From: Elusimicrobiota bacterium
GTDB lineage: Bacteria > CG03 > SLGR01 > PWQF01
Length of the DNA: 31,053 bases
Assembly (NCBI GenBank): GCA_003557485.1
Contig: PWOI01000102.1
Coordinates: forward strand, 1 to 31,053
Direction: 5' to 3'
A program made the position numbers and the translations under genes. How positions within the stretch are numbered: the first letter of the stretch is position 1; each line of letters starts with the position of its first letter. The notes below the pieces were generated by a model that searched no databases, was not told the origin of the DNA, and saw only the letters and a program-made list of their open reading frames with translations. Positions 1-31,053 of the stretch are shown piece by piece.

Positions 1-203
1 AACCTTCTTTTAAGCAGGTATTTCTTTACTTTAGTAAAGGAGTGCAGCTCCCTATCCTGCAGTTCCTTTAGAATTGTTCTGTAATTCTTTTTCTCCCGTG
101 AGGCTGTTTCAAAAACAAGCCTTACAATCTCCCTTTTTTTATTTATTCCCAGCCTGGGATAAAGCGAAGAAATTTCTTTTTCAATCAGTTCCGGCTTGTT
201 CAC
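1..203 (-). CDS. unknown protein, 3'-truncated by window edge
   Basis: An open frame starts at a GTG (201-203) and runs off the left end of the window: 67 codons with no stop. It begins VNKPELIEKEISSLYPRL and is rich in Lys, Glu and Arg, so it looks like a soluble, helical N-terminus. The frame has a TAA just upstream of the GTG, so this is the first usable start. It overlaps the end of the nucleoside phosphorylase gene by 23 nt in another frame, the arrangement of a translationally coupled downstream gene. No clear Shine-Dalgarno is visible. I do not recognise the family and too little is present to assign a role; a methyltransferase or other enzyme with a helical N-terminal extension is possible but only a guess. 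Confidence 0.5.
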   Translation of the reverse strand, partial: MNKPELIEKEISSLYPRLGINKKREIVRLVFETASREKKNYRTILKELQDRELHSFTKVKKYLLKRR

Positions 204-894
204 TTTTTAAAAATTTTATCAGAATCAACGCAAGGCTCCTGCGGGATCCCTTTATCTTTTCCCGGATACCGGCAGGAAAATCATCATAGTAATTAATTCT
301 TCCGGGAGAATCTGTGCAGTAGAATAAAACAGCCGACTGGATTCCGCAAAATGAGGCTGCCGAAAGAACCATTGATGCCTCCATATCAATACAGTCTATT
401 CCGTTTTTCTTAAGTTTCTCTTTTTCTGCTTCTTCAAGATATAGTGACGAAACCGTAGCGCAGCGTACGCTTCTCAGTTTCTCTCCGCCATATTTTTTTA
501 AGTCCCCCGTCAAAACCCCTTCCGGAAGGCAGGCCTCTGCTTTTTCAATAGATGTCCCATGTAAAAAAGATGTGAAGCTTTCAAGGTTTAACGCTTCGCT
601 TACAAGGGCTTTTTCAGAGATATCAAGACTTAGCCCCCCGCAGCTGCCGAAAAGTATTACTCTTCGGCACGCAGTATTCTTAAGATGCATAACGCAGTCC
701 CCTGCAAGAGATCTGTTCTTAAGTGTGACAAGGGAAATACCGGGACCGCCGCAAACATCAAAAAGAAATCCCCGCGGAAAATTTTCCGGGGCTATTTCCC
801 TGAAAAGCGCCCTGTCATTGGAAGGAAGCATTATAACGGTATGCCCTATTTCAGCAGGGGTGCAGCCGAAAAGTTTTTTAAATACTTCAGCCAT
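181..894 (-). CDS. nucleoside phosphorylase-superfamily protein
   Basis: 237 residues with the layout of the PNP/UDP phosphorylase superfamily, which cleaves the N-glycosidic bond of nucleosides using phosphate, or water in the hydrolase branches (MTAN, futalosine hydrolase). Seen: a Gly-rich phosphate/ribose loop GSCGGL (about residues 83-88), the DMEAS motif (170-174) that normally contacts the ribose hydroxyls, and a C-terminal YCTDSPG segment (about 192-198) whose Asp is at the position expected for the base-contacting acid. Length fits the family. The substrate cannot be told from the motifs; a salvage phosphorylase or a futalosine-hydrolase-like enzyme are both possible. The ATG lies 7 nt past the TGA that closes the readthrough extension of the preceding gene, so it is probably the penultimate visible gene of that operon. 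Confidence 0.72.
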   Translation of the reverse strand: MAEVFKKLFGCTPAEIGHTVIMLPSNDRALFREIAPENFPRGFLFDVCGGPGISLVTLKNRSLAGDCVMHLKNTACRRVILFGSCGGLSLDISEKALVSEALNLESFTSFLHGTSIEKAEACLPEGVLTGDLKKYGGEKLRSVRCATVSSLYLEEAEKEKLKKNGIDCIDMEASMVLSAASFCGIQSAVLFYCTDSPGRINYYDDFPAGIREKIKGSRRSLALILIKFLKSEQAGTD

Positions 895-901
895 TATGGC
901 T

Positions 902-1291
902 TCAGCGACGGAATAAATCCCTTAATCTTTCCTCCGCATCCCTTGTAGTTCCGGCAAGAAATTCCTCTATTTCTCTGCGCTTTTTTTCTATTTCTTCTTC
1001 AGCTTCACGTTTTTTAGTTAACGCCTTCTCTCTTTCTCGCTGCACACTGGCTTCGGTTTCCTGCCTCAGTCGGGCTGCATCCTGTATAATGGCATCCCTG
1101 CGCGGGATGATTTCCTCATCTATAACTTTCTGTACCTGACGCCGGGCTTCCTCTATCTGCCGGTCCAGTTCAGCTTTGAGCCGCTCTGAAAGAATCCTGT
1201 CAAGGTTTGAAGAGATACTGAAGTCAGGACTGCTTCTCCTTCCCCTTACCCTGGCCTGGATCTCTATTACGGGATCCTCAAGGCGTATGTA
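902..1291 (-). other. in-frame continuation of the TIGR03545-like gene beyond a TAA
   Basis: Directly after the TAA at 1292-1294 the same frame stays open for 129 codons and closes with TGA at 902-904. It begins YIRLEDPVIEIQARVRG, then becomes a long charged coiled coil (many Glu, Arg, Lys, Gln heptads) ending DAEERLRDLFRR. There is no ATG, GTG or TTG near its beginning that would make it a separate gene. It fills an otherwise unexplained space of about 400 nt and ends 7 nt before the next start. It is therefore best read as the missing C-terminus of the upstream protein, giving a restored product of about 572 residues. Confidence 0.7.
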
Positions 1292-2620
1292 TTAAAGCCA
1301 GTCCTGCGGAAGAAGCCCGCGGCCGGACCATACAATACGCGAATCTATTTCCCTTCCAGTAAACTCCGCCCGGAGGTTCAGGTCCCCTAAAGCCTGGTCA
1401 ATGGCAAAATCCCTGTACTGAAAAACAATCAGGTCCCTGGGAGTATCCTGCGTTCTGTCAAAAGAAGCATTAATCTCAAAGTTGGATGCAGCGGCAGCTG
1501 CTACAGCGGGCCGGCCATGAATCCACGGAGCGCTGGAAAAATCTTCAAATTTCACATACTCTCCTCCCGCACCTGAAACCAGTGCCTGCTCAATAAGAAA
1601 CGGAGGATACATCTTTTCACGGTAAAAAGCGATGTCCTCACCTTTAAAACGCGGGGGCCTTGTGGCTTTTTTCTTTTCTGTACGGGGCGGTATATATTTC
1701 CTCGCAGTTTCAAGGTAGCCCATAAAAGTCATAAAATTATCAACTACAACGGGACCAAAGACGGTTTCCGCTATATCCCCGACTTCAATAGAAGGAAGCT
1801 GCATCATATCCATTACACTGCGGTAATCCCCGCGCCGGGCCTGGTCTATTTCACCGGCCGACGCAATGACTGAAGAAATACCTGACTGAAACTCGGAAGC
1901 CTTCCGGTTCAAATCATTTATAAATTCTTCAGCCTCTTTAACGGCAGATTGGAGTTCGTTTATTTTATCGCGTGCCGGGGCAATATCCCTTTCGCTTTTT
2001 ATGTTTATTTTTCTTGCATCTTCAACAGAGTTTTCAATCCTGGAGGTAACAGGACGCGCATCAGTTTCCTTTATGGAATCGGCCTGTACTTGTAAATTCT
2101 CCAGATCATCCCGGGTCTGCCGGACTTTTTTAAAAGAATCAAGTTCTTCAATACTAAACTCAGGAATTTCTATTCTTTCTGCCGCCCTCTTCTTAACCTG
2201 GGTCAGCCAATCCGAAAGCTGCTGTCTCCATATTTGCGCTTTGTCTTTCTTTTCTTTCTCTTTGCGCGGAACAAATCCGGAAGTTTCCCGTTCCGTGCCG
2301 AAAGCAAGGCCTTTTCCTGATATTTCCTCTATATTTATCTTTCTCTCAAGCAGGGGAGGAACAAGAAGAGAGAAAGTCATAGATTCAACTTCCATCATAT
2401 TTTCAAACTCTTTTGTTCTGCTTGCAACGGCCAGCCCTTTAAGCCTCAGTGCCATCGGTGAGTAGCTTACCCGGACTTCTTCCAGCTCTACCCTGGCACC
2501 CCATACGGCTGTACCGACTTTTTCTATTGAACTTTGTATTATACGGGGAGCAAGAAAGTGCGATCCCGCCACCGTCAGGGCAAACAGTACCGCCAGTGTT
2601 ATGAAACCTTTCCACCTCAT
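1292..2620 (-). CDS. TIGR03545-like AsmA-type membrane-anchored protein, interrupted by in-frame TAA
   Basis: 442 codons to a TAA. Residues about 5-22 form one N-terminal membrane anchor. The next ~100 residues (ELEEVRVSYSPMALRLKGL and on) resemble the start of AsmA/DUF748-like envelope proteins. The middle (about 140-260) is charged and probably coiled coil, and a beta-rich region follows. The protein matches my memory of TIGR03545, an uncharacterised family usually encoded beside TIGR03546, which is exactly the upstream neighbour here; the two overlap by ATGA. The family's C-terminus lies downstream of the TAA in the same frame (902-1291), so the gene is either nonsense-mutated, read through, or carries a sequence error. 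The role is unknown; an envelope or lipid-related function is inferred only from architecture. Confidence 0.65.
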   Translation of the reverse strand: MRWKGFITLAVLFALTVAGSHFLAPRIIQSSIEKVGTAVWGARVELEEVRVSYSPMALRLKGLAVASRTKEFENMMEVESMTFSLLVPPLLERKINIEEISGKGLAFGTERETSGFVPRKEKEKKDKAQIWRQQLSDWLTQVKKRAAERIEIPEFSIEELDSFKKVRQTRDDLENLQVQADSIKETDARPVTSRIENSVEDARKINIKSERDIAPARDKINELQSAVKEAEEFINDLNRKASEFQSGISSVIASAGEIDQARRGDYRSVMDMMQLPSIEVGDIAETVFGPVVVDNFMTFMGYLETARKYIPPRTEKKKATRPPRFKGEDIAFYREKMYPPFLIEQALVSGAGGEYVKFEDFSSAPWIHGRPAVAAAAASNFEINASFDRTQDTPRDLIVFQYRDFAIDQALGDLNLRAEFTGREIDSRIVWSGRGLLPQDWL

Positions 2621-3138
2621 ACTTTAAACTTTTGCACTTTCATGTAGAATTTATATATCTTTGAAGATTTCACAATTTTATATATTTTCATCTTCTCCAC
2701 CTTATGACTGAGATCCCTGCGATAGTAAACAACAAATTTTTTGCCGTATATATACATAGGCATCAGGAGAATAAGTGAAATAACAACAGATCCCAGCACT
2801 ACTGTATTGTGGAATCTCGCAAGAGCAAGGAGCGGCGTATTGTAAAAGAAGCTCCATACGCCTTCCAGCGGAGCGGACATAAGAAGGGCCCTTCCCAGCT
2901 GGTGTGAAAGCCCGTCAAAGGCATACCCCACAATCCCGAAAACAAGAGCCGAAAATATAGCGGCTGATATGTTTACCTTAAGAATAATTATAAGAGTAAC
3001 AATAAGAAGGTTGTGCAGGGAAAAAGTCGGAGAAAGCCCCAGGAAAACACCTAAAACAAAACCGCCGGCGACCTCGGACGGAGAGACGTCAGCGTTTAAA
3101 GCCTTCAACAGTTTTTTAAGAAGTTTCATCCAAAACAT
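2617..3138 (-). CDS. TIGR03546-like (DUF2062-type) small membrane protein
   Basis: 173 residues. A short basic N-terminus (MKLLKKLLKAL) precedes the segment SEVAGGFVLGVFLGLSPTF, typical of DUF2062/TIGR03546 proteins. Three or four hydrophobic segments follow (about 24-40, 43-75 and 110-130). The C-terminal 40 residues are strongly basic and probably cytoplasmic. It sits immediately upstream of the TIGR03545-like gene with a 4-nt ATGA overlap, the pairing I recall for these two uncharacterised families. It starts 22 nt after the thioesterase stop. A second ATG 9 nt downstream (MKLLKK) is an equally plausible start. Function is not known; a two-component envelope complex with its neighbour is an inference from the conserved pairing. 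Confidence 0.68.
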   Translation of the reverse strand: MFWMKLLKKLLKALNADVSPSEVAGGFVLGVFLGLSPTFSLHNLLIVTLIIILKVNISAAIFSALVFGIVGYAFDGLSHQLGRALLMSAPLEGVWSFFYNTPLLALARFHNTVVLGSVVISLILLMPMYIYGKKFVVYYRRDLSHKVEKMKIYKIVKSSKIYKFYMKVQKFKV

Positions 3139-3160
3139 TTTCTATACCGGGATAATTCTA

Positions 3161-3553
3161 CTACTTGTCTTTTATTTTTTCAAGCACTTCCGAAGGGATT
3201 CTGCGCGGACGAATATCTTCTGATATGCAGGCCAGGTCGGTACTCCCTTCTGCTATGAGTTTTTTGTCAGATTTTCTAACAACCCTGTATGTAAATACAA
3301 TTCTTGCCGAGCCTATTTTTCCAGCCTTAACCTCAACCGTCAGCAAATCCCCGTAGCGGGCCGGGCTTCTGTAATTTACTTCGGCCTTTGAAACTATGAA
3401 AAGAACCCCTTTTTCAGCCAGATCTTTTACCCCGGCTCCTCTTTCCTCCATCCACTCGGTTCTTGCCTTTTCAAAATAAACAAGATAGTTTGCGTAATAG
3501 ACAACGCCTCCGCAGTCGGTATCTGAATAATATATTTTTATTTCAAAGCTCAT
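3161..3553 (-). CDS. YbgC/4-hydroxybenzoyl-CoA thioesterase-family acyl-CoA thioesterase
   Basis: 130 residues, the normal size for a single hot-dog-fold thioesterase. The N-terminus has the family signature YYSDTDCGGVVYYANYLVYFE, in which Asp13 corresponds to the catalytic Asp and the Gly-Gly-Val-Val-Tyr-Tyr stretch starts the hot-dog helix. EWMEERG and the later strand RIVFTYRVVRK also fit. Such enzymes hydrolyse short- to long-chain acyl-CoA or acyl-ACP in the cytoplasm; in Proteobacteria YbgC accompanies tol-pal, but no tol genes are visible here. The ATG overlaps the stop of the preceding beta-barrel gene (TAATG), so translation is probably coupled. Substrate unknown. Confidence 0.82.
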   Translation of the reverse strand: MSFEIKIYYSDTDCGGVVYYANYLVYFEKARTEWMEERGAGVKDLAEKGVLFIVSKAEVNYRSPARYGDLLTVEVKAGKIGSARIVFTYRVVRKSDKKLIAEGSTDLACISEDIRPRRIPSEVLEKIKDK

Positions 3554-4320
3554 TAAACCAGGTTAAATGAAAAACCCAGCCCAAGCGTAAACCTCGTCCG
3601 GGCATTATCGATAAAATATTTTCCTGAGGGTCCGTAAAGAACCAGGTATCCTGCCCGCGCGGTAAGATATTGCCGCAGTTTCACATAAAGGGAGTTATCC
3701 CACCTCATCTCGAATTCTTCTTCAAACTCAGTAAAAAGCCTTAATTCCGAAACAAACCTTGTTCCTTCGCGCATCTTAAGGCTATAGCTGGTTACTGATT
3801 CCGCTCCGGTCTGATGGAGGGGTTCTTCTCCCTTTTCCAGCCTCTGCCTAAGCGCTGCACCTATACGGGTATTAAGAGTTTGGTCAGGCTGTTTTATCAG
3901 GCTCCAGCCAAGCCCTGCAGACTGACCCAATACGGAAGGATTAAAAAATTCATTAAACTGAGATATAACTGAAGCTGCCCCGTAGGGATTAAGGTACACA
4001 TTAAGTTTCCTTGTATAAACGCTCTCAATATCAATAAGATCCGCAGAAACCTGGGAAGAACCGCCGGAAACCGAAGCCTCGCCATATTCACTTTTCAGCG
4101 TATTAAGCCAGTTGTCGTATTCTCTTTCCCTTTCCGCGCTTAAATCCAGAGAAATCATCCAATTTTTTGAATCCTGTTCGCTTCCTTCCCAGTTGTCTGA
4201 AACAATCGTTTCATTGTAATCAAAGCCTGCAAAACCTGAATATTCCCAGCTTAAAGCCTCAGAAGACCTTAATAACAACAAAACAAAAGCAACTGCCGAA
4301 ATATAAATCACCTGTTTCAT
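3553..4320 (-). CDS. secreted outer-membrane beta-barrel-like protein
   Basis: About 255 residues from the ATG at 4320. That start is chosen over a GTG 9 nt upstream because an AGGGAG sequence lies 8-9 nt before the ATG and only 1-2 nt before the GTG. Residues 1 to about 22 form a signal peptide (Lys, then VIYISAVAFVLLLL, then SSEA). The mature part alternates polar and hydrophobic residues with many Tyr, Trp and Phe and ends in a barrel-like strand (FTLGLGFSFNLV), resembling DUF481/DUF3078-type outer-membrane proteins, though I cannot assign a family with confidence. Repeated motifs such as EFEEEFEMRWDNSLYVKLRQY look like adjacent beta hairpins. It follows the histidine kinase after 76 nt and overlaps the thioesterase gene by 1 nt. 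Function unknown. Confidence 0.65.
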   Translation of the reverse strand: MKQVIYISAVAFVLLLLRSSEALSWEYSGFAGFDYNETIVSDNWEGSEQDSKNWMISLDLSAEREREYDNWLNTLKSEYGEASVSGGSSQVSADLIDIESVYTRKLNVYLNPYGAASVISQFNEFFNPSVLGQSAGLGWSLIKQPDQTLNTRIGAALRQRLEKGEEPLHQTGAESVTSYSLKMREGTRFVSELRLFTEFEEEFEMRWDNSLYVKLRQYLTARAGYLVLYGPSGKYFIDNARTRFTLGLGFSFNLV

Positions 4321-4375
4321 ATAATTCACTCCCTTGTTTAAACCCTGCTTTACTTGTCACACTATACAATATTTT

Positions 4376-4417
4376 AAAAAAAATTTCTCTACCTCTTATA
4401 ATTGTTCAGGCAAGAGG
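4376..4417 (-). terminator. possible intrinsic terminator at the end of the histidine kinase gene
   Basis: Read on the minus strand, CCTCTT (4412-4417) and AAGAGG (4392-4397) form a perfect 6-bp inverted repeat with a 14-nt loop. It is followed after 8 nt by a run of eight T (4376-4383). The hairpin overlaps the last codons and stop of the kinase gene. The loop is long and the T-run is set back, so it may be weak or fortuitous. Confidence 0.3.
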
Positions 4418-6523
4418 CAAAGTTACAGTAAAAACAGCTCCTCCATCCTTACTGTTGGCTGCAGTTATGCTTCCGCCATGTGAGTTTATTATCTGGTAAG
4501 AAAGCGCAAGGCCCAACCCTGTACCGGCATTTCTTTTTGTTGTGAAAAAATAATCGAATACCTGTCCGACAACATCCTTGGACAGGCCGTGGCCGGTATC
4601 TATTATTTCAACTACTGCATTCTTTTTTTTGTCACGGACTGCCTTTATGAATATTTTTTTCTCCCTGCCGTTTTCTACAACAGAGTCTACTGCATTTGTT
4701 AAAATGTTCATAAAAACCTGCTCCAGCTGAACATCTTCCCCTAAAATATTAATCCCTTCCTCTATGTCAGTATTTACCTCAACCCGGCCGCCTTTGATCT
4801 TACTTTCAGCAAGCTTAAGAGATTCGCTTATGATCTCCCTCATTTCCGCAATCCTCTTCTTTCCTGTGCCGGGTTTGGAAAATCTCATAATACTATCCAC
4901 TATCCCGCTTCCTTTCTCGGCATTGCCCATTATAAGCTCCAGCGCATTCCTCATCTTGCTTCTTTTTTCATCTGAAATGCTGTTTTCGCCATCAATAAAA
5001 CTGCTTAGCATCTGGGCATTAAGCTGTATTCCACAGAAAGGATTGTTGATGTTGTGGGCAAAACCTGCAGCCATTTGTCCTATTGATGACATCTTGGCAG
5101 CCTGCACAAGCATTGCCTCAGATTGTTTTACTTTATTATAAAATTCCGCATTCTCAATAGCCAGGGCTGCCTGCCCGGCCAGGATCCTGAACATGTCAAT
5201 ATCTTCGGGAGTATATATCCTGCCGTTGTTTTTTGTTCCCAGAGTCATAAAACCGTTCATCCTTTCTTTTATAAAAGCAGGCACAATCAATTCAGCTCCG
5301 GTGTTTCTTATATATTTTTCCGCCTCATTGTACTGTTCTGTTTTTTTAATTTTAAATTCATTTAGCAGCTCCTCTTTGAGCACTGGTTCTTTGACTTTTT
5401 TAAGGTGTTTAATCAGGGGGCTTTCTTCGTCCAATCTTATATCATGCTGCTGGCGCCTTTCCAGACCGTATCCTTTTCTGTATTCATATTCCTTTTTTTC
5501 ATCATCCCAAAGAAATATTCGGGTATAGCTTACTCCTACATTTGTCGTTACAGTTCTTGTTATCCAGGTTAGAAGATCATTAATATTTTTTGTAAGGGTC
5601 ATTCTCTTTCCCAGCTCTACAAGAGTATGCTGGTACTCTTTCTGCTGGCGAAAAAGAGCCCACTCGGCTTTATTTTTAAGTTTACTATATATCCCAGGGC
5701 CCAGGCTTGCAATTATGACTGAGAAAAACACAGGCAAAAGCCACCACCTGTCGCCAATATTATTTGAAAGATATTCTTCACCTAAAATTGCGGTTCCGAA
5801 TGGAATACCGAGGATAAGGATATATACAACACCAAATACCATTCCACGGGTAACAGCAACTCTTATATCCATAAGCCGGTGTTTTACTATAGCATATGCC
5901 ATTAGTCCGACAAAAAGAGGAACTATAAAATTGCCGTAAGGCGGAATGGGAATGTCGTACCACAGAAAATAATTGGTAGATCCGCTTGTATACCCGACAA
6001 GTATTCCCAAAAGAACATACTTGATTTGGTTCTGCTTTATTCCGCTAGACTTTCTGTGCTCCCTAAAAAGCAAAACACAGGGATAAATACAGTAAAAAAG
6101 CCAGACCAACAGAAAAGGAGCAAATAATATACCAGGCTCCGGCCAGAACCTGAACCCTAATTTAGAAGTGACATTTTTTACAAATAAAGGCGTAAAATTA
6201 AGAAAAAAACAAATTGCAAAAAAACCCGTTCCGACTTGAATCAGATTTTTTTTATTATAAATATTTAAAAATAAAAGAGTGAAATGGAAAAAACTAAGCG
6301 GAATAAAAATCGCACCCGCCATAAAAAAACGAACCCAAAACAATGCAGATACTGCATTAGTTGATATTTGCCAAAAGAAATAACCATAACTCCAAAAAGC
6401 TACAACCAAACAAAAGAGTGAATATTTTTTATTTATTACGCGATCCGGATTATTTTTATATACAAGAAAACCCAGGAGAGAAGTTAAGATCGCATTTATT
6501 AGCGCCGATATCGCATAAATCAT
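4406..6523 (-). CDS. 7TM-GAF sensor histidine kinase
   Basis: 705 residues. About 1-225 is a seven-helix membrane sensor of the HisKA_7TM type, ending with the typical YAIVKHRLMDIRV; two further hydrophobic segments lie at about 226-248 and 260-280. A GAF domain covers about 300-460 and a short coil leads to HisKA at about 475-550, with the phospho-acceptor His490 in GFAHNINNPF. The ATPase has its N box (FMNILTNAVDSV, 604-615), G1 (DTGHG, 642-646) and G2 (GTGLGLAL, 667-674). Next to the His an Asn replaces the more usual Glu. No receiver domain is attached. The ATG lies 7 nt after the stop of the PilZ-methyltransferase gene with no visible Shine-Dalgarno, so the two genes are almost certainly cotranscribed. 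The ligand is unknown; a product of the neighbouring methyltransferase is a testable idea. Confidence 0.9.
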   Translation of the reverse strand: MIYAISALINAILTSLLGFLVYKNNPDRVINKKYSLFCLVVAFWSYGYFFWQISTNAVSALFWVRFFMAGAIFIPLSFFHFTLLFLNIYNKKNLIQVGTGFFAICFFLNFTPLFVKNVTSKLGFRFWPEPGILFAPFLLVWLFYCIYPCVLLFREHRKSSGIKQNQIKYVLLGILVGYTSGSTNYFLWYDIPIPPYGNFIVPLFVGLMAYAIVKHRLMDIRVAVTRGMVFGVVYILILGIPFGTAILGEEYLSNNIGDRWWLLPVFFSVIIASLGPGIYSKLKNKAEWALFRQQKEYQHTLVELGKRMTLTKNINDLLTWITRTVTTNVGVSYTRIFLWDDEKKEYEYRKGYGLERRQQHDIRLDEESPLIKHLKKVKEPVLKEELLNEFKIKKTEQYNEAEKYIRNTGAELIVPAFIKERMNGFMTLGTKNNGRIYTPEDIDMFRILAGQAALAIENAEFYNKVKQSEAMLVQAAKMSSIGQMAAGFAHNINNPFCGIQLNAQMLSSFIDGENSISDEKRSKMRNALELIMGNAEKGSGIVDSIMRFSKPGTGKKRIAEMREIISESLKLAESKIKGGRVEVNTDIEEGINILGEDVQLEQVFMNILTNAVDSVVENGREKKIFIKAVRDKKKNAVVEIIDTGHGLSKDVVGQVFDYFFTTKRNAGTGLGLALSYQIINSHGGSITAANSKDGGAVFTVTLPLA

Positions 6524-6530
6524 AATTCGT

Positions 6531-7850
6531 TTATTTTGATGCTACTATATAATTAATTATACCTTGTTGTTCATACTTAATTTTTAGCTGATTCTGTGCA
6601 AATCCGGCATTGGTAAAAATCCTCATGAACTCTTCGTCACTTCTGTACACAAGATTCCAATCAGCGGCCCATTCCATAAAGTAAACCGAAGGGTTACTGT
6701 ATTTGTCTCTGACTGTAGCAACAAGAAGTTTCCCGTCATGCTTAAGAAGTTTTTTTAAGTTACTTACCAGGCGCGTTGCTACCTCTTCATTAAAATAATC
6801 GAATAAACCCAGTGAATAAATTATGTCATATTTATTATTAAACATAGCATATATATCTTTCTTTAAAGCTATCTTTAAAGCATTTTCTTTAAAAAAATTC
6901 ACATTTTCAGGACTGCCAAGAAGTTCTTTTGCATAGTCAATCGCTTTCTGCTCTAACTCATAACAATCAAATATTGCCAGTTCCTTTTGAAATTTTTCAT
7001 TTTCGAAAAGCTCTTTTATAATGCGGCACGGTCCGCAAGCAAGATCCATCAGTCTTACATCTCCGTTTTTTTTATTATCAATATGTTCCATTATTAACCT
7101 TTTAAAATCTTCTTTTCTATTACGCACAGCCACCGCAATTGAAGACATTTGGGTATAATTATCAAATAACCTCTCAAACCCCTTCGTTGTCGGATTGTTT
7201 CTGTACAGGTCATCTATTATTTTAAAATCTCCTGCATATCCGAAGGGTTTACGCAAACTCCATGATACATATTCACCTTTAGAAAAAACATCTCTGAATT
7301 TATCAACAAAAAGCGTTTTAAGTTTATCAACTTTATTTTTATTTCCCTTAATCATATTTTCTTTTTCATAATTCATTATTTCTCTGAATATGCTGTTTAT
7401 TTCTTCATTGAATTCATTCTGAAATCTTCCCCATTCTTCGGGGTGTTCATTCAGGTAATCTTCGATTTCCTTTGCCCTGTGCTTATATATCTTTATTCTT
7501 CTCAGGAGCGATGCTTTTATGGAACCCAAACCTAGGATATTATCCTCGATATATTCATCCAGCAACCTTCGTTTTTCCCCATCAAAAGCTTTTATATTTA
7601 CTCCGTAATTGTTGCTGTCCGGCTGTTTCCATATTATTCTGCCCGGTATTTCGAATGTACCCGAGGTGCCCGGGTTGTTTACCAGGATTTCTATTTCTTC
7701 TGATTCAGGTATTTCTTTCTTTGCTTTTATCATCAGGCCATCCTTGCTCATATCCATTATCCATCCGTCAACATATGAGTTCCTCTCGGTATTGCCTATT
7801 ATTTTTACAGGTATGTTTTTTGTAAACCTCGAAACTTTTCTTTTACTCAT
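6531..7850 (-). CDS. PilZ domain fused to PhcB-like SAM methyltransferase
   Basis: 439 residues. The N-terminal ~100 residues are a PilZ domain with both c-di-GMP contact motifs intact: RKVSR (RxxxR, residues 4-8) and DMSKDG (DxSxxG, 33-38). A helical linker (about 100-190) follows. Then comes a class I SAM-dependent methyltransferase with glycine-rich motif I LMDLACGPCR (267-276), the acidic end of strand 2 (YELEQ, about 297-301) and YSLGLFDYF (345-353). The preceding KPFGYAGDFKIIDDLY is characteristic of proteins annotated as 3-hydroxypalmitate methyl ester biosynthesis (PhcB-like). The ATG has a GGAG 8 nt upstream. It is the first gene of the minus-strand operon and is followed by a sensor kinase. 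Inference: c-di-GMP gates methylation of a small, perhaps fatty-acid-derived, substrate; a role unrelated to PhcB chemistry is possible. Confidence 0.82.
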   Translation of the reverse strand: MSKRKVSRFTKNIPVKIIGNTERNSYVDGWIMDMSKDGLMIKAKKEIPESEEIEILVNNPGTSGTFEIPGRIIWKQPDSNNYGVNIKAFDGEKRRLLDEYIEDNILGLGSIKASLLRRIKIYKHRAKEIEDYLNEHPEEWGRFQNEFNEEINSIFREIMNYEKENMIKGNKNKVDKLKTLFVDKFRDVFSKGEYVSWSLRKPFGYAGDFKIIDDLYRNNPTTKGFERLFDNYTQMSSIAVAVRNRKEDFKRLIMEHIDNKKNGDVRLMDLACGPCRIIKELFENEKFQKELAIFDCYELEQKAIDYAKELLGSPENVNFFKENALKIALKKDIYAMFNNKYDIIYSLGLFDYFNEEVATRLVSNLKKLLKHDGKLLVATVRDKYSNPSVYFMEWAADWNLVYRSDEEFMRIFTNAGFAQNQLKIKYEQQGIINYIVASK

Positions 7851-7890
7851 ATTTATAACTCCATTCAGGTAGACCTACACTTCTATTTAA

Positions 7891-7928
7891 ATTATACATA
7901 AAAATAACATATAACACATGCTAATGTG
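7891..7928 (-). promoter_or_regulatory. possible promoter and operator of the PilZ-methyltransferase operon
   Basis: On the minus strand a TATAAT box (7891-7896) lies about 40 nt before the ATG. No good -35 is seen. An inverted repeat CACAT-GCTA-ATGTG (7915-7928) sits where the -35 should be, so an activator or repressor site is plausible. The transcript would have an untranslated leader of about 34 nt containing the GGAG ribosome site, unlike the leaderless arrangement of the divergent gene. Confidence 0.3.
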
Positions 7929-7982
7929 ATTCTTTTTTATTTTCAACTCACGGTTAGATCAAATTAAATGTTTTACATACTG

Positions 7983-8011
7983 TTGATTTTTTGCTCTGTC
8001 TGTGCTATTTT
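7983..8011 (+). promoter_or_regulatory. promoter of the beta-helix-glmM-glmS operon (leaderless)
   Basis: TTGATT (7983-7988), a 17-nt spacer and TATTTT (8006-8011), preceded by TGC as in an extended -10 box. Exactly 6 nt (ATCTCT) separate the -10 from the ATG at 8018, so transcription should begin at or within 1 nt of the start codon. No Shine-Dalgarno is present upstream of that ATG. Confidence 0.45.
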
Positions 8012-8017
8012 ATCTCT

Positions 8018-8746
8018 ATGTTTAAGCCGGAAGAATTTTTCAACAAAGATAATCCCCTGCTTCAGGGCATAACTGACCCGTCTGGTAATATATGGGACGG
8101 CATTAAACAGATCCGCCCGTATATAGAAAAGAATATTTCTCCAAATATTGCACTTTTGCCTCTTAAAGGCCCTCTGGTTGAAGAGACGGCAATTCTTGAA
8201 AACGGAGCCAGGGTTTATGCCGGAGCTTATATTAACGGAGATAACATAGAAATTCAGGCTGACGCTATAGTAGAACCGGGCGCCTATATAGGAGACTGGA
8301 GCATCATAGGACCCCGCACCGTCGTGAGGCACGGAGCGTATATTCGCGGTAACCTGCTTAGCGGACCGGACTGCGTAATAGGCCACTGCACGGAAATTAA
8401 AAACTCGTGCCTGCTCGGAAACTCAAAGGCGGGACACTTCGCATACATAGGGGACAGCATACTGGGAGATGTTAACCTGGGCGCAGGAACAAAACTTGCA
8501 AACTTGAAGCTTTCGGGCTCGGAAATAAAGGTAAAGGCAGGAGAAAAATCCTATCCGACAGGGCTTAGAAAATTCGGAGCTATTCTTGCTGACGGCTCGC
8601 AGACCGGATGCAATAGCGTTACTTCACCGGGAACCATATTTTCAAGAGGAGTATTCTTATATCCCAATGCAACAGCCCGTGGTTATTACCCAAAAGGAAC
8701 TATAATTAAACTGAGGCAGGAACTAATGCAGGAGAATAAAGACTAA
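8018..8746 (+). CDS. left-handed beta-helix protein, GlmU C-terminal-like
   Basis: About 242 residues from the ATG at 8018, chosen because it sits 6 nt after a good -10 box; a TTG 27 nt upstream would lie inside the promoter. The first ~50 residues are a helical lead-in (FFNKDNPLLQGI). Then hexapeptide repeats of the LbH fold run through most of the protein (ETAILENGARVYAGAYI, AIVEPGAYIGDWSIIGPRTVV, CVIGHCTEIKNS, GHFAYIGDSILGDVNLGAGT). This resembles the acyl/acetyltransferase half of GlmU and related sugar-nucleotide pyrophosphorylases, without any uridylyltransferase domain. It is 1 nt upstream of glmM and glmS, so a role in making GlcNAc-1-phosphate is the natural inference. Acetyltransferase activity is not proven by the motifs, and a separate uridylyltransferase must be encoded elsewhere. 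Confidence 0.75.
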   Translation: MFKPEEFFNKDNPLLQGITDPSGNIWDGIKQIRPYIEKNISPNIALLPLKGPLVEETAILENGARVYAGAYINGDNIEIQADAIVEPGAYIGDWSIIGPRTVVRHGAYIRGNLLSGPDCVIGHCTEIKNSCLLGNSKAGHFAYIGDSILGDVNLGAGTKLANLKLSGSEIKVKAGEKSYPTGLRKFGAILADGSQTGCNSVTSPGTIFSRGVFLYPNATARGYYPKGTIIKLRQELMQENKD

Positions 8747-8747
8747 A

Positions 8748-10100
8748 ATGGCGAAACTTTTCGGAACCGACGGTATAAGGGGCGTAGCCAATAAAAACCC
8801 TATGAATTCCGCTACCGCTGTAAAGGTGGGGCAGGCGCTGGCTCATGTCCTTAAAAAAAGACAGAAGCACAGGCCGCGAATTGTAGTAGGCAAAGATACG
8901 CGACTCTCCGGATATATGCTGGAAAGCGCCCTTGCTGCCGGTATATGCTCAATGGGAGGCGATGTTGTCCTTGTCGGGCCTATGCCTACCCCGGGAATAG
9001 CTTTTATTACTACAAATATGAATGCCGATGCCGGCATAGTAATTTCAGCATCACATAATCCCTACCGGGATAACGGAATAAAAATATTCTCAAATTCTGG
9101 CATGAAGCTTAACGATAACCAGGAGGAAGAAATAGAAAAGCTGGTTTTTTCTGAAAAGATTAATTCTCTGATGCCTGATGCTTCCGAAATAGGAAGGGCA
9201 TACCGCGCTGATGATGCCCTGGGAAGATACATAGTTTTTCTGAAACATACCTTTCCGCGAGAAATATCCCTTGAAGGAATGAAAATTGTCCTTGACTGCG
9301 CTAACGGCGCAACCTACAAGGTAGCTCCCACTCTCTTCAGAGAAATGAGGGCAGAAACGATTTCCCTGAATATAGAACCTAACGGGATCAATATAAATCA
9401 GGACGGCGGTTCACTTCACCCCGAATCCCTTGCAAAGAAAGTCGTATCTGAAAAAGCGGATATAGGACTTGCTTTTGACGGTGACGGTGACAGGCTGATA
9501 GCTGTAGCGGAAAACGGACAGATAATTACCGGGGACCGCATCATAGCAATATGTGCAAGACATTATAAAGAAGAGCGAATGCTGTCAAACGATACTGTAG
9601 TAACAACTGTAATGAGTAATATAGGGTTAAGTAAATCCCTTGAAAAAATGAAGATCAGGCGCATTGAATCTTCCGTAGGAGACCGGTTTGTCCTTGAAAA
9701 AATGATTGAAGAAGGAGCCGTAATGGGAGGCGAGGATTCAGGACACATAATATTCCTTAATCATCATACCGCCGGAGACGGCATTTTGACGGCCCTTCAA
9801 CTGCTGTCTGTAATGAAAAAGAGCGGGAAAAAACTTTCGGAACTGGCCTCGGTTATGAAAGTCTATCCTCAGGTCCTGAAAAATCTGGAACTTGAGAAAA
9901 GGAAGAAACTCAACTCTTTTCCGGAGTTTAAGGAATCCGTAAAAAAAGCTGAAAAAATACTCGGTGAAAACGGCAGAGTTCTGATAAGATATTCAGGGAC
10001 CCAGCCACTGCTGCGAATTATGGCGGAAGGCCCTAGCCGTGAAAAAACGACAAAAGCCGTTGATGTGATATATAAAGCCGCAGAAAGGGTTTTGAAATAA
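8748..10100 (+). CDS. glmM: phosphoglucosamine mutase
   Basis: 450 residues, the family's usual length. It interconverts glucosamine-6-phosphate and glucosamine-1-phosphate in the cytoplasm. It opens with KLFGTDGIRGVAN, has the active-site phosphoserine loop ISASHNPYRDNGIK with Ser102 at the canonical position, the Mg-binding FDGDGDR (about 240-246), the sugar-specificity loop GGEDSGH, and the C-terminal phosphate-binding RYSGTQPLLRIMAEG. The 1-nt gap from the beta-helix gene and the TAATG overlap with glmS show one operon in which consecutive steps of UDP-GlcNAc synthesis are encoded, in reverse order to the pathway. An AGGAG in the upstream gene's tail is a likely ribosome site. Confidence 0.97.
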   Translation: MAKLFGTDGIRGVANKNPMNSATAVKVGQALAHVLKKRQKHRPRIVVGKDTRLSGYMLESALAAGICSMGGDVVLVGPMPTPGIAFITTNMNADAGIVISASHNPYRDNGIKIFSNSGMKLNDNQEEEIEKLVFSEKINSLMPDASEIGRAYRADDALGRYIVFLKHTFPREISLEGMKIVLDCANGATYKVAPTLFREMRAETISLNIEPNGININQDGGSLHPESLAKKVVSEKADIGLAFDGDGDRLIAVAENGQIITGDRIIAICARHYKEERMLSNDTVVTTVMSNIGLSKSLEKMKIRRIESSVGDRFVLEKMIEEGAVMGGEDSGHIIFLNHHTAGDGILTALQLLSVMKKSGKKLSELASVMKVYPQVLKNLELEKRKKLNSFPEFKESVKKAEKILGENGRVLIRYSGTQPLLRIMAEGPSREKTTKAVDVIYKAAERVLK

Positions 10101-11941
10101 TGTGCGGAATTTCAGGTTACGCAGGTAACAGGCAGGCTGCGCCCATACTGATTGATTCACTGAAACGCCTTGAATACCGTGGTTATGATTCCGCCGGAAT
10201 TGCGGTGATTTCAGAAAACGGCAAAATAACAAGAAAGCGCTGTAAAGGAAAAATAAGTAATCTTGAAAAACTTATCAAAGGCAAAAACCTGAAAGGTACT
10301 GCCGCTATAGGACACACACGCTGGGCCACTCACGGCAGGCCTTCCGATGAAAACGCTCACCCCCATGCTGACTGCAGCGGCAACACCATAGTTGTTCATA
10401 ACGGCATAATTGAAAATCACGCCGCCTTACGCACGGCTCTATCTGCATCGGGTCATAAATTTAATTCCGAAACTGACACGGAAGTTATAGCTCACCTGCT
10501 TGAGGATGAGCTTAAAACTGAAACCGATTTCCTGAAAGCTGTAGCTTCCGCAGTTGCAAAACTTGAAGGTTCTTACGCCCTGGGAATAATTAATTCAGAA
10601 CATCCCGGAGAAATAATAGCTGCACGAAAGGACTCCCCACTGGTAATCGGGCTTTCTACGGAAGGGAACTTTATTGCTTCCGATGTCCCGGCAATTCTTC
10701 CATATACAAAGGAAGTAATTTATATTGAAGACGGAGAGTATGCCAGGATAAAGAAGGATTCGATTGAAATTTTTGACGGGAACCTTAAGAATATAAAAAA
10801 GAAAGTTTCAAAAATTAAATGGGATCCGGTAACAGCTGAGAAGCAGGGCTACAGACATTTCATGCTAAAGGAAATACACGAGCAGCAGCGCGCGCTCCAG
10901 GAAACGCTGCTTGGACGCATAAACCGGACTGACGCCTCTGTATCGTTTGAGGGTTTTAATTTATCTGCAAAAGATTTCAAAAAATATAAAAAAATATTCA
11001 TGACTGCCTGCGGTACTGCCTACCATGCTTGCCTGGTAGGAAAATTCCTCCTTGAAGACGGCCTTAAAATACCTTGCGAGGTTGATATTGCTTCGGAATT
11101 CAGATACCGCAATCCCCCGATAGACGATACCACTCTGGTCGTCACAGTTTCTCAGTCAGGAGAAACGGCAGATACGCTTGCGGCGATGCGTGAAGCCGCA
11201 TCGAAAGGAGCCTATACTCTCTCTATATGTAATGTACTGGGCTCTACAATGACAAGAGAGGAAGATGGAGTGATTTACACACACGCAGGGCCTGAAATAG
11301 GAGTCGCTTCTACAAAAGCTTTTACATGCCAGCTTGCCGCATTATACCTGCTGACTGTTTATTTCGGGAGGCTGCGGGGATCAATGCCCCAGGAACAGGC
11401 CCGTGAAATGACCGAGGGGCTTTTGAAGCTTCCTTTAAAAATTAAAAAATTCCTCGATGAGCAGGAAGTGGTAATTGAGAAGATTTCCCATAACTACTTC
11501 AAGAAAAATGATTTCCTTTATATAGGAAGACACGTCAATTATCCTCTTGCGCTGGAAGGGGCGCTGAAACTCAAGGAAACCTCATATATACATGCCGAGG
11601 GCTACCCTTCGGGGGAAATGAAACACGGACCTATTGCCCTGGTGGATGAGGATATGCCGATAGTTGCCATAGTAAATAAAAGTTTTGTTTACGAAAAGAT
11701 GCTCTCAAATATACAGGAAATCAAGGCAAGGGGAGGCAAAATAATTGCTATTGCTACTGAAGGGGACACTGAAACCCCAAAAATTGCAGATGATGTTATA
11801 TATATACCTGAGGTTCCGGAAATAATTTCACCTATTCTTACTTCAATACCGGTACAGCTACTGGCCTATTATATATCCCTCTTGCGAGGCTGTGATATTG
11901 ACCAGCCAAGAAACCTTGCCAAAAGCGTTACAGTAGAATAA
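10100..11941 (+). CDS. glmS: glutamine-fructose-6-phosphate aminotransferase (isomerizing)
   Basis: 613 residues. Makes glucosamine-6-phosphate from fructose-6-phosphate and glutamine. The N-terminus MCGISGYAG exposes the nucleophile Cys of the class II glutamine amidotransferase domain (about 1-220), with RRLEYRGYDSAG-like and GHTRWATHG motifs. Two SIS sugar-isomerase domains follow (about 285-430 and 455-600), with TACGTAYHA, SQSGETADT and EGYPSGEMKHGPIALV. The canonical end DQPRNLAKSVTVE is intact. It is the last gene of the plus-strand operon and converges on the gene at 11943 with only 1 nt between stops; I see no glmS ribozyme upstream. Confidence 0.98.
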   Translation: MCGISGYAGNRQAAPILIDSLKRLEYRGYDSAGIAVISENGKITRKRCKGKISNLEKLIKGKNLKGTAAIGHTRWATHGRPSDENAHPHADCSGNTIVVHNGIIENHAALRTALSASGHKFNSETDTEVIAHLLEDELKTETDFLKAVASAVAKLEGSYALGIINSEHPGEIIAARKDSPLVIGLSTEGNFIASDVPAILPYTKEVIYIEDGEYARIKKDSIEIFDGNLKNIKKKVSKIKWDPVTAEKQGYRHFMLKEIHEQQRALQETLLGRINRTDASVSFEGFNLSAKDFKKYKKIFMTACGTAYHACLVGKFLLEDGLKIPCEVDIASEFRYRNPPIDDTTLVVTVSQSGETADTLAAMREAASKGAYTLSICNVLGSTMTREEDGVIYTHAGPEIGVASTKAFTCQLAALYLLTVYFGRLRGSMPQEQAREMTEGLLKLPLKIKKFLDEQEVVIEKISHNYFKKNDFLYIGRHVNYPLALEGALKLKETSYIHAEGYPSGEMKHGPIALVDEDMPIVAIVNKSFVYEKMLSNIQEIKARGGKIIAIATEGDTETPKIADDVIYIPEVPEIISPILTSIPVQLLAYYISLLRGCDIDQPRNLAKSVTVE

Positions 11942-11942
11942 C

Positions 11943-12611
11943 TTATAAATATTTTTTAATCTTTTCGAGTGCCTGCTCAAACATGTATTCTACATTCTTG
12001 GCATAATTATCTAATATTACGACTGCATTAATTGCTGCGTCTTCATTGGTTCCCTCCCGGACTCTACAGGCCAGACAGGTGTTAAGCTCAGCCACCCGGC
12101 TGTAGAATTCCCGTAACCCTTTAAGGTCCCAGTCAGCTTCCTCTCCGGATTTATATGCAAAATACTGTTTTATAAGGTAATTTCCAACGGCTCTGTAAAG
12201 AGTTTCCTCAGTATTGGAGAAGGGTAAGTGAAACTTTGCCATAGCCCTGAATTCTTTAAGTATAGGACAGGAGCTTAAAGCAAGACACAGCCCCATAACA
12301 GAGCTTAACGCTGACTGGGCGGGAATCCTCGCAGAGGTTTTACGGCCGGAAGAAATGACCTCTGCCTCAACTTCATGGTAGGATACAATATCTTTAAACT
12401 GTTCTATTATTTCCGCTATACTAAGAGCCGCAGGACAATAAGGTGACGATTCTTCCTCAAGATTACATACGGTGCACTTGTGGCAATCAAGCCGCGCCCA
12501 TTCCGGTGAATTCGCTCCGGCAATTGCCGGAGAATTTCCTATTTTAAACTCGTTGACCGTCTCTCCGGCTTTTATTTTATACAGGTAATAAGTGGAATCA
12601 CTTTTTTCCAT
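11943..12611 (-). CDS. conserved hypothetical protein with N-terminal Cys cluster (DUF6901-like)
   Basis: 222 residues from the ATG at 12611; a TTG one codon upstream is less likely. Residues about 43-59 carry CHKCTVC and, ten residues on, YCP: four Cys and a His that could bind a metal or Fe-S cluster. The following parts (ALSSVMGLCLALSSCP, MAKFHLPFSNTEETLYRAV, ending in a helical DNYAKNVEYMFEQAL) match my memory of a widespread uncharacterised family, DUF6901. Two more Cys pairs occur later (CLALSSC, CLAC). It overlaps the end of gatB by 14 nt and is the last gene of the long operon, so it should be coexpressed with the GatCAB amidotransferase. Function unknown; soluble cytoplasmic protein inferred from the absence of a signal or membrane segment. 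Confidence 0.6.
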   Translation of the reverse strand: MEKSDSTYYLYKIKAGETVNEFKIGNSPAIAGANSPEWARLDCHKCTVCNLEEESSPYCPAALSIAEIIEQFKDIVSYHEVEAEVISSGRKTSARIPAQSALSSVMGLCLALSSCPILKEFRAMAKFHLPFSNTEETLYRAVGNYLIKQYFAYKSGEEADWDLKGLREFYSRVAELNTCLACRVREGTNEDAAINAVVILDNYAKNVEYMFEQALEKIKKYL

Positions 12612-14037
12612 CAAGAATTTGGCGCAGTTTTTTATTAACCATTGAAGGATTAGCCTGACCTCTTGTTTCTTTCATAACAAAACCTACCAGCGGGCCTATA
12701 GTACCCTCTTTCCCGGTCAAATACTTTTCCGCAAGGCCGGGGTTTTCTTCTATGGCCCGGCGGCATAGTCCTTCAATTTTATCTTCTCCGCTTATCTGAC
12801 TTAATCCCCTTTTTTCAACAATTTCTTGCGGACACTTCTTTTCATTCCACATAATTTCAAAAATATCCTTTGCCATTTTACCTGATATTTTCCCGCTTTG
12901 TATAAGATTTACCAGTTCTGCAAGGGAACCGGGATCCAACTGAATATTTTTAAAATCCATGCCTTCTGTATTCATCTTTCCTTTAAGTTCGGTATTTATC
13001 CAGGATGAAAGTTTTTTAACTCCCTTTTTTTTATCCTCCAGTTTTGAGTAGGCATTCTCGAAAAATTCAGCCCCTTCCTTCTCCTGGCAGAGAACCCGGG
13101 CATCGTATTCTCCGATTCCCATTTCGCCCATATATCTTTCTATTTTAGAGGCCGGCAGCTCGGGAAGGGATTTTCTTATTTCCTCTACGACTGTTTCCTG
13201 AACAACCAGAGGCGGCAGGTCAGGATCCGGAAAGTACCTGTAATCGTGAGCTTCCTCTTTACTTCTCATTCCTGCAGTTCTATTATTGTTTTCGTCCCAG
13301 AGCCGGGTTTCCTGGTCTATCTTTTTCCCTTCTAGAAGCAGTTCCTCCTGCCGGCGCGCCTCGTATGAAAGAGCGTTTTCAACAGCCTTGAAGGAATTCA
13401 TATTCTTAACTTCAGTTTTAACTCCAAGACGGCTGCTTTCCTTTAGATTAAGACTGAGGTTGGCATCGCATCTCATTGAACCTTTCTCCATATCGCAGTC
13501 GCTTACCGAAGAATATACAAGTATCTGCCGGAGTTTTTTAAGATATTCGGAAGCCTGCTCAGGAGAAGTAATTTCAGGTGCGGATACAATCTCAATAAGC
13601 GGAGCCCCGCCGCGGTTATAGTCAATCAGCGTTTCACTTTTGCGGTGCACAAGTTTTCCTGCATCCTCTTCCATGTGAACCCGGTCAATCTTTATTTTAA
13701 CTCCGCCTGCTTCAATATACCCGTTTTCAGCAAGAGGAAGTTTATACTGGGATATCTGGTAATTTTTCGGAAGATCAGGGTAAAAATACTGTTTTCTCTC
13801 AAAAACAGAATATTTATTAATTTTACAGTTAAGAGCCAGTGCCGCGCGCACAGCCTGAAGAACAGATTCCTCGCCGGCAACAGGGAGAGTTCCCGGCTGA
13901 CCCGTACAAACAGGGCATATCAGAGTGTTAGGCTCCGCACCGGTCCTGTTAGGACACCTGCAGAAAAGTTTGGTCTGGGTTTTCAAGTGGGCGTGAACCT
14001 CCAGCCCTATAGTTATTTTATATTTACTGTTTTTCAC
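12598..14037 (-). CDS. gatB: Asp-tRNA(Asn)/Glu-tRNA(Gln) amidotransferase subunit B
   Basis: 479 residues, full length. GatB binds the misacylated tRNA and transamidates it after ATP activation. Visible: ITIGLEVHAHLKTQTKLFC at the start, a four-Cys zinc site (CRC and CPVC, about residues 26-44), PDLPKNYQISQY, the kinase-like active-site region DYNRGGAPLIEIVSAPEI, and the C-terminal YqeY-like tail (EENPGLAEKYLTGKEGTIGPLVGFVMKETRGQANP). The start is GTG, overlapping the end of gatA by 14 nt. The complex implies that this organism lacks AsnRS and/or GlnRS, or makes Asn on tRNA; which one cannot be seen here. Confidence 0.96.
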   Translation of the reverse strand: MKNSKYKITIGLEVHAHLKTQTKLFCRCPNRTGAEPNTLICPVCTGQPGTLPVAGEESVLQAVRAALALNCKINKYSVFERKQYFYPDLPKNYQISQYKLPLAENGYIEAGGVKIKIDRVHMEEDAGKLVHRKSETLIDYNRGGAPLIEIVSAPEITSPEQASEYLKKLRQILVYSSVSDCDMEKGSMRCDANLSLNLKESSRLGVKTEVKNMNSFKAVENALSYEARRQEELLLEGKKIDQETRLWDENNNRTAGMRSKEEAHDYRYFPDPDLPPLVVQETVVEEIRKSLPELPASKIERYMGEMGIGEYDARVLCQEKEGAEFFENAYSKLEDKKKGVKKLSSWINTELKGKMNTEGMDFKNIQLDPGSLAELVNLIQSGKISGKMAKDIFEIMWNEKKCPQEIVEKRGLSQISGEDKIEGLCRRAIEENPGLAEKYLTGKEGTIGPLVGFVMKETRGQANPSMVNKKLRQILDGKK

Positions 14038-15460
14038 TCGACTTTATTTCTTTTTCCAGCGCCCTTGCAACGCGAAAAATAAGCTCTTCGCTTAAATAAT
14101 TACCCATAAACTGCGCCCCTACAGGGAGATTTTTACTATCTAAGCCCACGGGAAGGTTTAATGCAGGTATACCCGCCAGATTTGCAGAAATAGTAAAAAC
14201 ATCAGAAAGATACATTTTAAGAATATCACCGGTCTTCTCTCCAAGTCCAAATGCGGTTGTGGGAGATGTAGGGGCAAAAATGAGGTCAACTATTTTGAAT
14301 GCTTCTGAAAACTCGTTTTTTATAAGTGTGCGCGCCTTTTGCGCTTTTATATAGTAGTCCTCGTAGTAACCTGAAGAAAGAACATAAGTTCCAAGCATTA
14401 TCCTCCTCTTCACTTCCGAACCGAAACCTTCAGTGCGAGAAGCTGTAACGTCTGAAAGAAAATCTTTACCGGAATCGGCTGACAGCCCGTACTTTATACC
14501 GTCCAGGCGGGCCAGGTTTGCCGAAGCTTCTGCCGGAGCTATTATATAATAAACGCTGACAGCATACTTTGTAAGGGGCAACGATATCTCTTTTATTTCC
14601 GCACCGAGTTTCTCCAGTATCCCTGCAGCTGCAAGCACTCTTTCTCTGACTGCTGTCTCAGTTCCTTCCTGCATATATTCGGACGGAATTCCTATTTTTA
14701 CCCCTTCAATTGAACCTTCTATATTTTCTGCATAACAGGGAACTTCTCTTTTTATGGAAGTGGAATCCATTCTGTCGTATCCGGCTATAACTTCGAGAAT
14801 GGCGGCCGTATCCTCAACGGTTGCCGCAAGCGGTCCTGCCTGGTCCAGCGAGGAAGCAAAGGGAGAAATACCGTACCTTGAAACAACACCATAAGTCGGC
14901 TTCATACCGACTATCCCGCAAAATGCCGCCGGCTGCCTTATAGACCCCCCGGTATCAGAACCAAGAGATGCAGGAACATGGCCCGCAGCAACAGCGGCTG
15001 CCGAGCCCGATGACGAGCCTCCGGGAGACCGTTCGGTATCCACCGGATTACGCGTTACCCCGAAAGCTGAAGTTTCACCGGACGAACCCATAGCAAATTC
15101 ATCCATATTGGTTTTTCCTATTATAACCGCTCCTTCGCTGGAAAGTTTTTCCACAACAGTAGCAGTATACGGAGATACGTAATCTTTAAGCATTGCCGAT
15201 GCATTGGTTGTTTTCATTCCTTTTACAAGCATATTATCTTTTATTGCAATAGGAATTCCGCCAAGTTTTCCGGGATTTTCGCCCTTTTTTATTTTTTCAT
15301 CTATTTCCGAGGCCTTTTCAAGAGATTCTTTTTCGTAAATATTTATCCAGCAATTAAGGTCACTCTCTGATTTGATTTTTTTTAGAGACTCTTCTACTGC
15401 AGAGACAGCGGTTGTTCTGCCTGATAGTATGGATTTGCGTAAGGTTTTTATATTTGACAT
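14024..15460 (-). CDS. gatA: Asp-tRNA(Asn)/Glu-tRNA(Gln) amidotransferase subunit A
   Basis: 478 residues of the amidase-signature family; liberates ammonia from glutamine for GatB. The Ser-cisSer-Lys triad is present: Lys74 (GGIPIAIKDNM), the Gly/Ser-rich signature RSPGGSSSGSAAAVAAG (about 145-160, cis-Ser), and the nucleophile Ser173 in GSDTGGSIRQPAAFCG. The Gln-binding region DQAGPLAATVEDTA and the C-terminal FAPTSPTTAF are also typical. Start ATG overlaps the gatC stop (TAATG), giving stoichiometric coupling in the order gatC-gatA-gatB. Confidence 0.97.
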   Translation of the reverse strand: MSNIKTLRKSILSGRTTAVSAVEESLKKIKSESDLNCWINIYEKESLEKASEIDEKIKKGENPGKLGGIPIAIKDNMLVKGMKTTNASAMLKDYVSPYTATVVEKLSSEGAVIIGKTNMDEFAMGSSGETSAFGVTRNPVDTERSPGGSSSGSAAAVAAGHVPASLGSDTGGSIRQPAAFCGIVGMKPTYGVVSRYGISPFASSLDQAGPLAATVEDTAAILEVIAGYDRMDSTSIKREVPCYAENIEGSIEGVKIGIPSEYMQEGTETAVRERVLAAAGILEKLGAEIKEISLPLTKYAVSVYYIIAPAEASANLARLDGIKYGLSADSGKDFLSDVTASRTEGFGSEVKRRIMLGTYVLSSGYYEDYYIKAQKARTLIKNEFSEAFKIVDLIFAPTSPTTAFGLGEKTGDILKMYLSDVFTISANLAGIPALNLPVGLDSKNLPVGAQFMGNYLSEELIFRVARALEKEIKSSEKQ

Positions 15461-15738
15461 TAAAGGACTTTCTTTACTTTAAAAAAGCCTTCTGAAAAAG
15501 AAGGAGCATTTTCTGTGAGCAAGCCTATATCAGGAAACGTCTCCACCCTGTCCGGCTGGAGCATCATTTCTTTTAAAAATACAGCTTCGCCCTTTAAGAC
15601 ACCGGAAGTATCAAGGGTATTGAGATTGTCTATGTAATTAATAATTTTTTCCATCTGTGACGGGATTTCCTGCTTTTCATCATCTGTAAGTTCAATCCGG
15701 GCGAGATGCATTATTTTTTCTATTGTTTTTTTATCCAT
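15460..15738 (-). CDS. gatC: Asp-tRNA(Asn)/Glu-tRNA(Gln) amidotransferase subunit C
   Basis: 92 residues, normal for GatC, the small subunit that wraps around the GatA-GatB interface and stabilises it. The N-terminal signature is clear: KTIEKIMHLARIELTDDEK, then a helix containing MEKIINYIDNLNTLDTSGV. The usual VLREDEV-like segment is partly replaced by a VFLKEMMLQPDRVE stretch, and the C-terminus FFKVKKVL is the canonical end. It begins 19 nt after the small membrane protein gene, within the same run of minus-strand genes. Confidence 0.93.
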   Translation of the reverse strand: MDKKTIEKIMHLARIELTDDEKQEIPSQMEKIINYIDNLNTLDTSGVLKGEAVFLKEMMLQPDRVETFPDIGLLTENAPSFSEGFFKVKKVL

Positions 15739-15757
15739 ACTTTTTTCTCCGAATTTT

Positions 15758-16135
15758 TCAGATTAAAATAAACAGTACCGCTGAAACCGTCATGATTGTC
15801 AGTCCTATCAGCGGAGTTGTTTTTTCATTGCCGTAAAACCAGGCGCAGGCTCCGCCGGCTGCAACAGGAAAGATAACCATAAAAATGCCTGCAAGCATAA
15901 GGTAAATACCGCAGACTGCCGTTATCCAGTGAGTAAGAGGCTCTGAAAGAAGTACGCGAGTAAGATATATAAGAACCGCACCGGCTCCGGCAATTATTCC
16001 TCCTACCCGCCTTTTTAAAGCCTTGGAAGATTTATTAAAATCTTCTATTGACGACTTCATAACTGAAGGAAAAAGAAGCGCTATAAGCCCTTCAATAAAT
16101 ACCAGGCCGCATATTATTTTCGCTATGGCCGTCAT
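15758..16135 (-). CDS. small four-helix membrane protein, unknown function
   Basis: 125 residues with about four hydrophobic segments (roughly 4-24, 42-63, 68-93 and 105-125). A short basic loop KSSKALKRRVGG lies between the first two. The last helix reaches the C-terminus (AVLFILI). The start overlaps the folK stop (ATGA), so it is translated as part of the operon. I do not recognise a family; it lacks conserved charged residues inside the helices that would suggest a transporter. Confidence 0.62.
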   Translation of the reverse strand: MTAIAKIICGLVFIEGLIALLFPSVMKSSIEDFNKSSKALKRRVGGIIAGAGAVLIYLTRVLLSEPLTHWITAVCGIYLMLAGIFMVIFPVAAGGACAWFYGNEKTTPLIGLTIMTVSAVLFILI

Positions 16136-16659
16136 TTACTGCTGTCCTTCTTCTTTTCCCAGAAATCCTTGACTTTTTTCAGTTTGCTGCCGTCAGGACA
16201 TTCTTCCAGCAGCTCCCTTACGGTCATCTGTATGGCGGGATGCTCAAAATCGGGAAGTATATAGCTAAGAGGTTTAAGAACAAACATCCGGTTCTGCATA
16301 TCCATATGAGGAACAGTAAGGTTATCTTCAGCAATTATTTCATTTCCCAAAAACACTATATCAATATCTATTATTCTGGGACCCTTGTAGGTACTGCTTT
16401 TTTTTCTGCCGGCTTTTTTCTCGGCAGACCGAATTATATTATGAATTTCCGCAGCAGGAAGACTGCTTTCAAAACTTACACAGCAGTTATAAAAATTATC
16501 CTGTTCACGATAATACATGGGAGGGGATTCAAAGACGGGGCTTTTTTCTAATTTAACATGAAGGTCTTTCTCAAGAATGCTGACCGCCTTTTTTATGTTT
16601 TCATCCCGGTCGCCTACATTTGATCCGATACTGAGGGCTACTATTCTTTTTTCGCTCAT
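16132..16659 (-). CDS. folK: 6-hydroxymethyl-7,8-dihydropterin pyrophosphokinase
   Basis: 175 residues, usual size. HPPK transfers pyrophosphate from ATP to hydroxymethyl-dihydropterin in folate synthesis. Seen: the N-terminal ALSIGSNVGDRDENI, the SPVFESPPMYYREQDNFYNCC region that forms the pterin pocket, and the metal-binding signature GPRIIDIDIVFLGN with its paired Asp, followed by LTVPHMDMQNRMFVLKPL. A strong GGAGG precedes the ATG. Its place between dapL and gat genes is not metabolic; no other fol genes are present, so it probably rides on a housekeeping operon. Confidence 0.95.
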   Translation of the reverse strand: MSEKRIVALSIGSNVGDRDENIKKAVSILEKDLHVKLEKSPVFESPPMYYREQDNFYNCCVSFESSLPAAEIHNIIRSAEKKAGRKKSSTYKGPRIIDIDIVFLGNEIIAEDNLTVPHMDMQNRMFVLKPLSYILPDFEHPAIQMTVRELLEECPDGSKLKKVKDFWEKKKDSSK

Positions 16660-16683
16660 TTTTAAAACCTCCGTACCCGTGTA

Positions 16684-17865
16684 CTACTGCCAGTCTATTT
16701 TTTTAAGCCTTTCCACGGCATCCCTGATTCTTTCTTCATTCCGTGTAGCGGCAAAACGAACGAACCCTTCTCCTGACGGCCCGAATCCGCTGCCGGGAGT
16801 GCATACTATACCTGCCTCGGAAATGATTTTTTTAACAGCTTCCCCTGAATTTATGTCAACGGGAGGTTTTGCCCATATATAAAACGTAGCCAGGGGTTCA
16901 TCAAGGCGCCATGAGGCCTCTTTAAGCGCCTCGCTCATAATTTTAACACGGCTGCCGTATACCCGCCTTGTCTCTTCCGCAAGTTCGGCATAATTATCAA
17001 GGGCAACAGCTGCCGCATCCTGAACAGCGCCGAAAACTCCGGAATCCGTGTTGTTCTTCACGGATGCCAGGCCTTCAACAATATGTTCATTTCCGCAGGC
17101 CCAACCCACTCTCCATCCGGTCATGGAAAAAGTTTTTGAGAGTGAATGGAATTCTATGCCGACATCCATAGCCCCTTTAAACTGTAGAAAACTGGGTGGT
17201 TTTTCCGAGTAATAAAGTTCGCTGTAGGCAGCGTCCGAAGCTACTATTATAGAATGTTTCTTTGCAATATGAACGGTTTTTTCGTAAAACTCTTCTGTTG
17301 CGCTGGCTCCGGTAGGATTATTCGGGTAGTTTATAAACATTATCTTTGCCCCGTCAAGAACAGATGCGGGGATGCTGTCATAGTCAGGCAAAAATCCGTT
17401 ATCCTCTGTTAAGGGCATAAAATACGGGCGGCCGCCCGCAAAAATAGAAGCCGAATTATAAACCGGGTAAGCCGGCTCCGGAACTAAAACAATATCGGAT
17501 TTGTTAACGAATGCAAGAGGAAGGTGGGCTATACCCTCTTTTGAACCTATAAGAGTATGTATCTGCTTTTCGGAATCAAACGAAAGAGAAAACCTTTCCT
17601 TCATAAACTTCTTAATTGATTTCCTGAAATTTTCTTTCCCCTCTCCAAACGGGTACTGGTGATTCTCAGTGTCTTCAAGAGCTTTTTTCATTACGTCAAT
17701 TACAATACCGGGTGTCGGAGTATCCGGATCGCCTACTCCAAGATTTATGATATCTTCTCCGCGGGCTATGGCCTCTTTTTTCATCCTGTCCACTTCAACA
17801 AAGAGGTAAGGCGGCAGTTTTGTCAGGCGACAGGCCGGTTCAAAAATTTTAATGTCGTCAGGCAT
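16684..17865 (-). CDS. dapL: LL-diaminopimelate aminotransferase
   Basis: 393 residues, fold-type I class I/II aminotransferase. Converts tetrahydrodipicolinate and glutamate to LL-diaminopimelate in one step. PLP-binding Lys244 sits in SLSKTFSMTGWRVGW; NYPNNPTGA (179-187), DAAYSEL and the C-terminal substrate Arg region FVRFAAT are present, and the N-terminus (RLTKLPPYLFVEVDRMKK, NLGVGDPDTPTP) fits the DapL branch. The neighbours dapB, dapA, dapF and lysA, and the absence of dapC/D/E here, make this assignment strong. It overlaps the preceding fumarylacetoacetase-family gene by 8 nt. Confidence 0.92.
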   Translation of the reverse strand: MPDDIKIFEPACRLTKLPPYLFVEVDRMKKEAIARGEDIINLGVGDPDTPTPGIVIDVMKKALEDTENHQYPFGEGKENFRKSIKKFMKERFSLSFDSEKQIHTLIGSKEGIAHLPLAFVNKSDIVLVPEPAYPVYNSASIFAGGRPYFMPLTEDNGFLPDYDSIPASVLDGAKIMFINYPNNPTGASATEEFYEKTVHIAKKHSIIVASDAAYSELYYSEKPPSFLQFKGAMDVGIEFHSLSKTFSMTGWRVGWACGNEHIVEGLASVKNNTDSGVFGAVQDAAAVALDNYAELAEETRRVYGSRVKIMSEALKEASWRLDEPLATFYIWAKPPVDINSGEAVKKIISEAGIVCTPGSGFGPSGEGFVRFAATRNEERIRDAVERLKKIDWQ

Positions 17866-18646
17866 CTAAATCCCCTTCCTGGGCTACGCAGTTTTTCAAT
17901 GTCCCTATTTTTTCTATATCGACCTCAACAACATCGCCAGGCTTCATTTCCCCGATACCGGAGGGCGTTCCGGTTGCTATCACATCTCCGGGCATAAGTG
18001 TCATTATTGTTGATATATAACTGACAATTTTCTGCGCGCTGAAAACCATATCAGAGGTGTTTGAGGACTGCATAACATCCCCGTTAAGGTAGAGTTTAAC
18101 ATCCAGCCTGCCGGGATCTATTGAAGTTGCAACAACAGGGCCTACGGGAGAAAAGGTATCAAAGCTTTTTGAACGCGTCCACTGACCGTCTATTTTCTGA
18201 ATGTCACGGGCCGTGACATCGTTAAAGCATGTATAGCCAAGTATGCAGTCGTCAACTTCCTTAACGGAGCAATTTTTTATTTTTTTACCGATAATAACTG
18301 CCAGCTCTGCCTCATAATCAAGTCTATGGCAAATGGAAGGCCTTATTATTGTCCCTCCCGGATCCAGAACACTTGTAGCAGCTTTAAGAAAAATAACCGG
18401 TTCTTCGATTATTGAAATACCCAACTCTTTGGCATGTTCAAGATAGTTCAAACCCGCACAGATTATTTTTCCGGCCTTACAGGGAGCGAGAAAACGAACA
18501 TCATAAATTTTATGTTTCTTTTTTGTCTCTTTCCATTTTTTGAACGGGCTTGTACTTATTTCCTTTATAGTATCATCTTCCACTATTCCCCACTTGGGAC
18601 GACCGGCTTTTTCCGCTTTAGTTTCAATAAATTTTACTAATCTCAT
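17858..18646 (-). CDS. fumarylacetoacetate hydrolase-family protein
   Basis: 262 residues from the ATG at 18646, which overlaps the dapB stop as ATGA and has an AGG 8 nt upstream; longer frames upstream run through dapB and are not credible. The FAH fold is shown by CAGLNYLEHAKELG, the metal-binding DYEAELAVIIGKK, GYTCFNDVTARDIQ, WTRSKSFDTFSPVGP and the C-terminal GDVIATGTPSGIGEMKPGD. The family includes oxaloacetate decarboxylases/tautomerases (FAHD1/2 types), acylpyruvases and diene-dioate isomerases. Lying between dapB and dapL it may act on a keto-acid related to the aspartate pathway, perhaps removing the enol form of oxaloacetate; that is inference. Confidence 0.85.
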   Translation of the reverse strand: MRLVKFIETKAEKAGRPKWGIVEDDTIKEISTSPFKKWKETKKKHKIYDVRFLAPCKAGKIICAGLNYLEHAKELGISIIEEPVIFLKAATSVLDPGGTIIRPSICHRLDYEAELAVIIGKKIKNCSVKEVDDCILGYTCFNDVTARDIQKIDGQWTRSKSFDTFSPVGPVVATSIDPGRLDVKLYLNGDVMQSSNTSDMVFSAQKIVSYISTIMTLMPGDVIATGTPSGIGEMKPGDVVEVDIEKIGTLKNCVAQEGDLDA

Positions 18647-19419
18647 TTTTTTACCTGGCATAGAACATCTTCCATACCATAAACCTTTCCCCTTTCGGTA
18701 TTCGACAACCACAATGCAGCTCTGACAGCGCCCTGGGCAAAAATCATCCGTGAAGAAGCCCTGTGCGTAAGCTCTATTCTGTCCTGCTGACCTACCCACA
18801 TAAGCGTATGCTCGCCTGTTATACTTCCCCCCCGAACTGCATGCATTCCTATCTCTTTCTCCTTTCTTGGACCAGGACGGCCGCTGCGGCCGTTTACCAT
18901 CTCTTGGGATCCGTCAGAAAGAATATCAAAAAGCCTTACCGCAGTACCGGAGGGTGCATCTGCCTTACGGCTATGGTGAGCTTCTATTATCTCCAGGTCA
19001 TAGCCCAGACCTTTGAGAAATTCGTTTATCATAGCCGCTGTTTTGAAAAGAAGGTTAACCCCAACACTCATATTAGGAGAAAGAAGTAAAGGTATCTCTG
19101 CGGCCGCCGTTTTGATATCCTCAAGTTGAGATGTAGTAAACCCGGTTGTACCAATGACAACGGCTTTCTTTTTCTCTATGGCAGCAGGGAGTATGTTCAT
19201 AGTCGCTTCCGGAACCGAAAAATCAATAATAACATCTGATTCTTCCGAAGCTTCTGCCGTATCGGACGTTACCAAAGCACCGGAAAACTCTTTTCCTTCG
19301 TCCGGATGGCCGGGAGCTTCAAGTATCCCGGAAAGCTCACTGTCGGGACTCTCTTCTACGGCACGGCATATAAGACGGCCCATTATACCGCGGCCGCCTG
19401 ACACAGTTATCTTAACCAC
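18643..19419 (-). CDS. dapB: 4-hydroxy-tetrahydrodipicolinate reductase
   Basis: 258 residues. Reduces the DapA product to tetrahydrodipicolinate with NAD(P)H. Seen: the Rossmann start VKITVSGGRGIMGRLI, the GTTGFT loop, SPNMSVGVNLL, and the catalytic/substrate block EAHHSRKADAPSGTAVRL with its His pair and Lys; then MHAVRGGSITGEHTLMWVG and ELTHRASSR. The start is GTG with AGGAG 6 nt upstream and lies within the last codons of dapA (8-nt overlap). The stop overlaps the next gene's ATG. Confidence 0.96.
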   Translation of the reverse strand: MVKITVSGGRGIMGRLICRAVEESPDSELSGILEAPGHPDEGKEFSGALVTSDTAEASEESDVIIDFSVPEATMNILPAAIEKKKAVVIGTTGFTTSQLEDIKTAAAEIPLLLSPNMSVGVNLLFKTAAMINEFLKGLGYDLEIIEAHHSRKADAPSGTAVRLFDILSDGSQEMVNGRSGRPGPRKEKEIGMHAVRGGSITGEHTLMWVGQQDRIELTHRASSRMIFAQGAVRAALWLSNTERGKVYGMEDVLCQVKK

Positions 19420-20296
19420 AGCTTGCTCCTACTCCTGTTTCTTTCATAACTTTTTTGAGTTGTTCAAGGTTGGACGACTTCATATTGACAAGCGGAAGCC
19501 TTAGTTCCGGTTTTATTTTCCCCATTAAACCTAAAGCTTCCTTTACAGGTCCGGGGTTTGTCTCTATAAAAAGAGCGTCCATAAGAGGCAGGTATCTATA
19601 ATGAATTTCTCTGGCCTTTGAAATTTCGCCTTTAAGGAAAAAATCAGTAAGCCGGTGCACTTCCGCAGGGACAATGTTTGCAAGAACCGAAACTACGCCT
19701 TTTCCGCCCAGTGCCATCATTGGAAAAGTAAGCGAATCATCCCCCGAAAGGAGTATTATATTGTCTCCGCAGAGCCTTATAATCTCCGCACACTGGGCAA
19801 CGCTTCCCGCAGCTTCCTTTATAGCAATAATGTTTTTGATTTCTGATAAACGGGCTACAGTTTCAGGAGCCATATTGACACCGGTCCTTGAAGGAACGTT
19901 ATAAAGGCATACCGGTATATCCACCTCACCGGCTATTTTTTCGTAATGCCTGAAAAGCCCTTCCTGTGTCGGTTTGTTATAGTAAGGGGTTATTACAAGC
20001 GCGGCGTCGGCTCCGGCTTCCCTGGCATAGGAGGTAAGCTCTATTGCTTCAACAGTTGAGTTAGACCCTGTCCCGGCCATTACTTTTGCCCTGCCGTTGA
20101 CTGTTTTAATCGCGGTTTTTATTACTTTCCGGTGTTCGTCCCCTGAAAGAGTAGCCGCTTCGCCCGTACAGCCGCAGGGCACTATGCATTCAGTGCCTTC
20201 CGAGATATGCCATTCAATCAGTTTTTCAAAAGCCTCGTAATCCACATTGTTGTCTTTGAAAGGGGTTACAATAGCCACACATGATCCCTGTAACAT
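19412..20296 (-). CDS. dapA: 4-hydroxy-tetrahydrodipicolinate synthase
   Basis: 294 residues, standard. Condenses pyruvate with aspartate semialdehyde. Schiff-base Lys160 is in IIAIKEAAGS; Tyr132 (LYNVPSRTG) and the Tyr pair in TPYYNKPTQEGL are present. The loop that is usually GTTGE reads GCTGEAATL here, so the first Thr, normally part of the Tyr-Thr-Tyr proton relay, is a Cys. A GGAGG lies 8 nt before the ATG. It follows dapF after 27 nt, the largest gap in this operon. The class is DHDPS rather than another N-acetylneuraminate-lyase family member because of the dap neighbours and the Arg in the SRTG motif. Confidence 0.95.
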   Translation of the reverse strand: MLQGSCVAIVTPFKDNNVDYEAFEKLIEWHISEGTECIVPCGCTGEAATLSGDEHRKVIKTAIKTVNGRAKVMAGTGSNSTVEAIELTSYAREAGADAALVITPYYNKPTQEGLFRHYEKIAGEVDIPVCLYNVPSRTGVNMAPETVARLSEIKNIIAIKEAAGSVAQCAEIIRLCGDNIILLSGDDSLTFPMMALGGKGVVSVLANIVPAEVHRLTDFFLKGEISKAREIHYRYLPLMDALFIETNPGPVKEALGLMGKIKPELRLPLVNMKSSNLEQLKKVMKETGVGASCG

Positions 20297-20323
20297 TATT
20301 TTATCCTCCGTTAATATGAAACC

Positions 20324-21166
20324 TCACGGGGAGGTCTTTATCTTTGAAAGTTCCAGAGTTCCTCTGAAAACTTCCCTTGCCTTTCCTTCTAATTTTACAT
20401 TATAGACGCTTGAAATCAAATCCGCCTCGCCTCCGGCTCCGAAGTAAACCTTCATAGCAGACCCGCCCTCTGTCAGTACTTTTACGGGCGGCGTTACTTT
20501 TTTTCTTAGAGCCTGTACAACGGCAGAGGCAACAACACCAGTCCCGCAGGCCAGGGTTTCGTCTTCCACACCTCTCTCGTAGGTTCTGACCCGCAATGAC
20601 GATTTTCCTGTGACACTTACAAAATTTGCATTTGTACCGGCGGGAGCAAACTCGCTGTTATGCCGTATCTTTCTTCCCATATCAACAACATCTATGGAAT
20701 CTATGCTGTCGGTTTCAACAACAAAGTGAGGAACGCCTGTATTTATAAAAGATCCGCTTATTTCAGTATCACCAAGGTTTACTACCATATCAAGATGTAT
20801 CCCGGAAGGGTCCGGCATGAGCAATTTTATGCTGTTTCCTTTTCCCTTTTCAGCCTGCATTGCTCCGGCACCGGTCTGGAATTCAAGTTCGTTTTTTCCT
20901 TTTTTTTCAAAAAAATACAGAGCACAGCAGCGAGCTCCGTTTCCGCACATCTCTACTTCACCGCCGTCCGGATTAAAAATCCTCATCCTGAAATCCATAC
21001 CTTTTTCTTTTTCAAGAACAAGGACTCCGTCTGCCCCGACACCCCTGCGGCGGTTGCATATTGCGGGAACCATTTTCTTCCATTTGACAGATTTCAGCCC
21101 GCCTGACGTATTGTCAAAAAGCACAAAATCGTTTCCCGCGCTTTCTGTTTTAATGAAATCGGTAAT
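20324..21166 (-). CDS. dapF: diaminopimelate epimerase, apparent ATT start
   Basis: 280 residues if started at the ATT at 21164-21166. Converts LL- to meso-diaminopimelate. The two catalytic Cys are present: Cys74 in EMCGNGARC and Cys207 in ETLACGTGV. The N-terminal substrate motif AGNDF lies between residues 10 and 14 only if translation begins upstream of the GTG at 21124; that GTG would delete it. In this frame the nearest upstream stop is TAG at 21182-21184, and between it and the motif there is no ATG, GTG or TTG. The ATT lies 6 nt after GGAGG and gives (M)TDFIKTESAGNDF, the correct family length. It is thus a rare ATT start or a sequence error for ATG. It lies 1 nt after the lysA stop. 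Confidence 0.9.
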   Translation of the reverse strand: MTDFIKTESAGNDFVLFDNTSGGLKSVKWKKMVPAICNRRRGVGADGVLVLEKEKGMDFRMRIFNPDGGEVEMCGNGARCCALYFFEKKGKNELEFQTGAGAMQAEKGKGNSIKLLMPDPSGIHLDMVVNLGDTEISGSFINTGVPHFVVETDSIDSIDVVDMGRKIRHNSEFAPAGTNANFVSVTGKSSLRVRTYERGVEDETLACGTGVVASAVVQALRKKVTPPVKVLTEGGSAMKVYFGAGGEADLISSVYNVKLEGKAREVFRGTLELSKIKTSP

Positions 21167-21167
21167 T

Positions 21168-22415
21168 TCACACCTCCGTATCTACAAGATCGCCCGGCTC
21201 TTCCCTTCGCCTTATTAGGAAACTCCGGCCTTCATCTATCATAACTTCCGCCGGACGCGGCCTGGAGTTATAGTTAGAAGCCATTGAAAAACCGTAAGCT
21301 CCTGCTTCCATAACCGCCAGGATATTCCCTTTTTTTATTCCTTCCACTTCTCTTGATTCTGCAAGAAAATCGGATGACTCGCATACCGGCCCCACAACAT
21401 CAGCCACTAACTTTTCGCCTTCCTTTTCAACGGGAACAATTCTGTGATGCGATCCGTACATTGCAGGCCTCACAAGATCATTGAACCCTGCGTCTACTAT
21501 AACAAAGTTTTTGCCCGGGACTTTTTTAATGTAATTAATTTCCGTTAAAAGAACTCCGGCTTCTCCTACAATAGACCGGCCGGGTTCAAGTACTAGAGTT
21601 TCACTTCTTCCTTTAAAAACCTTACCTATTTCTCCGGCCAGCTGGGACGGAGTAGGAGGGTTGGCTCCTTCATAGTTAATTCCCAGCCCGCCCCCTATAT
21701 CTATGTAGCTTATTTCTATACCTTCGGACTTCAGTCTGTCGGCAAAAACACAGGCATAACGAGCAGCCTCCAGAATAGGGCCGGAACTTGTTATCTGAGA
21801 TCCTACGTGAACGTGGACTCCCTTTATTTGGATATTTTTCATTGATGCTGCGCGGCGGTAAAGATCCATAGCCTCAGCCGGAAATATGCCGAACTTGTTT
21901 TCTTTAAGGCCCGTGGATATGGAAGGATGGGTCTGGGGATCTATATCCGGATTTATCCTGAATGAAATACCCACGGATTTTTCTGATTCAGCAGCAACTT
22001 CCTGAATGGTTTCAAGCTCCTGGGCGCTTTCTATATTCAGGAAACAGATTCCCCTGTTTACTGCTTCTTCAATTTCACTGCGGGTTTTCCCTACCCCGGC
22101 AAAAACTATTTTTTCCGGCTCTATGCCCGCCCTGAGAGCCATATAGAGCTCGCCGCCCGAAACGACATCCGCTCCGCCTCCCATAGAAGATATCATTTTA
22201 AGTATATGCCCGCTGTAGTTTGCCTTGACCGCATAACATATAAGCGTATTCATACCTTCAAAAGCGCGTATATAATCCATAAACCTGTTTCTTATCTGCT
22301 TTGCACTGTATACATAGAGGGGAGTCGAAAACTCACGGGCAATTTTCTCAAGGCTGACTCCGTCCATCTTGAGAGCCCCGCCTTCATAACAGAAGGATTT
22401 GTTATTCTTATTCAT
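21168..22415 (-). CDS. lysA: diaminopimelate decarboxylase
   Basis: 415 residues, fold-type III PLP enzyme; decarboxylates meso-diaminopimelate to L-lysine. Seen: TPLYVYSAKQIRNRF, the PLP Lys64 in LICYAVKANYSGHIL, KFGIFPAEA, GVHVHVGSQI, the phosphate-binding IDIGGGLGINYEG, LEPGRSIVGEAG, and the C-terminal active-site GPVCESSDFLA that comes from the partner subunit of the dimer. The start overlaps the argH stop by 8 nt. Its position immediately after argH joins the arginine and lysine halves of the operon. Confidence 0.97.
   Translation of the reverse strand: MNKNNKSFCYEGGALKMDGVSLEKIAREFSTPLYVYSAKQIRNRFMDYIRAFEGMNTLICYAVKANYSGHILKMISSMGGGADVVSGGELYMALRAGIEPEKIVFAGVGKTRSEIEEAVNRGICFLNIESAQELETIQEVAAESEKSVGISFRINPDIDPQTHPSISTGLKENKFGIFPAEAMDLYRRAASMKNIQIKGVHVHVGSQITSSGPILEAARYACVFADRLKSEGIEISYIDIGGGLGINYEGANPPTPSQLAGEIGKVFKGRSETLVLEPGRSIVGEAGVLLTEINYIKKVPGKNFVIVDAGFNDLVRPAMYGSHHRIVPVEKEGEKLVADVVGPVCESSDFLAESREVEGIKKGNILAVMEAGAYGFSMASNYNSRPRPAEVMIDEGRSFLIRRREEPGDLVDTEV
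21173..21177 (-). promoter_or_regulatory. Shine-Dalgarno GGAGG deciding the dapF start
   Basis: GGAGG on the minus strand inside the last lysA codons. It is 6 nt from the ATT at 21166 and about 50 nt from the GTG at 21124, so it supports initiation at ATT. The out-of-frame GTG at 21169-21171 directly behind it opens only a short frame. Confidence 0.65.
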
Positions 22416-23736
22416 TCCCTTCCTCTTTCTTTACACCGAGGCGTCTCTGAACGGCGTTTTCGGGCCTTATAAAATCATAAAGGCTCTCTTCCGCTTCGGG
22501 CACAGTCTCTTTTATTTCATCCAGTGACAAATGAGCTATGGCCCTGTAACCTTTTGCTATTCCATCAAGCACAAGAAGCCCCGTAAGCCTGTGGGCCTGC
22601 CTGAAATCGATACCCTTTTTCAATGTAAGATATTCCGCAAAATCCGCTGCATCAGTAAAACCTTCACGCGCGGCTTTTTCCATATTTTCTTTATTAAATG
22701 TAATGTTTTTCATTACGATTGCCATTACTCGCGCAAGGCTGCAGGCCAGCCCGGCCGCGGAATATATCTGCTTGTCATCCTGCATATCCCTGTTGTACGA
22801 AAGGGGCAGCCCTTTCATAAGAGTCATAAGTCCCGAGGATATGCCGCATAGACGGGATGAAGCCGAACGGACAAGCTCCATGCAATCGGGGTTTTTCTTC
22901 TGGGGCATTATAGAGGAAGTTTCAGAAATTTCTTCCGACAGGGAAACAAAATTGAATTCACTTGTTGAAAATATTATAAGATCCTCCGCCATCCTTGAAA
23001 GATGTACAGAAAAAACAGATATTATAGATGCAAATTCCTGTATGTAATCTCTGGAGGATACGGCATCTATCGGGTTTTCTATTATCCCTTCAAATCCCAG
23101 CTCAGAAGCTATCATTTCCAGGTCAAGTTTAATACCGGTACCGGCGGAAGCCCCGGAACCCAGAGGCAGCATATTGACCCTTTTCCTTAGCTGGCCAAGG
23201 CGCTGGCGGTCTCTCTGCAGCCAGGACCTGTATGCTCCCAGATGCGTAGAAAGAGTAACTGCCTGGGCACGCTGCATATGTGTATATACAGGAATAAGGG
23301 CTTTTTCGCCTCCGGCCGATATGTCCGCCACCTTAATGGCCCTCTGCAGTTTTTCTATTTCCGCCTCAAGGGACAGGGCGGCATCTCTCACGTACATCCT
23401 CATGTCGCATGCCACCTGGTCGTTCCTGCTGCGGCCGGCATGGAGTTTTTCTCCTATCTTACCCAGTTTTTCCTCTATGGCCATATGTATATCATCTGCA
23501 TCAGAGGATAGAAAAGCAGGGTTCTTTTCTATTTTTATCTTTAATTTTTTAAGCCCTGAGACCAATTTTTTTGATTCAGAAGTGCTTATGATCCCGGCCT
23601 TTTCCAACGCATGGGCATGCGCAATACTTTGGCGTATATCGTAGGGAGCCAGAAACATATCTTTCTCAAGAGAAGATGTAAAACGCCTTATTTCTACGTT
23701 TAATTCTTTTGTAAGCCTGCCCTCTCTCAGGACCAC
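22408..23736 (-). CDS. argH: argininosuccinate lyase
   Basis: 442 residues, slightly short of the usual 455-470. Cleaves argininosuccinate to arginine and fumarate. The fumarase/ASL signature SSIMPQKKNPD carries the catalytic Ser; SRNDQVACDMRMYVRD, VYTHMQRAQAVTLSTHL and LPLGSGASAGTG are typical. The N-terminal motif usually written LWGGRF reads LREGRL here. Start is GTG with GGAAGG upstream; it overlaps the argG stop by 1 nt. Confidence 0.95.
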   Translation of the reverse strand: MVLREGRLTKELNVEIRRFTSSLEKDMFLAPYDIRQSIAHAHALEKAGIISTSESKKLVSGLKKLKIKIEKNPAFLSSDADDIHMAIEEKLGKIGEKLHAGRSRNDQVACDMRMYVRDAALSLEAEIEKLQRAIKVADISAGGEKALIPVYTHMQRAQAVTLSTHLGAYRSWLQRDRQRLGQLRKRVNMLPLGSGASAGTGIKLDLEMIASELGFEGIIENPIDAVSSRDYIQEFASIISVFSVHLSRMAEDLIIFSTSEFNFVSLSEEISETSSIMPQKKNPDCMELVRSASSRLCGISSGLMTLMKGLPLSYNRDMQDDKQIYSAAGLACSLARVMAIVMKNITFNKENMEKAAREGFTDAADFAEYLTLKKGIDFRQAHRLTGLLVLDGIAKGYRAIAHLSLDEIKETVPEAEESLYDFIRPENAVQRRLGVKKEEGNE

Positions 23737-24926
23737 TATTTACCTTCCTTTTCTTTCCATACTCTCAGAGGAAGTCCCCATAGTTTGATAAAGCCTTCAG
23801 CCGCCTCATGCGAAAACTCGTCGGCTTCCGTGTAAGTGGCAAGTTTCTCAGAATACATCGAAAAATCTGACCGGCAGCCTGTAACTCTGACCGAAGCTTT
23901 ATGAAGCTTAAGCCTGACTTCCCCGCTCAGCCTGTCCCTGGTAGTATCAGTAAAACTCTGAATACTTTCCCTGAGAGGTGAGAACCACTTACCGTCATAG
24001 ACCGCCCTTGCATATTCACCGGAAAGCTTCATTTTTTCCTTAAGGAGCTCCCTTTCAAGAACAAGGCTTTCAAGGGCCCGGAGCGCGCGGAACAATATCG
24101 TAGCTCCGGGAGACTCATAGACCTCCCTGGATTTAATTCCGACCACCCTGTTTTCAACCATATCGGTTCTACCTACTCCGTGAAGGGCTCCCAGGGAGTT
24201 GAGTTCTTCTACAAGCTCAACTTCACCCATACCGGTTCCGTTAACCGAAACCGGATCTCCCGATAAAAAACCTACTGTAACTTCTTCCGGATCCGAAGGA
24301 GTTTTTTCTGCCGGAGAAACTGTTATGTAGGAATCCGCAGGGGGTTCTGCCCATGGATCTTCCAGTTCTCCGCACTCTACGCTTATACCCCAGAGGTTCC
24401 TGTCTATGGAATACTTTCCCGCGCCTTTGTCTTCTATGGTAAGGCCTTTTTCCTTAAGATAATCTATTTCCTTTTCGCGTGAATTCAAGTCCCATTCCCG
24501 TACCGGAGCTATAACCTTAAGAGAAGGCATCAGAGACGCCGCCGCAAGCTCAAAACGCACCTGGTCATTTCCCTTTCCGGTACATCCGTGTGATATGGCA
24601 TCCGCTCCGGTCTCTGAGGCAATCCTTATCATTTCCTTTGCAATAAGGGGCCTGGCCAGCGCAGTTGCAAGCAGATACCCGTTTTCGTATACCGCACCGG
24701 TTCTAAGTGCAGGAAAACAGAAATTTTTGACAAACTCTTTTCTCAAATCCAGGAAATAAAATTCGGAAGCCCCTGCCTTACGGGCCCTCTCCTTTAAAAC
24801 ATTTTCATCCTCGGAAACGCCCAGCAGGGCGCAGAACGCTACAACTTCGGCATTATATTTTTCCTTCAGGTAAGGGATTATACACGTAGTATCAAGCCCG
24901 CCCGAATAAGCTAACACAATTTTCAT
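23736..24926 (-). CDS. argG: argininosuccinate synthase
   Basis: 396 residues, the bacterial type I length. Joins citrulline and aspartate with ATP. The PP-loop ATPase motif AYSGGLDTTCII is at residues 6-17. SHGCTGKGNDQVRFEL (Asp-binding), SIDRNLWGISVECGELEDPW and GRTDMVENRVVGIKSREVYESPG follow. It lies 1 nt after argD and overlaps argH by 1 nt; together these genes provide the last two arginine steps. argF, argC and argJ are not in the window. Confidence 0.97.
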   Translation of the reverse strand: MKIVLAYSGGLDTTCIIPYLKEKYNAEVVAFCALLGVSEDENVLKERARKAGASEFYFLDLRKEFVKNFCFPALRTGAVYENGYLLATALARPLIAKEMIRIASETGADAISHGCTGKGNDQVRFELAAASLMPSLKVIAPVREWDLNSREKEIDYLKEKGLTIEDKGAGKYSIDRNLWGISVECGELEDPWAEPPADSYITVSPAEKTPSDPEEVTVGFLSGDPVSVNGTGMGEVELVEELNSLGALHGVGRTDMVENRVVGIKSREVYESPGATILFRALRALESLVLERELLKEKMKLSGEYARAVYDGKWFSPLRESIQSFTDTTRDRLSGEVRLKLHKASVRVTGCRSDFSMYSEKLATYTEADEFSHEAAEGFIKLWGLPLRVWKEKEGK

Positions 24927-24927
24927 T

Positions 24928-26076
24928 TTACAGTTTCTCCTTAAGATATTTGCCGGTTTCCATTACGACCCTTTCAATATCCTGCTGCGTTATATTATAC
25001 GGGGGAAGCATCCTCAGTACATTTCCGGCAGTACAGTTTGCTATGATACCTCTATCAAAAAGGAACTTTACCAGTTCACCGGCTTCGAAATCCAGTTCAA
25101 CTCCTACCATAAGCCCCCGTCCGCGGACTTCTTTTATTGATGATTCTCTCTTCTGCAAATCCTTGAAAATTTTAACCAGGTTTTCTCCTGAATTCTTTAT
25201 TTCTTCTAGCATTTTTTCGTCAATTGCATTAACCGTAGCAAGGCCGGCGGCGCAGGAAACAGGATTTCCGCCAAAGGTAGATCCGTGATCTCCGGGCTTA
25301 AGGCTTGCGGATACTTCTTCATTAAGTATTACGGCCGAAAGAGGGAACCCGCCGCCCACAGCTTTTCCCATTACAGCAATATCCGGCTCAATCCCGTAAT
25401 ATTCATAACCCATAAAAGTTCCTGTTCGCCCCATTCCGGTCTGAATCTCGTCTATTATAAGAAATATTCCTTTTTCCGAACATATCTTGCGCAAACCATG
25501 AATAAACTCTTTTTCGCCAATATTTACTCCGCCTTCACCCTGTATGACTTCTACAAGTATAGCGCAGGTTTTGAAATTTATTTTCTCTTCAGCAGACGCC
25601 AGAAAGTTAAAATCAGCGTGGATAAACCCTTCCGGCATAGGCCCGAGTCCCTTTGAAAATTTTTCCTGCCCGGTAGCTGACAGCGCCGCGAGGGTCCGGC
25701 CGTGGAAAGAATTCTTGAAAGATATTACTTCATATTTGTCCCCGTTAAAATATTTCCTGGCTGATTTCACAGCGCATTCAACGGCCTCGGCTCCCGAGTT
25801 TACAAAAAAAACCTTGCCCGGGAAATTACGTTCTATCAGGGCTGCGGCGAGTTTCTCCTGGTTGTCTTCTTTAAAAAGATTGCTGAGATGAAGATATTTC
25901 TCAGTAGTTTCCCGTATGCTTTCCATAACGGGCTGGGGACGGTGGCCAAGCACATTCACCGATATTCCTGAAAAAAGATCCAGGTATTCTCTGCCGTCTT
26001 TTGAGTAAATATACTTTCCTTCGGCGCGGGCTACGTCAAGGGCAAACCTTTTATATACTCCAAGCAGGGCGCTCAT
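24928..26076 (-). CDS. argD: acetylornithine aminotransferase
   Basis: 382 residues, class III PLP aminotransferase. Converts N-acetylglutamate semialdehyde to N-acetylornithine. PLP features: FVNSGAEAVECAVKSARKY, SFKNSFHGRTLAALSATGQ, the Asp of IIDEIQTGMGRTG, and the Schiff-base Lys in AVMGKAVGGGFPLSAV. HGSTFGGNPVSCAAGLA is also typical. Start ATG overlaps the argB stop (ATGA). ArgD enzymes can also act as succinyldiaminopimelate aminotransferases, but dapL makes that unnecessary here. Confidence 0.94.
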   Translation of the reverse strand: MSALLGVYKRFALDVARAEGKYIYSKDGREYLDLFSGISVNVLGHRPQPVMESIRETTEKYLHLSNLFKEDNQEKLAAALIERNFPGKVFFVNSGAEAVECAVKSARKYFNGDKYEVISFKNSFHGRTLAALSATGQEKFSKGLGPMPEGFIHADFNFLASAEEKINFKTCAILVEVIQGEGGVNIGEKEFIHGLRKICSEKGIFLIIDEIQTGMGRTGTFMGYEYYGIEPDIAVMGKAVGGGFPLSAVILNEEVSASLKPGDHGSTFGGNPVSCAAGLATVNAIDEKMLEEIKNSGENLVKIFKDLQKRESSIKEVRGRGLMVGVELDFEAGELVKFLFDRGIIANCTAGNVLRMLPPYNITQQDIERVVMETGKYLKEKL

Positions 26077-26810
26077 ATAATTACTGTTCCCTTCTCTCCT
26101 TTAAAATTAATCATGTTTACTTTCCCAACTCCTCCTTCAATAGCCTTCTTTGACGCAGCAAGCTTTGGGATCATCCCCTCGGAAATAATTCCGCTACTTA
26201 AAACAGACTCTACATCAGAAGCCCTTATTAGGGGAACCAGTATTTCACCGTCAAGCACTCCGCCTGTTGAAGTTATTATATTAAGTTCCCGCGCTCTGTA
26301 AGCTGATGCCGCTGCTGCTGCAAAAAGATCAGCATTTACATTCAGCGCTCCTCCAGAAGAATCTGCGCTGACAGGGCTGAGTACCGGGATAAAGTCATTT
26401 TTCATAAGAACATCTGTTACCGCAACGTCAATTTTTGTGATTTCGCCCACACAGCCCAGTTTTTCATCCAGTACTTCAGCTGTTGAAAAGCCGCCATCAC
26501 GGCCGCTTATACCGACAGATTTAAAACCGGCAGTATTCAGGACGCTGACAATCTGCTTGTTGATACTGCCGCTGAGGACCATCTCAACGACCTTGACTGT
26601 TTCTTCATCTGTTATGCGCTGACCCTCCTCAAAACAGGCTTTAATTCCAAACCTGTCCAGGCATCGGGTAATTTCACCGCCGCCTCCGTGGACAAAGAGG
26701 CAGTTTCCGGGGTTTATCTCATCTTTAATTGCATCTATGATGCCGGAAACCACGGAAATACTTTCAAGAGCTGCTCCCCCCAGTTTAAATACTTTTACAG
26801 AATCATTCAT
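26073..26810 (-). CDS. argB: acetylglutamate kinase
   Basis: 245 residues of the amino-acid kinase family, at the short end for ArgB. Phosphorylates N-acetylglutamate. Visible: VFKLGGAALES (P-loop-like Lys and Gly pair), LFVHGGGGEITRCL, GQRITDEETVKVVEMVL with the Arg that holds the substrate, LNVNADLFAAAAAS, and ISEGMIPKLAASKKAIEGGV. There is no N-terminal extension of the kind seen in arginine-inhibited hexameric forms, so it may be insensitive to arginine; that is inference. It is the first gene of the 16-gene operon and its ATG directly follows a promoter. Confidence 0.92.
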   Translation of the reverse strand: MNDSVKVFKLGGAALESISVVSGIIDAIKDEINPGNCLFVHGGGGEITRCLDRFGIKACFEEGQRITDEETVKVVEMVLSGSINKQIVSVLNTAGFKSVGISGRDGGFSTAEVLDEKLGCVGEITKIDVAVTDVLMKNDFIPVLSPVSADSSGGALNVNADLFAAAAASAYRARELNIITSTGGVLDGEILVPLIRASDVESVLSSGIISEGMIPKLAASKKAIEGGVGKVNMINFKGEKGTVII

Positions 26811-26816
26811 GGCTTT

Positions 26817-26844
26817 ATTATATTATTTTTCTATGCCGTTTCAA
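26817..26844 (-). promoter_or_regulatory. promoter of the argB-lys-gat operon (leaderless)
   Basis: On the minus strand: TTGAAA (26839-26844), 16-nt spacer, TATAAT (26817-26822), then AAAGCC and the argB ATG. The -10 ends exactly 6 nt before the ATG, so the transcript should start at the start codon. There is no Shine-Dalgarno and no room for a riboswitch or attenuator. Confidence 0.55.
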
Positions 26845-26847
26845 CAG

Positions 26848-26857
26848 TGAAATTTCA
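26848..26857. promoter_or_regulatory. perfect palindrome between the divergent promoters (possible operator)
   Basis: TGAAATTTCA is a perfect 10-bp palindrome placed between the -35 boxes of the argB promoter (26839-26844) and the receiver promoter (26861-26866), 3 nt from each. It has the outer TGAA/TTCA of an ARG box but the centre is 4 bp shorter than the classical arrangement, so ArgR control is only a possibility. Confidence 0.3.
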
Positions 26858-26860
26858 TCT

Positions 26861-26890
26861 TTGACAGTACTATAAAATATATGCTAAAAT
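26861..26890 (+). promoter_or_regulatory. promoter of the tandem response-regulator genes (leaderless)
   Basis: Perfect -35 TTGACA (26861-26866), 18-nt spacer, TAAAAT (26885-26890) preceded by TGC as in an extended -10. TAAATT (6 nt) then leads into the ATG at 26897. No Shine-Dalgarno. The best-matching promoter in the window. Confidence 0.6.
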
Positions 26891-26896
26891 TAAATT

Positions 26897-27295
26897 ATGA
26901 AAAAAATACTTATTGTAGAAGATGACCCGTCTGCAAAACAGATTTACAGAGATTTTCTTGAAAGGTTTAAAAACCTTAAACTGTATGAAGAATCAGACGG
27001 AGAATCCGGCTTTGAAACTGCCAAAAAAGTACTTCCCGACCTCATAGTCCTTGATAACAGAATGCCTAACCTCTCAGGCGAACAGGCTGCAAAAAAGCTC
27101 AGGGCAGAACCTTCTACCTCATCAATACCTGTAGTAATGATAACAGCAATGGCTCTGGATAAACGACAAATTGAGCTCATTAAGCTTGATGTGGATGAAT
27201 TTATACAGCATCCTTTCAGCCCCTGGATGTTCCAAAGCACTATAGAAAAGTATTTGGGCCCGTTAGCTGAGATTTCGCTGGATCCTGAAAATTGA
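26897..27295 (+). CDS. CheY-like single-domain response regulator (first of tandem pair)
   Basis: 132 residues, one receiver domain and nothing else. The acidic pocket VEDD (7-10), phospho-acceptor Asp53 in LIVLDNRMP and the switch Thr83 in VVMITAMA are intact. The invariant Lys before the cis-Pro (KPF in most receivers) is His105 (IQHPF), which should change phosphorylation kinetics. No histidine kinase is adjacent. The stop overlaps the next gene's TTG. About half of its positions are identical to the second receiver by hand alignment, including the C-terminal IEKYLGPL, so the pair arose by tandem duplication. Targets are unknown; a CheY- or SpoIIR-style phosphorelay or a polarity role is possible. 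Confidence 0.92.
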   Translation: MKKILIVEDDPSAKQIYRDFLERFKNLKLYEESDGESGFETAKKVLPDLIVLDNRMPNLSGEQAAKKLRAEPSTSSIPVVMITAMALDKRQIELIKLDVDEFIQHPFSPWMFQSTIEKYLGPLAEISLDPEN

Positions 27296-27681
27296 AAAAA
27301 ATCCTTGTTATAGAGGACGATACAAGCACTCGGAAACTTTATCGTCACTTTTTAGAAAGATTCAGGGATATTCATGTTTATGAAGCCGGGGATGGCTATA
27401 CCGGCCTGGACCAGGCAGTAAAGATAAAACCGGACCTGATAATACTTGATAACAGAATGCCGGGAATGCCCGGCGAACTTCTTGCAAAAAAACTTAAATC
27501 AATACCTTCAGTCAAGGAAATACCTATAATAATGGCAACCGCCATGAAGCTTACGGAAGAACTGCAAGAAATGATAAAAATGGATATTCAGGAGTTTATT
27601 AAGCAGCCTTTCAGCCAGTGGGAACTCCAAAAAAAAATTGAAAAATACCTCGGCCCTCTGATCGAGCTTACTATAGACTAG
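27292..27681 (+). CDS. CheY-like single-domain response regulator (second of tandem pair)
   Basis: 129 residues, a lone receiver. Acidic pocket IEDD (7-10), Asp53 in LIILDNRMP and Thr83 in IIMATAMK are present, while the normally invariant Lys is Gln105 (IKQPF), with a Lys one residue earlier. Start is TTG at 27292, overlapping the previous stop as TTGA, so expression is translationally coupled. The protein converges on comEC with 3 nt between stops. Duplicate of the first receiver, with different substitutions at the same key site. Confidence 0.92.
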   Translation: MKKILVIEDDTSTRKLYRHFLERFRDIHVYEAGDGYTGLDQAVKIKPDLIILDNRMPGMPGELLAKKLKSIPSVKEIPIIMATAMKLTEELQEMIKMDIQEFIKQPFSQWELQKKIEKYLGPLIELTID

Positions 27682-27684
27682 TAA

Positions 27685-29805
27685 TTATAATCTCAGAAAA
27701 AAACCCTTACCGGAAGCATCTATTCCGTTCTCCGGGCCGGATTCTCCAGAATAAATAATAATAGAGGATATTTCTTGCAGTTTTTCCCAGGCAGGCCTGT
27801 AGGGATCCATAACTATAACAGCATCAAATTTTTCATCCGGGATTTCTCCGCCGGCATAAATGAAAATATTCTTTTGACCTCTTATTATTCCCTGCATATA
27901 ATTATCCCTTATATCAAGGTATTTCCTGTAAGGTTCCGTGAATTCAAACTCCCAGTTATTGTAACTGACTGTTTTTCCCGCTTTTGCTTTTCTAATTTTG
28001 TCACTTCCTACCGCAGAAACAAAGTCATCCCACATAAGAGGGCTGCCGGTCTTTCCCGGATAAAAAATTCTCCGGCTTCCCAATGCAATAGCCAGCCCGG
28101 CAACAGTCTCCAGGCCCGAAAATGGAGGATGCACTATATATATGTCATCTATCCCGGAATATCCTTTGCTGCGTATTAAATTCAGCGTATCGGATACATT
28201 AACTCGTCCTTTTCCTGCAAAAAGAACCGGGCGCCCCCTTCCCGTCTTTACAAGAAAAGATGGTGAGTCCTCACCGCAGATTGCGGCAATATAGCTGCGG
28301 GGATAAAAATTAACGAAGCCAATTGCAGAAAATGAAACCGCCGCCCCTATACAAATAGCTGCTGCCCGCCTTTTCGCATTAAGCATTCCGGCGCCGGCAA
28401 GTACAATATAAATTCCGGCCATTAATGCAACCGGAGGAGACGGAGAATATGCTCCGGAAAAACCGCTGCCGGACGCAAAAGAAGCCAGGGTAATAATACC
28501 GCCGGTGAAAACTTCGACAGCCCGCGCGTATACAAGGGCCGCCGCCGGGAAAAATGGCCCCAGAAACAAAAATACAAATATGCAGGCCATTGCCAGGGAT
28601 GCAAGCGGTATAACCGCTATGTTTATAAGAGGCGCGGCAAAAGGCACATAATTAAAACTTTGCGCCAGTACGGGAAGAATAAAAATAACAGCTGCTGTAG
28701 ATACCCCCAAAGCTTTACCCATATACCTGCTCAGTACAGGGCCAAGATAAACAATGCCGAAAACAGCAAGAAACGACAGCTGAAATCCCGCTGTAAACAG
28801 AAGTCCGGGCTGTAAAAACAATATAAACAGAGCAGCGGCGGCAAGCCCGTTAAAAACATTTCCCCTACCCCCCATCATGTATCCCGCTCCGGCAAAACTC
28901 ATCATCACAGCGGCGCGAAGAGCTGAAGGCCGGGCGCCGGACACAAGAACAAAAACCCACATGGCAGCCAGAGAAAGAAAGAGCGCGTGCCGGCGGGAAA
29001 TACCGGGTGATGAAAACAAATAATAGAAGATAAAAAGAACCAGCCCAGCATGAAGCCCCGAAACAGCCAGTATATGAGTTATTCCGGCATTTCTGAAGTC
29101 CTGAAGTATTTTTTCGGGCATTCTTGACGGATCTCCAAGAAACATGGAAAGTATAACCTCTGAATACGGATGCCAAAAATACTTTTCTATAAGGCCGGTT
29201 GTATGTATTCTTATGTTACCTATTAAACTTCCCGGAAAACGTTCTTCAAGAATTTTCATTTCCGAGGCCCGGGCTGTTGCAAAAACTCCCTCGTTGGCAA
29301 GGTGAGCCCCGTAATCAAACTGCCCGGGATTAACCGGTGAAGGCGCCTCATAAAAACTGCCCTCTATTTTTACCCGGGCGCCGGGGGGAGGAGGCGCGCC
29401 GTCATAATAAACGGCTACCTTACCGGAGGTATCCCACTTGATTCCGTCTGACCGGAATTCTTCCGCGCTTACTGTAATTCTGCGAAGGGAATACCCGGCT
29501 CTGCCGGTAAGAACACCCTCTGCAGGTACCAGGTGAAAAAAGGAGTCATCAGGAATGTTTCTGAAATATGAATGCCGGAACCCGAAAACAAAAAAAACAA
29601 TTAATAATATGCCTATAGCAGGAGGAAAGCTCTTCGAGGATCTGAAAAAAACAAACGTCAGAACTGCGAAAAAAAACATACCGGATAACCAGAAAAAGGG
29701 GATTCCTGTGTAAAGAGAAAAAATTATTCCAGCGCAGGCCGCCAGAAGAGGCAGCCCAAGAGGGACAGGCTTTCCTCTTATTTTTCCGGGGAAAAACGCC
29801 GGCAC
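27685..29805 (-). CDS. comEC: ComEC/Rec2-family DNA-uptake channel with degenerate C-terminal MBL domain
   Basis: 706 residues. The N-terminal ~80 residues hold membrane helices, then a soluble OB-like DUF4131 region (about 85-200; AVYYDGAPPPPGARVKIEGS, SPVNPGQFDYGAHLANEGV). The multi-helix Competence domain (about 215-475) has HILAVSGLHAGLV (244-256) and SGARPSALRAAVMMS (289-303). The C-terminal ~200 residues resemble the metallo-beta-lactamase part of ComEC, but where HxHxDH should be there is IVHPPFSG (557-564), so metal binding is probably lost. ComEC is the inner-membrane channel for single-stranded DNA in transformation. Start is GTG with AGAGGG 8 nt upstream, directly after the stop of the restored preceding gene. 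No other com genes are seen. Confidence 0.9.
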   Translation of the reverse strand: MPAFFPGKIRGKPVPLGLPLLAACAGIIFSLYTGIPFFWLSGMFFFAVLTFVFFRSSKSFPPAIGILLIVFFVFGFRHSYFRNIPDDSFFHLVPAEGVLTGRAGYSLRRITVSAEEFRSDGIKWDTSGKVAVYYDGAPPPPGARVKIEGSFYEAPSPVNPGQFDYGAHLANEGVFATARASEMKILEERFPGSLIGNIRIHTTGLIEKYFWHPYSEVILSMFLGDPSRMPEKILQDFRNAGITHILAVSGLHAGLVLFIFYYLFSSPGISRRHALFLSLAAMWVFVLVSGARPSALRAAVMMSFAGAGYMMGGRGNVFNGLAAAALFILFLQPGLLFTAGFQLSFLAVFGIVYLGPVLSRYMGKALGVSTAAVIFILPVLAQSFNYVPFAAPLINIAVIPLASLAMACIFVFLFLGPFFPAAALVYARAVEVFTGGIITLASFASGSGFSGAYSPSPPVALMAGIYIVLAGAGMLNAKRRAAAICIGAAVSFSAIGFVNFYPRSYIAAICGEDSPSFLVKTGRGRPVLFAGKGRVNVSDTLNLIRSKGYSGIDDIYIVHPPFSGLETVAGLAIALGSRRIFYPGKTGSPLMWDDFVSAVGSDKIRKAKAGKTVSYNNWEFEFTEPYRKYLDIRDNYMQGIIRGQKNIFIYAGGEIPDEKFDAVIVMDPYRPAWEKLQEISSIIIYSGESGPENGIDASGKGFFLRL

Positions 29806-29934
29806 TTATTTTACCCTCTGTATTTCAATCTCAGGCTCTTCTTCACCCGGAGGGAGAATATAAGTAACAGGAGGAGCTTTGCCTATTCCAAGTCGCGAGA
29901 AAAAACCTTCACGACGCAGATTCTCAACAGGCGC
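29806..29934 (-). other. in-frame continuation of the small membrane-protein gene beyond a TAA
   Basis: After the TAA at 29935-29937 the same frame is open for 42 codons to a TAA at 29806-29808, beginning APVENLRREGFFSRLGIG and ending EPEIEIQRVK. It contains no ATG, GTG or TTG, so it cannot be a separate gene. The final stop abuts the comEC GTG (TAAGTG) and the tail carries comEC's ribosome site. Composition is like real coding sequence (Pro-rich linker and charged tail). Confidence 0.6.
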
Positions 29935-30156
29935 TTAAACAGGTTTTACTTTAACGTCATCTGCGGCACAGGAAGATTTAACTTCATATCTTTTCTCTGA
30001 TGTATATGTTTTCTGTTCTACGGAGGGCCCGGCAAGAACGGGAAACTTTCCTTCAAGATAAAAAATCCTCAGCATCCCGACAAGCGCTGTAAGGATTAAA
30101 AAAACAAATATTTTTACAATCCCGCTCTTACCCGCGGGAGAAAAATCCTTTTTCAT
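29935..30156 (-). CDS. small single-pass membrane protein, interrupted by in-frame TAA
   Basis: 73 codons to a TAA; about 115 residues if the downstream frame is included. A basic N-terminus (MKKDFSPAGKSG) precedes one hydrophobic segment (about 14-31, VKIFVFLILTALVGMLRI), so the rest is probably periplasmic. It has a single Cys (SSCAADD) and no recognised domain. It lies between a two-helix membrane protein and comEC on the same strand. A fimbrial or competence accessory role is suggested only by position. The TAA is followed by open, coding-like sequence in frame. Confidence 0.5.
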   Translation of the reverse strand: MKKDFSPAGKSGIVKIFVFLILTALVGMLRIFYLEGKFPVLAGPSVEQKTYTSEKRYEVKSSCAADDVKVKPV

Positions 30157-30213
30157 TTATTTTAATAAGGAATACCCTCTGGGGGTTATTTTACAGCCGG
30201 TTACGTTACCGTA

Positions 30214-30474
30214 TCAGTCCCTGCGGCTTTTACGCCTCAAATGAATCGAAGCAATCACCGAAACACCTGCCCCTACAACAATAAGAACTATTATTTGTGA
30301 ATAAAGAATCTGGTTCATACCCTCAAGTATGTTTTCGCGGCCGGGAAAACCTGCCAGGCTGGTTTCAACAAAATTGTATAAGGAATAATAGAAATTCCCC
30401 CCTACGGCCGCTCCCGCCGCCAGCACAGCAAAAAATACTGTTACGGCATATCTTATGCTAAAAAAACTTTTCAA
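30214..30474 (-). CDS. small two-helix membrane protein, unknown function
   Basis: 86 residues with two hydrophobic segments (about 9-28 and 60-79), a 30-residue loop carrying FPGRENILEGMNQ, and a basic C-terminus (RRKSRRD). By the positive-inside rule both ends are cytoplasmic. Start is TTG with an AGGGGGAT 4-6 nt upstream, overlapping the stop of the preceding gene as TTGA, so the start is well supported. No family recognised. Confidence 0.6.
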   Translation of the reverse strand: MKSFFSIRYAVTVFFAVLAAGAAVGGNFYYSLYNFVETSLAGFPGRENILEGMNQILYSQIIVLIVVGAGVSVIASIHLRRKSRRD

Positions 30475-31053
30475 TTCGATCCCCCTAACTCTGTACTTAC
30501 CCTATAACCCCGGCCATCTGTAATAACAGTTACATGGCCATCCATATCGGTCCTGTAAACGACGGTTCCCATATCCTCATATCTCCTTATGACCTCATAA
30601 GCCGGCAGCGAATAGCGGTTGTTTCTTCCCGCAGAAAACACGGCAACCTCAGGCATAACATAATTCAGAAAAGGCCTGGAAGAGGAAGAGTGCGACCCGT
30701 GGTGGGGCGCCATCAGTATCGTCGTTCTCAGGTCATCCCCGTATGCCATAAGATCCAGTTCCGCAGCTTTTTCCATATCCCCCGCAAAAATGAAGCTTAT
30801 TTCACCGGCCACAACGCGCGTCACTATGGAATTGCAGTTCTCGTCACTGTAGAGAGTTCCCTGGTAACGCCTCAATGGCCCTATAAACTGCGCGGTTATG
30901 TCTTCCCCAAACGGCAGCGTTTCTCCGGCTCGGGCAACTCTGAAATCTACTCCAGTTTCCCTGACAGCTTTAAGGTACTCCTCCGTATAAGGGGAAGGAT
31001 ATTCAGTACCGTTGTCATATACAGCGCCCACATCAAAATTTCTAAGTATATAG
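30471..31053 (-). CDS. metallo-beta-lactamase-fold protein, ComEC C-terminal type, 5'-truncated by window edge
   Basis: The frame is open to the right edge, reading YILRNFDVGAVYDNGTEYPS, and continues for about 190 residues. This is the C-terminal two-thirds of a ComEC-type MBL domain: NCNSIVTRV, the metal-binding GDMEKAAE, LMAPHHGSHSS with its His-rich motif, FSAGRNNRYSLPAYEVI and a closing beta hairpin YRTDMDGHVTV. The HxHxDH motif would be outside the window. Because comEC just downstream has lost its own metal site, this protein may supply an active MBL domain in trans, or belong to a different ComEC-like membrane protein whose N-terminus is off the edge. The frame has no stop before the edge, so the GTG at 31029-31031 need not be the start. 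Confidence 0.85.
   Translation of the reverse strand, partial: YILRNFDVGAVYDNGTEYPSPYTEEYLKAVRETGVDFRVARAGETLPFGEDITAQFIGPLRRYQGTLYSDENCNSIVTRVVAGEISFIFAGDMEKAAELDLMAYGDDLRTTILMAPHHGSHSSSSRPFLNYVMPEVAVFSAGRNNRYSLPAYEVIRRYEDMGTVVYRTDMDGHVTVITDGRGYRVSTELGGSN

Follow-up and report, generated by a model that had tools for sequence, protein, structure and literature searches.

A methyltransferase and 7TM sensor kinase gene pair recurring across Omnitrophota suggests a mode of cell-to-cell signalling not recognised before

To our knowledge, signalling by fatty-acid methyl esters is known chiefly from Ralstonia and its relatives. In the Phc system of the Ralstonia solanacearum complex (PhcB, PhcS, PhcR and PhcQ) the methyltransferase PhcB makes 3-hydroxy fatty-acid methyl esters that are sensed by PhcS, and the genes form the operon phcBSRQ (PMC8578825, PMC6989110). 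According to Rivera-Millot et al. (PMC5426589), free fatty acids are methylated by FmtB of Bordetella (BP2936); in the crystal structure of its B. parapertussis ortholog (3OCJ) the cavity of the helical substrate domain is occupied by a molecule that is most likely palmitate. Cellular methyl esters were lost in a double mutant of the FmtB SAM motif, and since purified FmtB was inactive in vitro the authors were unable to formally exclude an indirect effect (PMC5426589). A precedent for PilZ control of a methyltransferase is found in Pseudomonas aeruginosa, where the PilZ-type adaptor MapZ inhibits CheR1 (PMC6370697).

Here we describe a gene pair on a 31,053-nt stretch of an Elusimicrobiota contig (PWOI01000102.1; hereafter the window), which a sequence-only reading had tentatively interpreted as a PhcB-like signal synthase and its receptor kinase. 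As in MapZ-CheR1, where a c-di-GMP-binding PilZ protein controls a SAM methyltransferase (PMC6370697, PMC7288161), the two functions are associated in the window. However, MapZ is a separate adaptor acting on a chemoreceptor methyltransferase, whereas the PilZ domain in the window is fused to a putative small-molecule methyltransferase.

Architecture of the gene pair in the window

Both genes of the pair are located on the reverse strand, as are all their features given below. The candidate signal synthase gene (6531..7850) is an intact open reading frame for 439 aa, with an ATG start and a GGAG 9 nt 5' of it. Its product comprises a PilZ domain (residues 3-102, 7545..7844; Pfam PF07238), a helical domain delimited on the predicted model (residues 91-191, 7278..7580), which from residue 111 onward falls within the match to 3OCJ, and a class I SAM methyltransferase domain supported by Pfam and the predicted model (residues 192-439, 6534..7277). 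The family signature KPFGYAGD is found at residues 201-208 (7227..7250). In 16 diverse family members from many phyla its residues P202, G204, Y205, G207 and D208 (KPxGYxGD) are invariant, together with R245, G273, G348, Y352, G373, W398 and R403. The proposed linkage of PilZ to a SAM methyltransferase was borne out by class I methyltransferase matches (residues 263-416, E 1.5e-8) and by a PF12147 match over cut-off (residues 212-436).

The PilZ match was well above threshold (E 1.4e-10, 41.8 bits versus a cut-off of 22.5). Both c-di-GMP motifs, RxxxR (RKVSR, residues 4-8, 7827..7841) and DxSxxG (DMSKDG, residues 33-38, 7737..7754), are intact at exactly the positions previously claimed, and the two motifs at this spacing occurred in only 0.7% of shuffled copies of the N-terminus. 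R4, R8 and G38 are nearly invariant in an alignment of the window protein with a second Omnitrophota clade of the family (clade 2), which consists of proteins of ~450 aa with an N-terminal PilZ domain and the same motifs. Pfam detected PilZ in 17 of the 21 window and clade-2 proteins. Since the window genome also encodes 8 GGDEF matches and 4 PilZ matches, c-di-GMP is probably present in this organism. In the predicted structure the helical region and the methyltransferase were mostly of high confidence (above 90 in nearly all blocks from approximately residue 120). The PilZ part was modelled with low confidence, because the modelling alignment contained no other PilZ sequence.

The next gene, starting 7 nt after the methyltransferase stop, encodes the membrane sensor kinase anticipated by the sequence-only reading (4406..6523, 705 aa). 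It combines a HisKA_7TM sensor domain (5864..6502; Pfam E 1.1e-14), the candidate receptor for the enzyme product, with a GAF domain, a HisKA domain carrying an AHNINNP H-box (4865-5080; Pfam E 2.9e-7) and a HATPase_c catalytic domain (4412..4735; Pfam E 2.4e-21). HisKA_7TM, HisKA and HATPase_c all scored over cut-off. The whole kinase was modelled well (mean pLDDT 87); the Foldseek matches listed were sensor kinases and photoreceptors and gave nothing specific to the 7TM part. The kinase shares this domain set with other 7TM sensor histidine kinases (Pfam HisKA_7TM), but differs from them in belonging to a subgroup tied to the methyltransferase. We know of no fatty-acid-ester ligand reported for any HisKA_7TM kinase.

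At 76 nt after the kinase gene follows a gene for a DUF481 outer-membrane-type protein (3553..4329, reverse strand), probably a same-strand neighbour outside the signalling system. Neither a response regulator nor a FadL gene was found beside the window pair, and the best match to the Omnitrophota regulator elsewhere in the window genome was only 40% identical. Two overlapping receiver-matching genes lie at 26897-27681 (forward strand), upstream of an oppositely oriented ComEC-like competence gene. They are only distantly like the Omnitrophota operon regulator (the first is 24% identical; genome-wide search, E 1e-5 to 1e-4), and a role as the missing regulator was not supported.

Relation of the methyltransferase to FmtB and PhcB

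Library models matching the window methyltransferase were limited to PF12147 and models with generic methyltransferase names. The top structural match of the predicted model was 3OCJ (Z 21.2, rmsd 3.0, 246 residues aligned), which covered model residues 111-439 with the helical domain included. The next-best match, SgvM (Z 19.9), covered residues 192-439 only, and alignments of the next-best entries began at residue 192. As judged from the model, the methyltransferase domain is of class I fold with an FmtB-like helical substrate domain, and the likeness to FmtB extends over the methyltransferase and most of the helical domain. However, FmtB shares only ~16% identity with the window protein, no PilZ domain has been reported in it, and it has no known signalling role (PMC5426589). 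In an alignment made via the family profile, the acidic SAM-motif residue is E298 in the window protein (Asp in most relatives), and the tyrosine of the Ile-(Asp/Glu)-Tyr strand-2 motif of FmtB is replaced by Leu299. The CheR profile did not match the window protein at E 0.1; a few relatives matched it, all below cut-off.

As no PhcB-named model in the profile libraries searched matched the window protein, the link to PhcB was tested separately. Our PhcB reference (L027) was an inferred orthologue on a Paraburkholderia graminis plasmid, not Ralstonia PhcB itself. It was taken as PhcB-like on account of its length, its Arg22 and the order methyltransferase, membrane kinase, receiver, receiver at its locus, where methyltransferase and kinase starts are 1408 nt apart, compared to ~1417 nt in Ralstonia as computed from published mutation coordinates. 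Arg22 is the position changed in the PhcB R22C adaptive mutant and is said to be conserved in Paraburkholderia homologues (PMC8578825, PMC6989110). Nine more PhcB-like proteins from another phylum were 37-41% identical over nearly their full length. Comparison of this PhcB-like set (L027, L174-L182) with the methyltransferases of clade 1, which contains the closest relatives of the window protein, gave an hhalign probability of 99.9% (E 1.9e-35). The methyltransferase tree, with weakly supported deep branches, placed the window clade and the PhcB-like set in different clades. By sequence, the window protein is a PhcB-family methyltransferase and not a PhcB orthologue. The earlier description as PhcB-like holds at the family level only, and the C-terminal domain groups with PhcB-type methyltransferases by hhalign while having an FmtB-like fold.

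The proposed analogy to the PhcB/PhcS pair likewise stood in part. As in Phc, a methyltransferase of the same family adjoins a multi-pass membrane histidine kinase, and in the Omnitrophota loci a response regulator is part of the operon. However, the putative window receptor is of the HisKA_7TM type, and hhalign found no relation between the 7TM set and PhcS-type membrane regions (probability 0.4%). Moreover, the window protein begins with a PilZ domain, to which PhcB-like proteins have nothing similar in their N-terminal domain, and PhcR and PhcQ are absent beside the window pair, the Omnitrophota loci having mostly a single CheY-like gene. The window cassette is thus best read as Phc-like in its working but not as Phc, given its different receptor, N-terminal domain and operon regulators.

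The PhcB N-terminal domain appeared barrel-like by eye, but its interpretation as a degenerate PilZ was rejected (hhalign probability at most 0.2%). The R22C substitution lies in this domain of unknown function, outside the methyltransferase, and the domain is kept by the PhcB-like proteins of the other phylum. It may regulate the synthase, as proposed here for the PilZ domain of the window protein.

Recurrence, inheritance and genomic context of the pair

A search of 386 sampled bacterial genomes (E 1e-8) recovered the methyltransferase family in 23, and it occurred in 59 of 285 genomes of an even sample of Omnitrophota. The closest relatives of the window protein are 41-62% identical to it, belong nearly all to Omnitrophota and mostly lack PilZ (clade 1), which implies that the core system can operate without c-di-GMP control. 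Two of them (L043 and L056) were flagged as PilZ proteins by regular expression; these were chance matches in ~342-aa proteins, and among the close relatives (set A4) Pfam detected PilZ in the window protein only. The usual order in Omnitrophota is a CheY-like receiver of ~124 aa, a methyltransferase of ~340 aa without PilZ and a membrane kinase of 660-800 aa, separated by short gaps.

The pair proposed from the window is strongly conserved in these relatives: 40 of the 43 genes downstream of close relatives, the window included, encode HisKA_7TM. As the ten genomes having any HisKA_7TM contain only 2-6 each, the probability of chance adjacency is well below 1%. Most clade-2 genes are likewise followed by a gene for a 7TM-type membrane protein, and the sensor tree places these proteins with the methyltransferase-adjacent kinases. 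Together with the shared PilZ motifs of clade 2, this indicates that the PilZ-methyltransferase/7TM-kinase pair is recurrent as well. A conserved kinase neighbour was absent for the distant homologues in Bacteroidota and other groups, so the family does not always produce a kinase ligand.

Approximately 12 Omnitrophota loci (L033, L034, L037, L041, L047, L063 and others) encode, elsewhere at the locus, a second 7TM kinase from a separate sensor clade, giving two 7TM sensors per cluster. One contig titled Planctomycetales (L044) is nested within Omnitrophota in both the methyltransferase and the sensor tree, and probably represents a mislabelled or contaminated bin.

The tree of 97 7TM sensor regions had a supported group (97/92) that contained 52 of the 58 methyltransferase-adjacent sensors, five sensors with a methyltransferase elsewhere on the fragment and only one without a methyltransferase on its fragment. 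The other 7TM kinases of the window genome fell outside this group, some on long branches whose exact places are unsure. The window sensor is sister to that of locus L031 (99/81), whose kinase has a CheY-like partner, and the window methyltransferase is sister to the enzyme of the same locus (99), inside the PilZ-less clade. This shared sister indicates that synthase and sensor moved as a unit, and the position within the PilZ-less clade that the PilZ fusion of the window line arose apart from that of clade 2. Pairwise distances of the methyltransferases correlated with those of the 7TM regions (r 0.34, reached in 0 of 2000 permutations) more than with those of the kinase regions (r 0.12), both values being uncorrected for species relatedness.

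The window organism is not an omnitrophote, Omnitrophota genomes being related to it only at the level of the domain, and the gene was absent from all 15 relatives sampled in its own phylum. We ruled out contamination of the bin by an omnitrophote, because GlmM, encoded 900 nt away, is 91% identical to that of a same-genus genome (G001) and only 28-31% to Omnitrophota homologues, which shows that the contig is authentic. G001 lacks the pair and has its LbH and YbgC genes side by side, with a DUF481 scrap between them (L173, G001:C169, 9106-9297), an apparent deletion scar. Deletion in G001 is therefore at least as likely as clean insertion in the window genome. The best fit is that the pair came from Omnitrophota, or a source near them, and was then deleted in G001. 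The YbgC thioesterase was considered as a supplier of substrate and rejected; since G001 keeps YbgC together with TIGR03546/TIGR03545-type genes without the pair, it was assigned to another gene block.

In other phyla, the gene following a PhcB-family methyltransferase often encodes a membrane sensor of another type. PSI-BLAST detected the PhcS-type membrane region in two kinases (L004 and L007), at whose loci PilZ precedes the methyltransferase, and also in class III cyclases (L015, L019 and L107). That a single synthase family is coupled to receptors of two unrelated kinds, with two kinds of output, would be difficult to account for if the receptors did not read the enzyme product. At the latter three loci the gene after the methyltransferase joins the PhcS-type membrane region to a class III adenylate/guanylate cyclase, and a cyclic-nucleotide output of ester signalling is possible there.

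Some loci also have a lipid context. The gene at L016:1483-3258 (reverse strand) encodes a patatin-like phospholipase (PF01734, E 2.9e-14) joined to the N-terminus of a methyltransferase and is followed by a protein-kinase-like ORF; it possibly unites lipase and methyl-ester synthase in one chain, circumstantially in keeping with a supply of free fatty acids. FadL/OMPP1/TodX genes lie directly upstream of the methyltransferase at several Omnitrophota loci (L060:4550-5932, L032:110-1405, L164 and L170; family confirmed by Pfam for L060 and L032). FadL occurred at only 6 loci and lay within 300 bp upstream at 5 of these; it is suggestive only and was not accepted as a fixed component of the system. 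In S. meliloti, FadL assists the sensing of long-chain signals (PMC5977203). Neither a patatin fusion nor FadL is found next to the window pair. A type I polyketide synthase (L211:1583-4720), encoded beside transposition genes on an Enterobacter ludwigii plasmid, has a C-terminal end matching PhcB-family methyltransferases.

Proposed mechanism and alternative explanations

We consider it somewhat better than an even chance that the window pair acts in the manner of Phc, as a signal synthase and its receptor, with c-di-GMP as an input. The C-terminal PhcB/FmtB-type methyltransferase would use SAM to esterify the carboxyl group of a long-chain, possibly 3-hydroxy, fatty acid. The lipophilic ester would then leave the cell or partition into membranes, and the histidine kinase encoded with the enzyme would sense it through its 7TM region, in the producer as well as in neighbouring cells. 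The kinase would phosphorylate a response regulator, which in Omnitrophota would be the CheY-like protein encoded just upstream and in the window organism a protein encoded elsewhere in the genome. Binding of c-di-GMP by the N-terminal PilZ domain would change methyltransferase activity, so that signal output would follow the lifestyle state. We infer the substrate, the role of the product as kinase ligand and the gating of the enzyme by c-di-GMP, including its sign, which may be positive or negative.

Alternatively, the enzyme could be a fatty-acid methyltransferase for lipid housekeeping, in the disposal of free fatty acids or the alteration of membrane or storage lipids, with a kinase that senses membrane or lipid state, a PilZ domain that tunes activity by lifestyle, and no cell-to-cell signal. 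FmtB, a fatty-acid methyltransferase not known to act in signalling (PMC5426589), the many distant homologues lacking a kinase neighbour, and the patatin fusion and FadL neighbours, which also fit fatty-acid turnover, are consistent with this. However, such a function needs neither a dedicated sensor group tied to the enzyme nor a regulator-enzyme-kinase operon, and it leaves unexplained why unrelated membrane sensors, those of the PhcS type among them, have repeatedly become partners of the enzyme; we regard it as unlikely, though worth serious consideration. We give very little credence to a CheR-like protein methyltransferase that would modify, for example, the kinase or the regulator to set gain while the kinase senses an unrelated cue. 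Tight coupling to a kinase would be expected here too, c-di-GMP control of such an enzyme is known from MapZ-CheR1 (PMC6370697), and a few family members gave weak CheR matches, albeit all below cut-off. Yet the best fold match, helical domain included, is a fatty-acid enzyme, and the distance correlation is lower with the kinase region (0.12) than with the 7TM region (0.34). Moreover, the partner sensors are mutually unrelated and end in kinases or cyclases, so that no shared protein substrate is evident.

A further alternative concerns the PilZ domain alone, which might be inert or serve a role other than nucleotide binding, such as dimerisation or membrane targeting, the cassette then being a synthase/receptor pair of the PilZ-less type with an added structural domain. 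The clade-1 relatives do manage without PilZ, and several PilZ-methyltransferases of other lineages have degraded or imperfect motifs (DMGLFG in L004, NLDLIG in L007, also L015 and L019), so c-di-GMP binding is not to be assumed family-wide. On the other hand, both motifs are intact in the window protein and 14 of the 19 clade-2 proteins, compared to 0.5% of shuffled N-termini, and R4, R8 and G38 hardly vary among them. GGDEF proteins are encoded in the window genome, and by the tree PilZ joined the methyltransferase family at least twice. We hold an inert PilZ domain to be quite improbable.

Returning to the synthase/receptor cassette, a wider reading, which we put forward tentatively as somewhat short of an even chance, is that cell-to-cell signalling by fatty-acid esters is widespread and modular, with PhcB-family methyltransferases as its synthases, with interchangeable receptors (the PhcS type with kinase or class III cyclase, the latter giving a cAMP-type output, and 7TM kinases) and with PilZ fusions repeatedly adding c-di-GMP control. 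Our literature search returned no report of a PilZ-methyltransferase/7TM-kinase system or of such signalling in Omnitrophota, an absence that is not proof of novelty. If true, the same synthase family would be used far more widely than in Ralstonia and its relatives, in uncultured phyla without a described chemical language, and receptors for fatty-acid-ester signals would belong to two unrelated classes. Through the PilZ fusion, c-di-GMP would act directly, at the protein level, on the production of an extracellular signal. The cassette also offers possible ligands for 7TM histidine kinases, as a natural synthase/receptor pair that could be transferred to a laboratory host. Altogether, the recurrence of this putative enzyme-receptor pair across the little-known phylum Omnitrophota suggests that cells signal to one another in a way that has gone unrecognised, and no signalling of this type would have been described for the phylum before.
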